Shown one piece after another: positions 1 to 47,291 of a stretch of DNA of 47,291 bases. Where the stretch lies: positions 1 to 47,291 of the forward strand of contig NZ_MAQA01000038.1 in NCBI RefSeq assembly GCF_001692445.1, read 5' to 3'. Origin of the DNA: Oerskovia enterophila. Its GTDB lineage: Bacteria; Actinomycetota; Actinomycetes; Actinomycetales; Cellulomonadaceae. Positions within the stretch are counted from its first letter, which is position 1. The number at the start of each line of letters is the position of its first letter. Made by a program: the position numbers and the translations under genes. Below the pieces are notes generated by a model that ran no database searches, was not told where the DNA came from, and was given only the letters and a program-made list of their open reading frames with translations.

Positions 1-895
1 CACCCGCCCCGACCCGTTCGGCGTCGAGCTCCGGGACGTGACGCTGAGCTTCGGCAAGGGCGAGAAGCACCCGGCGCTCGACGGACTGAGCCTCCAGATC
101 CGTCCCGGCACCATCACGGGACTTCTCGGCCGCAACGGCGCGGGCAAGACGACAGCCCTCTCGCTGATCGCCGCCATGCGCCGCCCCGACGCCGGGACCG
201 TGCTGGTCGACGGCGAGGACCCGTTCGAGAACGCCTGGGCCATGGCCGGCACGCAGCTCGTCCGCGAGAGCGGCGACACGATCTCGGCGACCAAGGTCGC
301 CGACAGCCTGGGGTACTACGCCGAGATGCGCGAGCACTGGGACGCGGACCTCGCGGCCCGTCTGGTCGACCTGTTCGAGGTCGACCTGCGCAAGAACCCC
401 GAGGACCTCTCGCGCGGCAAGCGGTCGGCGCTCGGGGCGGTCATCGGGCTCGCGTCCCGCGCGCCGCTGACGATCTTCGACGAGGTGTACCTCGGCATGG
501 ACGCGCCCAGCCGGTACGCGTTCTACGACGCGCTCGTCGAGGACTACACCGAGCACCCGCGCACGATCGTCCTGTCGAGCCACCTGATCGACGAGGTCGA
601 GCGGATCTTCGAGGACGTCGTGATCGTCGACCGGGGGCGCGTGCTCCTCGCGGAGAGCGTCGAGTCCGTCCGCAGCAGGGGAGTGAGCCTCACGGGCTCG
701 GCGGCCGTGGTCGAGTCGTTCGTCGACGGCCGGCGCGTCCTGGCCCGGCAACGCCTGGGTGGCACGGCCCAGGTCACGCTGTTCGGCACGCTCGACGACG
801 CCGAGCGCACCGCGGCGACCGAGGCGGGCCTCGAGCTCGGCGCGGTGCCGTTGCAGGACCTGTTCGTGCACCTGACGCGAGAGGAGCGGTCATGA
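1..895 (+). CDS. ABC transporter ATP-binding protein (5' end outside window)
   Basis: ATPase subunit of an ABC exporter. The frame is open to the window edge, so the true start lies upstream; the first in-window GTG (38) falls inside the domain. Visible motifs are Walker A (GRNGAGKTT, about residue 44), Walker B ending in TIFDE and an H-loop (LSSHLIDE). The signature is degenerate, LSRGK instead of LSGGQ, as in some GntR-linked YtrB-like ATPases. The stop overlaps the next start (ATGA at 892-895), so it is co-translated with the membrane protein that follows. The exported substrate is not evident. Confidence 0.88.
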   Translation, partial: TRPDPFGVELRDVTLSFGKGEKHPALDGLSLQIRPGTITGLLGRNGAGKTTALSLIAAMRRPDAGTVLVDGEDPFENAWAMAGTQLVRESGDTISATKVADSLGYYAEMREHWDADLAARLVDLFEVDLRKNPEDLSRGKRSALGAVIGLASRAPLTIFDEVYLGMDAPSRYAFYDALVEDYTEHPRTIVLSSHLIDEVERIFEDVVIVDRGRVLLAESVESVRSRGVSLTGSAAVVESFVDGRRVLARQRLGGTAQVTLFGTLDDAERTAATEAGLELGAVPLQDLFVHLTREERS

Positions 896-1689
896 CCGAG
901 AACCTGGTGGGCCCGGCAGCCCTCACCGACCGGGCCGTGCAACGTGCCGAGGTGCGCCGCACGGCCGAGAAGCGGTCGCTGCGCACCGCGACCTGGAACA
1001 TGACCGCCGGATCCTGGACGGTCGGCGTCTGGTACTGGGCGATCGTCGTGGTCGTCGCCGCGGTCATCGGCTACCTCGGGGGCCAGACGAACACCTTCGA
1101 GGGCGAGCCGATCGAAGGCGTCGTCAACGGGTCGGTCAAGTTCTTCCTGTTCGTCCTGGGGATCATCTTCCCGATCGGGAGCATCGCCGTGCACGTCGCG
1201 GCGGGCGGCACGCGACGGTCGCTGATCCGCGCGGCGTGGCTCACGGCGGGCGTCGTCGGGGTCACGTTCGGTCTCGCGGCGGCTCTTCTCGGCTACGCCG
1301 AGTGGGCGGTCTTCCGTTCGCTCGGGTGGCTCCCGACCCTCGAGAGCAGCCAGCTCGACGTCGACGCCAGGGTCCTCGGGACAGTGTTCCTGTCGCAGGT
1401 CTTCTTCTGCGCCGTCTACTGGCTCGTGGGCGCGGCGATCGGCATGGGGTACTACCGGCTCCGCTTCCTGCGCGGGACGTTCGCGCTCCCTCTGCTCCTG
1501 GTTCCCGTGGCGCTCGTCGAGCTCGCGTTCCAGAGCGGCTACTTCGGCAAGCCGTTCGCCCAGGCGGTCGGCCTCGACGACCTCGAGGTCCTGATCGCGG
1601 CGGTCGGTGGGCTGGTCGCCCTGGCCGCAGCGGCGTTCGCGTTCCGCCTGGTCACGCGGTCGGTGGCCATCGCTCCCGTCACGACCTGA
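892..1689 (+). CDS. ABC transporter membrane subunit, family not recognised
   Basis: A 265-residue protein with a roughly 45-residue charged cytoplasmic N-terminus followed by about six hydrophobic segments (near residues 47-65, 85-105, 117-140, 160-185, 195-210 and 228-252). I do not recognise a conserved family, but the ATGA overlap with the ATPase gene makes it the probable permease of that transporter. The last TM is followed by a short tail. It is not related by eye to the ABC-2 permease at 2896. About 150 nt without a recognisable gene or motif separate it from the next ATPase gene. Confidence 0.75.
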   Translation: MTENLVGPAALTDRAVQRAEVRRTAEKRSLRTATWNMTAGSWTVGVWYWAIVVVVAAVIGYLGGQTNTFEGEPIEGVVNGSVKFFLFVLGIIFPIGSIAVHVAAGGTRRSLIRAAWLTAGVVGVTFGLAAALLGYAEWAVFRSLGWLPTLESSQLDVDARVLGTVFLSQVFFCAVYWLVGAAIGMGYYRLRFLRGTFALPLLLVPVALVELAFQSGYFGKPFAQAVGLDDLEVLIAAVGGLVALAAAAFAFRLVTRSVAIAPVTT

Positions 1690-1837
1690 CGGCCCTGGCG
1701 TCCCCGACGCCTTTCGCGCGGCGTGCCTCCGAACCGGGGACCGGCGCACCCACCACAGCGTTCATCCCGTCCGACGGACGGCGTCCGGTCCACCGGTGCG
1801 CCGCCCGGCGGGCGAGCACACCCTCAGGGAGGGCACC

Positions 1838-2899
1838 ATGACCACCGCACATCCTGTCCCGTCCGTCCCGCCCGCGTCGTCGACCGCCCGGTCGCGCTCG
1901 GCGCGCACGCTGCCCGACGGCGCCGCACCGGCCATCGAGGTCATCGCCCTCCGCAAGGCGTACGGGAGCAACGTCGCCGTGCGCGACGTGAGCCTCGCCG
2001 TCGGGCCGGGGGAGATCTTCGGGATCCTCGGCCCCAACGGGGCCGGCAAGACCACGACCGTCGAGTGCCTCGCCGGGCTCCGGCAGGCCGACTCCGGGAC
2101 CGTCCGGATCCTCGGCAGGGACCCGCAGAAGGACCCGGCCTCGGTGCGCGAGCTCCTGGGCGTCCAGCTCCAGGAGGCCGAGCTCAACGACCGCATGACC
2201 GTGGCCGAGGCGCTGCGGCTGTACGCGTCGTTCTACGAGTCGCCCGCCGACACGAGCGAGCTCCTGGACCTGCTCGACCTCACGCCGCACCGCGACCAGC
2301 AGTTCGCCAGGTTGTCGGGCGGCCAGAAGCAGCGGCTGTCGATCGCGCTCGCTCTCGTGGGGAACCCGCAGGTCGCGATCCTCGACGAGCTGACCACGGG
2401 CCTGGACCCGCAGGCCCGTCGCGCCACGTGGGAGCTCGTCGAGCGGGTGCGCGACCGCGGCGTGACGATCCTGCTCGTGACCCACTTCATGGACGAGGCC
2501 GAGCGCCTGTGCGACCGGCTCGTCATCATCGACCAGGGGGTCGTGGTGGCGGCCGGTTCGCCTGCCGAGCTCATCGAGTCGGTCGATGCCACGCGCGTGC
2601 TGCGCCTGCGGGTCGAGCCCCACGAGGAGGCCGACGTGCTCGAGATCCTCGCCGGGCTCGCGGACGTCCAGGACGTGGCGCGCGAGGGCCACGAGATCGA
2701 GGTGACCGGGACGCGGCGGGTGCTGCCCGCCGTCGTGCTGGCCCTCGCCGAGGTGGACGTGGTGCCCGACGTCCGGACCGTGACGCGCTCGCTCGAGGAC
2801 GTGTTCGTGCACGTCACGGGCAGGACCTACGACCACACGGGGGCGACGGGCCTCACCCCGACCGACGACCGGTCCGACACCGAGGGAGCAGCGCGATGA
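1838..2899 (+). CDS. ABC-2 type exporter ATP-binding protein
   Basis: A 353-residue ATPase of the drug/antibiotic-exporter (DrrA/CcmA-like) type. Walker A is GPNGAGKTT near residues 65-73, the canonical signature LSGGQKQRL near 159, Walker B AILDELTTGLDP near 181, and the H-loop LLVTHFMDEAE. The C-terminal ~90 residues form the usual accessory domain. The ATG at 1838 is chosen because it follows AGGGAGGG at proper spacing and the conserved domain begins about 30 residues later; the frame is open further upstream without motif support. The stop overlaps the permease start by ATGA. Substrate unknown. Confidence 0.92.
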   Translation: MTTAHPVPSVPPASSTARSRSARTLPDGAAPAIEVIALRKAYGSNVAVRDVSLAVGPGEIFGILGPNGAGKTTTVECLAGLRQADSGTVRILGRDPQKDPASVRELLGVQLQEAELNDRMTVAEALRLYASFYESPADTSELLDLLDLTPHRDQQFARLSGGQKQRLSIALALVGNPQVAILDELTTGLDPQARRATWELVERVRDRGVTILLVTHFMDEAERLCDRLVIIDQGVVVAAGSPAELIESVDATRVLRLRVEPHEEADVLEILAGLADVQDVAREGHEIEVTGTRRVLPAVVLALAEVDVVPDVRTVTRSLEDVFVHVTGRTYDHTGATGLTPTDDRSDTEGAAR

Positions 2900-3720
2900 C
2901 CACGCAGACGGCAACACGCACGCAGGTGGCAGGACCCCGCCGCCGCAAGGTCGCTGGCACGGGCTGGCACGGCCTGCGGACACTGACACTGACCGAGGCC
3001 CGGCTGCTGCTCCGCGACCCGGGGACGGTCTTCTTCGCGCTCCTCTTCCCGACCGTGCTCCTCGTGGGCGTGGGCTTCGCGATCCCCGGCATGCGGGAGG
3101 TCATCACCGACGCCCCGCCGCCCTGGGGAGGGCTGACCGCCGTGGCGGTCTACGTGCCCGTGGCGCTCGCGACCGCGGTCGCGACGGTCGCGCTCACGAC
3201 CATGCCCGTGTACTTCGCGACGTTCCGCGAGAAGGGCGTGCTGCGCAGGCTCTCGACCACGCCCATGAGGCCGCAGGGGCTCGTCGGCGCCCACCTGTTC
3301 ATCAACCTGGTGACGGTCTGCGTCGCGGCGCTGCTCGCGGTGCTCGTCGGGAGCCTGGTGTTCGACCTCGCGGCGCCCGCGAACCCGGCCGTCGTCGGGG
3401 GGAGCTTCCTGCTGGGGATCCTGTCGATGTTCTCGCTCGGGATGCTCATCGCGTCGCGCGCCGGGAAGGCGAGCACCGCGTCGGCGATCGGGATGACGCT
3501 CTACTTCCCGATGCTCTTCCTCGCGGGCATGTGGACGCCCGGGCCGATCATGCCCGAGGTGCTCCGCACGATCGGTGGGTACACGCCGCTCGGCGCCGCG
3601 ACGCAGGCCATGACGACGGGCTGGTTCGAGGATGGCGTGCCCCTCTCGCAGCTCGTGGTCATGGCCGTGTGGACCGTGGTGCTGCTGCCGCTCGCGGTGA
3701 AGCTGTTCCGCTGGTCGTGA
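2896..3720 (+). CDS. ABC-2 type permease
   Basis: A 274-residue integral membrane protein with six predicted TM segments and the ABC-2 layout: N-terminal amphipathic region, TM1 (near residues 50-68), extracytoplasmic loop, then five TM helices. It includes the typical cytoplasmic stretch FREKGVLRRLSTTPM between TM2 and TM3 and the late FLAGMWTP motif. It is co-translated with the ATPase through an ATGA overlap and forms a two-gene exporter with it. A drug or lipid export role is inference from the family. Confidence 0.92.
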   Translation: MTTQTATRTQVAGPRRRKVAGTGWHGLRTLTLTEARLLLRDPGTVFFALLFPTVLLVGVGFAIPGMREVITDAPPPWGGLTAVAVYVPVALATAVATVALTTMPVYFATFREKGVLRRLSTTPMRPQGLVGAHLFINLVTVCVAALLAVLVGSLVFDLAAPANPAVVGGSFLLGILSMFSLGMLIASRAGKASTASAIGMTLYFPMLFLAGMWTPGPIMPEVLRTIGGYTPLGAATQAMTTGWFEDGVPLSQLVVMAVWTVVLLPLAVKLFRWS

Positions 3721-3793
3721 CGCGACCGCGACCCTCGCGCACACCGCGGGGCGCCCGGTGCGTGGGTCCTGCCGGGCGGCCCCGCACACCGGG

Positions 3794-4291
3794 CTACCGG
3801 ACGAAGAACGGTCCCGCGGTCGGGTCCGCGAGGTAGCCCAGGGTGTGGCCGAGCCGCTCGCTCGTCGAGGCGGCGAGGTCGGCCGGCAGGTCGTCGGGGG
3901 CGAACCACGCGACCGCGAGGGACTCGTCGTCGGCCACGTGGGCCGCTGCCGCAGCGGCGGGGGAGACCGGGCGGCACAGGAAGCACAGGTCGAGGGACTG
4001 CGAGCGGTCACCGTTGGGGTACTCGACGGCCGGGGTCACCGTGACCCCGGTCAGGGCGTCGACCCGGACGGTCACGCCGGTCTCCTCGAGGACCTCGCGC
4101 GCGAGACCGACCGCGGGGTCCTCGCCCGGCTCGAGGATCCCGCTCACGATCGCCCACTGCCCGGTGTCGGCGCGCTGCCCCAGCAGGAGACGTCCGTCGT
4201 CGTCGATCACGACGCCCGAGACCCCCGGCATCCACAGGAGGTCGGTTCCGACGTGGGAGCGGAGCGCGGCGACGAACTCGGGGATCGGCAT
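3794..4291 (-). CDS. Nudix hydrolase
   Basis: A 165-residue hydrolase of nucleoside-diphosphate-linked compounds. The complete Nudix box GX5EX7REXXEEXG is visible as GILEPGEDPAVGLAREVLEETG, starting near residue 57, with the metal-binding glutamates intact. The N-terminal MPIPEFVAALR...WMPGVSGVVIDDDGRLLLG is typical of actinobacterial Nudix proteins. The start at 4291 is supported by a TACGCT -10-like hexamer (4303-4298) 6 nt upstream and no Shine-Dalgarno, i.e. a leaderless mRNA; the open frame further upstream is unlikely to be coding. The specific substrate cannot be predicted. Confidence 0.9.
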   Translation of the reverse strand: MPIPEFVAALRSHVGTDLLWMPGVSGVVIDDDGRLLLGQRADTGQWAIVSGILEPGEDPAVGLAREVLEETGVTVRVDALTGVTVTPAVEYPNGDRSQSLDLCFLCRPVSPAAAAAAHVADDESLAVAWFAPDDLPADLAASTSERLGHTLGYLADPTAGPFFVR

Positions 4292-4480
4292 GGACCGAGC
4301 GTAGACGGCGCGTACCGACGGCGGGCTGACGGCGTACCGATGGCGCACTGACCGCGTGCCGGGCGCCTGCGGGGCCGGAGCGGTGCTTGGCCGGTGCGCG
4401 ACACCGAGAAGTGAGCTGTTCCGGCGAGCACTCCCGACCGGAGTCTGAGACGGCCCTGCCGGTCCCCGAAACGGCTGTGC

Positions 4481-4486
4481 TACGGT
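4481..4486 (+). promoter_or_regulatory. -10 element of aro leader transcript
   Basis: TACGGT lies 6 nt upstream of the leader-peptide GTG (4493), so transcription probably starts at that GTG and the leader peptide is translated from a leaderless mRNA. No convincing -35 hexamer is visible. Confidence 0.5.
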
Positions 4487-4492
4487 CGTCGG

Positions 4493-4561
4493 GTGAACAC
4501 GGTTCGTTGGTATTGGCGCTTTACGCTGGCTCCTGGAGGGGCCGAGCGGGCGTTCGCCTGA
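4493..4561 (+). CDS. Aromatic amino-acid leader peptide upstream of DAHP synthase
   Basis: A 22-codon ORF starting GTG AAC ACG and ending TGA, with product MNTVRWYWRFTLAPGGAERA followed by FA. Codons 6-10 read Trp-Tyr-Trp-Arg-Phe, so all three aromatic amino acids, two of the residues being Trp, are required in a five-codon stretch. It precedes a terminator hairpin and the DAHP synthase gene, the first enzyme of aromatic biosynthesis. By analogy with trp/phe leaders, ribosome stalling at these codons would tell RNA polymerase whether aromatic aminoacyl-tRNAs are scarce. The coding 3' half lies inside the first RNA hairpin, as expected for an attenuator. Confidence 0.75.
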   Translation: MNTVRWYWRFTLAPGGAERAFA

Positions 4562-4624
4562 CCAACCTTCCCCGGAGCCAGCACAGGGCCTTGGACGCAG
4601 ACCGCGTCCGGGCCCTTCGTCATT
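4525..4624 (+). promoter_or_regulatory. Transcription attenuator of the DAHP synthase gene
   Basis: Two consecutive hairpins are visible. Hairpin 1 pairs 4525-4533 (GCTGGCTCC) with 4574-4582 (GGAGCCAGC) and extends by 4538-4541 with 4570-4573. Hairpin 2 pairs GGGCC (4586-4590) and GGACGC (4593-4598) with GCGTCC (4604-4609) and GGCCC (4611-4615), followed by TTCGTCATT, a terminator-like tail. A third inverted repeat (TCAGACGG 4624-4631 with CCGTCTGA 4665-4672) follows. The first arm of hairpin 1 begins 8 nt after the second Trp codon, so a stalled ribosome would cover it. I could not define the antiterminator pairing. Confidence 0.65.
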
Positions 4625-4698
4625 CAGACGGGCCGACTCCGGACACAGAGCAGGCCGCACGGCTCCGTCTGAGTCACCTTCAGATCAGGAGCCCTCGC

Positions 4699-5892
4699 AT
4701 GACCGCCACGACCTCGACCGCCGTCTCCGCGGAGACCGTCGACGAACGTCACCCCGAGACGGTCACCTCCGCCACCGGCGCAGGTGACACCATGGAACGC
4801 GTGACCTCTCACCCCGAGTACGAGCTGCAGGCGCCCACGAGCGACCTGCGCATCCGCGCCCTCGACCCGCTGCCCGCACCCGTCGACATGCTCGCCGAGC
4901 TTCCCCTCGGCACGGCCCGCGGTGACCTGGTCACCCAGTCGCGCCGCGAGATCCGCGACGTCCTGGCGGGGGACGACGACCGCCTGCTCGTGATCGTCGG
5001 CCCGTGCTCGGTCCACGACCCCGAGGCAGCGCTCGACTACGCGCACCGCCTGGCGGTCGTGGCCAAGGATCTGTCGGAGGACCTCGCGATCGTCATGCGC
5101 GTGTACTTCGAGAAGCCGCGCACGACGGTCGGCTGGAAGGGCCTCATCAACGACCCCGACCTCGACGGCACGCACGACGTCAACCGCGGCCTGCACCTGG
5201 CCCGCGAGGTCCTGCTCGGTGTCCTCGACGCGGGTGTCCCCGCGGCGACCGAGTTCCTCGAGCCCACGAGCCCGCAGTACATCGCCGACGCCGTCTCGTG
5301 GGGTGCGATCGGTGCGCGCAACGTCGAGAGCCAGGTGCACCGCCAGCTCGCGTCGGGCCTGTCGATGCCGGTCGGCTTCAAGAACGCGACCGACGGTGAC
5401 ATCCAGATCGCGGTCGACGGCTGCATCACCGCGGCGAGCGAGCACACGTTCTTCGGTACGGACGGGGCGGGCCGCGCGGCCGCGGTCGAGACCGCGGGCA
5501 ACCCGGACTGCCACATCATCCTGCGCGGTGGCCGCAGCGGCCCCAACTACGGGCCCGACGACGTCGCGTCCGCCCTGCGCGTGGCCGCGTCCTCGGGTCT
5601 GGGCGGGGCCGTCGAGCACGGCCTGGTCATCGACGCGAGCCACGGCAACTCGGGCAAGGACCACGTGCGTCAGGCCGAGGTCGTGCGCGAGGTCGCGACG
5701 CGCATCGCCGAGGGCGAGGCCGGGATCACGGGCCTCATGATGGAGAGCTTCATCGTGGCCGGGGCGCAGGCGCCGGCTCCGCGCGGGCTCGTCTACGGCC
5801 AGTCCGTGACGGACAAGTGCATCGACTGGGACACCACGGCCGAGCTGCTCGGCGAGCTGGCCGAGTCGGTGCGGGCACGCCGGGCGCTCTGA
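4699..5892 (+). CDS. aroG: 3-deoxy-7-phosphoheptulonate synthase (DAHP synthase, class I)
   Basis: A 397-residue enzyme that condenses phosphoenolpyruvate and erythrose 4-phosphate, the committed step of the shikimate pathway. Class I (AroFGH-type) motifs are clear: GPCSVHDP near residue 101, MRVYFEKPRTTVGWKG near 133, GARNVESQ near 205, PVGFKNATDG near 224 and the late DASHGNSGKDH. The N-terminal ~55 residues before the conserved ELPLG region are longer and lower in complexity than in enterobacterial enzymes. ATG 4699 follows ATCAGGAG at good spacing. An attenuator with an aromatic leader peptide precedes it, so it is probably repressed at the RNA level when Trp/Tyr/Phe are abundant. Confidence 0.95.
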   Translation: MTATTSTAVSAETVDERHPETVTSATGAGDTMERVTSHPEYELQAPTSDLRIRALDPLPAPVDMLAELPLGTARGDLVTQSRREIRDVLAGDDDRLLVIVGPCSVHDPEAALDYAHRLAVVAKDLSEDLAIVMRVYFEKPRTTVGWKGLINDPDLDGTHDVNRGLHLAREVLLGVLDAGVPAATEFLEPTSPQYIADAVSWGAIGARNVESQVHRQLASGLSMPVGFKNATDGDIQIAVDGCITAASEHTFFGTDGAGRAAAVETAGNPDCHIILRGGRSGPNYGPDDVASALRVAASSGLGGAVEHGLVIDASHGNSGKDHVRQAEVVREVATRIAEGEAGITGLMMESFIVAGAQAPAPRGLVYGQSVTDKCIDWDTTAELLGELAESVRARRAL

Positions 5893-5917
5893 GCCACAGG
5901 GCTCCTTGGCACGACCC

Positions 5918-5951
5918 GACGGCCGCTCTCCCCACGGGGAGGGCGGCCGTC
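5918..5951. terminator. Convergent terminator hairpin after DAHP synthase
   Basis: GACGGCCGC-T-CTCCCC (5918-5933) pairs with GGGGAG-G-GCGGCCGTC (5936-5951). It sits between two convergent genes and probably serves both strands. Confidence 0.65.
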
Positions 5952-5962
5952 GTGCGTGCTGA

Positions 5963-6010
5963 GTCGGTGCGACCGTGCGGTGGTGCGACCGAGCGGTGGT
6001 GCGACCGAGC
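5963..6010. repeat. 16-nt tandem repeat, three copies
   Basis: Consecutive copies at 5963-5978, 5979-5994 and 5995-6010, the last two identical (GGTGGTGCGACCGAGC) and the first differing at three positions. They lie in the convergent intergenic region just outside the end of the DUF4232 gene. No function is evident. Confidence 0.8.
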
Positions 6011-6040
6011 CCGGGCGCGAGCGCGCCCCGACATCGCGGG

Positions 6041-7447
6041 TCAGGACGAGGAGCGGACCCAGTCGCCGACCACGATGCGCGCGCCCTCGAGGATGTCGAC
6101 CCCGGACTCGGCGCCCGGGACGTCCGCCACGCGAAGGCGCGCCTCGTCGGCGCCCGGCACGGTCGTGACGAGGACGCTCGTCGTCTGGTCGGGGTCGTTG
6201 GCCGTCGACATGGCGCCCCACCGGAGCTGCGAGGTCGCGACACCTCCGGGCGGCACGACGATCCGGACCGGGCTCTGCCCGGGGATCTCCGGTTCGGACA
6301 GGACGTCCGGGACCGTCCCCGAGGCGCGCAGGAAGCTCAGCCCGGGGCGCCCGTCGAGCGCGCACGGTGCGTCGGTGACGTTCTCCGCGGTGACGGTGAG
6401 GAAGCGCGACCCGGCGGCGGCGTCGAACCCGGTCACCCCTGCTCGGAGGTCCTGCCCGGTGCAGGGCGGGACCCCGTCGGCTGCCGCGGCCGCGGCGTCG
6501 GCCTCGTCGTTCGCGGGGTCGGTGCTCACGAGCTCTCGGTCCGAGACGAAGCCGGACTCGGACGTCTGGCTGCCGTAGACCGTGAAGGCGATCGCGCTGC
6601 CCAGGAGGTCCGCCTGGCCCGAGGCGCGCAACCAGTCCGCGACGGGTGCCGGCGGGCCGTCGACGTAGACGGTGAGCAGCGGGACGGGGTTGCCCGTGGG
6701 GGACCTGACCTCGTAGACGGTCTGGGTCGTCTCGTCGCGCGACCCGGCCTCGGCGAGGAGCTGGACGGCGGGCAGCGGTGGCGGTACGGGGTCGACGCTC
6801 GAGGTGTACATCGCGCCGTAGCCGTCGGTCGAGAGGGAGTTCAGCGGCCGTGCGAGGGTGCCCGCGACCTCGGCCAGCCCGGGGAGCGCGGCCGGGTCGC
6901 GGCCGCTGACCGCCGCGTTGTCGGCCGTGAGGTGGACCGAGGTGGCTCCTGCGTCGAGGAACGCCACGGCGTCGTGGACGGCGGGGTCTCCCGGGCCTGC
7001 GGGTTCGAGCGTCAGCGTCGCCTTGGTGCCGGGCAGCGTGTCGACCACGGTGACCGTGGGCGGCCCGCTGAGCCCCGAGCCGGCGAGGATGCCGTAGACG
7101 GCGTCGACGGTCGCCTGGGTGTCCTCGGGGGTCCGGAAGCTCTCGAGGTCGATCGTCACCGCAGGGGAGGGCGGGGGCGCGTTCTCGAGCATCCCCTCCT
7201 CGAAGACCTGGATCGTGGCGGACTCGACACCCTCGATCGTCCCGAGATCCCGTTCGACGTCCGCGCGGATCCGGGCGTCCTCGGACGGGGCGGGATCGGC
7301 AGCAGCTTCGCGCTCGTCCCCCTGCTCACCGGCCCGGACGTCGCCCCGGGCCGTGGCCCAGAGCGCGAGCGCGACGAGCACCACGAAGAGCACTGTCACG
7401 GCGACGTAGAGGGGATGGAGCCGGGTGGGCTGCGGCGTCTCGGTCAC
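6041..7447 (-). CDS. Membrane-anchored DUF4232 protein
   Basis: A 468-residue protein with a short cytoplasmic N-terminus, one TM segment (PLYVAVTVLFVVLVALALWA, near residues 11-30) and a large extracytoplasmic part. The last ~140 residues match the DUF4232 pattern: CTGQDLR, then TVTAENVTDAPCALDGRPGLSFL, then a conserved R.VVPPGG. The central ~300 residues are not recognised. GTG 7447 is preferred because a TACCCT hexamer (7459-7454) lies 6 nt upstream and no Shine-Dalgarno is visible; an in-frame ATG at 7489 would add 14 residues. It is divergent from sigK, sharing a ~150-nt promoter region, so an envelope role linked to that stress response is plausible but unproven. Confidence 0.8.
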   Translation of the reverse strand: MTETPQPTRLHPLYVAVTVLFVVLVALALWATARGDVRAGEQGDEREAAADPAPSEDARIRADVERDLGTIEGVESATIQVFEEGMLENAPPPSPAVTIDLESFRTPEDTQATVDAVYGILAGSGLSGPPTVTVVDTLPGTKATLTLEPAGPGDPAVHDAVAFLDAGATSVHLTADNAAVSGRDPAALPGLAEVAGTLARPLNSLSTDGYGAMYTSSVDPVPPPLPAVQLLAEAGSRDETTQTVYEVRSPTGNPVPLLTVYVDGPPAPVADWLRASGQADLLGSAIAFTVYGSQTSESGFVSDRELVSTDPANDEADAAAAAADGVPPCTGQDLRAGVTGFDAAAGSRFLTVTAENVTDAPCALDGRPGLSFLRASGTVPDVLSEPEIPGQSPVRIVVPPGGVATSQLRWGAMSTANDPDQTTSVLVTTVPGADEARLRVADVPGAESGVDILEGARIVVGDWVRSSS

Positions 7448-7485
7448 CCCGTGAGGGTAGCGGCAGCCCCCGACCGACCGGCGAC

Positions 7486-7512
7486 CCATCCGCAGGCCCG
7501 AGCGCGACGAAC
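7486..7512 (+). promoter_or_regulatory. Candidate SigK promoter upstream of sigK
   Basis: CCATCC (7486-7491), a 15-nt spacer, then ACGAAC (7507-7512). It has the same -35, same spacer and a one-base-different -10 as the motifs before the FAS1 gene and dipZ. It would make sigK autoregulated. The predicted start of transcription (about 7518) leaves roughly 80 nt before the sigK start. Confidence 0.65.
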
Positions 7513-7517
7513 CTTGG

Positions 7518-7613
7518 GTGCCTCAGCCGTCGCGGATGCAGTGCACCTGCGGACGTCCCGCCCGTGCGCCGCGGCGGGGAGCCTGGGGCAGACTGGTCGG
7601 GTGCCACCCGTGA
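7518..7613 (+). CDS. Possible 31-codon upstream ORF coupled to sigK
   Basis: GTG 7518 lies 5 nt after the candidate SigK -10, where a leaderless transcript would begin. The frame encodes 31 codons with three cysteines (CTCGR near the middle, GCHP at the end) and stops at 7611-7613, overlapping an in-frame sigK GTG at 7610 as GTGA. There is no homology that I recognise, and chance is possible in GC-rich DNA. Confidence 0.25.
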   Translation: MPQPSRMQCTCGRPARAPRRGAWGRLVGCHP

Positions 7614-8176
7614 GGACGAGCGAGCCCGACGCTCTCGATGCCGCGCTCGCCGCGTGCGCCGAGGGTGATCCGGCTGCGTTCGCGCCGGTGTACGACGCCC
7701 TGGCGCCGGCCGTGTTCGGCACGGCGCTCGGCGTGCTGCGAGACCACGACCACGCGGCCGAGGTGACCCAGGAGGTGATGATCGAGGTGTGGCAGACGGC
7801 GGTGCGTTTCGACGCCTCCCGGGGTTCGGCCCGGACGTGGGTCGTCACGATGGCCCGACGGCGAGCGGTGGACCGGGTGCGGTCCGAGCAGTCCCGCCGG
7901 GTCCGGGACCAGAAGGACGTCGACGGCAGGTTCGCCGGGGGAGGGCACGACGTCGTGGCCGAGGAGGTCGAGCAGCTGCTCGAGTCGGCCGCGGTGCGCC
8001 GGTGCCTCGGGAGCCTCACCGAGACCCAGCGCGAGTCGGTCGTCCGGGCCTACTTCGGTGGGCTGACGTACCGCGAGGTCGCGCTCGAGCTGGGCGCGGC
8101 AGTGCCGACCGTGAAGTCACGGATCCGTGACGGGCTCGTGCGCCTGCGTGACTGCCTGGGGGTGAACCGTGGTTGA
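7601..8176 (+). CDS. sigK: ECF RNA polymerase sigma factor SigK
   Basis: A 191-residue extracytoplasmic-function sigma factor with region 2 (AAEVTQEVMIEVWQTAVRFD then RTWVVTMARRRAVDRVR) and region 4 (LTETQRESVVRAYFGGLTYREVA, then a TVKSRIRDGLVRLRDCLGV helix-turn-helix). The C-terminal half follows M. tuberculosis SigK closely. It is coupled to the anti-sigma gene by an 8-nt overlap. The start is uncertain: GTG 7601, GTG 7610 (overlapping an upstream ORF stop) and GTG 7541 are in frame. The context strengthens the call: FAS1-lipoprotein and dipZ genes, which are SigK targets in mycobacteria, lie 3 kb downstream behind matching promoters. Confidence 0.92.
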   Translation: MPPVRTSEPDALDAALAACAEGDPAAFAPVYDALAPAVFGTALGVLRDHDHAAEVTQEVMIEVWQTAVRFDASRGSARTWVVTMARRRAVDRVRSEQSRRVRDQKDVDGRFAGGGHDVVAEEVEQLLESAAVRRCLGSLTETQRESVVRAYFGGLTYREVALELGAAVPTVKSRIRDGLVRLRDCLGVNRG

Positions 8177-8957
8177 CGACGACACCCGCGACACCGGCCA
8201 GACCGGCGACAGCCGCGACACCGGGTCGGGGCCCGGAGGACCGGACGCGGACGACCCGCGCGACCTCCTCGCGGCCTACGCGCTCGACGCGGTCGACGAC
8301 CTGGACCGCCGTGTGGTCGACCGGCTGCTGACCACGGACCCCGACGCGCGCCGCGAGCTCGACGAGCACCGCGCGGTGGTCGCGGCGTTCACGGTCGACA
8401 CGCCCCCGCCTGCTGGGCTCCGCGACCAGGTGCTCGAGCGCGTCGCGTCGACACCTCAGGTCGCGGCCGTCCAGGCTGGTCGGGCTGACCCACGCCCGGG
8501 CCGTTCGGCTCGGCCTCCCCGCCGGTGGGCCGTCGTCGCAGCGGTCGCCGCCGCGGTCGTGGCGGTCGCGGTCCCGACGACGCTCGCGGTCCAGGCCCGG
8601 CAGGAGCAGGTCCGGCTCCAGACGCAGGCCGACGCCGTCGCCTCGATGCTCGCCGACCCCGCTGCGGAGATCGTCCGTGGCGAGATGGTCGGGGGCGGGG
8701 ACGCGAGCGCGCTCGTCTCGGGCGACCGCGTGCTGTTCTCCGTCTCGGACCTGCCGCAGGCGGGGGCAGCCGAGGACTACCAGCTCTGGCTCGTCGAAGG
8801 GGACCGCATGGTCTCGGCCGGGGTCTTCGACGCACGGGACGGCTCGGCCGCCCTGCTCGTCGAGGCCGCCGGGAGCGCGGGAGTCGCGGTGACGCTCGAG
8901 CCTGCCGGCGGGTCGCCGCAGCCGACGAGCGACCCCTTGGTCGTCCTCGAGACCTGA
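8169..8957 (+). CDS. rskA: Anti-sigma-K factor RskA
   Basis: A 262-residue membrane anti-sigma factor. The N-terminal domain (RDLLAAYALDAVDDLDRRVVD, about residues 33-100) is the cytoplasmic SigK-binding type without a zinc-binding HXXXCXXC motif. One TM helix (AVVAAVAAAVVAVAVPTTLA) lies near residues 120-140. The C-terminal extracytoplasmic RskA domain has the YQLWLVEGDRMVSAGVF motif and ends with VTLEPAGGSPQPTSDPLVVL. It should hold SigK inactive until regulated intramembrane proteolysis. The first ~30 residues are a D/T/G-rich extension. It overlaps sigK by 8 nt, so the two are translated together. Confidence 0.93.
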   Translation: MVDDDTRDTGQTGDSRDTGSGPGGPDADDPRDLLAAYALDAVDDLDRRVVDRLLTTDPDARRELDEHRAVVAAFTVDTPPPAGLRDQVLERVASTPQVAAVQAGRADPRPGRSARPPRRWAVVAAVAAAVVAVAVPTTLAVQARQEQVRLQTQADAVASMLADPAAEIVRGEMVGGGDASALVSGDRVLFSVSDLPQAGAAEDYQLWLVEGDRMVSAGVFDARDGSAALLVEAAGSAGVAVTLEPAGGSPQPTSDPLVVLET

Positions 8958-8965
8958 TGCTCGAT

Positions 8966-9044
8966 CTCGGATAATTCTCGACCCGAATTCCGGCCGCAAT
9001 GCCCGCTCTCGGGTAATTCCTTGGTCCGATTCCGGATATATGCC
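8966..9044. repeat. Imperfect direct repeat in AT-richer leader region
   Basis: Two ~38-nt copies, 8966-9003 and 9008-9044, share the framework CTCGG(A/G)TAATTC ... CCGAATTCCGG / CCGATTCCGG ... ATGCC. The whole 8958-9150 stretch is clearly richer in A/T than its neighbours and probably contains the promoter or operator of the LAxTG gene. No CCATCC-N15-CGAAC motif occurs here. Confidence 0.55.
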
Positions 9045-9152
9045 GGGGTTTGTCAAAGCCTGGGTATTGGTGATGCAATACGACACGTTCCCACCCTGTG
9101 TCGTGCGTGCGACGCCGCATCTCGGCATCACCCCGGAAGGAATCCACCACCC

Positions 9153-10631
9153 GTGAAGAAGCTCCTGGCGAGCACGGCAGCCTCGCTGCTCGCCCTCGGC
9201 GGACTGGTCGCCACCGCGGCCCCCGCCTCCGCCCACACCCCGCAGGTCTCCGCGACCTGCACGGGCCTCGACGTCTCGCTCAAGGCCTACTCCGCCAAGG
9301 ACAACTCCGTCACCGTGAAGGTCGACGGAAAGGTCGTCAAGAACGAGACCTTCCAGCGCTCGTACTCGACCTCCTACACCTTCCCCGACTCGTCGGTCGC
9401 CCACTCGTGGGAGATCGACGTGCGCGCCGCGGACGGCAAGAAGTACGACCACGCGCAGCAGGGCAAGACCACGCCATGTGCCTCCTCGCCCACGCCGGGC
9501 AACGAGGTGGGCATCTACGTCTACAAGAAGACCGATCCCGCGAAGCCCGCCGCGTGGGAGAACTCCGGCCCCCAGACGCTCGTCGACCACAAGCCGGGGA
9601 CCGACTGGTACACCACCTTCCCGTCCGACCTGCCCCGGGAGGTCTGCGGCGACGGGTGGGCCGTCCAGCAGGACAGGATCCGCCAGGACGGGACGTTCGT
9701 CTGGCCAGAGATGATCACCCCGCCGAAGTCCGCGCTGGGCAAGGTGCTGACCGGGTCCAAGCACCACGACCTCGACGACCTCGTCGAGGTCCCAGAGTGC
9801 GCCGAGGAGACCCGGCCCCCGGTCGAGCCCGAGACACCTGCGGTCCCGGAGCCCGAGGAGCCGGCCCTGACGATCGTGCCCCCGGTCGCACCGACCATCC
9901 GCGAGGTCTGCGGCACCGACGACGAGCGCTTCGTCCTGCCCGAGAGCACCGACCAGATCAGCTACACGCGGACCGAGGGCGCGATCGTCGCGCACCCGGC
10001 CGACGGCTTCGCTCTCGGTGAGTCCGCGGGGTACGTGCTGGCCGAGGACGGTGCGAGCGCGTCCTTCGCGCTCGACCTGGAGGCCGCTGTCGAGGACTGC
10101 GCCCTGACCCCCGGTGACATCGGCGCGGTCTGCGAGGCCGACACGCCCTACCTCGGCTACGAGGTCTTCCTGCCCGAGGGGTACCAGGCCGACAGCGACC
10201 GCCCGCTGAGCATCACGTTCCTGAACCCCGGCGAGGGCGAGGACTACACGGTCGAGGGGCTGCCGCTCGACGGCAGGATCCTGTGGCCCGGCGCGTCCGC
10301 GGACGAGCCCCGCGCGTGGCCCGGCTGGGAGCGGCAGTCCGACGGCACCTACGTCGAGACCGACGGCAACTACGCCTGGACGCGGTCGGACGTCGAGGTC
10401 CTGTTCCAGGTCAACCCGGACTACTCCACGACGGTCCGCTACCCGGAGGGCACGGCGTCGTGCGCCAACCCGCCGGCCGCAGCAGCTCCTGGGCCCGTGA
10501 GTGCTGCCGCGCCGAGCGGTCCGTCGCTCGCCGCGACGGGCGCCACGGCCGGGGCTGCGGGCTTCCTCGCGCTGCTGCTCGTCGGTGGCGGCGCCGCGCT
10601 CGTGTGGGCGCGCCGCCGGGCGAACGGCTGA
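9153..10631 (+). CDS. LAxTG cell-wall-anchored surface protein
   Basis: A 492-residue secreted protein. It begins with a classical signal peptide (MKKLLASTAASLLALGGLVA...APASA, cleavage after about residue 27) and ends with a sortase signal: LAATG near residue 462, hydrophobic segment, then WARRRANG. LAxTG signals are typical substrates of actinobacterial class E sortases. The body has an Ig-like first domain and two later blocks joined by a Pro/Glu-rich linker (PPVEPETPAVPEPEEPAL); paired cysteines suggest disulfides in each block. GTG 9153 follows GGAAGGA. The ligand is unknown. It sits between rskA and the FAS1 gene. No sortase gene lies in the window. Confidence 0.85.
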   Translation: MKKLLASTAASLLALGGLVATAAPASAHTPQVSATCTGLDVSLKAYSAKDNSVTVKVDGKVVKNETFQRSYSTSYTFPDSSVAHSWEIDVRAADGKKYDHAQQGKTTPCASSPTPGNEVGIYVYKKTDPAKPAAWENSGPQTLVDHKPGTDWYTTFPSDLPREVCGDGWAVQQDRIRQDGTFVWPEMITPPKSALGKVLTGSKHHDLDDLVEVPECAEETRPPVEPETPAVPEPEEPALTIVPPVAPTIREVCGTDDERFVLPESTDQISYTRTEGAIVAHPADGFALGESAGYVLAEDGASASFALDLEAAVEDCALTPGDIGAVCEADTPYLGYEVFLPEGYQADSDRPLSITFLNPGEGEDYTVEGLPLDGRILWPGASADEPRAWPGWERQSDGTYVETDGNYAWTRSDVEVLFQVNPDYSTTVRYPEGTASCANPPAAAAPGPVSAAAPSGPSLAATGATAGAAGFLALLLVGGGAALVWARRRANG

Positions 10632-10688
10632 TCGCCGACCCGCTGAGCCGCAGCACGCCTGCCCGCCCCTGAGGGGTCGGGCAGACGA

Positions 10689-10735
10689 GAGGAGCCGGTC
10701 GCTCGGGGCATCCCGTCCGGAGCGACCGGCTCCTC
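10689..10735. terminator. Strong bidirectional terminator hairpin
   Basis: A perfect 16-bp stem, 10689-10704 with 10720-10735, and a 15-nt loop, between the convergent LAxTG and FAS1 genes. Confidence 0.8.
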
Positions 10736-10810
10736 GTCCGTGTCCCCGTGCATCTCCTGGTGGGCCGGCCGCCGCGGCACGGGGACAACCGCGGCGGTCG
10801 GCGTCGGGGG

Positions 10811-11485
10811 TCACATGGTCGGCATGAGGACCGTGTCGATCAGGTAGACCGTGGCGTTCTGCGTCATGACGCCGCCACAGATCACGCTCGCGTCGTCGAC
10901 CTTGAGGTCGTCCCCCGAGCCCGTGACGGTCACGGTCCCGCCCTCGACGGTCTCGTGCTCGCCGACGACCTGGTCCGGGGTCAGCTGTCCGGGGACCACG
11001 TGGTAGGTGAGGATCGAGGTGAGCGTGTCGGAGTCGGTCTTGAGGCTCTCGATGGTGGCCGGGTCGATCTTCGCGAAGGCGTCGTCGACCGGCGCGAACA
11101 CCGTGAACTCGCCGCCGTTGAGGGTGTCGACCAGGTTCACGTCGGGGTTGAGCTGCCCGCTCACCGCGGCCGTGAGGGTCGTGAGCAGGGGGTTGTTGGA
11201 CGCCGCGACCGCGACGGGGTCGGTGGACATGCCCGTGACGGAGCCGGCACCGTCCGGGACCTGCTCGGCGTAGGCGGCACAGCCGGGACCCACGAGGTTG
11301 GCTGCCGGGTCCACCTCGGGGGTCATGGCGTCCTCGGACATGTCGTCGCTGGGCATCGTCGTCTCGGCCGCGCTCGAGGTGTCGTCGCTCCCCGAGCCGG
11401 AGTCCGAGCTGCAGGCCGACAGGCCCAGGACCGCCAGGGTCGCGACGCCGACCACGGCGTACGAGGTACGGGTTCGAACGTTCAT
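10811..11485 (-). CDS. Fasciclin (FAS1) domain lipoprotein, MPT83-like
   Basis: A 224-residue lipoprotein. The lipobox LSAC is near residues 22-25, followed by a Ser/Asp/Met-rich linker and one FAS1 domain ([20 protein letters not shown] to the C-terminus). Both FAS1 signatures are visible: [14 protein letters not shown] and [10 protein letters not shown]. The organisation matches mycobacterial MPT83/MPT70, SigK-controlled surface antigens. A SigK-type promoter lies at 11564-11538 and GAGGAGA precedes the ATG, giving an untranslated leader of about 45 nt. It is divergent from dipZ; in M. tuberculosis dipZ is likewise flanked by FAS1 genes. An adhesive or redox-linked surface role is inference. 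Confidence 0.92.
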
Positions 11486-11537
11486 CGGTCTCTCCTCGTT
11501 GTCGTCGCCCCGTCAGGTGCGGGGCGTCTCGGAGGAG

Positions 11538-11564
11538 GTTCGGAGCCCGGGCGAGGGTGGATGG
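11538..11564 (-). promoter_or_regulatory. SigK-type promoter for the FAS1 lipoprotein
   Basis: On the minus strand, CCATCC (11564-11559), 15-nt spacer, CCGAAC (11543-11538). Identical hexamers and spacing occur on the opposite strand before dipZ. Confidence 0.75.
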
Positions 11565-11612
11565 GTCCGGTCTTCTCGCCGTCGCCGCGCGGTGGTCCGA
11601 CGGCCCCTCGAC

Positions 11613-11639
11613 CCATCCCGCGGGGACGCGGCGCCGAAC
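11613..11639 (+). promoter_or_regulatory. SigK-type promoter for dipZ
   Basis: CCATCC (11613-11618), 15-nt spacer, CCGAAC (11634-11639), 7 nt before the dipZ ATG, implying a leaderless dipZ mRNA. It resembles the mycobacterial SigK consensus as I recall it (CCATCC/CCGAAT). Confidence 0.75.
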
Positions 11640-11646
11640 CCCGGCC

Positions 11647-13635
11647 ATGGAAACCCTCGTCCTCATCGGTCTGCTCGGTGGCCTCATCACCGGCATCTCG
11701 CCGTGCATCCTCCCCATGCTGCCCGTGATCTTCTTCGCGGGCGGGGTGCAGGGTGCCCGCGGCGCCGCACCCGCAGCTTCCGCCGTGCCCGACGACGGAG
11801 CCACCACCGAGGTCCGGTCGCCCTCGGCGGAGGACGGGTCGGCAGCGCCGTCGGCCGCGCTCTTCGCGGGTGCTCCGGGCGCCGTGACGGTGGGTGCGCG
11901 CGGGCAGGTCGTCACGGCGGCCCCGCCGACCAGCGACCGTGGCGCCCCACGCGCCGAGGGCGAGCGGCACCGTCGGGCCGGGGGCGGCGCGGACGCCCGC
12001 GACGACGCCCACGCGGCCGCTCGTCGCTCGTGGCGCCCGTACCTCGTGATCGCAGGGCTCGTCGTGAGCTTCAGCGTCTTCACTCTGCTCGGCTCGTTGC
12101 TCCTCGGGGCGCTCGGCCTGCCGCAGGACCTCCTGCGCTGGGTGGGCCTGACGCTGCTCGCGGTGATCGGCGTGGGCATGATCGTGCCGCGGTTCGAGGA
12201 GGTGCTCGAACGACCGTTCCAGAGGATCGCGGCGCTCGGTGCGCGACGAGGGACGCGCAGCCAGGACCGCGGGGCGTTCGTGCTGGGTCTGGGGCTGGGG
12301 GTCCTGTACGTCCCGTGCGCGGGACCGGTCCTCGCGGCCATCACGGTCGCGGGCGCGACGGGGAACATCGGGCCGGAGACCATCGCGCTCACCGTGTCGT
12401 TCGCGGTGGGCGCGGCGATCCCGCTGCTGGTCTTCGCGCTCGCGGGCCGTCGGGTCGCGGAACGGGTCAAGGCCTTCCAGCGCCACGCACGGGGGATCCG
12501 CGTGGCGGGCGGCGTGGTCATGATCGCGCTCGCGGTCGGGCTCGCGTTCAACCTGCCCGCGTACCTCCAGCGCGCGCTGCCCGACTACACGGGCAGCCTC
12601 CAGGAGCGCGTCGACGCGTCCGGGACGGTGCGCGAGGCGCTCGACCTCGGTGGGATCGTCACGGACGAGAACCGCGAACTGTCGAACTGCTCGAACGGTG
12701 CGCCCGAGCTCGAGGACTGCGGTCCGGCTCCCGCGCTGCGCGGGATCGACACGTGGTTCAACACACCCGGCGACCAGCCGCTCGTGCTCGACGACCTGCG
12801 CGGCAAGGTGGTCCTGGTCGACTTCTGGGCCTACTCCTGCATCAACTGCCAGCGCGCGATCCCGCACGTGAACGCCTGGTACGAGCAGTACAAGGACGTG
12901 GGCGAGGGGTTCGAGGTGATCGGGGTGCACACGCCCGAGTTCGCGTTCGAGCGCGAGACGCGCAACGTCGTGGCGGGGGCCGACGACCTGGGCGTCACGT
13001 ACCCGGTCGCGCAGGACAACTCCTACGCGACCTGGACCGCGTACCGGAACCGCTACTGGCCGGCGCAGTACCTGATCGACGCCGACGGGACCGTACGTCA
13101 CATCCGGTTCGGAGAGGGCGGGTACGAGGACACCGAAGGGCTGATCCGCGAGCTCCTCGCGGACGCGAACCCGGGCGTCACGTTGCCGGCCGCGACCTCG
13201 GTCGAGGACGGGACACCCGACGGCGCGACGACCCCGGAGACGTACCTCTCGGTCGGCAAGGTCGGCAACTACGCGGGCGAGCCGCGCTACGCCGCGGGGG
13301 AGCAGGCGTTCACGCTCACCCAGGACCAGGCTTCCGACACGTTCTCGCTGGGCGGGACGTGGGACGTCGACTTCCAGGGGGCGACCGCGGTGTCCGACGA
13401 CGCGCGCGTGCGCCTCGCGTATCGGGGCACCGACGTCTTCACCGTCCTGGGCGGTCAGGGAACCGTCGTGGCGATCGTCCGCGACACGGACGGGGAGGTC
13501 GTCGAGCGGCGGGACGTCGAGGTCTCGGGGAACCCGACGCTCTACCCGGTGATCGAGGGGGACGCGCCGAGCGAGGGGACGGTCGAGCTCGAGGTCCCGG
13601 CGGGGATGCAGGTCTTCACGTTCACGTTCGGGTAG
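11647..13635 (+). CDS. dipZ: DipZ: CcdA-type transmembrane thiol transporter fused to TlpA thioredoxin
   Basis: A 662-residue membrane protein carrying reducing equivalents across the membrane. The N-terminal CcdA domain has the cysteine pair in SPC (C20) and VPC (C224); then comes an extracytoplasmic thioredoxin fold with CINC (C398/C401, in [10 protein letters not shown]), and a C-terminal beta-rich domain ([25 protein letters not shown]) as in mycobacterial DipZ. A hydrophilic insert of about 100 residues (roughly 35-130), rich in Ala, Gly, Arg and Asp, separates TM1 from TM2. ATG 11647 is chosen because the SigK-type -10 ends 7 nt before it. It probably supports disulfide reduction or isomerisation on the cell surface. 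Confidence 0.93.
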
Positions 13636-13691
13636 GAAGCGTCCGGACTGAGACCGCCCGTTCCAACTGACGACCCTCCGGGGGCGCATAG

Positions 13692-14618
13692 ATGGAACGG
13701 GCGCATCATCGAAGGGTGCTGACCCTCACCGAGAACCTGTCCGAGCAGTCCCGTGCAGCTCGCACCAAGGTCGAGGGCACCCGGCACCCCTGGCGCTACC
13801 TGGTGGCCGCGATGCTCGCGGGGGCCTACATCGGCGTGGGGGTGGTCCTCATGGTCGCCACGGCCGGGCCGTTCCTCGCGGCGGGGGCGCCGGCCGAGCG
13901 GCTCGTGGCCGGCGGAGTCTTCTCGGTCGCGCTGACCCTGGTCGTCTTCGCGGGGGCCGAGCTCAGCACGTCGGCCATGATGATCCTGACCCAGGGAGCG
14001 GTGACGCGGACGATCCCGGTGCGCTCCGCCGTCGGGACGCTGCTGTTCTGCTTCGGCGGGAACCTGCTCGGGTCCATGCTCTTCGGGTGGATGGTCGTGC
14101 AGTCGGGGATCCTGCACACCAACGCCGCCGCGGGCGAGATGATCGCGTCGATGCTCGCGGGCAAGTCGCACGAGACCGGCGGTCAGCTCTTCTTCCGCGG
14201 CGTCCTGTGCAACGTCCTGGTGTGCGCGGCGATCTGGGCGTGCGGTCGCCTCCGGTCGGAGGCCGGCAAGGCGATCGTCATCTTCTGGGCGATCTTCGCG
14301 TTCATCTCCTCGGGGTTCGAGCACGTGGTCGCCAACATGACCACGTTCAGCATCGGTCTCTTCAACCCCGAGGTGATGACGACGTGGGGCCAGTTCGGGC
14401 GGAACCTGCTGTTCGTCGGGCTCGGCAACCTGGTCGGGGGCGCGGTCGTCGTGGGCCTCGGCTACGCGGCCGTGGCCGGACGGCGCCAGGTCGCGACGCC
14501 GGACGCCGGTGCGGTCCCAGGACCGCTCCACGGGGTGGACGAGGCCGCGGAGACCGTGCCCGTGCCGATGGCCGAGGGGTCTGTCCGTCTCACGGAGCGG
14601 ACACCCCGCGGGGTCTAG
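13692..14618 (+). CDS. Formate/nitrite transporter family channel
   Basis: A 308-residue FNT-family anion channel. Six TM segments span residues ~35-260, with typical re-entrant-loop motifs FAGAELSTSAMM and FRGVLCNVLVCAAIW, an FSSGFEHVVANM-like segment (ISSGFEHVVANMTTF) and the final GLGNLVGGAVVVG helix. The FNT fold transports formate, nitrite or hydrosulfide; the sequence alone does not decide which. The C-terminal ~40 residues are an extra cytoplasmic tail. An in-frame GTG at 13717 is an alternative start. It starts 56 nt after dipZ, but no SigK-type motif lies between. Confidence 0.9.
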   Translation: MERAHHRRVLTLTENLSEQSRAARTKVEGTRHPWRYLVAAMLAGAYIGVGVVLMVATAGPFLAAGAPAERLVAGGVFSVALTLVVFAGAELSTSAMMILTQGAVTRTIPVRSAVGTLLFCFGGNLLGSMLFGWMVVQSGILHTNAAAGEMIASMLAGKSHETGGQLFFRGVLCNVLVCAAIWACGRLRSEAGKAIVIFWAIFAFISSGFEHVVANMTTFSIGLFNPEVMTTWGQFGRNLLFVGLGNLVGGAVVVGLGYAAVAGRRQVATPDAGAVPGPLHGVDEAAETVPVPMAEGSVRLTERTPRGV

Positions 14619-14621
14619 TTG

Positions 14622-14637
14622 CCCCGGAATTCCGGGG
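14622..14637. terminator. Palindrome after FNT gene, probable terminator
   Basis: A perfect 16-nt palindrome (CCCCGGAATTCCGGGG) starts 3 nt after the stop codon at 14618. It has no T-tract. It could instead be a protein-binding site. Confidence 0.45.
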
Positions 14638-14744
14638 ATCGCACCTCCTTGAGCACGGAGAAGATGCGCAGATGGGGAGAATCCGGTAGCGGATCCTCCG
14701 CGACGTGTCGGAATTCACTGCCGGACGTGGCATGATCCCCGGTC

Positions 14745-15449
14745 ATGGGCATCAGGACGGTCTCGGATCTGACGCAGGTCGACGATCCTGCGTGGCCCAC
14801 GCTCGCCCGGATGTTCCAGCGGCCCGGCGTCGAGGTCCTCGCGCCGCCGGAGTGGGCGCCCGAGGTCCTGTACCGCCTCCAGATCACGACGCGCTCGACG
14901 CTCGGGGCGCTGGCCCTCTACACCGGCGGCGTCCTGGTGGACCACGGCTGGCTCCGGCTCCTCGGCGGAGGCGCGTACGGACTCCCCGACCTCGCGACGA
15001 TCAACGGCCTGGGCACCCCGGAGGAGGGGGCCGTCGCGCCCCAGAGGCTCGTCGTCGCGTTCGACGTGCTCGGCGGGACGTTCGCGGTCAACGGCGGCGG
15101 CCTGCCCGGCCCGCTCGGGGACGTGCACTACTTCGCCCCGGACACGCTCGAGTGGCACGTCCTGGGCTTCGGCCTCGGTGCCTTCGCGGAGTGGGCCGTG
15201 AGCGGCGGGCTCGCCGAGTACGTGGCCGACCTGCGCTGGCCGGGCTGGGTCGACGACCTGGAAGCGCTCCCGCCGAGCCAGGGACTCAGTGTCTATCCGC
15301 CGTTGTGGTCGGGCCAGGGGAACGGATCGACCAAGCGCAGCCCGGTCCCGCTCGACGGCCTCGCCGCATGGCACCAGGAGCTGGGAGAACGGATGACCCC
15401 GTTCGCCGACGCGGCAGCCGAGGGAGAGACGGGCCCGGGCGTCCGCTGA
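14745..15449 (+). CDS. DUF2625 family protein
   Basis: A 234-residue soluble protein of unknown function. The family pattern is visible: LALYTGGVLVDHGWLRLLGGG, then an FDVLGGTFAVNGG strand pair, FAPDTLEWHVLGFG and the PPLWSGQ segment near the C-terminus. There is no signal peptide or membrane segment. ATG 14745 has no Shine-Dalgarno; CATGAT (14731-14736) lies 8 nt before it, so a leaderless message is possible. The last ~15 residues (EGETGPGVR end) look like a non-conserved tail. Neighbours give no functional clue. Confidence 0.8.
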   Translation: MGIRTVSDLTQVDDPAWPTLARMFQRPGVEVLAPPEWAPEVLYRLQITTRSTLGALALYTGGVLVDHGWLRLLGGGAYGLPDLATINGLGTPEEGAVAPQRLVVAFDVLGGTFAVNGGGLPGPLGDVHYFAPDTLEWHVLGFGLGAFAEWAVSGGLAEYVADLRWPGWVDDLEALPPSQGLSVYPPLWSGQGNGSTKRSPVPLDGLAAWHQELGERMTPFADAAAEGETGPGVR

Positions 15450-15495
15450 CGGCGGCGGACGTCACGAGTGCGGAGGCACGTTGCACGGCCTGGCC

Positions 15496-15541
15496 CCGGA
15501 GGGGTGAGCGGTCCTCACAGCGGACCTCCGGACTCCGGCCT
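15496..15541. terminator. Possible convergent terminator
   Basis: CCGGAGG (15496-15502) pairs with CCTCCGG (15535-15541), enclosing a small GTGAG/CTCAC hairpin, between the convergent DUF2625 and sulfite-oxidase-like genes. No T-tract is present. Confidence 0.4.
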
Positions 15542-15566
15542 GCGAGAGCGCCGCGGTGGGATCTGG

Positions 15567-16646
15567 TCAGACGACGTCGACGTAGACGACCTCGATGGCG
15601 TTGTTGCCGTAGCCGAGCCGGTTCCACGGCGGCACGTCCGGTTGCACGTTCCCCGCTGCATCGGTCGCCCTCACGCGGAGCGTGTGGCGCCCGACCGCAG
15701 CATCCTCCCAGTCGAACGACCACTCCTGCCAGTGGTACGGGCCCGTCGGCGGAGCGAGGTGGGCCTCGCGCCACTCGCCGGCACCCGTGAGGCTCACCTC
15801 GACCCGTGCGATGGGGCCGGTCCCCGACCAGGCCTTTCCGCGCACCTCGACGGCGCCCGCGGGCACGGTCGATCCAGCAGCGGGAGCAGTGACGCGCGCC
15901 CTGACGCGCATGACGTCGACGGGCTCCGGGGCCCGGTCGGCCCACTCGTAGATGTAGTGCCCCGTCTGGAACTCGCCGACGTACGGCTCGGTCAAGACGT
16001 CGATGCGCTGGAGCCACTTGACCGACGCCACGGCATACCAGTGCGGCACGATGATCCGGAACGGCGCACCGTGGTCCTGGCCGAGGGGCTTGCCGTTCAT
16101 CTCGTACGCGATGAGGATCTCGGAGGTCGGATCGGCGACGTGCTCCAGCGGCAGGGAGCGGACGAAGTGCATGTCCTCGGTGTCGGTCTCGGCGAGGACC
16201 GCGGCCAGGTGGTACGCGCCGTGGTCAGCGCCCTCGAACCGCACGTCGACGCCGTCGACGCGCGGCCGCGCCTGTGCCAGCACCTCGTGCAGCAGAGCGC
16301 CCTTCCAGCGGGCGGTCGAGACGGCGTAGTCGCCCCATGGCTCACCGGTGGGCAGTGGACGCATCTCGAGGCGCCCGTTGCCGGCGCACTCGAGCGTGAC
16401 CGCGCGTTCGTGCGCAGGGAAGGCCCGGAGGTCCTCGAGCGTGAGGGTCAGCGGGTGCTCCACCGCGCCGCCGATCTCGAGCCTGCCGTCGTGCTCGGGC
16501 AGCGAGAAGTTGCTGCGCACGTAGTGGAGCTCGGTCGGGGTGATCTCCTCGGTGAGCGCCGCGGGCGGCGCCTCCGCGTTGTACGGCGCTGGGTTGATCA
16601 TCTGCAGCGCGGCGCGCGCACGGATGACTTCCTCGGGAATCGTCAT
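15567..16646 (-). CDS. Sulfite oxidase family molybdopterin enzyme
   Basis: A 359-residue Moco enzyme. The SUOX fold is recognisable: FSLPEHDGRLEIGG, then VTLECAGNGR with the molybdenum-coordinating cysteine (about C87), WKGALLHEVL, the DHGAPFRIIVPHWYAVASVKW core, and a C-terminal Ig-like Mo-co dimerisation domain (VTAPAAGSTVPAGAVEVRGKAWSG... onward). Unlike most bacterial homologues it has no Tat signal or heme domain, so it should act in the cytoplasm. The electron acceptor and substrate are unknown. It is last in a five-gene operon with a DyP peroxidase, 25 nt behind the hydratase gene, with GAGGAGG before the ATG. Confidence 0.88.
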   Translation of the reverse strand: MTIPEEVIRARAALQMINPAPYNAEAPPAALTEEITPTELHYVRSNFSLPEHDGRLEIGGAVEHPLTLTLEDLRAFPAHERAVTLECAGNGRLEMRPLPTGEPWGDYAVSTARWKGALLHEVLAQARPRVDGVDVRFEGADHGAYHLAAVLAETDTEDMHFVRSLPLEHVADPTSEILIAYEMNGKPLGQDHGAPFRIIVPHWYAVASVKWLQRIDVLTEPYVGEFQTGHYIYEWADRAPEPVDVMRVRARVTAPAAGSTVPAGAVEVRGKAWSGTGPIARVEVSLTGAGEWREAHLAPPTGPYHWQEWSFDWEDAAVGRHTLRVRATDAAGNVQPDVPPWNRLGYGNNAIEVVYVDVV

Positions 16647-16671
16647 GGCTCTGCCTCCTCGTAGGCCGGGT

Positions 16672-17538
16672 TCAGTAGTCGGCGTCTCGGAAGACCGGGT
16701 CTCGGCCCTCGTTGAAGGCTCCGATGCCCTCGATGCGGTCGGGGTGCACGGCCGAGCGCCAGTGCGCGTCCATCATGATGGCGATCGCCTGCTCCACGGG
16801 CTGCCCCTCACCGAGCTGTACGGCCCGCTTGACGGCTTGGACCGCCGTCGGGGAGTTGCTGGCGATCTTCTCCGCGATCCGAGCGGACGCGGCCGCCAGG
16901 TCGTCCTGGTCGTGGACCTCGTTGACCATGCCGAGCCGGTGTGCTTCGGCCGCGGAGATCGGGTCGCCGGTCATGAGCATCTGCAGTGCCCTGCCCGGCC
17001 CGAGCAGGCGTGGCAGGAACACCGGGGAACCGCCACCGGCCGAGAGGCCGAGCATCGCCTCCGGCTGCCCGAACGTGGCGTTCTCGGAGGCGATGATGAA
17101 GTCGCAGCTCTGGGCGAGCTCGCACCCGCCGCCATAGGCGATGCCGTTCACGGCGGCGAAGAGCGGCTTGCGCAGCTGCCGCACGGTGTACAGCGTTCGA
17201 TCGAAGGCCTGGCGCTGGCGAAGCCAGTCCTCCTTCGTCATGCTCCTGCGCTGTCGGAGGTCGCTGCCGACGGAGAACGCGCGCTCGCCGGCGCCCGTGA
17301 GCACGACGACGCGCACGGCGGTGCGCACGGCGATCGTCTCGACGATCTCGGTCAGTCGAGCACCCATCTCGGTCGTGATCGCGTTGTCGGCGTGCGGCCG
17401 GTTGAGCGTGACCACGGCGATCTGGTCGTCGTGCTGGTACTCGACGAGGACGGAGGACTCGGGTTCGGGGGCGTCTGCGGCCGGCGGGGCGAAATCGAGA
17501 GCCTCCCAGCGGTCGGTACCCTCGGGGGTCGTGCTCAT
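16672..17538 (-). CDS. Enoyl-CoA hydratase/isomerase family protein
   Basis: A 288-residue crotonase-fold protein. The CoA-binding/oxyanion-hole elements are present (AFSVGSDLRQR and NGIAYGGGCELAQSCD), and both catalytic glutamates of true hydratases are kept in position (in GGCELA and FGQPEAMLGL). A 30-residue N-terminal extension precedes the fold. The start overlaps the DyP gene stop (ATGA), so the two are co-translated. Its association with a peroxidase and a molybdoenzyme is unusual for a beta-oxidation enzyme, and the physiological acyl-CoA is not evident. Confidence 0.88.
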   Translation of the reverse strand: MSTTPEGTDRWEALDFAPPAADAPEPESSVLVEYQHDDQIAVVTLNRPHADNAITTEMGARLTEIVETIAVRTAVRVVVLTGAGERAFSVGSDLRQRRSMTKEDWLRQRQAFDRTLYTVRQLRKPLFAAVNGIAYGGGCELAQSCDFIIASENATFGQPEAMLGLSAGGGSPVFLPRLLGPGRALQMLMTGDPISAAEAHRLGMVNEVHDQDDLAAASARIAEKIASNSPTAVQAVKRAVQLGEGQPVEQAIAIMMDAHWRSAVHPDRIEGIGAFNEGRDPVFRDADY

Positions 17539-18905
17539 GGCGTGCTCTCCTCGGTCGAGACGGAATGCGGCAGCTCAGCCAGCCAACGCATGGCCGAGAG
17601 GCTCGGGGCGAAGCAGTACTCGCCCCCACGCGTGATCACGAACGGCGGAAGGTCCTGCAGGCGGCGTCGGATCGGTCGCCGGGGGATCGTGAAGGTGCTC
17701 GCGTGGTGCGAGGAGCCGACGATCGGGTCCGCTTCGCCAGGGGCACCGATGAAGATCCCGTCGTTGAGCCACTGGGTCTTGACGAACTCGAACTGCCGCT
17801 TGATGTGGGCGCCGGCGAACACGAAGATGATGCCGCGGTCTGCTCCGTCGTCCTCCAGCTCGCCGTCGGGGAGCATCGGGCCGTAGCTCGTGCCGCGCCG
17901 GATCATGCGGTGCAGGCGCACGTCCGTGCTGCCGTCGTCGGCGAGCGCGTCGCGCGGGTTGGCGCGTCGTGCGTGGGCGCCGACCGGGCACTTGAAGCCA
18001 CGAGGGTCGTCGCCGTAGAGAAAGACGTTGTTCCGCTGCGGATCGCTGCCGAGCTCGGGGTCGTCGACGTCGGGCGTCAGGGCCAGCGGGGCTCCGCTCT
18101 GCCAGCGTCCGACCATCTTCGCGCCGAGCAGCGCCTCCTCTTCACGGTTCGTCGCCCGCGCGCGGAGGTACTGCCGGTAGGCCGCCACCTTGGTGTGCAG
18201 CTTCCGGAAGACGACGTAGGTGCCGTTGCGGCCCAGGATGTCGGGGCTCGGCATCGGCGGCAGCCCGCCGGTCTCGTCGGGATAGCCGAGGATGATCTCG
18301 CCGGCCTTGAGCGGCGGTTCGTGCGGGTTCGACGGCGCCCTGCCGCTGCCCTCGACGGCCGGCTGGCCGATCCCGTCCTTGAAGCCGAACGAGGTGCGCC
18401 CGGTCGGGAGCTGGTAGCAGTCCTGCCGCCAGACGACCGAGATGCCCGCCAGCTCCTGGTGGGCGAGGCGAGCCTTCTCGGTGACGGCCTCGAGGCGGGC
18501 GACGTCGGGGGAGATCACCGCGATGGCGATGTGGACGTCGGGAGTGCCGAGCGGCTTCTCCCAGTTCTCAGGACTGCTCTCGCCGACGTCTCCCAGGTGC
18601 TCCGCCCGCGCGGCCATCCCTTCACGGAACTCCGGCGCGAAGCTGTCGAGGGAATCCTGAGGAACTCCGAGCGCCTTCAGCCCGTGGTAGGTGAACGCGA
18701 CGGTGAACCAGGCGTCGTTGGCGGGATCGAGCGACTGCGTCCCCGAGCTCACGAGGGCTGTCAGCCGCCGGACGAGCTCACGGCCGTCGGCGCGGTCGTC
18801 GATGCGCAGCATCAGGTAGGCGCCGACATAGGGGGAGGGGCGCTCGTGCAGGGCGCCACTCTGGATGTCATCGAGCTCGAGCGTGACGCTCCCCGTCTCA
18901 GCCAT
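17535..18905 (-). CDS. DyP-type heme peroxidase
   Basis: A 456-residue dye-decolorizing peroxidase. The hallmark GXXDG motif is GFKDG near residues 174-178, with the distal aspartate. The proximal heme-ligand histidine is in CPVGAHARRANPRDA (about His312), followed by RRGTSYGPML and the late IIFVFAGAHIKRQFEFVKTQW region. There is no Tat signal and no encapsulin-targeting tail (ends VSTEESTP), so a free cytoplasmic enzyme is expected. At 456 residues it belongs with the long DyP classes. It lies 2 nt after the DUF4331 stop and overlaps the enoyl-CoA hydratase start. The natural substrate is unknown. Confidence 0.92.
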   Translation of the reverse strand: MAETGSVTLELDDIQSGALHERPSPYVGAYLMLRIDDRADGRELVRRLTALVSSGTQSLDPANDAWFTVAFTYHGLKALGVPQDSLDSFAPEFREGMAARAEHLGDVGESSPENWEKPLGTPDVHIAIAVISPDVARLEAVTEKARLAHQELAGISVVWRQDCYQLPTGRTSFGFKDGIGQPAVEGSGRAPSNPHEPPLKAGEIILGYPDETGGLPPMPSPDILGRNGTYVVFRKLHTKVAAYRQYLRARATNREEEALLGAKMVGRWQSGAPLALTPDVDDPELGSDPQRNNVFLYGDDPRGFKCPVGAHARRANPRDALADDGSTDVRLHRMIRRGTSYGPMLPDGELEDDGADRGIIFVFAGAHIKRQFEFVKTQWLNDGIFIGAPGEADPIVGSSHHASTFTIPRRPIRRRLQDLPPFVITRGGEYCFAPSLSAMRWLAELPHSVSTEESTP

Positions 18906-18907
18906 GC

Positions 18908-20047
18908 TCAGTGGTGCTCCGGCTTCTCTGGCGGACGGGGGTTGGGAGCCGAGAGGTACGGGAAGGTCTGCGAGGCCGGCCGGGACGAGCCGTCCACCCC
19001 GTCGCGGATGATCGGTCCGTTGCCGGCGTTGATCAGCGTCGTGAAGAACACGTCCATCACGTCGTCGTTGATCGTGCGCCCCCCGCAGGTCGCGTGGGCT
19101 CGTCCCCTGCGAGAGGCGAGCTCGATCTCGAGGAACGAACCCTTCTCCTGGTAGGGCTTGGAGAGATCGATGACCAGGTAGTCGGCGAGCACGAGCTCGG
19201 TGAGCGGATGGACGCCGTCGTTCGTCGGCCAGTCGGTCTTGCCGTCGAGGCTGTCCCAGAACGCGAGGTTGGCGTCGAGCCGTGCCCGGTAGGCGCCTTC
19301 GTAGCCGTGCTGGATGTGGAACGCGTCCTCCATGTTGTAGAGGTCGCGGATCTCGAGGTCCTGGTTGATCCGGTCGAACTGCATCGGCCCGAGCATCAGG
19401 TTCTTCACCTCGGGTCGCCCGACGCGCTCGATCCGGACGTTGAACACGCCGCGCGTCAGTGTCTCGGCGACGACGCCGACCAACGTGGCGCCGCCCAGCA
19501 GCGCAGGGTCGATCTCGACGACCAGTCCCAGGACGTTCTTGCCGTCCATGTAGATCGAGCCGCGTTCCGCGAAGGCGAGCTCGCCGATCGCGACGGTCTT
19601 CAGGGCCGCGGGGGCATCGAGGATGAACGGGTCCCAGCGCGCACCGGCGAAGACCCGCACGCCGTGCGCGGAACCGCCGTCCTCGTCGTTGACGCGGAAC
19701 GACACGGTCTCGCCGGAGGGGGTGGTGCAGGTGCCCTCCTGCTCGAACGGCTGGCCGTCGACGCTGGTCGGGGGAGAGAAGACGCAGTCGAACACGAACT
19801 CCTCGGCGCCGTGCTCCGGGCCGGCGGAGAACGGGGCGTGGTCGCCGGGCACGGCTGCCGTGAGGGGCCGCACCCGGAACCGGTAGATCAGGCCTTCCGA
19901 GAGGGCGTCGGAGATCTTGGCGAACGGCAGGGTGTTCATCACGAGAACGAGGTGCTGCGGCCGGTCGGGGCTCGGGAACGCGAAGACGTCGGTGATGTCG
20001 GCGATCGAGTTGGCCAACGCCCGCGGGCCCGAGATGTGATCCGACAC
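18908..20047 (-). CDS. DUF4331 family protein
   Basis: A 379-residue protein of unknown function. The DUF4331 opening is clear (ISGPRALANSIADITDVFAFPSPDRPQHLVLVMN), followed by YRFRVRPL and the late NRLGYPL-type region, here PTNDGVHPLTELVLADYLVIDLSKPY. Unlike most family members it has no signal peptide, so it is predicted to be cytoplasmic. GTG 20047 is 5 nt after the preceding stop, giving tight operon spacing. In this operon it is paired with a DyP peroxidase 2 nt downstream, which suggests a partner or substrate-handling role; that is inference. Confidence 0.85.
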   Translation of the reverse strand: MSDHISGPRALANSIADITDVFAFPSPDRPQHLVLVMNTLPFAKISDALSEGLIYRFRVRPLTAAVPGDHAPFSAGPEHGAEEFVFDCVFSPPTSVDGQPFEQEGTCTTPSGETVSFRVNDEDGGSAHGVRVFAGARWDPFILDAPAALKTVAIGELAFAERGSIYMDGKNVLGLVVEIDPALLGGATLVGVVAETLTRGVFNVRIERVGRPEVKNLMLGPMQFDRINQDLEIRDLYNMEDAFHIQHGYEGAYRARLDANLAFWDSLDGKTDWPTNDGVHPLTELVLADYLVIDLSKPYQEKGSFLEIELASRRGRAHATCGGRTINDDVMDVFFTTLINAGNGPIIRDGVDGSSRPASQTFPYLSAPNPRPPEKPEHH

Positions 20048-20052
20048 CGGTG

Positions 20053-20583
20053 TCAGTCTCCGGCCTCGTCGAGGAGCGGCTGGAGTGCCGGATGCTGCAG
20101 CGCGGCCGCGGCGTCGGGGTGATCGAGCACCTTCTGGAAGGCCGCGTTCACGCGCTGCGCCTTCAGGATCTCCTTCACCGTGCCGGGGTAGTTGCGTGCG
20201 TAGGCGGCGGCACGCTCCTGCGCTCCGAGGATGAACGCCTTCTCGGTGGCGAGGTCCGGCAGGCCGTTGTAACCCTCGGTGTGCCTGAAGATGAGGTCGA
20301 AGAGCGCGAGCGTCGGGCCGGAGTTGAAGAAGTCGTCCATGTAGGCGTCCCAGGGACCGTCGAAGCTGGTGATGAAGGCGAGTCGCGTGTCGTCGTCGAA
20401 GAGCACGAATCGTGCCTCGTGAATCGTCTTGATCGCCATGCCGTAGTCGCCGGGAAGATACCCCGGGGTCTGTTGCAGGTCGTCGAGCGCTGCCCGGAGC
20501 GGCTCGCTCTGGCCGGGCTTGATGTGGAAGAACAGGCTGAACTCACTCGTGGGTCCGACGCTGCGGCCAGTAGCTGTACTCAC
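20053..20583 (-). CDS. Predicted alpha/beta-barrel protein of the DyP operon
   Basis: A 176-residue protein and first gene of the operon. GTG 20583 follows GGAGGAG. The first half (EFSLFFHIKPGQSEPLRAAL, then IHEARFVLFDDDTRLAFITSFDGPWDAYMDDFF) resembles the ferredoxin-like dimeric alpha/beta-barrel domains found beside or fused to peroxidases. The second half is helical (AFILGAQERAAAYARNYPGT...). There is no signal peptide or TM segment. I do not recognise a named family with certainty; a small heme- or lipid-related accessory protein is possible. A 140-nt region with a GntR-type palindrome separates it from the divergent regulator. Confidence 0.75.
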   Translation of the reverse strand: MSTATGRSVGPTSEFSLFFHIKPGQSEPLRAALDDLQQTPGYLPGDYGMAIKTIHEARFVLFDDDTRLAFITSFDGPWDAYMDDFFNSGPTLALFDLIFRHTEGYNGLPDLATEKAFILGAQERAAAYARNYPGTVKEILKAQRVNAAFQKVLDHPDAAAALQHPALQPLLDEAGD

Positions 20584-20686
20584 CTTGAGCTCCTCCTTCG
20601 CTGAGACCTCTTCAGCGTTCCACGACTTCCTGGTGTCCACATCACGCAGATGGGGTGAGGCGACCTGAGGCCAGCGGGCGCCAGTG

Positions 20687-20696
20687 TTGTATACAA
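20687..20696. promoter_or_regulatory. GntR (FCD-type) operator palindrome
   Basis: TTGTATACAA is a perfect 10-nt palindrome and unusually AT-rich for the region. It lies 30 nt upstream of the GntR start and about 104 nt upstream of the divergent operon start. FadR/FCD-type regulators commonly bind such TNGTATACAA-like sites, so it probably autoregulates gntR and may control the minus-strand operon. Confidence 0.65.
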
Positions 20697-20725
20697 GTAC
20701 GCAGGCGCTGTGGCACGATGGCCGC

Positions 20726-21436
20726 ATGCCCAGCGCCCCGACGACGTCGTCCCCACCGCGCGACGAGCCCCTCGCCGCCGTCCGCCGACAGTCCGGCGCG
20801 CGCGCGGTCTACGACCTCCTGAGGGCCCGGATCATCGACGGCACCCTCGCTGCAGATGCACGTCTCACCGAGCCCGTGCTCTCCTCTCAGCTCGGGGTCA
20901 GCCGGACCCCCGTCCGCGAGGCCCTGCGTCTCCTCCAGGCCGAGGCGCTCGTCGTCGAGCAGCCCACGGGGGGAGTGCGCGTGGCACCGCTCGCGGTCAC
21001 CGACCTCCACCGCGTCTACGACGTCCGCGCCCGTCTCGAAGGGCTGCTCGCGCGGGACGCGTGCGAACGCGCACGGCCTGCCGACGTCCAGCACCTCGCT
21101 CGCCTCGTCGACCTCATGGACGCCGTGCGCGACCACGAGGACGAGGTGCTGCGCATCGGCGCCCAGTTCCACGGCGAGATCGAGTCGCTCGCCGACAACC
21201 GCTGGTGCTCCGAGCTGCTGCGCCAGATCCGTGGGCACGTCGACCGCTACCGCTCGCTGTCCGCGCGCGAACGCGTCGGGACGACCGACCATGTCGACGA
21301 GCACCGCGCGGTCGCCCGCGCCATCGCGAGCGGTGACCCGGACGCGGCCGAGCGCTCCATGCGCGAGCACATCGAGCGCAGCGCGGCCATGGCCGCCAAG
21401 GCCCTGGGCGAGGCGCCGCCACCGCCACCCGGCTGA
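20726..21436 (+). CDS. GntR family regulator (FadR/FCD subfamily)
   Basis: A 236-residue transcription factor. The N-terminal winged helix-turn-helix (AVYDLLRARIIDGTLAADARLTEPVLSSQLGVSRTPVREALRLL, about residues 30-75) is followed by an all-helical FCD effector domain with metal-ligand-type residues (the DVRARLEGLLA and AQFHGEI segments and DEHRAVARAI...MREHIERS). FCD regulators sense small organic acids. It is upstream of and codirectional with prpDBC (123 nt) and divergent from the DyP operon, so either or both may be targets. ATG 20726 is chosen from the domain boundary; no good Shine-Dalgarno precedes it. Confidence 0.9.
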   Translation: MPSAPTTSSPPRDEPLAAVRRQSGARAVYDLLRARIIDGTLAADARLTEPVLSSQLGVSRTPVREALRLLQAEALVVEQPTGGVRVAPLAVTDLHRVYDVRARLEGLLARDACERARPADVQHLARLVDLMDAVRDHEDEVLRIGAQFHGEIESLADNRWCSELLRQIRGHVDRYRSLSARERVGTTDHVDEHRAVARAIASGDPDAAERSMREHIERSAAMAAKALGEAPPPPPG

Positions 21437-21559
21437 CGACGCCGCGAGCCTCACCGGCCCCCGCCGACCGCACCCGCACCCTCAGCCCGCGCGGCGCCGT
21501 CGGGCAGGACACCCGCCCGACGCACCCCGACGCACCGCACCCGACCACCGGAGGCACCG

Positions 21560-23317
21560 ATGCCCACGACCCACCACCTGCGGACCCACCGCTCCGCGGA
21601 GAACCTCGCCCGCACCGACCAGCTCGCGTGGAAGCTCGCCGAGCTCGCGACCGACCCGGTCGAGGTGCCGGACGAGGTCGTCGAGATGATCGTCAACCGC
21701 GTGATCGACAACGCGGCCGTCGCGGCCGCGAGCCTCACGCGCGCCCCCGCCGTCGCGGCCCGCGGGCAGGCCCTCGCGCACCCGTACGAGCCCGGTGCGA
21801 CGGTCTTCGGGACCTCCCTCGCGACCCGCACGAGCCCTGAGTGGGCCGCCTGGGCCAACGGCGTCGCGGTCCGCGAGCTCGACTACCACGACACGTTCCT
21901 CGCGGCCGAGTACTCGCACCCGGGTGACAACATCCCGCCGATCCTCGCGGTCGCCCAGCACGCGGGCTGCGACGGGGCGGCGCTCGTGCGCGGCATCGCG
22001 ACGGGCTACGAGATCCAGGTGGACCTGGTGCGGGCCGTCAGCCTGCACGCGCACAAGATCGACCACGTCGCGCACCTGGGCCCGTCGGCAGCGGCCGGGA
22101 TCGGGACCATGCTCGGGCTCGACACCACGACGATCTTCCAGGCGATCGGTCAGGCCCTGCACACCACGACCGCGACGCGGCAGTCCCGGAAGGGGCAGAT
22201 CTCGACGTGGAAGGCGTACGCGCCCGCCCTCGCGGGCAAGGTCGCGGTCGAGGCCGTGGACCGGGCGATGCGCGGGCAGACGTCGCCCGAGCCGATCTAC
22301 GAGGGCGAGGACGGCGTCGTCGCGTGGCTGCTCGACGGCCCCGAGGGGCGCTACGACGTCGTGCTGCCGTCGCCCGGCGAGCCCAAGACCGCGATCCTCG
22401 ACACGTACACCAAGGAGCACTCGGCGGAGTACCAGTCGCAGGCGCTCATCGACCTGGCGCGCGCGCTGCACGCCGAGCACCCGTGGCTCGCCGACCCGGA
22501 CAACATCGCGCGCATCGTGATCCACACGAGCCACCACACGCACTACGTGATCGGGTCGGGCGCGAACGACCCGCAGAAGTACGACCCGACCGCCTCGCGC
22601 GAGACCCTCGACCACTCCATCCCGTACATCTTCGCGGTCGCGCTCCAGGACGGCGGGTGGCACCACGTCGACTCGTACACGCCCGAGCGCGCCGGCCGCG
22701 CCGACACGGTCGCGCTGTGGGGCAAGGTCACCACGGCCGAGGACCCCGAGTGGACGCGCCGCTACCACTCGGTCGACCCGGCCGAGAAGGCGTTCGGCGG
22801 TCGCGTCGAGATCGAGCTGGCCGACGGCGGGCGGATCGTCCGCGAGATCGCCGTCGCCGACGCGCACCCGCTCGGCGCGCGCCCGTTCGCCCGCGCGCAG
22901 TACGTCGCCAAGTTCCGGCTGCTCGCGGACGGCGTGCTCGAGCCCGCCGAGATCGAGCGCTTCCTCGACCTCGCGCAGCGCCTCCCGTCGCTCACGCCCA
23001 CCGAGGTGCGCGAGCTCTCGATCGTCGCGCGGCCCGGGCTGCTGGACACGGTCCCGGTGCCCACGGGCGTCTTCGAGCTGGGTCGCCCCTCGCAGGGCGC
23101 CACAGGCGGCGAGCCCGACGGCGGAGCGCACCCAGGCGCGTCCGGCACCCCGGGAACGGGGCGCGCGGGCGGAGGGCCGGCCGGGAGCGGGCCCGGGGAC
23201 GGCTCGGCCTCCTGGACCATGCGCGACGTGACCGACGAGGATCCCGGCACTGCCGGCTCTGCCGACGCTGCCGACGCTGCCGGCTCTGCCGACCCGACCA
23301 CCGCAGGAGGCAACTGA
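21560..23317 (+). CDS. prpD: 2-methylcitrate dehydratase (MmgE/PrpD family)
   Basis: A 585-residue enzyme that dehydrates 2-methylcitrate to 2-methylaconitate in propionate degradation. PrpD features are [71 protein letters not shown] and the late YEPRR-like [14 protein letters not shown]. The conserved enzyme ends near residue 500 (VARPGLL); the remaining ~85 residues are a low-complexity Gly/Pro/Ala/Asp tail, ending in repeats such as [13 protein letters not shown] encoded by short tandem DNA repeats at about 23250-23300. GGAGG precedes ATG 21560. The stop overlaps the prpB start (TGATG). Confidence 0.93.
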
Positions 23318-24222
23318 TGCTGTACTCGCACGTGACGCCGTCGGACAAGCGGGCCGCGCTGCGCGCCCGGCTCGCCGCCGGTGAGCTGCTCCAGCTCCCC
23401 GGTGCGTTCAACCCGCTCTCGGCGCGGCTGATCGAGGACAAGGGCTTCGACGGGGTGTACATCTCGGGGGCCGTGATCTCCGCGGACCTCGGGCTGCCGG
23501 ACATCGGTCTCACGACCCTCACCGAGGTCGCGACGCGTGCGGGTCAGATCGCGCGCATGACGAACCTGCCCGCGATCGTCGACGCAGACACGGGGTTCGG
23601 CGAGCCCATGAACGTCGCGCGGACCATCCAGACGCTCGAGGACGCGGGCGTCGCGGGCTGCCACATCGAGGACCAGGTCAACCCCAAGCGGTGCGGCCAC
23701 CTCGACGGCAAGGCGACCGTCGACCTCGAGACCGCGACCAAGCGGATCCGCGCGGCGGTCGACGCCCGGCGCGACCCGAACTTCCTCGTCATGGCGCGCA
23801 CCGACGTCCGGGCGAGCCTCGACGGAGCAGCGGGCCTCGCGACTGCGATCGACCGGGCCAAGGCGCTCGTCGACGCGGGAGCCGACGCGATCTTCCCCGA
23901 GGCCATGCGCGACCTCGCCGAGTTCGAGGCCGTGGCCTCCGCGGTCGACGTGCCCGTGCTCGCCAACATGACCGAGTTCGGCAAGTCCGAGCTGTTCACG
24001 CGAGACCAGCTCGCGTCCGTCGGCGTGCAGATCGTCATCTATCCCGTGACCCTCCTGCGTAGCGCGATGGGGGCCGCGGAGCGCACGCTGGACGTGATCC
24101 GGGAGACCGGGACGCAGGACGGGGTGGTCGGCGAGATGCAGACGCGCGCGCGGCTGTACGAGCTGGTGGACTATGCCGGCTACAACCACTTCGACACCGA
24201 GATCTTCACCTACCGGCCGTAG
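23317..24222 (+). CDS. prpB: Methylisocitrate lyase
   Basis: A 301-residue enzyme cleaving 2-methylisocitrate to pyruvate and succinate. It has the isocitrate-lyase-superfamily signature KRCGH near residues 124-128 with the catalytic cysteine, the metal-binding DADTGFGEP segment, and the PrpB-typical LPGAFNPLSARLIEDKGFDGVYISGA opening. The family length is normal. ATG 23317 shares its A with the prpD stop (TGATG) and follows CAGGAGG, so translation is coupled. It is the middle gene of prpDBC. Confidence 0.95.
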   Translation: MLYSHVTPSDKRAALRARLAAGELLQLPGAFNPLSARLIEDKGFDGVYISGAVISADLGLPDIGLTTLTEVATRAGQIARMTNLPAIVDADTGFGEPMNVARTIQTLEDAGVAGCHIEDQVNPKRCGHLDGKATVDLETATKRIRAAVDARRDPNFLVMARTDVRASLDGAAGLATAIDRAKALVDAGADAIFPEAMRDLAEFEAVASAVDVPVLANMTEFGKSELFTRDQLASVGVQIVIYPVTLLRSAMGAAERTLDVIRETGTQDGVVGEMQTRARLYELVDYAGYNHFDTEIFTYRP

Positions 24223-24236
24223 GGCGGTCGGGGTGC

Positions 24237-24272
24237 CCGGGCCGGCGAGGACTGGGGTCCTCGCCGGCCCGG
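24237..24272. terminator. Intercistronic hairpin between prpB and prpC
   Basis: A perfect 15-bp stem (24237-24251 with 24258-24272) and a 6-nt loop, without a T-tract. Because prpC follows 50 nt later on the same strand, it may be a partial terminator or an mRNA-stabilising stem. Confidence 0.55.
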
Positions 24273-24321
24273 ACGACCCGGTACTGCAGCACATGACCCC
24301 GCATCACGAAGGAGTGAGCAC

Positions 24322-25518
24322 ATGACCACCAGCACCCCCGCGCAGGTCCCCGACGGCGCCGAGGCCACCGCGACCGCCCCGGGCACGGCGTCACCGGCCC
24401 CGACCCCGGAGATCCGCAAGGGCCTCGCGGGCGTCGTCGTCGACACGACCGCCGTCTCCAAGGTCAACCCCGACACGAACTCGCTGCTGTACCGGGGCTA
24501 CCCCGTCCAGGAGCTCGCGGCCCGCAAGAGCTTCGAGGAGGTCGCCTACCTCCTGTGGCACGGCGAGCTGCCGACGCCCGAGCAGCTTGCGGCGCAGACC
24601 GCCGTCGAACGGGAGAACCGGGCGCTGCCGGGCGAGGTCCGCAACGCGATCCTCGAGCTCCCCACGAGCTGCCACCCCATGGACGTGTGCCGCACCGCCG
24701 TCTCGGTCATGGGCGCGCACGACCCGAGCGCCGAGGACTCGTCCCCCGAGGCCGAGCACGCCAAGGCCCTGCGGCTGTGGGCCATGATGCCTGCGGTCGT
24801 GGCCCTCGACCAGCGACGCAGGCGCGGCCAGCAGATCGTCGACCCCGACGAGGACCTGGGCTACGCCGAGAACTTCCTCCACATGACGTTCGGCGAGGTG
24901 CCCGACGCGTGCGTCGTGCGTGCCTTCGAGGTCTCGATGGTCCTGTACGCCGAGCACTCGTTCAACGCCTCGACGTTCACGGCCCGTGTCATCACCTCGA
25001 CCCTCTCGGACCTGCACTCTGCCGTCACGGGGGCGATCGGCGCGCTCAAGGGTCCCTTGCACGGTGGGGCCAACGAGGCCGTCATGGCGACGTTCGCCGA
25101 GATCGGGACCGCCGACCGAGCAGCCGCCTGGCTCGACGAGGCCCTGGCCGGCAAGCGGAGGATCATGGGGTTCGGTCACCGCGTCTACAAGAGCGGCGAC
25201 TCGCGCGTGCCCACCATGAAGAAGACGCTCGACGACCTGGTCGCGCACCTCGGCACCGACGAGGCGACCGCGCTCGACGAGCTGTACGACGCGCTCGAGG
25301 CCGCGATGACCGAGCGCAAGGGCATCCTGCCGAACCTCGACTACCCGACGGGCCCCGCCTACCACCTCATGGGGTTCGACACCCCGACGTTCACGCCGCT
25401 GTTCGTCGCCGCGCGCGTCGTGGGCTGGACCGCCCACGTCGTCGAGCAGCGCGCCGCGAACGCCCTCATCCGGCCGCTCAGCCAGTACGTGGGGCAGGCG
25501 CAGCGCACGGTGCCGTAG
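24322..25518 (+). CDS. prpC: 2-methylcitrate synthase / citrate synthase family
   Basis: A 398-residue enzyme condensing propionyl-CoA with oxaloacetate. The citrate-synthase motifs are AGVVVDTTAVSKVNPDTNSLLYRGYPV, YAEHSFNASTF (catalytic His), GPLHGGANEAV (His), and GFGHRVYKSGDSR (His/Arg). The ~30-residue N-terminal extension is low in complexity. Position after prpD and prpB argues for methylcitrate rather than citrate synthase. AAGGAG lies 7 nt before ATG 24322. The last gene of the operon, it is convergent with the flavoprotein gene; the 96 nt between them hold only GC-rich weak hairpins. Confidence 0.93.
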   Translation: MTTSTPAQVPDGAEATATAPGTASPAPTPEIRKGLAGVVVDTTAVSKVNPDTNSLLYRGYPVQELAARKSFEEVAYLLWHGELPTPEQLAAQTAVERENRALPGEVRNAILELPTSCHPMDVCRTAVSVMGAHDPSAEDSSPEAEHAKALRLWAMMPAVVALDQRRRRGQQIVDPDEDLGYAENFLHMTFGEVPDACVVRAFEVSMVLYAEHSFNASTFTARVITSTLSDLHSAVTGAIGALKGPLHGGANEAVMATFAEIGTADRAAAWLDEALAGKRRIMGFGHRVYKSGDSRVPTMKKTLDDLVAHLGTDEATALDELYDALEAAMTERKGILPNLDYPTGPAYHLMGFDTPTFTPLFVAARVVGWTAHVVEQRAANALIRPLSQYVGQAQRTVP

Positions 25519-25614
25519 GGGCGCCGGCTCACAGTCCCGGCAGCGCTGTGGCGCGGGTCCGGTGCGGCCGGGACGGGCGCCGCCGGGCGCGGGGCGCCTC
25601 GCGTGCCGGGTCGG

Positions 25615-26853
25615 TCAGGCGCGGAACGCCCTGAGCGCGTCCCGGTCGACAGGCCCCTCGGCCCGGACGAGCGCCTCGACCCGCTCCATCTGCTCCCAGG
25701 TGTTGACGGCCATCCCCGCCTGGACACGGTCGTCCGCGACCCAGAACGCGACGAGCTCGCTGTCCTCGAGCGACCCGCTCACGACGACCTCCGTCTCGGC
25801 CGGGTCCTCGACGAACCCCAGGTACTCCATGCCCACGTCGTACTGGTCGGAGAAGAAGTACGGGAGCTTGTCGTAGGGTTCGCGCGAACCCAGCACGGCG
25901 CGCGCCGCGTGGGGACCGGTCTCGAGGGCCACCGACCAGTGCTCGACGCGCAGCGGGCGCCCGTAGCGCTGCGAGGGGACGCTCGCGATGTCCCCCGCGG
26001 CCCACACGTCCGGGGCGGACGTGCGCAGGGTCGCGTCGACCGCGAGCCCGCCACCGAGCGACCGGTCCCGCAGCGCGATGCCCGCGGCCTCGGCGAACCC
26101 GACGTTGGGCGTCACGCCCACGCCGACCACGACGACGTCGGCCGCGACGTGCGTCCCGTCCTCGACGTCCACGCCCGTCACCCGCCCCTCGCTGCCGGTG
26201 ATCCCCACGACCTGGGCGTTGCGGTGCAGGTGGACCCCGTGGTCTGCGTGGACCTTGCCGTACATCTCGCCGAGCAACGGGCCCAGGACCCTGCCGAGGG
26301 GATGCACCGATCGGCCGACGACCGTGACGTCGAGGCCCATGGTGCGGGCCGAGGCCGCGACCTCCATCCCGATCCAGCCGTCTCCCACGACCGCGAGCCG
26401 TCCCGCCCCCTCGCGGGCCGAGGCCTCGAGCGTCGCGGCCAGCAGGTCGGCGTGCTCGATCGTGCGCAGGTAGTGGACTCCCTGGAGGTCCGCACCGGGG
26501 ACGGCGAACGAGCGGGGCGTCGAGCCCGTCGCGAGGAGCAGGCGCGAGTAGGGCAGGACGGTGCCGTCTATCAGCGTCAGCGCGTGGCCGGCGACGTCGA
26601 TCGCCGCTGCCCGCGTGGCCGTCCTCAGGTCGACGTGGTGGTCGGTGTACCAGTCCTCGGGCAGCGGGAACAGGACGTCGCGCTCGGCCTCGCCGCGCAG
26701 GTAGTCCTTGGACAGCGGTGGCCGTTCGTAGGGCCGGTGGGGCTCGCTCGAGACGACCACGAGGTCGCCGTCGTACCCCTCGGCGCGCAGCGTCTCGGTG
26801 GCCTTCGCAGCGGCCAGCCCGCCTCCGACGACGACGATCGGCTCCTCGGCCAT
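25615..26853 (-). CDS. FAD-dependent ferredoxin/rubredoxin-type reductase
   Basis: A 412-residue pyridine-nucleotide-disulfide-fold flavoprotein. The FAD-binding GGGLAAAKATETLRAEGYDG is at the N-terminus, followed by RPPLSKDYL and the ATGSTPR motif, a second dinucleotide-binding GXGXXG region (VVGDGWIGMEVA), and the FAD-contacting VWAAGDIA. The C-terminal reductase domain has KLPYFFSDQYDVGMEYLGF. Such enzymes pass NAD(P)H electrons to ferredoxins serving P450s or dioxygenases; no ferredoxin or oxygenase gene is adjacent, so the partner is unknown. GGAGGAG precedes the ATG. Confidence 0.9.
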   Translation of the reverse strand: MAEEPIVVVGGGLAAAKATETLRAEGYDGDLVVVSSEPHRPYERPPLSKDYLRGEAERDVLFPLPEDWYTDHHVDLRTATRAAAIDVAGHALTLIDGTVLPYSRLLLATGSTPRSFAVPGADLQGVHYLRTIEHADLLAATLEASAREGAGRLAVVGDGWIGMEVAASARTMGLDVTVVGRSVHPLGRVLGPLLGEMYGKVHADHGVHLHRNAQVVGITGSEGRVTGVDVEDGTHVAADVVVVGVGVTPNVGFAEAAGIALRDRSLGGGLAVDATLRTSAPDVWAAGDIASVPSQRYGRPLRVEHWSVALETGPHAARAVLGSREPYDKLPYFFSDQYDVGMEYLGFVEDPAETEVVVSGSLEDSELVAFWVADDRVQAGMAVNTWEQMERVEALVRAEGPVDRDALRAFRA

Positions 26854-27036
26854 GACGACTCCTCCGGTGCGTGGTACGGGGACCCTCAGCGTGTTCGGCG
26901 CCCCGCCCAGGACGACGGTTCTTCGGACGAAGAGGGCGGGACCGTTTCATCGTGTCACCGGAGCGGGTCGGGCGCAGCGGAGCGAGGGCGACCGTCACCC
27001 TCGTGGGCGGGGACCTCCCCTTCGGCGCAGCGGGCG

Positions 27037-27100
27037 GTCACCGTCGGCGGGCGGGTTCGTCACCGTCAGCGGGCGGGTTCGTCACCGTCGGCGGGCGCCG
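27037..27100. repeat. 22-nt tandem repeat, 2.9 copies
   Basis: Copies at 27037-27058 and 27059-27080, differing at one base, and a partial third at 27081-27100; the unit begins GTCACCGTCGGCGGGC. They lie in the 299-nt stretch between the flavoprotein start and the tRNA, which otherwise holds the flavoprotein upstream region and the tRNA terminator. Confidence 0.8.
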
Positions 27101-27113
27101 AGGTGCGGGAACG

Positions 27114-27150
27114 ACGAAGGCCCGGAGTCCAGTGGACTCCGGGCCTTCGT
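27114..27150 (-). terminator. Terminator of tRNA-Pro
   Basis: An 18-nt perfect inverted repeat (27114-27131 with 27133-27150), forming a stem of about 15 bp, lies 3 nt downstream of the tRNA 3' end on its strand. Confidence 0.8.
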
Positions 27151-27152
27151 GC

Positions 27153-27229
27153 TGGTCGGGGTGACAGGATTCGAACCTGCGACCTCGTCGTCCCGAACGA
27201 CGCGCGCTACCAAGCTGCGCCACACCCCG
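27153..27229 (-). tRNA. tRNA-Pro (anticodon CGG)
   Basis: A full cloverleaf is readable on the minus strand: acceptor CGGGGTG/CACCCCG with the C1-G72 pair typical of bacterial tRNA-Pro, D arm GCGCAGCTTGGTAGCGC, anticodon stem CGTCG/CGACG with loop TTCGGGA (anticodon CGG, reading CCG), and T arm GCAGG-TTCGAAT-CCTGT. Discriminator A and an encoded CCA end the gene (27155-27153). Length is 77 nt including CCA. Confidence 0.97.
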
Positions 27230-27341
27230 ATTGCTCTCGTTGCGTCAGATCGGTCAGGGGTCCTCGAAAGGTCCCGCCAAACCTGCGCGCTGGAGCCTGC
27301 CTAGAATAGCGGACGTTTGCCCCTGGGACGAAACCGTTGCC

Positions 27342-28286
27342 TCAGCGTGCGGTCAGCGTCACGATCGTGGCCTCCGGGCGGCACGCGAACCGGAACGGTG
27401 CGTAGGGCGACGTGCCCGCTCCGGCCGAGACGTTGAGCCAGGTCGAGTCCTCACCACCGGGGGCGTCGGGGCGGCCTCCGGGCCAGCCGTGCAGGCCCTT
27501 GGCCCGCCCGCGGTCCAGGTCGCAGTTGGTCACGAGCGCCCCGTAGAAGGGGACGCAGAGCTGGCCGCCGTGCGTGTGGCCGGCCAGGACGACGTCGGCG
27601 CCGTCGTCGTGCATCTGGTCGAGCACACGCACGTAGGGCGCGTGCACCACGCCCATCCGCAGGCCCGACGGCGCAGCGGCCGTCCCGGCGCCGCCCCCCG
27701 CCCGCTCGGGTGCGGCAGGGAAGACGTCGCGGTCGAGGTGCGGGTCGTCGACGCCCACCAGGTCGATGTGCAGACCGCCGACGTCGACCGCGTCGCGACG
27801 GTTCGAGAGGTCGATCCAACCGGCCGCGGACATCGCGGCAGCAAGCTCAGCGGCAGGGAGCTTCGGAGGGTCGATCTTGTGGAAGATCCGCGCGTCCGGC
27901 AGGAGGTACCGCGCCGGGTTCTTGGGCGAGGGGGCGTAGTAGTCGTTCGACCCCATGACGAATGCCCCCGGCGCGCTGCTCAGGAGCGGCTCGAGCGCGT
28001 ACAGGAGCGGCTCGAGCGCGTCGAGGTGCGCCATGTTGTCGCCCGTGTCGACCACGAAGTCGGGGCGCAGCGCGGCGAGCGACCGGACCCACTCGATCTT
28101 GCGCTCCTGGCTGGGTGTGAGATGCAGGTCCGAGAAGTGCAGGACCCGCAGGTCGGCGTGCCCCGGCGGGAGCACCGGGACCGTGACCTCACGCAGCGTG
28201 AAGAGCTTGGTCTCGACATGGGCGTAGGCGAGCCCCCCGGCACCGACCGCGGCGAGAGCGCCGAGACCGACCAGTGCGGGGTGCAC
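27342..28286 (-). CDS. Metallophosphoesterase, membrane-anchored
   Basis: A 314-residue calcineurin-like phosphoesterase. The metal-binding motifs are in order: HFSDLHL, VDTGDNMAH, GSNDYY (the GNHD-equivalent, with S-N-D) and LAGHTHGGQ. An N-terminal hydrophobic segment (ALVGLGALAAVGAGGLAYAHV) suggests a signal anchor and an extracytoplasmic active site. GTG 28286 lies 11 nt after the PBP stop; a CTG overlapping that stop has a better placed GAGGAG and cannot be excluded. It is probably one operon with the PBP gene, as in mycobacteria where a phosphoesterase follows ponA2. Substrate unknown. Confidence 0.88.
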   Translation of the reverse strand: MHPALVGLGALAAVGAGGLAYAHVETKLFTLREVTVPVLPPGHADLRVLHFSDLHLTPSQERKIEWVRSLAALRPDFVVDTGDNMAHLDALEPLLYALEPLLSSAPGAFVMGSNDYYAPSPKNPARYLLPDARIFHKIDPPKLPAAELAAAMSAAGWIDLSNRRDAVDVGGLHIDLVGVDDPHLDRDVFPAAPERAGGGAGTAAAPSGLRMGVVHAPYVRVLDQMHDDGADVVLAGHTHGGQLCVPFYGALVTNCDLDRGRAKGLHGWPGGRPDAPGGEDSTWLNVSAGAGTSPYAPFRFACRPEATIVTLTAR

Positions 28287-28297
28287 GCGGGACCGGG

Positions 28298-30658
28298 TCA
28301 GTCCTGCTCCTCGGGAGGCGTGGCGCCGTCGCCGTCGCCGTTCCCACCGCCGTTGTTGCCCGAGCCGTTGCCACCGTTCCCGGACCCGTTGCCCTGGCCA
28401 CCGCCGTTGTTGCCGGACCCGTTGCCGCCGGTGTTGCCGGAGCCGTTGTTGCCCGACCCGGTCCCGCCGTTTCCGGACCCGTTGCCCCCTCCGGTCGTGC
28501 CCCCGTCGGTCGCGGGCGGTGCCTGGACGCTGCCGAGGAGCTTGGGGTCCGGACCCGGGAACTCGACGACCGGCGCGCCGTCGAGCGCTGTCGTCATGTA
28601 GTTCTTCCACATGGGGGCGGCCAGGTCGGAGCCGAACCACCACTGCTTGCCCACGCCGTTGATGTAGAAGCGACCACGTCCGTTGCTGCGCATCTGGACG
28701 TCCGTCTCGGCGTTGCCGATCCAGACGGCCGTGGCGAGCTGCGGCGTGTAGCCCACGAACCAGTTGTGCGTGTTGAGCTGGGCGGTCCCGGTCTTGCCCG
28801 CGCTCGGACGGCCGGCGAGCTGGGAGTTCTTGCCCGAACCCTGCGTCATGACGCCCTGCAGCGCGTACGTGACGGTGTTGGCGACCGCCGGGTCCAGGGC
28901 GCTCGGGTTGCAGTTCGCCGAGGGGACCTCGATCTCCTTGCCCGACTGGTCGACGACGCTCGTGATCGCGACGGGCTCGCAGTAGGTGCCGCCGCTCGCG
29001 AAGGTCGCGAACGCGGCCGCCATCTGCAGCGGGGAGGAGTTCTGGGTACCGATGATCATGGAGGGACGGACCTCCACCTCGCCCTTGTCCTTCGTGAGCG
29101 ACGGGGCGAAGCCCACGGACTTCGCGGTGCTCGCCACTGCGCAGAGGTCGAGCTTGCTCGCCATGTCGGCGTACGCGGTGTTGACCGAGTTGGCCGTCGC
29201 GGCCAGGACGGTCATGCTGCCCTTGCCCTGGCCGTCCGAGTTGTTGGGGTTCCACTTCTCGCCGACGTTGAGCTTGGTGCACGACGACGTGAAGTCACGA
29301 CCCACGTTCCACTCGCGCCGGTTCGCATTGACCGTCTCGTTGAGGGTGTGCCCCGCGTTCAGCCACTCGGCGAGCAGGAAGGGCTTCCACGTCGAGCCGG
29401 GGGAGAAGCCGCGCGACGAGCCGTGCGCCTGGTCCGCGCTGTAGTTCTGGGCCGTGGTGCCCGGAGCGGCCTCGAGCGATGCGTCGTAGGGCCGGTTCTG
29501 GGCCATCGCGAGGATCTTCCCGGTGCCGGGCTCGACCGTCACGAGCGCGTTCTCGATGCCGCTGGGGTCGGACGCGGGGATCGCCGACGTGACCTCGGTC
29601 TCCGCGGCGGTCTGCAGGCGGGGGTCGAGCGTCGTGACGATGTCCAGGCCACCGCGGTAGAGCAGGGCCTGTCGCTCCTTGGGCGTCTCGCCGAAGATCG
29701 GGTCCGACGTGATGACCTTGGTGACGTAGTCGCAGAAGAAAGCGGCCCCGTTGGCGGACTGGCACCCGACCGTGACGGGCTGGACGTTGAGCGTGTCAGG
29801 CAGGGGGGTCGCGACGGCCTCGTCGTGCTCCTGCTGGGTGATGTAGTCCTGGTCGAGCATGCGGCCGAGCACGAGGTTGCGGCGCTTCTCGGAGTCGACC
29901 GGGTTGGACACGGGGTCGTACGCACCCGGCGCGTTCGTCACGCCCGCGATGGTCGCGGCCTCGACGATGCTGAGGTCCGCGGCGTGCTTGCCGAAGTAGT
30001 GCTGGGACGCGGTCTCGACGCCGTAGACCCGGATCCCGAACTGTGCGATGTTCAGGTAGCCCTGGAGGATCTCGTCCTTGGTCATGCGCTTCTCGAGCGA
30101 GATGGCGAGCTTGGCCTCGCGGGCCTTGCGCTCGATCGAGCTCTCCTTGACGGCCTCGACCGCGATGGGGTCCTCGTCGCGCACCGCCTGCTCGATCAGG
30201 ACGTTCTTCACGTACTGCTGCGTCAGGCTCGAGCCACCCTGCTTGGCGCCGCCCGTGGCGTTGTTGATGGCAGCACGGGTGGTGCCCTCGATGTCGACCC
30301 CGCCGTGCTCGTAGAAGCGCTTGTCCTCGGTCGCGACCACGGCGTTGCGCATGTGCACCGAGACCTCCTCGAGCGGGACGACGATGCGGTTCTCCGTGTA
30401 GAAGGTCGCGAGGAGCGTGGTCCCGTCGTTCGCGTAGACGCTCGACTTCTCGGAGAGGGGTCCCGGCTCGAGCTCGTCAGGGAGCTCGTCGAAGATCTGG
30501 ACGCTGCTGTCCGTGAGCTGGCTCGCGCCGGCCGCGAGCGGGATCAGCAGACCCGCCCCGAGGACTCCGCCGACCCCTGAGACGAGGACGAACGCCAGCA
30601 GCAGGGCGATGAGCTGATAGGCGTTGACTTGTCGACGGGGACGCGCAGGGGAGGCCAT
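28298..30658 (-). CDS. Class A penicillin-binding protein (PonA2-like)
   Basis: A 786-residue bifunctional peptidoglycan synthase with an N-terminal TM helix (LIALLLAFVLVSGVGGVLGAGL). The GT51 transglycosylase domain has the catalytic glutamate in ATEDKRFYEHGG (about residue 110) and SSLTQQYVKN. The transpeptidase domain has GSTWK (SxxK, about 421), SVN (in TANSVNTAYADM) and KTGTA (about 620). No PASTA domain is seen. Instead the last ~70 residues are a Gly/Asn/Ser-rich tail of GSGN-like repeats ending TPPEEQD. TAGGCT lies 6 nt before the ATG with no Shine-Dalgarno, so the mRNA is likely leaderless. Confidence 0.95.
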   Translation of the reverse strand: MASPARPRRQVNAYQLIALLLAFVLVSGVGGVLGAGLLIPLAAGASQLTDSSVQIFDELPDELEPGPLSEKSSVYANDGTTLLATFYTENRIVVPLEEVSVHMRNAVVATEDKRFYEHGGVDIEGTTRAAINNATGGAKQGGSSLTQQYVKNVLIEQAVRDEDPIAVEAVKESSIERKAREAKLAISLEKRMTKDEILQGYLNIAQFGIRVYGVETASQHYFGKHAADLSIVEAATIAGVTNAPGAYDPVSNPVDSEKRRNLVLGRMLDQDYITQQEHDEAVATPLPDTLNVQPVTVGCQSANGAAFFCDYVTKVITSDPIFGETPKERQALLYRGGLDIVTTLDPRLQTAAETEVTSAIPASDPSGIENALVTVEPGTGKILAMAQNRPYDASLEAAPGTTAQNYSADQAHGSSRGFSPGSTWKPFLLAEWLNAGHTLNETVNANRREWNVGRDFTSSCTKLNVGEKWNPNNSDGQGKGSMTVLAATANSVNTAYADMASKLDLCAVASTAKSVGFAPSLTKDKGEVEVRPSMIIGTQNSSPLQMAAAFATFASGGTYCEPVAITSVVDQSGKEIEVPSANCNPSALDPAVANTVTYALQGVMTQGSGKNSQLAGRPSAGKTGTAQLNTHNWFVGYTPQLATAVWIGNAETDVQMRSNGRGRFYINGVGKQWWFGSDLAAPMWKNYMTTALDGAPVVEFPGPDPKLLGSVQAPPATDGGTTGGGNGSGNGGTGSGNNGSGNTGGNGSGNNGGGQGNGSGNGGNGSGNNGGGNGDGDGATPPEEQD

Positions 30659-30879
30659 GGCCCAAGCCTACGGGAGGGCACCGACGCTTCCCGGGCGTTC
30701 TCACCCCTGCCCGGTGTGCGGGTTGTGTAAGCATCCGCGGGCCAGGATGCGGAGCATCCGTGACCGCGGGACGGGGCCTCTCCAGGCCTCGGCGCGCCTC
30801 CACGCGACCCGGGATCCTGGACCTCGACGAACGTCACGGCGCGCTGACCGGACCGGCGATCCCCGCTACGCTCGGTCGC

Positions 30880-31044
30880 ATGGCAACCACCTGGGAGTAC
30901 GCGACCATCCCCCTCATCATCCACAACACCAAGGCTGTCCTCGACCAGTGGGGCTCCGACGGCTGGGAGCTCGTCCAGGTCGTCACGGGCCCCGACGGCA
31001 ACGGGCTCGTGGCCTATCTCAAGCGCCCGACCAGCGGGCAGTAG
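30880..31044 (+). CDS. DUF4177 family small protein
   Basis: A 54-residue soluble protein with the DUF4177 pattern WEYATIPLIIH...LDQWGSDGWELVQVV...LVAYLKRP. The function of the family is not established. TACGCT (30867-30872) lies 7 nt before ATG 30880 and no Shine-Dalgarno is present, giving a leaderless mRNA. The stop overlaps the start of the RidA gene (TAGTG), so the two are co-translated. This small gene sits next to ridA and crp, resembling the corresponding mycobacterial arrangement. Confidence 0.9.
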   Translation: MATTWEYATIPLIIHNTKAVLDQWGSDGWELVQVVTGPDGNGLVAYLKRPTSGQ

Positions 31045-31520
31045 TGGCGACGAGCATCGCGGCGCGCCTCGCGGAGCTGGGCATCACCCTGCCCGACGTC
31101 GCCGCGCCCGTCGCCGCGTACGTCCCGGCCGTGCGCACGGGGCGGTACGTCTACACCTCGGGCCAGCTGCCGTTCGTCGACGGCGTGCTGCAGGTGACCG
31201 GCAAGGTCGGTGAGGGCGACGGCCTCGTCACCGCAGCCGACGCCGCGGTGCTCGCCCGCACCTGCGCGCTCAACGCGCTCGCGGCCGTGCACGCGCTCGT
31301 CGGCAACCTCGACCAGGTGACCAGGGTCGTCAAGGTCGTGGGATTCGTCGCGAGCGACCCGTCGTTCACGGGGCAGCCGGCCGTCGTCAACGGCGCGAGC
31401 CAGGTCCTCGGCGAGATCTTCGGCGAGGCGGGCGTGCACGCGCGCAGCGCGGTCGGCGTGGCGGTGCTCCCGCTGGACTCGCCGGTCGAGGTCGAGCTGG
31501 TCGTGGAGCTCGCGGACTGA
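31044..31520 (+). CDS. RidA family protein (YjgF/YER057c/UK114)
   Basis: A 158-residue protein, a little longer than classical RidA (~130). The fold is recognisable from GRYVYTSGQLPFVDG, CALNALAAVHALVGNLDQVTRVVKVVGFVAS and the closing RSAVGVAVLPLDSPVEVELVVEL. RidA proteins hydrolyse reactive enamine/imine intermediates. The usual catalytic arginine falls in the HARSAVGV segment. GTG 31044 overlaps the DUF4177 stop by two bases, which fixes the start. It is divided from the convergent crp gene by a strong hairpin. Confidence 0.92.
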   Translation: MATSIAARLAELGITLPDVAAPVAAYVPAVRTGRYVYTSGQLPFVDGVLQVTGKVGEGDGLVTAADAAVLARTCALNALAAVHALVGNLDQVTRVVKVVGFVASDPSFTGQPAVVNGASQVLGEIFGEAGVHARSAVGVAVLPLDSPVEVELVVELAD

Positions 31521-31575
31521 CCCGTCCTTCCGAGCACGCAGCACGGGTCGTTCCGCACGAACAGCAGCACGACGA

Positions 31576-31620
31576 GAGGCCGGTCGGCCCGACCCCGTGA
31601 GGGGTGGACCGACCGGCCTC
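31576..31620. terminator. Bidirectional terminator between ridA and crp
   Basis: GAGGCCGGTCGG (31576-31587) pairs perfectly with CCGACCGGCCTC (31609-31620); an inner CCCC/GGGG hairpin fills the loop. Confidence 0.8.
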
Positions 31621-31640
31621 CGGTCGTTGCAGGGGCGCGC

Positions 31641-32318
31641 TCAGCGGGCGCGACGCTCCAGGCGGTCCACGTCGAGGAGCACGACGGCACGGCCCTCACG
31701 ACGGACCCACCCGCGGGTCGCGAAGTCGGCCAGGGCCTTGTTCACGGTCTCGCGGGAGGCGCCGACGAGCTGGGCGAGCTCCTCCTGGGTGAGGTCGTGC
31801 GCGACGCGCACGCCTTCCTCGGTCTCCTCGCCGAAGCGGGTCGAGAGGTCCAGGAGCGCCTTGGCGACACGGCCCGGGACGTCGGAGAAGACGAGGTCCG
31901 CGAGAGTCTCGTTGGTGCGGCGCAGGCGGCGGGCGAGCGCGTTGAGCAGGTGCTTCGCGACGCTCGGGTGCTTCTCGATCCACTCGATGAGCTGCTCGTG
32001 GCGGAGCTCGTAGAGGAGCGCGTCGGAGACGGAGCTCGCCGTGGCGGTGCGGGGGCCCGGGTCGAAGAGCGAGAGCTCACCGAACATCTCGCCCGGCCCG
32101 AGGATGGACAGGAGGTTCTCCCGGCCGTCGTTCGAGCGTCGGCCGAGCTTGATCTTGCCTTGTGCGATCACGTACAGCCTGTCGCCGGGCTCGCCCTCGC
32201 GGAACAGTACGTCCCCACGGGTGAGCTCGATCTGCTGCATCGAGTCGAACAGCGTCCGGGTCTCTTCGCGGTCCATGGTGGCGAAGAGGGGGGCGGAGAG
32301 CACTACGTCGTCGTCCAC
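31641..32318 (-). CDS. crp: Crp/Fnr family cAMP-responsive regulator (GlxR/Crp type)
   Basis: A 225-residue global regulator. The cyclic-nucleotide domain has FREGEPGDRLYVIAQGKIKLGRRSNDGRENLLSILGP and the phosphate-binding cassette GEMFGELSLFDPGPRTATA. The C-terminal helix-turn-helix is LTQEELAQLVGASRETVNKALADF. The sequence follows corynebacterial GlxR and mycobacterial Crp closely (RRLRRTNETLADLVFSDVPGRVAKALL). GTG 32318 follows GAAGGA and matches the usual family N-terminus; the open frame further upstream is not supported. It is divergent from nth, as in other actinobacteria, and a Crp-like site lies in the shared promoter region. Confidence 0.95.
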   Translation of the reverse strand: MDDDVVLSAPLFATMDREETRTLFDSMQQIELTRGDVLFREGEPGDRLYVIAQGKIKLGRRSNDGRENLLSILGPGEMFGELSLFDPGPRTATASSVSDALLYELRHEQLIEWIEKHPSVAKHLLNALARRLRRTNETLADLVFSDVPGRVAKALLDLSTRFGEETEEGVRVAHDLTQEELAQLVGASRETVNKALADFATRGWVRREGRAVVLLDVDRLERRAR

Positions 32319-32396
32319 GCGATGTCCTTCGGGTGTTGAGCGGACTTTCCCGGCATGTGCCCGTCTGCATCGGCGGAGTTCGAGCGAACCGGTACT

Positions 32397-32412
32397 CGTG
32401 ATTCCTCCCACA
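32397..32412. promoter_or_regulatory. Candidate Crp/GlxR-binding site
   Basis: CGTGA-TTCCTC-CCACA matches the TGTGA-N6-TCACA consensus with one mismatch per half-site. It lies ~80 nt upstream of crp and ~100 nt upstream of nth, suggesting autoregulation. Confidence 0.4.
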
Positions 32413-32513
32413 AGTCTGCCTCATGCGCGCAACTTGGGACGCCAACGCCTGGGACCGGCCTGCGTCGATCCTGTGGGAGGGGTGTGTGGGTGGGGCCGAG
32501 TAGGCTGCCCAAC

Positions 32514-33278
32514 GTGACCTCTTCGGGTGGTACCTCGCGTCCTGCTCCCTCTCCTTCGCCCGCGCGACCGCAGGCTCCGGCGGGTCCTTCCGCCGAGTCA
32601 CGCCTCGCGCTCGTCCGGCGTGCGCGGCGCACCAACCGCGAGCTGGCGGAGACGTACCCGGACGCACGCTGCGAGCTCGACTTCACCACGCCGCTCGAGC
32701 TCCTGATCGCGACGGTGCTCTCGGCGCAGACGACGGACAAGCGGGTCAACCTCACCACCCCCGAGCTCTTCTCGCGCTACCCGGACGCCGCCGCGTACGC
32801 CGCGGCCGACCGTCTCGACCTCGAGGACGTCCTGCGCCCGCTCGGATTCTTCCGGGCCAAGGCGCAGGCCGTCATCGGGATCGGTCAGGCGCTCGTCGAG
32901 CGCTACGGCGGACAGGTCCCCAAGAAGCTCGACGACCTGGTGACGTTGCCGGGCGTCGGGCGCAAGACGGCGAACGTCGTGCTGGGCAACGCGTTCGGCG
33001 TCCCCGGCCTGACGGTCGACACGCACTTCGGGCGTCTCGTGCGTCGCCTCGAGTGGACCTCGGAGGAGGACCCGGTCAAGGTCGAGACCGAGGTCGGCGA
33101 GCTGATCGAGAAGCGCGAGTGGACCATGCTCTCGCACCGCCTGATCTTCCACGGCCGCCGGGTCTGCTTCTCGCGCAGGCCCGCGTGCGGGGCGTGCACC
33201 ATCTCGCACCTGTGCCCGTCGTTCGGCATCGGCGAGACGGATCCTGTGGTCGCGGCGACCCTGGTCAAGACCGACTGA
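32514..33278 (+). CDS. nth: Endonuclease III
   Basis: A 254-residue DNA glycosylase/AP lyase that removes oxidised pyrimidines. It has the helix-hairpin-helix [13 protein letters not shown] with the catalytic lysine K151, and the aspartate D169 in TVDTHFGR at the canonical 18-residue spacing. The C-terminal 4Fe-4S ligands are C-X6-C-X2-C-X5-C in [20 protein letters not shown] 32514 is supported by TAGGCT 7 nt upstream (leaderless); the first ~30 residues are a Ser/Pro/Ala-rich extension. It is divergent from crp, a conserved actinobacterial arrangement. Confidence 0.95.
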
Positions 33279-33289
33279 GCGCAGCTCTC

Positions 33290-33327
33290 ACGACGACGGC
33301 GGCCCGGTCGGCCGCAGCCGTCGTCGT
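33290..33327. terminator. Convergent terminator after nth
   Basis: ACGACGACGGC (33290-33300) pairs with GCCGTCGTCGT (33317-33327), with an inner GGCC pairing and an outer GCGCAG/CTGCGC; it separates convergent nth and the hydrolase. Confidence 0.7.
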
Positions 33328-33339
33328 CTCCTGCGCGAC

Positions 33340-34272
33340 TCAGCCCTGCGTGGTGGGCAACCAGTCCAGCAGGAGGCGCGTGACGTCGTCGGGCGCCTCC
33401 TCGGGGAGGAAGTGCCCCGCCCCCTCGAGGACCTCGAAGCGCAGGCTGCGCGAGACCGCCGCGGCGTCCGCGTCGGTGAGCTCCCGACGCAGGAACCCGT
33501 CCGCCCCGCCGTGGACCTGGAGGGTCGGGACGTTGAGCGGGCGGCGCAGCGCGCTGCGGTAGCGACGCCCGTCGGGCCGGGGCGTGGAACGCACCGACCA
33601 GCGGATCGCCTCCATCGCGGAGTGCGCCGCGAACGGGATGCGCATGACGGTCGTGTAGGTCTCGACCGCCTCCGGGGAGAGCGGCGAGGCCGCACCGTCC
33701 GCGAGGACGCGCGCGACCAGGTCGTCGCGGGTCAGCGCGCGCTCGGGCAGCGTGGGCAGCTGCGCGAAGGCCAGGTGCCGCTGAGCGACGGGCGTGAGCA
33801 GGCGGCGACCCGAGGCGTGCACGTGCGAGGGGTGCGGCGCGGCGAAGGCCGCGACGCCCGAGGTCACGGCGGGCTGGAGCGCGGCCATGGCCCAGGCGAG
33901 CCCGCCTCCGCTCCCGTGCCCGACGACGACGGCCCGGTCAGCACCGAGCGACCGGACGACGCCCGCGACGTCGCGCGTGCGGGTCGGGGCGTCGTACCCG
34001 ATCGGCGGCTTGTCGGAGGCACCCGTACCCCGCAGGTCCATGGCGGCCACGCGGTAGCCCGCCTCGCCGAGAGCCTCGAGCTGGTGGCGCCATGCCCACC
34101 AGAACTGCGGGAAGGAGTGCAGCAGCAGCACGAGCGGCGCGCTCGAACCCCCTCCGCGGGACTCCGGCCCCGCGAGGGCGACGTGGAAGCGTGCGCCGTT
34201 GGCAGGCACGAACTCGTGCCGCCAGGGGCCGTCGACGAGTGCTGCGGAGAAGTCGCTCGAGTCGGTCGTCAC
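33340..34272 (-). CDS. Alpha/beta hydrolase
   Basis: A 310-residue hydrolase of the epoxide-hydrolase/haloalkane-dehalogenase-like type. The oxyanion region is [20 protein letters not shown], the RGTGASDKP loop follows, and the nucleophile elbow is [12 protein letters not shown] with serine rather than the aspartate of true epoxide hydrolases, so an esterase/lipase activity is more likely. The C-terminal histidine is in [15 protein letters not shown] 34272 overlaps the stop of glnR (GTGA), so it is translated from the regulator's mRNA. The substrate is unknown. Confidence 0.88.
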
Positions 34273-35033
34273 CCGGACGAACTTACCTGGTCCTCCGCGA
34301 GGGCGGCCGCGTCAGCGGGTTCGGCGGTGTCCGGCATCTCGGCAGGCTGGGCCCGCCGGTCCTTGGGCGGGTCGAACCGGTAGCCGACGTTGCGGACCGT
34401 GCCGATGAGCTGCTCGTGCTCGGGTCCCAGCTTGGCGCGCAGGCGCCGCACGTGGACGTCCACCGTGCGCGTGCCCCCGTAGTAGTCGTACCCCCAGACC
34501 TCCTGCAGCAGCTGGGCCCGCGTGAAGACGCGGCCCGGGTGCTGCACCAGGTACTTGAGGAGCTCGAACTCCTTGTAGGTCAGGTCGAGCGGGCGCCCGC
34601 GCAGCCTCGCGGTGTACCCGCCGGCGTCGATCGCGAGCTCGCCCGCCGAGATCTCCTGCGGTGCGTCCTCGGCCCGGCCGTGCGCCGAGCGCTCGACGAC
34701 CAGGCGGAGCCTGGCCTCGACCTCGGCAGGGCCCGCCGACTCGAGCAGCAGGTCGTCGGCCCCCCACTCGGCCGTCACGACCGTCAGGCCGCCCTCGGTG
34801 AGGACGAGCACGAGCGGCACCGCGAGACCCGTGGCGCGCAGCAGGCGGCACGTGGTGCGCGCCGCGACGAGGTCCCGGCGCGCGTCGAGCAGCAGGACGT
34901 CCGAGTCCGGCGCGTCCACCAGAGCCGACGGCTCCATGGGCAGCACCCGTATGCGGTGCGACAACAGTCCCAGCGCAGGCAGGACCTCGACGGACCCACC
35001 TGTCGCCGGTGTCAGGATCAACAGCTCTGCCAC
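34269..35033 (-). CDS. glnR: OmpR-type orphan nitrogen regulator GlnR
   Basis: A 254-residue response-regulator-like protein. The receiver domain (about 1-115) keeps the phosphorylation-site-like aspartate in [11 protein letters not shown] but has the diverged pocket typical of GlnR, including [17 protein letters not shown]. The winged-helix domain (about 140-225) has [54 protein letters not shown], nearly identical in pattern to mycobacterial and Streptomyces GlnR. No sensor kinase gene is adjacent. GlnR controls ammonium assimilation genes. A candidate GlnR box lies upstream at 35128-35143. GGGAGGAGGTG precedes the ATG. Confidence 0.88.
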
Positions 35034-35127
35034 CGACGCACCTCCTCCCAGTGACCTTCGAGAAGGCCGGAATCATTACCGTAGCGCGTTGAACAGACGT
35101 CAACGGGGTGACCAGGGCCTTTCTGCT

Positions 35128-35143
35128 GTTACAACCTTGTTTC
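35128..35143 (-). promoter_or_regulatory. Candidate GlnR box upstream of glnR
   Basis: The minus strand reads GAAAC-AAGGTT-GTAAC, the b-site/a-site halves of the GTnAC-N6-GAAAC GlnR pattern, about 95 nt before the glnR start and upstream of a TTGACG -35-like hexamer (35103-35098). Confidence 0.4.
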
Positions 35144-35240
35144 GTGTTCGCCGCCGCGCGTCATCTGGGAGACTCATGTTCGTGCTCAGCCTTTCCGGAC
35201 CCGGTGCCGCTCGCTCCCTGACGCAGGGAGAGTGCGCCTA

Positions 35241-35975
35241 GTGGGCCTCTCCTCACGCGCCGTCGCCACCGCGGTGGTGGCCGCCGCGGTCGCCGTCGCA
35301 GCCTTCTTCGGGCTCCTCCCGCTGACCCTCGCCTCCGCGGCGCTGGCCGTCCTCGTGGCGATCGGGTGGCCGTCGCTGCTCAACCAGCCCGCCCCCGGCG
35401 GGTCCGGCCTGGTCATCGGTCTGACCGGGGTCGGGGCTGTCGCCGCGGTCGCCGCGACGGAGGGCGAACCCTCGTTGCGCAACCTGCCGCTCGTGCTCGC
35501 GATGGGGGTCGTCCTGGCGTTCGTCGCCGAGATGCTCCGCCGCGACGGACGGCCACGCCTGGTCGAGTCCCTGCTGGGCACGGTCAGCGGGCTCGTGGTC
35601 GCCGTCTCCGCCGCCGGGTGGATCGCGACGGACCGCACCGATGCCGGCGCGGCCCTCGTCGTGACGTGCGCGGCGACGCTGGCCGTCGCCTCGGCGGTCT
35701 CTGCGCTGCCCGTGCCGGGCTGGTGGAACACGCTCCTGACGCTCGCGGCGTCGATCGCCGCGGGTGGTGCCCTGGCGTGGGCCCTCCCCGAGGTCGTGAC
35801 CGTCAACGGGCTGTGGACCGGGGCGGTCTCGGGACTCCTCGTCGCAGCCCTGCACGCGCTGTTCGACCAGCTGCCGGCCCTCGAGCGCAGGGCTGCCGCG
35901 CTTGCTGCCATAGTGCTTCCGGTGACGGTCGGGGGCATCCTGGTCTTCGTGGTGGGTCGGGTCCTCGTGGGCTGA
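35241..35975 (+). CDS. Integral membrane protein, family not recognised
   Basis: A 244-residue hydrophobic protein with about seven to eight predicted TM segments spread over its whole length and only short polar loops (QPAPGGSG, RRDGRPRLVE, TDRTDAG, PALERR). I recognise no catalytic motif. GTG 35241 is chosen because AGGGAGA sits 10 nt upstream; GTG 35232 is in frame but too close to that site. It heads a codirectional run with the thioredoxin-like and DUF4395 genes and is divergent from glnR. Function unknown. Confidence 0.75.
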   Translation: MGLSSRAVATAVVAAAVAVAAFFGLLPLTLASAALAVLVAIGWPSLLNQPAPGGSGLVIGLTGVGAVAAVAATEGEPSLRNLPLVLAMGVVLAFVAEMLRRDGRPRLVESLLGTVSGLVVAVSAAGWIATDRTDAGAALVVTCAATLAVASAVSALPVPGWWNTLLTLAASIAAGGALAWALPEVVTVNGLWTGAVSGLLVAALHALFDQLPALERRAAALAAIVLPVTVGGILVFVVGRVLVG

Positions 35976-36028
35976 CCTGCCCGGCTCCCTCCGGACGCAC
36001 CGCAGACGGACGACGGGAAGGTCGAACC

Positions 36029-36457
36029 ATGGTCTGGCGCATCGTGATCCTCCTCGCGCTGCTCGGCGCGAGCGTGCTCCTCGGCGTGTGGTGGCAGCGC
36101 CGGCAGGGTGTGGTCCGGCTCCGCGACGCACAGCCCGCCGCCGCGGTGGACTGGTCCGCCCGCGGGATCGTGCTGGGGGACCACCGGACGTTCGTCCAGT
36201 TCTCGTCCGAGTTCTGCTCGCCCTGTCGTCACACGGCCAGGGTGCTCGACGACGTCGTCGCGGCCCGCGCCGACGTGACACATCGTGAGATGGACGTCGA
36301 CGAGCACCACGACCTCGTGCGAACGTTCGGCATACTGCGCACGCCGACGGTGCTCGTCCTGGACCCGTCCGGTCGCGAGGTCGCCCGCATGAGCGGCAGC
36401 GTGAGCAGGGCGCACGCTCTCGAGGCGCTCGACGTGCCAGCGGGTTCGGTCGCCTGA
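36029..36457 (+). CDS. Membrane-anchored thioredoxin-like protein
   Basis: A 142-residue protein with an N-terminal signal anchor (WRIVILLALLGASVLLGVWW) and a thioredoxin fold. The active site is FCSPCRHTARVLDDV (CxxC = CSPC), followed by the cis-proline segment RTPTVLVLDPSG. It should act as an extracytoplasmic or membrane-bound thiol-disulfide protein. ATG 36029 follows GGGAAGG. It is 92 nt upstream of the DUF4395 gene, a pairing common in actinobacteria. Confidence 0.88.
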   Translation: MVWRIVILLALLGASVLLGVWWQRRQGVVRLRDAQPAAAVDWSARGIVLGDHRTFVQFSSEFCSPCRHTARVLDDVVAARADVTHREMDVDEHHDLVRTFGILRTPTVLVLDPSGREVARMSGSVSRAHALEALDVPAGSVA

Positions 36458-36548
36458 GCAGGCCGGGCAGCTCGATCGTCCTGCCGAGAACCCTGTTGAG
36501 AAGCCCGCCCGAGGCCCCGCTGACGGCCCGTCCCACCGAGGAGCCCGC

Positions 36549-37010
36549 ATGTCGCACGAGTCCACCCCCGCAGTGAGCGCGCCGCAGGGCATCGACCCGC
36601 GAGGTCCCCGGGTCGGGGCAGGGATCACCGCGCTGCTGCTCGCGGTCACTCTTCTCCTGGGATCGTCGGAGGCTGCGCTGTGGGTCCTGACGGTCATCGC
36701 TCTGAGCTTCCTGCTCGGGACGCTGCGCGGGGCGCAGGGCACGTGGCAGGGATGGGTCTTCAAGACCTTCGTCCAGCCTCGCCTCGGCCCGACGGCGGAG
36801 CGCGAGGACCCGCGTCCCCCTCGCTTCGCGCAGGGGGTCGGGTTCGTCATCACCGGGGTCGGCGTGGTCCTGGGCTTCACGGTGTCCCTCGTGGCGGTGC
36901 CGATCGCCGCGGCTCTCGCTCTCGTCGCGGCGGTGCTCAACGCGGCGTTCGGGCTGTGCCTCGGGTGCGAGATGTACCTGCTGATCCGCCGGTTCGCGCC
37001 CGCTCGCTGA
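36549..37010 (+). CDS. DUF4395 family membrane protein
   Basis: A 153-residue protein with about four TM segments. The DUF4395 pattern is visible: IDPRGPRVGAGITALLLAVTLLLG, WVFKTFVQPRLGP, PRFAQGVGFVITGVG and, near the C-terminus, FGLCLGCEMYLL with a CxxC pair. That CxxC and its thioredoxin-like neighbour suggest a role in thiol or sulfur redox chemistry at the membrane; the family has no established function. GAGGAGC precedes ATG 36549. Confidence 0.88.
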   Translation: MSHESTPAVSAPQGIDPRGPRVGAGITALLLAVTLLLGSSEAALWVLTVIALSFLLGTLRGAQGTWQGWVFKTFVQPRLGPTAEREDPRPPRFAQGVGFVITGVGVVLGFTVSLVAVPIAAALALVAAVLNAAFGLCLGCEMYLLIRRFAPAR

Positions 37011-37104
37011 CGCTCCGCGCCGCCTCGTCGCTCGTGCCGGTGGCGGGTCGGACGGGTGCCCGAGACGTCTCGGCGTGCCCGCACACGGAGCGTAGGGTCG
37101 AGCG

Positions 37105-37776
37105 GTGCCAGCCCAGCCCAGCCCCGTGACCACCGTCCCGCCCAGGATCAAGAGGCTGCGTGCCGGGGTCAGGACCCCGGGCGACGCTGCGGTCCTCGGG
37201 GCCGAGGAACGCCGCCACGACGAGCGGTTCGAGGGTGCGGACCTGTCCCACGCGGACCTCTCGGACATCACGTTCGAACGTTGTGACCTCGTCGGGCTCT
37301 CGCTCCACCAGGCCGACCTGCGCGCCGCGACGTTCAGCGAGTCGCGGCTCGAGAGGATCGACGCGCCCGTGCTCAGCGCACCGCGCTCGGTGTGGCACGA
37401 CGTGGTCCTGGACGGTTCGCGGATCGGGTCGGCCGAGCTCTACGAGTCGGGGTGGCGGTCGGTCGAGCTCGTCGACTGCAAGCTCGGCTACGTCAACCTG
37501 CGGGGCGCGACGATCCGCGACCTGCGGCTCACGCGCTGCACGGTCGACGAGCTCGACCTGACGAACGCCCAGGCCACCCGGGTCGCGTTCGAGGACACGT
37601 CGGTCGACCACCTGGTCCTGGCGAGCGCCCGTCTGGTGCACGTCGACCTGCGCGGCGCGGTGCTGCGCCGGATCACGAGCATCGAGAGGCTTGCCGGGGC
37701 GACGGTGAGCCCGGCGCAGCTCGTGGACCTCGCTCCGCTGTTCGCGGCCGAGCTGGGGATCCGGGTCGAGGGCTGA
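37105..37776 (+). CDS. Pentapeptide-repeat protein
   Basis: A 223-residue protein made largely of A(D/N)LXX-type repeats forming a right-handed beta-helix: FEGADLSHADLSDITFERCDLVGLSLHQADL near residues 42-73, and a second run from VNLRGATIRDLRLT to HVDLRGAVLRRI. Some members mimic DNA and protect gyrase, but most have no known role, and no resistance function can be claimed here. GTG 37105 lies 6 nt after TAGGGT (37093-37098) without a Shine-Dalgarno, i.e. leaderless. Confidence 0.9.
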   Translation: MPAQPSPVTTVPPRIKRLRAGVRTPGDAAVLGAEERRHDERFEGADLSHADLSDITFERCDLVGLSLHQADLRAATFSESRLERIDAPVLSAPRSVWHDVVLDGSRIGSAELYESGWRSVELVDCKLGYVNLRGATIRDLRLTRCTVDELDLTNAQATRVAFEDTSVDHLVLASARLVHVDLRGAVLRRITSIERLAGATVSPAQLVDLAPLFAAELGIRVEG

Positions 37777-37821
37777 GGGTTCGGGGGCTCGGTGAGCTGT
37801 CGCACCGCGGCTCGACGAGTT

Positions 37822-37861
37822 GTCAGAACGTGGCCGGGGTATCGCCCGGCTCAGTTCTGAC
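37822..37861. terminator. Hairpin downstream of the pentapeptide-repeat gene
   Basis: GTCAGAAC (37822-37829) pairs with GTTCTGAC (37854-37861) and GCCGGG (37833-37838) with CCCGGC (37845-37850), a symmetric stem with a 3x3 internal loop. It lacks a T-tract. Confidence 0.5.
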
Positions 37862-37876
37862 GACTACGCCGTGGCC

Positions 37877-37910
37877 GGTGGGCCGGTGGGCCGGTGGGCC
37901 GGTGGGCCGG
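37877..37910. repeat. 8-nt tandem repeat (GGTGGGCC)4
   Basis: Four exact copies of GGTGGGCC plus GG, in the convergent intergenic region between the pentapeptide-repeat and DsrE-like genes. It is a simple-sequence tract likely to vary in copy number. Nothing else is recognised between 37862 and 37969. Confidence 0.85.
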
Positions 37911-37969
37911 GGGTACGGGGGTACGGCGGTCGCCTGCGTGAGCGCCGCCAGGCCCCCGCACCCGCTGCC

Positions 37970-38374
37970 TCAGTAGACGAGCGCCTGCGCCCCCGGGCGC
38001 AGCGTCTCCTCGACGAACACCGCGGCCCCTGCGATCCGCACGCCGGGCATCAGGTCTGCCTCGGTGATGCCGCGCCGTGCCGCGCACTGCGTGCAGACCG
38101 TGACGGTCCCGGCCTCGAGGATTCCCGCGAGCAGGTCCGGCAGCGCCGCCGCGTGCTCGAGCTCGAGCTCGCTCGCACGCCCCGGCAGCCCGAACCACGC
38201 GGACTCCCCGGTCAGCCACACGCTCACCTCGACCCCCGCGGCGACGGCCGCGGCAGCGACCGTGAACGCCTGGTTGGTCGCCTCGGGGCGTTCGAGCCCC
38301 GAGGTCGTCTTGACGACCAGGGAGCGCTGGGAGGGGACGGTCGTGGGCTGCGGCAGGGTGGGCTCGGTGGTCAC
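37970..38374 (-). CDS. DsrE family protein
   Basis: A 134-residue soluble protein of the DsrE/DsrF/YchN fold: SLVVKTTSGLERPEATNQAFTVAAAAVAAGVEVSVWLTGES, then LEAGTVTVCTQCAARRGI with a CxxC pair, and the closing GVRIAGAAVFVEETL. DsrE-like proteins handle sulfur or persulfide transfer, the CTQC motif being the candidate site; the specific role is unknown. GTG 38374 lies 7 nt after TAGGCT (38387-38382) without a Shine-Dalgarno. The promoter is divergent from, and overlaps that of, the small membrane protein gene. Confidence 0.88.
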   Translation of the reverse strand: MTTEPTLPQPTTVPSQRSLVVKTTSGLERPEATNQAFTVAAAAVAAGVEVSVWLTGESAWFGLPGRASELELEHAAALPDLLAGILEAGTVTVCTQCAARRGITEADLMPGVRIAGAAVFVEETLRPGAQALVY

Positions 38375-38412
38375 GTGCGCGAGCCTAGAGGCCGGAAGGT
38401 AGGATCGGCGAC

Positions 38413-38526
38413 ATGTCCACGCATGCACTCGAGCTCATCTTCCTGGGACTGCTGATCGCCGCGACCGTGACCATCACGTGGTTCGCCGGGTTCGTCGTCT
38501 ACAAGCTGTACCAGGGTCAGCGCTGA
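38413..38526 (+). CDS. 37-residue single-pass membrane protein
   Basis: A small gene: ATG 38413 to TGA 38524-38526. The product starts MSTHALELIFLGLLIAAT and ends VVYKLYQGQR. One TM segment covers roughly residues 8-30, with a basic/polar C-terminus. TAGGAT (38400-38405) lies 7 nt before the ATG, so it appears leaderless with its own promoter. Codon use is typical of the neighbourhood (third position mostly G/C). No function is known to me. Confidence 0.7.
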   Translation: MSTHALELIFLGLLIAATVTITWFAGFVVYKLYQGQR

Positions 38527-38630
38527 CCTGATCGTCACGCCGGGCCTCCGTCGCCCGGCGGGACCCAGGTCCCCTCTCCCTGTCGTCACCCACCGGTCCA
38601 CGGGACCGGCACCGCCGGAGGTACCACCAG

Positions 38631-39251
38631 ATGGCTTTCGCGTTCCCTGAGGGGCTCGCCCCCGAGGCCTACCCGCTCGCATGGCTCGTGGGTTCGTGGC
38701 GCGGCGAGGGGGTCATCGCCTACCCGGGCATCCCCGAGACACCGTTCGTCCAGGACGTGACGTTCGACCACGACGGCGGCCCCTACCTGCGCTACGAGTC
38801 GACGATCCGCGTCCTCGAGACCGAGGTCCCGGAGACCGTGCCAGAGTCCTGGACCGCGGACCAGCCTGCGGACCCCGAGGCCGACCCGTCGAGCGACTCG
38901 ACCGAGCCGAGCACCGAGGGCCACCTCGCGCCCGGGCGGATCTGGTCCACCGAGACCGGGTACTGGCGCGTGTCCCCGGAGCGCCCCGAGGGCCTGCCCG
39001 AGGACAAGTCCGCGATCGAGGTCATGATCGCCGACCCGTCGGGCCGCATGACCCTGTACCTGGGCGTGGTCGGCAACGGCCGCGTGGACCTGTCGAGCGA
39101 CGCCATGGTGCGCACCTCGACGTCCGCCGAGGTGTCGGCGTCCAACCGCCTGTACGGCAACGTGCAGGGCCAGCTCATGTGGGTCTGGGAATTGGCGGCC
39201 TTCGGTCAGTCGTTGCAGTCGTATGCGTCGGCGAAGCTGGACCGCCTGTAG
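38631..39251 (+). CDS. Nitrobindin-like heme-binding beta-barrel protein (FABP-like, DUF1794)
   Basis: A 206-residue protein of the nitrobindin/THAP4-like family. The N-terminal LAWLVGSWRGEG contains the GXWXGXG motif, followed by FDHDGGPYLRYES and WSTETGYWRV, with the C-terminal YGNVQGQLMWVWELAAFGQSLQSYASAKLDRL. The family binds heme b through a C-terminal histidine in characterised members; no His is present in the last 40 residues here, so heme binding is uncertain. A 50-residue acidic insert (QPADPEADPSSDSTEPST) interrupts the barrel. GGAGG precedes the ATG. Confidence 0.85.
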   Translation: MAFAFPEGLAPEAYPLAWLVGSWRGEGVIAYPGIPETPFVQDVTFDHDGGPYLRYESTIRVLETEVPETVPESWTADQPADPEADPSSDSTEPSTEGHLAPGRIWSTETGYWRVSPERPEGLPEDKSAIEVMIADPSGRMTLYLGVVGNGRVDLSSDAMVRTSTSAEVSASNRLYGNVQGQLMWVWELAAFGQSLQSYASAKLDRL

Positions 39252-39339
39252 CCCGTCCGACGTGTGAGGTACGGCCGTCGCCACCGCGCGGCCGGACGGA
39301 CGTGCGCGCCCACCGCGGCGCCGAGGAGGTTGTTCGATC

Positions 39340-40551
39340 GTGACTGCTGGCACCGAAGACGCACCCCAGGCCGAGGCCCCCACCCGGACGAGCCCGCTGC
39401 TGGCCCGCCCCGGTGCGGTCGCGGGCTCGGGACCGGACGCGGGTGTCGCCTGGCACTACGGCGACCCCACGGGTGAGCAGCGTGCGCTCGAGGCGGGCGG
39501 CGCCGTCGTCGACCTCTCGCACCACGGCGTGGTACGCGTCAAGGGACCCGACCGCCTCACCTGGCTGAACTCGATCACGTCGCAGAACCTGCTGGGGCTC
39601 GCCCCCCGGACCTCGACCGAGCTGCTCGTCCTGAGCCCCCAGGGGCACGTCGAGCACTCCGCGGGCGTCGTGGACGACGGCGAGTCCACGTGGCTCGTGA
39701 CCGAGGGGTCGCACGCCCCGACCCTCGCGGCCTGGCTCGACCGCATGAAGTTCGCGCTGCGCGTCGAGATCACTGACATGACGGACGAGATCGCGGTGCT
39801 GGGCGAGCCCCGTGACGCCGAGGGCGCCGAGGGCGAGCCCGTCACCTGGCGCGACCCCTGGCCGCGCACCGCTCCCGGAGGTACGCGTTACGGCCCGGCG
39901 GACGACGAGCACCCCGGCGCGCACCGTGCGTGGCGGCTCGTCCTGGTGCCTCGTGCCGAGCTGCCCGACGCCGTCGCGTCCCGCGAGGCGGCCGGCTGGC
40001 GGCTGGCAGGGACGTGGGCGAGCGAGGCCCTGCGCGTCGAGGCGTGGCGTCCTCGTCTCGCGACCGAGGTGGACCACCGCTCGATCCCGCACGAGCTCGA
40101 CTGGCTCCGGACCGCGGTCCACCTGAACAAGGGCTGCTACCGCGGGCAGGAGACGATCGCGCGCGTGCACAACATGGGTCGGCCCCCGCGCCGCCTCGTG
40201 ATGCTCCACCTCGACGGCTCGGGTCACCTGCTGCCCGTCGCGGGTGCCGAGGTCCGGCTGCCCGGCGGGGAACCCGGTCCGGACGGGGCCGCTCCCGTGG
40301 GGCGCCCGGTCGGCAACGTGACGTCGGTCGCGCGGCACCACGAGCTCGGTCCCATCGCGCTCGCGGTCCTCAAGCGCAGCGCCCCCGAGGACGTCGAGCT
40401 CGTGGTCGACTGCGACGGCGGCGCCGTGGCGGCCGCCCAGGAGGTCGTCGTCCCGGGCGAAGGGGTCTCGGTCGACCGTCCGGCCCCGCGCGGTCCTGTG
40501 GCGCGCGGGATCACTCCCCGCGGGCAGGACGCCCCCCGGAGCATGATCTGA
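39340..40551 (+). CDS. ygfZ: YgfZ/GcvT family folate-binding protein
   Basis: A 403-residue tetrahydrofolate-binding protein implicated in Fe-S cluster enzyme maintenance. The diagnostic motif KGCYRGQE is present near residues 264-271, preceded by IPHELDWLRTAVHLN. The N-terminal part has the GcvT-like VDLSHHGVVRVKGPDRLTWLNSITSQN. The length is above the family mean because of a 35-residue extension and the C-terminal VDRPAPRGPVARGITPRG tail. GTG 39340 follows GAGGAGG. It is 88 nt behind the nitrobindin-like gene. Confidence 0.93.
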   Translation: MTAGTEDAPQAEAPTRTSPLLARPGAVAGSGPDAGVAWHYGDPTGEQRALEAGGAVVDLSHHGVVRVKGPDRLTWLNSITSQNLLGLAPRTSTELLVLSPQGHVEHSAGVVDDGESTWLVTEGSHAPTLAAWLDRMKFALRVEITDMTDEIAVLGEPRDAEGAEGEPVTWRDPWPRTAPGGTRYGPADDEHPGAHRAWRLVLVPRAELPDAVASREAAGWRLAGTWASEALRVEAWRPRLATEVDHRSIPHELDWLRTAVHLNKGCYRGQETIARVHNMGRPPRRLVMLHLDGSGHLLPVAGAEVRLPGGEPGPDGAAPVGRPVGNVTSVARHHELGPIALAVLKRSAPEDVELVVDCDGGAVAAAQEVVVPGEGVSVDRPAPRGPVARGITPRGQDAPRSMI

Positions 40552-40635
40552 TGACCGCGTCGCGGCCTGCCACTACCACTGCATGGACTGACACCGGGTT
40601 CCGCCGGGTCGCCGGGACCCGGTGAGCAGGAGCAC

Positions 40636-41787
40636 ATGACGCAGTCGCGGGACGCCTCCGACGGGACGGCGCTGCCGGAGCCGGGGGCCGTCGAGGCGGC
40701 CCGCAAGGCGTTCCGGCGGCTGCTGCTCCGCGCCCGGCTCCGCCAGGGGCGCTCCCGGGTCCGGGCGGCGTTCTGGCCCATCATCCAGGCCTCGCTCGCG
40801 GCCGGGATCGCGTACGGGATCGCGCACTACGTGTTCGGTCACCCGTACCCGTTCTTCGCACCCGTCTCGGTGTGGGTGTGCCTCGGGTTCAGCCTGGACC
40901 GGCAGGTCCGCAAGGTGGGCGAGCTCGCGATCGGGGTCGCGGTGGGCGTGGGCCTGGGCGACCTGATCGTGCACTTCATCGGCTCGGGGTGGTGGCAGGT
41001 CGCGGTCGTGCTCGCGACCTCGGCCCTGGTCGCTCGCTTCATCGACCGCGGTGCGCTGCTGGCGACGCAGGCGGGAGTGCAGGCGATCGTCATCGTGGGA
41101 CTGCCCGCCGCACAGACGGGCGGCCCCGGCGGGCGGCTCGTGGACGCCCTCGTGGGCGGGGCGATCGCCTTGCTCGCCGCGACGCTGACGCCGGGGGACC
41201 CACGCCGTCGACCCCGCATCCTGGGGGACGAGGCGACCACCGAGCTCGCCGAGACGCTCGAGCTGCTCGCGCGGGGGTTCCGCTCGGGCGACGTGGACGA
41301 CCTGGACGCCGCGCTCGTGCGCGGCCGGGCGTCCGAGCCGGCGCTCGAGGAGTGGCAGGCCACCGCGACCAGCGCCCAGGAGCTGTCCCGCGTGAGCGCC
41401 GTGGGTCGCAAGCACCGCGCCGAGCTGGGCGACCTCGAGCGCAAGGCGGTCCTGGTCGACCGGGCGATGCGCAGCGTCCGGGTGCTCGCACGCCGTTCCC
41501 GCCCGGTCGCCGGACCCGAGCACGACCTCCTGCCCGTCGCGGCCATCGTCGACCGGTACGCGGCGGGGACCCGGGTGCTGGCCGAGGCCATCGGGGCGGG
41601 CAAGGACCCGGTCACGGCTCGCGAGATCCTCGCGGAGACGGCCGCCGCGGCGGACCCGAGGACCGTGGGCGCGGGCGACTGGCAGGTCCAGTCGCTCGTC
41701 ATGCTCCTGCGTTCCCCGATCGTCGACACGCTCGAGGCCGCGGGGATGTCGCCGCGCGAGGCGCGCGAGGCGCTCACCGAGCTCTGA
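40636..41787 (+). CDS. FUSC/aromatic-acid-exporter-like membrane protein
   Basis: A 383-residue protein. The N-terminal half has about five TM segments in the FUSC pattern: IIQASLAAGIAYGIAHYVFGHPYPFFAPVSVWVCLG, then LAIGVAVGVGLGDLIVHFIG and VDALVGGAIALLAATL. The C-terminal half (about residues 190-383) is a soluble, Arg/Glu-rich helical domain. Such proteins are thought to export aromatic acids or similar compounds; no substrate can be assigned. CAGGAG precedes the ATG. Confidence 0.85.
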   Translation: MTQSRDASDGTALPEPGAVEAARKAFRRLLLRARLRQGRSRVRAAFWPIIQASLAAGIAYGIAHYVFGHPYPFFAPVSVWVCLGFSLDRQVRKVGELAIGVAVGVGLGDLIVHFIGSGWWQVAVVLATSALVARFIDRGALLATQAGVQAIVIVGLPAAQTGGPGGRLVDALVGGAIALLAATLTPGDPRRRPRILGDEATTELAETLELLARGFRSGDVDDLDAALVRGRASEPALEEWQATATSAQELSRVSAVGRKHRAELGDLERKAVLVDRAMRSVRVLARRSRPVAGPEHDLLPVAAIVDRYAAGTRVLAEAIGAGKDPVTAREILAETAAAADPRTVGAGDWQVQSLVMLLRSPIVDTLEAAGMSPREAREALTEL

Positions 41788-41839
41788 GCGGCGCCCCGAG
41801 GTCCGTGAGATCCGATCGCGTGGAGGTCTACGCAATCCG

Positions 41840-41849
41840 GGCACGTGCC
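41840..41849. promoter_or_regulatory. Palindrome in toxin-antitoxin promoter
   Basis: GGCACGTGCC is a perfect 10-nt palindrome immediately upstream of the TACCTT -10 (41852-41857) of the antitoxin gene; a plausible autoregulatory operator. Confidence 0.5.
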
Positions 41850-41863
41850 GGTACCTTCAGGGG

Positions 41864-42127
41864 ATGGAGGTTTCCGTCAGCGCCCTGCGGGCCGAGCTGA
41901 AGTCGTGGATCGAGCGGGCACGTGACGGAGAGGACGTGGTGATCACCGAGCGCGGCATCCCCGTGGCGCGGCTGAGCGCGGTGGGGAGCGCGGACCTCAT
42001 CACGTCTCTGACCAGGGACGGGCTCCTGACACCGGCCACCGAGGAGCGCCCCGTCCACACGCCGCCGGCACGCCCGGCCGCGAAGCAGTCGGCGATGTCG
42101 GGCCTCGTGCGCCGCATCCGACGCTGA
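41864..42127 (+). CDS. Type II antitoxin (Phd/YefM-like)
   Basis: An 87-residue antitoxin. The N-terminal DNA-binding/dimer part is MEVSVSALRAELKSWIERARDGEDVVITERGIPVARLSAV, the prevent-host-death pattern. The C-terminal ~45 residues (LLTPATEERPVHTPPARPA to the basic RRIRR) would wrap and neutralise the toxin. TACCTT lies 6 nt before ATG 41864, so the mRNA is probably leaderless. It is 12 nt upstream of the VapC gene. Confidence 0.9.
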   Translation: MEVSVSALRAELKSWIERARDGEDVVITERGIPVARLSAVGSADLITSLTRDGLLTPATEERPVHTPPARPAAKQSAMSGLVRRIRR

Positions 42128-42139
42128 CCGGCGGTCCCC

Positions 42140-42565
42140 GTGGCACTGGTCTACTTCGACGCGAGCGCGCTCGTGAAGCTGTGCGTGGCTGAGCCTGGCT
42201 CCGAGCTGGCCAGCGCGCTCTGGAACCGCGCGGACGTGGTCACCACGAGCCGGCTGTCCGACACCGAGGTCCGGGCGGCCCTCGCCGCGGGGGAGCGTTC
42301 GGGGGTCCTCGACGCGACCGAGCGGGCCGAGGCGCTCGCGACGTGGGACCTGCTGTGGCCCGCGCTGCACCTGGTCGAGGTCTCCCCGGGGGTCCTGGAC
42401 CGCGCGAGCGCCCTCGCGGGTGCCGACCGTCACGCGCTGCGCGGGGCCGACGCCGTCCACCTGGCCTCGGCCCTGACCCTGCGGCACGACGACGCGATCT
42501 TCGCGGTGTGGGACGAGCGGGTGGCCGCGGCTGCCCGCGCGGAGTCGCTGCGCGTCCTGCCGTAG
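42140..42565 (+). CDS. vapC: PIN-domain ribonuclease toxin VapC
   Basis: A 141-residue PIN toxin with the acidic active-site residues in place: D7 (YFDASALVK), E43 (SDTEVRAAL), D104 (LRGADAVHLASAL) and D125 (VWDERVAAAA). VapC toxins cleave specific RNAs such as tRNA; the target is unknown. GTG 42140 lacks a good Shine-Dalgarno and is probably translated by coupling to the antitoxin 12 nt upstream. All catalytic residues are intact, so the toxin should be functional. Confidence 0.93.
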   Translation: MALVYFDASALVKLCVAEPGSELASALWNRADVVTTSRLSDTEVRAALAAGERSGVLDATERAEALATWDLLWPALHLVEVSPGVLDRASALAGADRHALRGADAVHLASALTLRHDDAIFAVWDERVAAAARAESLRVLP

Positions 42566-42574
42566 GCTCGGAGC

Positions 42575-42928
42575 GTGATCAGCTTCGGTGGAGCCCAGTG
42601 GCTCGTCCTCGTCGTCCTCGCGGTCGTGGTGTTCGTCGCCCAGGCGGTCGCGCTCATCGATGCGCTCCGGCGTCCCGCGAACGGGTTCACGGCCGAGGGA
42701 AAGCTCACCAAGCCGATCTGGTCGGCGATCCTGGGCGTCGCGGCGGCGATCGGGTTCCTCGGCCTGCCGCCGATGATGTGGACCAGCACGAGCTTCTTCA
42801 ACCTCATCGCGCTCGTCCCCGCCTTCATCTACCTGGTCGACGTGCGCCCGCGCCTCAAGCCGTACGGGTTCGGGCGCGGCTCGGGAGGCTCCGGGGGGTC
42901 GCGCGGCGGCCGTCCGGGCGGGTGGTGA
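42575..42928 (+). CDS. DUF2516 family membrane protein
   Basis: A 117-residue protein with three TM segments ([56 protein letters not shown]), the RPANGF...[11 protein letters not shown] motif of DUF2516, and a Gly/Arg-rich C-terminal tail. The function is unknown. TAGGCT (42563-42568), whose TAG is the vapC stop codon, lies 6 nt before GTG 42575, so it probably has its own leaderless transcript. It overlaps the asparaginase start by GTGA. Confidence 0.88.
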
Positions 42929-43932
42929 CCCCCGTGCTGCGCTCGGCCGCTCCGCTCGCGGAGGTGGTCCGGGGCGACCTGGTCGAGTCCGTGCACCTGG
43001 GCCACCTGGTCACGCTCGATGCGTCGGGTGGTGTCGATCTCGCGGTGGGCGACCCGTCGACCGTGATCTGGCCCCGCTCGTCGGTCAAGCCGTTCCAGGC
43101 CGTCGCCATGCTCCGTCACGGGCTGTCGCTGCCGCCGCGCCTCCTGGCGCTGGCCGCCGCGAGCCACAACGCCGAGGACTTCCATCTCGCGGGCGCACGC
43201 GAGATCCTCGCGGGCGCGGGCCTCGACGAGTCGGCACTGCGCAACACGCCGGACATGCCCGTGTACCCGCCTGCCGCGTTCGCATGGCAGGAGCAGGGCA
43301 ACGGGCCCGCGTCGATCACGCAGAACTGCTCGGGCAAGCACGCCGCGATGCTCGCGACGTGCGTCGCGGCGGGCTGGGACATCGAGACGTACCTCGATCC
43401 CGCGCACCCGCTGCAGGTCGCGATCCGCGAGACGCTGCTCGAGCTCACGGGCGACGACGCGTCTGGGCTCCACGTCACCGTGGACGGCTGCGGCGCGCCG
43501 TTGTTCTCGACGACGTTGCAGGGCATGGCCCGGGCCTTCGGCCGGCTGGCCGGTGCGCCCGTCGCCGATCCGGCATCGCCCGAGGCACTGGTCGCCCGCG
43601 CGATGTCCGCGTTCCCGGAGATGGTCGGTGGGACCGGTCGGGATGCGACCGACGTCATGCGGGCCGTCCCCGGGCTCGTGGCCAAGGACGGCGCGGACGG
43701 CGTGTACGGGGTCGGGCTGCCCGACGGTCGTGCGCTCGCGTTCAAGGTCCTCGACGGGTCGCCGCGCCCGCGGCCCGCGGTGCTCGTCGCCGCGCTCGCG
43801 GCGCTCGGTGCGGGCGATCTCCCCGGCGCCGACGCCGCCGCGCTCGACCGCGTGGGCCGCACCCCGGTCCTGGGCGGGGGAGCGCCCGTGGGCGAGGTGC
43901 GCGCCGCGTTCTCTGCGGGCCGCGCCTCATGA
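42925..43932 (+). CDS. L-asparaginase (Rhizobium-type, asparaginase II family)
   Basis: A 335-residue enzyme hydrolysing asparagine to aspartate and ammonia. It belongs to the R. etli-type family, recognised by [15 protein letters not shown], the [11 protein letters not shown] loop, [41 protein letters not shown] and [11 protein letters not shown]. There is no signal peptide, so it is cytoplasmic. GTG 42925 overlaps the DUF2516 stop (GTGA), and its own stop region overlaps the Dtd start (ATGA), making a translationally coupled three-gene run. Confidence 0.9.
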
Positions 43933-44354
43933 GGGCCCTCGTGCAGCGGGTCACGCGCGCGAGCGTGAGCGTGGGCGGGGAGGTCGTGGGGCGCGTGGAC
44001 CGGCCCGGCCTGGTCGCGCTCGTGGGCGTGACGCACGACGACGGGCCCGCGCAGGTCGAGCTGGTCGCGCGCAAGCTCGCCGAGCTGCGGATCCTGCGCG
44101 ACGAGCGGTCGGTGCTCGACGAGAGGGCCCCGGTCCTCGTGATCAGCCAGTTCACGCTCTATGCGGACACCAAGAAGGGCCGACGGCCGTCGTGGAACGG
44201 CGCGGCGAAGGGGGACGTCGCGGAGCCGCTCGTCGCCGCCGTGGTCGCCGAGCTGCGCGCCAAGGGGGTCGAGGTCGCGACGGGGGTGTTCGGCGCGGAC
44301 ATGCAGGTCGAGCTCGTCAACGACGGGCCCGTGACGATCCTGGTCGAGGCGTAG
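43929..44354 (+). CDS. dtd: D-aminoacyl-tRNA deacylase
   Basis: A 141-residue editing enzyme that removes D-amino acids from tRNA. The start is [21 protein letters not shown]; the catalytic-fold motif [17 protein letters not shown] and the C-terminal Gly-cis-Pro motif in NDGPVT are intact. It is slightly shorter than the ~150-residue enterobacterial enzyme in the middle loop, normal for actinobacteria. ATG 43929 overlaps the asparaginase stop (ATGA). Confidence 0.95.
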
Positions 44355-44426
44355 CGGCAGGCGTTCGAAAAGCTACCATTCGTACCGTTTCGAGGTCTTC
44401 GCATGGTTTCTACGGGAAATCCCTTA

Positions 44427-44453
44427 TGTGACCGCTGTGAACCATGTGGAACA
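44427..44453 (+). repeat. 9-nt direct repeats in chitinase upstream region
   Basis: TGTGA at 44427 and 44436 and TGTGG at 44445 recur with an exact 9-nt period in an AT-richer 200-nt region upstream of the chitinase gene. A TAGGTT -10-like hexamer follows at 44483-44488 and a GGAGCCC/GGGCTCC hairpin at 44492-44513. A regulator-binding array is possible. Confidence 0.4.
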
Positions 44454-44558
44454 CCCGTACATCTTTCGTGCGCGAGCCTGGTTAGGTTCGAGGAGCCCAG
44501 CATCTGGGGCTCCGGGACGGACCGGGGCCAGCAGCACGGAAGACGAAGAGGCCTCCCT

Positions 44559-46172
44559 TTGCACGCAACTCGAACCACTCCTTCCCCGGTGCGCCGCCGC
44601 GCGCTCGGCGCCGTGGTGTCCGCGACGACGCTCGCGCTCGTGGCGACCGGCCTGGTCGCGGCAGGCAGCGCGACGGCCGCTCCCGCTGCCCCTGCGGCAG
44701 CCAGCCCCAACGGCGAGAACGACATCAACGGCTACCGCAACGTCGGCTACTTCATGTCGTGGGCGCCCGAGAACTACGGCTACACGGTCAAGGACTTCCA
44801 GGAGTCCGGCCAGGCCGAGCAGATCACGCACATCAACTACGCGTTCGGGAACATCCACCCGACCGACCTCTCGTGCTTCATCTCCGACAAGGTGGGCACG
44901 CCCGAGGTGGGCGGCAACGACGGTGCGGGTGTCGCGGGCGCAGACTTCGTCGACGCGGTCAGTGCCGAGGACTCGATCGACGGGGTGGCGGACACGTCCG
45001 ACCAGGCCCTCGCCGGGAACTTCAACCAGCTCCGCAAGCTCAAGGAGCAGAACCCCGACACCAAGGTGCTCGTGTCGATCGGTGGCTGGACCTGGTCCAA
45101 GTTCTTCTCGAAGGCTGCCGCGACTCCCGAGTCGCGCGAGAAGCTCGTGTCCTCGTGCATCGACCTGTACCTCAAGGGCAACTTGCCCGTGATCGACGGT
45201 CGCGGCGGCCCGGCTGCCGCCGCGGGCGTCTTCGACGGGATCGACATCGACTGGGAGTGGCCCGGAGCACCGGACTGGTCGCAGCACCCCGAGAACCACA
45301 TCGACCCCGTCAACGACAAGGCGAGCTTCACGGCGCTGCTCGCCGAGTTCCGCAAGCAGCTCGACGAGTACGGCGCGTCGCAGGGCGAGGAGTACCTCCT
45401 CTCGGCGTACATCCCCGTGAACCCGACGGTCATCAACGCGGGCTGGGACGCCCCGGCGATCTTCGAGTCGCTCGACTACGGCAACATCCAGGGCTACGAC
45501 CTGCACGGCGGATGGTCCCCGAACCTGGCAGGGCACCAGTCCAACCTGCACGACGACCCGACGTTCTCGGGGGACATCTCGGTCGAGCAGGGTGTCGACC
45601 TGTACCTGAGTCGTGGAGTCGACCCGCAGCAGATCACGGTGGGCATCCCGGCGTTCGGGCGCGGCTGGACCGGCGTCGAGGACGGCGGCACGAGCGGCGC
45701 GTGGCAGTACGCCACGGGCGTGGCCCCCGGCACGTTCGAGGCAGGCAACAAGCAGTACTTCGAGCTGCGTGACCTGGGCACCGAGTACTTCGACGAGGCG
45801 ACCGGTTCGTCCTGGCGCTACGACGGCAACGAGTGGTGGTCGGTCGACACCCCGCGCGCGGTCGAGTTCAAGGCGAAGTGGGTCGCGGAGAAGGGTCTCG
45901 GCGGCTCGATGTGGTGGGACCTCGCGGGCGACTACGAGGACGAGCTGGTCGGCACCGCGGCGGACGTCTACCGTGCGTCGCCGAGAGGCCCGGTCGACTC
46001 CGGGGCCGCCGGCGGCTGCTTCCCCGCGTGGAGCGCGGCGGGCACCTACACCGCGGGCGACGTGACGTCGCACGAGGGCGTCAACTACCAGGCGAACTGG
46101 TGGGTCCACACCAACGCTCCGGGCACCGAGGCCTACTGGAGCCCGTGGCGCGTGGTCGGCACGTGCGGCTGA
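44559..46172 (+). CDS. Secreted GH18 chitinase with CBM5/12
   Basis: A 537-residue secreted chitinase. The signal peptide is visible (RRRALGAVVSATTLALVATGLVAAGSATA). The GH18 domain (about residues 52-475) opens with NVGYFMSWAPENYGY and has VLVSIGGWTWS and the catalytic DGIDIDWEW motif (Glu233). The C-terminal ~50 residues form a CBM5/12 chitin-binding module (AWSAAGTYTAGDVTSHEGVNYQANWW...WSPW). TTG 44559 is chosen as start: GAAGAGG lies ~8 nt upstream and it gives a complete signal peptide; a GTG at 44589 is an alternative. It hydrolyses chitin outside the cell. Confidence 0.93.
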   Translation: MHATRTTPSPVRRRALGAVVSATTLALVATGLVAAGSATAAPAAPAAASPNGENDINGYRNVGYFMSWAPENYGYTVKDFQESGQAEQITHINYAFGNIHPTDLSCFISDKVGTPEVGGNDGAGVAGADFVDAVSAEDSIDGVADTSDQALAGNFNQLRKLKEQNPDTKVLVSIGGWTWSKFFSKAAATPESREKLVSSCIDLYLKGNLPVIDGRGGPAAAAGVFDGIDIDWEWPGAPDWSQHPENHIDPVNDKASFTALLAEFRKQLDEYGASQGEEYLLSAYIPVNPTVINAGWDAPAIFESLDYGNIQGYDLHGGWSPNLAGHQSNLHDDPTFSGDISVEQGVDLYLSRGVDPQQITVGIPAFGRGWTGVEDGGTSGAWQYATGVAPGTFEAGNKQYFELRDLGTEYFDEATGSSWRYDGNEWWSVDTPRAVEFKAKWVAEKGLGGSMWWDLAGDYEDELVGTAADVYRASPRGPVDSGAAGGCFPAWSAAGTYTAGDVTSHEGVNYQANWWVHTNAPGTEAYWSPWRVVGTCG

Positions 46173-46193
46173 CCTGAGGCGAGCCCTGCGCAC

Positions 46194-46243
46194 CCGACGC
46201 CGTCGGGACCATGACCTGCCTGTCATGGTCCCGACGGCGTCGG
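46194..46243. terminator. Long perfect terminator hairpin after chitinase
   Basis: A 22-bp perfect stem (46194-46215 with 46222-46243) and a 6-nt loop between the convergent chitinase and corA genes; no T-tract on either side. Confidence 0.85.
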
Positions 46244-46360
46244 CGCGTCCGGACGGGGGGAGGCCGACAGCCCGGGTCCGGTCCGTTCGGCCGCCAGGAC
46301 TCCCTGCCGCACCGGGACCCGCGCGCGGCGTGCCCGCGCACTCGCCCGCCGCGCGAGCGG

Positions 46361-47291
46361 TCAGCGCAGCCAGCCTCGCCGCTTGATGTAGACGAGCGGG
46401 ATCACGGCCGCGACGAGGGTGACGAGCACGATCCACGGGAAGCCGAGCTCCCACTCGAGCTCGGGCATGCGCGTGAAGTTCATGCCGTAGAACGACGTGA
46501 TGAGCGTCGGGGGCAGGAACACGGCCGTGATGATCGTGAAGACCTTGACGATCTGGTTCTGCTTGACGTCGAGCGAGGTCATGATCGCCTGCTGCAGGTA
46601 GCGGACCTTGTCGTGCTCGAAGCTCGCGTGCTCCTTGACACCGTCGATGTCCGCGATGAGGGTCTCGACGAGCCCGGCGAGCACGGGGTCCGTGTCGGCG
46701 ATCTCGCTGCGCAGGTGCCGTGCGGCGCGCGCGAGCGAGAGCTGCGACTCCTGCGTGCTGGAGACGATCTCCTCGGCCCGGTTCATGCGCGAGATGGTGC
46801 CCTGCATGTCGGTCACGCCGATCTCCCGGCCACGCCGGTCGTAGCCCAGCGTGGCCTCCTCGATCTGGTCCGACATCTCCTCGAGCAGGTCGCTCGCGTG
46901 GTGGATGACGCGCTCGGCGGCCTCGTTGAGCGCGTACACGAGGGCGTACATGACGCCGTAGGAGGACTGGACGAGCCGCGGTGTGCGTCGCATCCGCGCG
47001 ATGGCCTTGTCGAAGATCGGGTAGTGCCTCGTGGGTTGCAGGGTCGCGACGCGGTCGGGGGACAGCGCGAACACGAGCGTCTCGCGGGCGATCCGTTCTC
47101 CCTGCCGGTACGTTGCGACGACGGGCAGGTACACGTGCTCGTCGGTCTCCCAGACGCGCCCGCCGGCGACCGCGAAGTCGACCCCCTCGTCGCAGGCGTG
47201 CTGGAGCGCGGCGGGGTCCTGGGACGCGACCTGGAGCCAGTGGCGGCGCAGCGTACGGGGGTCGAAACGCTGTCCCGGGGCGGGGGAGGGG
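46361..47291 (-). CDS. corA: CorA family Mg2+/Co2+ transporter (5' end outside window)
   Basis: The C-terminal ~309 residues of a CorA-type divalent-cation channel. The frame is open to the window edge, and residues before the internal GTG at 47134 (GGRVWETDEHVYLPVVATYRQ) fit the family, so the real start lies beyond 47291. The long coiled-coil stalk (LNEAAERVIHHASDLLEEMSDQIEE to SQLSLARAARHLRSEIAD) leads to two C-terminal TM helices, with the GMN selectivity motif in SFYGMNF between them and a basic tail (YIKRRGWLR). Confidence 0.95.
   Translation of the reverse strand, partial: PSPAPGQRFDPRTLRRHWLQVASQDPAALQHACDEGVDFAVAGGRVWETDEHVYLPVVATYRQGERIARETLVFALSPDRVATLQPTRHYPIFDKAIARMRRTPRLVQSSYGVMYALVYALNEAAERVIHHASDLLEEMSDQIEEATLGYDRRGREIGVTDMQGTISRMNRAEEIVSSTQESQLSLARAARHLRSEIADTDPVLAGLVETLIADIDGVKEHASFEHDKVRYLQQAIMTSLDVKQNQIVKVFTIITAVFLPPTLITSFYGMNFTRMPELEWELGFPWIVLVTLVAAVIPLVYIKRRGWLR

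Follow-up and report, generated by a model that had tools for sequence, protein, structure and literature searches.

A conserved five-gene set combining a DyP-type peroxidase, a divergent DUF4331 protein, a crotonase, a sulfite-oxidase-family molybdoenzyme and an unclassified small protein points to a shared redox task in soil bacteria

What might a haem peroxidase, a molybdoenzyme, a crotonase, a DUF4331-family protein and a small unclassified protein do together in an actinobacterium? The question is raised by a locus of Oerskovia enterophila contained in the window, by which we mean the whole 47,291-nucleotide stretch that was analysed (Table 1). The spacings BARREL/DUF4331/DyP/ECH/SUOX are 5, 2, -4 (an ATGA overlap) and 25 nt over the span 20583-15567, and a sequence-only reading made earlier had the coordinates, strand and spacing of the five genes right. 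From this spacing we infer that they are probably read as a single transcript.

Table 1. Position of the five genes and of the neighbouring regulatory features in the window
Feature	Position	Strand	Characteristics
BARREL	20053..20583	-	176 aa, GTG start, ribosome site AAGGAGGAG; family unclassified
DUF4331-family protein	18908..20047	-	PF14224; divergent subgroup, start not signal-like
DyP-type haem peroxidase, class C/V (by sequence)	17535..18905	-	TIGR01413 above cut-off
ECH, enoyl-CoA hydratase (crotonase)	16672..17538	-	PF00378, both catalytic Glu
SUOX, haem-free sulfite-oxidase-family molybdoenzyme	15567..16646	-	PF00174 + PF03404, start not signal-like
GntR/FCD regulator, divergent	20726..21436	+	PF07729, PF00392
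Perfect palindrome TTGTATACAA	20687..20696		divergent intergenic region, single copy in window

The earlier reading had made the unit depend on the genes recurring together, and all five do recur, in the order and strand of the window, at 31 of 80 loci found via DUF4331, actinobacterial for the most part (L080, with broken reading frames, is excluded from the 31). The same order was present in loci of four genomes found separately, L012-L015, of which two are from the same genus, L014 is probably identical to L050, and L015 has its BARREL gene cut by the contig end. Gaps ranged from -4 to 83 nt in 24 of the 26 five-gene loci with all ORFs parsed, the remaining 2 each having one longer overlap due to the start codon chosen. 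Pairwise distances of the five proteins correlate (r 0.73-0.86 across 28 loci, being the 27 with all five ORFs parsed and the window), and for each pair 0 of 999 permutations reached as high a value; mere joint inheritance may suffice as the cause of this joint divergence. In a 41-row tree of 40 hand-picked sequences and the window, the 12 DyPs from five-gene loci group in a single clade (support 100/99). In a sample of 396 genomes of the phylum, the close SUOX homologues adjoined ECH and DyP in 3 of 3 cases, window included, whereas none of the 27 more distant SUOX loci that were fetched, each with up to 1.5 kb of flank, had these neighbours. Chance clustering is ruled out by the recurrence at DUF4331 loci and by these SUOX neighbourhoods. 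The results support one conserved, cytoplasmic-looking unit, and no description of the set was found in the papers searched, as the earlier reading had supposed.

A SUOX gene is present at 32 of the 80 DUF4331 loci and absent from 48, so that the core would work without it; ECH accompanies SUOX in all 32, and the sole other ECH match (L075) is distant, at 29%. The spread of the unit is patchy, with the DUF4331 gene in 3 of 7 genomes of the same genus and operon-type SUOX in 3 of the 396 phylum genomes. Such patchiness, together with a GntR regulator confined to the genus among the loci scanned, might suggest a co-regulated stress set, in which lateral transfer and common regulation keep five independently acting enzymes side by side. 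We consider this rather unlikely: the order is fixed, the gaps are short, co-divergence spans roughly 60-90% identity to the window, and DyP and DUF4331 are also neighbours in Chloroflexi and in Rhizobiales, some of which carry another molybdoenzyme. A fixed five-gene unit across many distantly related soil bacteria points to a shared redox task.

Judged by hydropathy alone, without a signal-peptide predictor, none of the five proteins has a signal-like hydrophobic N-terminus, in line with the earlier reading; bacterial sulfite dehydrogenases are mostly exported. That reading had also stated that DUF4331 and many DyP proteins are usually exported, which holds for DUF4331 (27 of 29 sampled high-scoring proteins have a signal-like start) but not for class C DyPs, since class B/C enzymes are generally predicted to be cytoplasmic (PMC10820274, in excerpt). 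The missing signal is thus unusual for DUF4331 and for a bacterial sulfite dehydrogenase, and not for a class C DyP.

The window DyP scores 121 bits with TIGR01413 (Dyp_perox_fam; cut-off 100.5) and 34.4 with PF21105 (DyP_N; cut-off 27.5), and its best solved relative is Deinococcus radiodurans DrDyP (8re3/8re2, E 4.4e-132), which has been assigned to class C/V (PMC10820274, in excerpt); by its sequence the window protein can be placed in the same class. The distal Asp D177 (GXXDG), distal Arg R267 and proximal His H311 are invariant in 28/28 DyPs, while the last Gly of the motif, G in the window, varies in 6 of them. BARREL adjoins DyP in 11 of 14 sampled DyP matches, counting the window, and the 2 of 14 with none inside 1.5 kb are among the most divergent (39-40% identity). 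BARREL has no match in Pfam or NCBIfam, although R58, Y81 and D84 are invariant in 45/45 family members (alignment A4). The dimeric alpha-beta barrel family ABM is matched weakly by 5 of the 45 (best E 0.0019), Pectate_lyase22 equally weakly by 15 (best E 0.011), and PDB profiles no better than E 0.06, so that the 'barrel-like' of the earlier reading is at most a tentative label; no solved relatives of note were found for BARREL or DUF4331. That BARREL is a split-off DyP domain is unsupported by the profile comparison of A4 with A7 (probability 0.4%).

The gene for DrDyP (DR_A0145, 46.5% identical to the window DyP) likewise adjoins a BARREL homologue (E 6e-49), in a cluster that also holds a catalase-family gene and a 3-hydroxyacyl-CoA dehydrogenase but in which, unlike the window, DUF4331, ECH and SUOX were not found by profile within 11.3 kb. 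DrDyP, crystallised alone, was inactive at pH 7.5; the available excerpt of that study covers the DyP alone, makes no mention of BARREL, calls the physiological role of DyPs an open question and describes class C as 'unexplored' (PMC10820274). If BARREL were the missing partner, this would explain the inactivity of DrDyP alone at neutral pH, and the recurrence of such a partner gene in several phyla, including beside a crystallised DyP, makes its role directly testable. By profile, the pair also occurs in Deinococcus, Nostoc, Acinetobacter and alphaproteobacterial plasmids. On several plasmids BARREL-DyP relatives lie near genes for 3-hydroxyacyl-CoA dehydrogenase, acyl-CoA dehydrogenase, oleate hydratase, thioesterase or patatin, and these acyl-CoA genes lend indirect support to the pathway for a lipid- or aromatic-derived CoA thioester that the sequence-only reading had suggested.

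SUOX carries PF00174 (Oxidored_molyb, E 1.3e-48) and PF03404 (Mo-co_dimer) and resembles chicken sulfite oxidase (E 1.8e-47); C87, the Mo-binding Cys, is invariant in 24/24, as are R44, R92, W104 and Y231. We assign it to the sulfite oxidase family on the presence of both domains and this Cys. The sulfite pocket of the chicken enzyme we take to be R138, R190, W204, Y322 and R450: four of the five align with the invariant R44, R92, W104 and Y231, and the position of R450 is taken by L344, next to the invariant R343, so the anion pocket of SUOX is probably not identical to that of chicken. The exported, cytochrome-linked sulfite dehydrogenases SorA and SorT belong to this family as well (NCBIfam matches of SUOX at E 2e-55 and 3.5e-46), but SUOX lies far under their equivalog cut-offs (187.9 against 600 and 157.8 against 570 bits) and by that measure is neither. 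The domain search gave no match to a haem domain in SUOX, and a molybdenum-cofactor synthesis family is matched twice in the genome of the window. With O2, sulfite oxidases that lack haem form superoxide/H2O2 (PMC10574614, in excerpt). As SUOX appears to be, the Arabidopsis sulfite oxidase is a haem-free Mo enzyme inside the cell (1ogp match, E 1.3e-37); it is peroxisomal, takes O2 as acceptor and makes H2O2 (same excerpt). The acceptor of SUOX may be O2 and could also be a cytochrome or flavoprotein.

A catalase-family gene often accompanies BARREL-DyP, and the catalase-family and DUF4331 labels change 6 times each on the DyP tree, where labels, given by presence in the locus, are partly mixed (L074, whose DyP belongs to a catalase-family cluster that diverges from the DUF4331 gene, is labelled DUF4331, and L018 is labelled pair only, though a catalase-family gene lies about 3.5 kb off). 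This is consistent with detoxification: DyP-BARREL and SUOX would guard the cytoplasm against peroxides, acyl hydroperoxides included, and sulfite, and the crotonase would clear damaged unsaturated acyl-CoA, with no dedicated metabolite pathway. Some five-gene loci are, moreover, flanked by SHOCT/PLDc_N, DUF6325 and LuxR-AAA genes. In D. radiodurans the catalase homologue DRA0146 is reported to be without catalase activity (PMC7247583, in excerpt), which makes simple removal of H2O2 less likely and would allow for a different peroxide. However, ordinary catalases would be enough for such a purpose, a haem-free SUOX would produce H2O2 rather than remove it, and the fixed gene order hints at a more specific task. 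We regard detoxification as possible, if doubtful.

ECH matches PF00378 (ECH_1, E 3e-56) and reached the cut-off of 0 of the 25 NCBIfam models listed. Like known crotonases it keeps both catalytic Glu, E140 and E160, invariant in 24/24 and presumably the counterparts of rat E144/E164, whereas its N-terminal extension, with a conserved RWxALDF, is its own; on the two Glu it is a putative enoyl-CoA hydratase. The constant company of SUOX and ECH, and the alignment of four SUOX residues to the sulfite pocket, might also speak for organosulfur catabolism. Here the crotonase, from a superfamily with dehalogenase and methylthioacryloyl-CoA hydratase branches, would free sulfite from a sulfonated acyl-CoA, SUOX would oxidise it, and DyP-BARREL would dispose of or exploit the H2O2. 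An ssuD gene does lie near BARREL-DyP-catalase-family on an Acinetobacter plasmid, and genes clustering with sulfatase near 3 of 33 five-gene loci. We nevertheless think this route improbable, as the crotonase retains both Glu of a true hydratase, and in the flanking clusters that recur, only some of which were identified, we noticed no sulfonate transporter and no CoA ligase.

The DUF4331 protein of the window belongs to PF14224 (E 4.7e-25, 89.1 bits against a gathering score of 27). Canonical members, sampled as 29 of the best-scoring 30 loci (L194, at a contig edge, was dropped), differ in being mostly signal-bearing and in scoring about 475-548 bits against 89, but share with it a predicted processed X-X-His: S-S-H follows predicted cleavage or Met removal in 29/29. 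Among operon-type DUF4331 ORFs, a count excluding L080 and L082 and lacking L044, where none was parsed, 75 of 78 start M-[S/A]-D-H and the other 3 have a signal-like segment followed by S-D-H. An in-frame start codon lies upstream in 23 of the 75, and is absent further upstream of the window gene, whose product has a predicted processed N-terminus of Ser-Asp-His. D3 and H4 are invariant in 53/53, and in an AlphaFold2 model (mean pLDDT 90.1) residues 1-12 of the window protein fall below 50. ATCUN sites for Cu/Ni consist of a free N-terminus, X-X-His, with His at position 3. Exported or not, DUF4331 is thus predicted to begin NH2-X-X-His after processing, in the ATCUN copper/nickel pattern, an end that signal peptidase would produce outside the cell and methionine aminopeptidase inside. 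X-X-His may instead be retained for folding or partner contact. An Ntn-hydrolase-like N-terminal Ser is disfavoured, Ala standing there in 12 of the 78. No paper on DUF4331 turned up in the literature searched, and the N-terminal X-X-His gives this family a testable biochemical hypothesis.

Building on the observed gene set, order, co-divergence, catalytic residues, non-signal-like N-termini and X-X-His pattern, we tentatively propose that the five genes would be one co-transcribed functional unit of single origin, elaborated from a wider two-gene module of a class C/V DyP and its dedicated small partner BARREL. The haem-free, cytoplasmic SUOX would oxidise sulfite and, because it is without a haem domain, might pass the electrons to O2, giving superoxide/H2O2. 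BARREL-DyP, perhaps as a complex, would use this peroxide on a hydrophobic substrate that derives from a lipid or an aromatic compound, and oxidise it. DUF4331 would act as partner by binding metal at its processed Ser-Asp-His, in a Cu/Ni site of ATCUN type, and the crotonase would hydrate an alpha,beta-unsaturated CoA ester of the same route, presumably in this order of steps. The stronger joint suggestion, that BARREL is the missing half of class C/V DyPs, setting the substrate or turning on the haem, and that DUF4331 members are ATCUN copper proteins linking copper, haem and molybdenum, we offer with more reserve; one cytoplasmic oxidation pathway would then join all three chemistries via DUF4331. 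The unit is a compact set uniting haem, molybdenum and CoA chemistry for study.

Flanking genes were rejected as members of the unit, each family being present in 8 of the 33 five-gene loci at most (with a rough gene caller and some loci short); the representatives examined (SHOCT/PLDc_N, MFS, DUF6325, LuxR-AAA and sulfatase genes) seem to belong to the local context. A conserved regulator for the operon was likewise rejected, GntR occurring only in the genus and the palindrome only in the window and L012 among the loci scanned. The GntR/FCD gene adjoins the operon in L012 and L013 and was not found in L014 and L015, and the 250 bases ahead of BARREL in L030-L060 (31 loci) gave no copy of the palindrome. 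In this genus the GntR/FCD gene is probably a local regulator, and the palindrome, which in L012 lies 113 bases upstream of BARREL, is a candidate operator of the GntR/FCD type.

The gene positions and strand of the operon in the earlier, sequence-only reading proved exact, the spacings from BARREL (a small unclassified protein) to SUOX (a haem-free sulfite-oxidase homologue) being 5, 2, -4 and 25 nt. Its claim that secretion signals are absent also stood: assessing signal peptides via hydropathy, we found a hydrophobic N-terminal stretch in none of the five proteins. The crotonase, ECH, has an N-terminal extension preceding its domain, in which R10, W11 and F16 (RWxALDF) are invariant in 24/24 orthologues; this is possibly a docking segment.

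Features of the operon and its surroundings in the window
Feature	Position	Strand	Assignment or setting
Formate/nitrite-transporter gene	13692-14618	plus	converges on operon
DUF2625 gene	14745-15449	plus	converges on operon
SUOX, sulfite-oxidase-type molybdoenzyme	16646-15567	minus	Pfam/NCBIfam
ECH, crotonase	17538-16672	minus	Pfam/NCBIfam
ECH N-terminal extension	17428-17538		precedes ECH domain
DyP peroxidase	18905-17535	minus	Pfam/NCBIfam
DUF4331 protein	20047-18908	minus	Pfam/NCBIfam
BARREL	20583-20053	minus	no family by Pfam or NCBIfam
TTGTATACAA	20687-20696		gap between regulator and operon; sole copy within window
GntR/FCD regulator	20726-21436	plus	divergent from operon

A DUF4331 alignment scanned against genome contigs (84,980 species, according to the database description) found 116 relatives, and 80 loci were kept. 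The co-occurrence check proposed in that reading came out positive: BARREL, DUF4331, DyP, ECH and SUOX lie in the same order, on one strand, in 31 of these 80 DUF4331-selected loci, and the five genes almost certainly form a conserved unit. Hosts of five-gene loci, by record title, include Arthrobacter, Leifsonia (among them Leifsonia sp. Leaf264, L031), Microbacterium, Kribbella, Nocardioides, Terrabacter, Jiangella, Occultella, Actinomycetospora, Paractinoplanes, Streptomyces and Solirubrobacter; the set is also found on two Chloroflexi and one Acidobacteria MAG contigs, which are short and may be misbinned. Within the genus, the DUF4331 gene occurs in three of seven genomes, both carriers besides the window's having the whole operon. 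One further locus, from Arthrobacter sp. OVS8 (L080:8468-13474), has all five genes with reading frames broken in DUF4331, DyP and SUOX, through either pseudogene formation or assembly errors.

Because the 80 loci had been selected via DUF4331, we took a second sample, of 396 genomes from the phylum, that did not depend on this gene. Searched with DyP at E 1e-40, it yielded 14 matches from 13 genomes (window counted); BARREL adjoins DyP in 11 of them, two of these being weak (E 7e-16 and 6e-9), is absent within 1.5 kb of DyP in two, and the last is truncated by a contig edge, yet has ECH and SUOX. SUOX matched in 67 of the 396 genomes. Among the best 30 loci, which were fetched, all three SUOX genes of at least 71% identity (window counted) adjoin ECH and DyP, and the other four genes adjoin none of the 27 of 49% identity or less (flank of up to 1.5 kb).

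The BARREL-DyP pair also occurs in other settings. Sets of DUF4331 with a TPR protein are found in Streptomyces, Anaerolineales, Acidobacteria and Rhizobiales; two such loci (L103, L107) are on MAG contigs labelled Bordetella parapertussis, a doubtful-looking species label. On two rhizobial plasmids, BARREL and DyP are accompanied by a DUF4331 protein that bears an SRPBCC-type tail, and by TPR, cytochrome c and a xanthine-dehydrogenase-type molybdoenzyme, and thus another molybdoenzyme family lies near DyP-DUF4331 there. The tail is a C-terminal Polyketide_cyc2 domain (L023:9001-10509, L024:9001-10500), and several proteobacterial DUF4331 proteins (L099, L100, L102, L103, L105-L107) are comparably long. 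Rhizobium and Mesorhizobium loci lacking BARREL by BLAST have, by profile, a divergent BARREL adjoining DyP; DUF4331 is without DyP in 12/80 loci, some on short contigs. Sets of a catalase-family gene, BARREL and DyP occur on alphaproteobacterial plasmids and in one Rhodococcus, Acinetobacter and D. radiodurans, several of them near 3-hydroxyacyl-CoA dehydrogenase, acyl-CoA dehydrogenase, oleate hydratase, thioesterase or patatin genes. The 12-kb Acinetobacter lwoffii plasmid pALWED3.4 (L114:1039-8524) has ssuD in the vicinity of genes for BARREL, DyP, a catalase-family protein and a 3-hydroxyacyl-CoA dehydrogenase. Some loci have two or three BARREL genes (L095:4491-6319; L062; L066; L078), and among 45 sequences of the BARREL family, 34 have His and 10 have Arg at position 55. 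R58, Y81 and D84 of BARREL are invariant.

The solved DyP nearest to that of the window is D. radiodurans DrDyP, and in a record of this bacterium a BARREL homologue lies directly upstream of the DyP gene. In PMC10820274, DrDyP is reported as inactive at pH 7.5, its physiological substrate is given as not known, and the speculation is offered that it may be controlled through interactions with further proteins. The plasmid record NZ_OV024759.1 (L111:3203-7429) has the cluster 3-hydroxyacyl-CoA dehydrogenase, BARREL, DyP, catalase-family; its DyP is the closest to crystallised DrDyP, and its BARREL gene is annotated as a hypothetical protein only.

Pairwise distances of the five proteins correlate at 0.73-0.86 over 28 loci, with 0/999 permutations as high for any pair; this indicates joint inheritance rather than interaction, since shared ancestry alone would yield the same. 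On a DyP tree of 41 rows, the 12 rows from five-gene loci group as a single clade (support 100/99), while the catalase-family and DUF4331-only labels change six times each. We read BARREL-DyP as the older core, with catalase-family and DUF4331 partners exchanged, and ECH and SUOX added once.

Catalytic residues are kept throughout: the distal Asp, distal Arg and proximal His of DyP (28/28 sequences), both catalytic Glu of ECH (24/24), and the Mo cysteine, R44, R92, W104 and Y231 of SUOX (24/24). These last four align with sulfite-pocket residues of chicken sulfite oxidase; the exception is chicken R450, which is aligned with L344. Elsewhere, the genome encodes two matches to a molybdenum-cofactor synthesis family, and one PF00174 protein besides SUOX. 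Sulfite oxidases without a haem domain are described in PMC10574614 as using O2 as their electron acceptor, which yields first superoxide and subsequently H2O2. Because a haem-free SUOX is encoded with a peroxidase, cytoplasmic SUOX could be an internal H2O2 source for it. A tentative and rather doubtful model would combine this source with the BARREL-DyP pairing and the X-X-His (ATCUN pattern) N-terminus of DUF4331 after predicted processing: SUOX would supply H2O2 to BARREL-DyP, DUF4331 would be a metal partner and ECH would handle an acyl-CoA.

The TTGTATACAA element is plausibly a candidate operator; among the loci examined, it and the GntR/FCD regulator are both confined to the genus. Homologues of the formate/nitrite-transporter and DUF2625 genes adjoin the operon in both congeners (L012, L013). 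Some five-gene loci have SHOCT/PLDc_N, DUF6325, LuxR-AAA and sulfatase-type genes as recurrent neighbours, upstream of BARREL in L043, L050, L055, L056 and L060 and in the flanks of L038, L047 and L054, possibly as a stress-gene neighbourhood.
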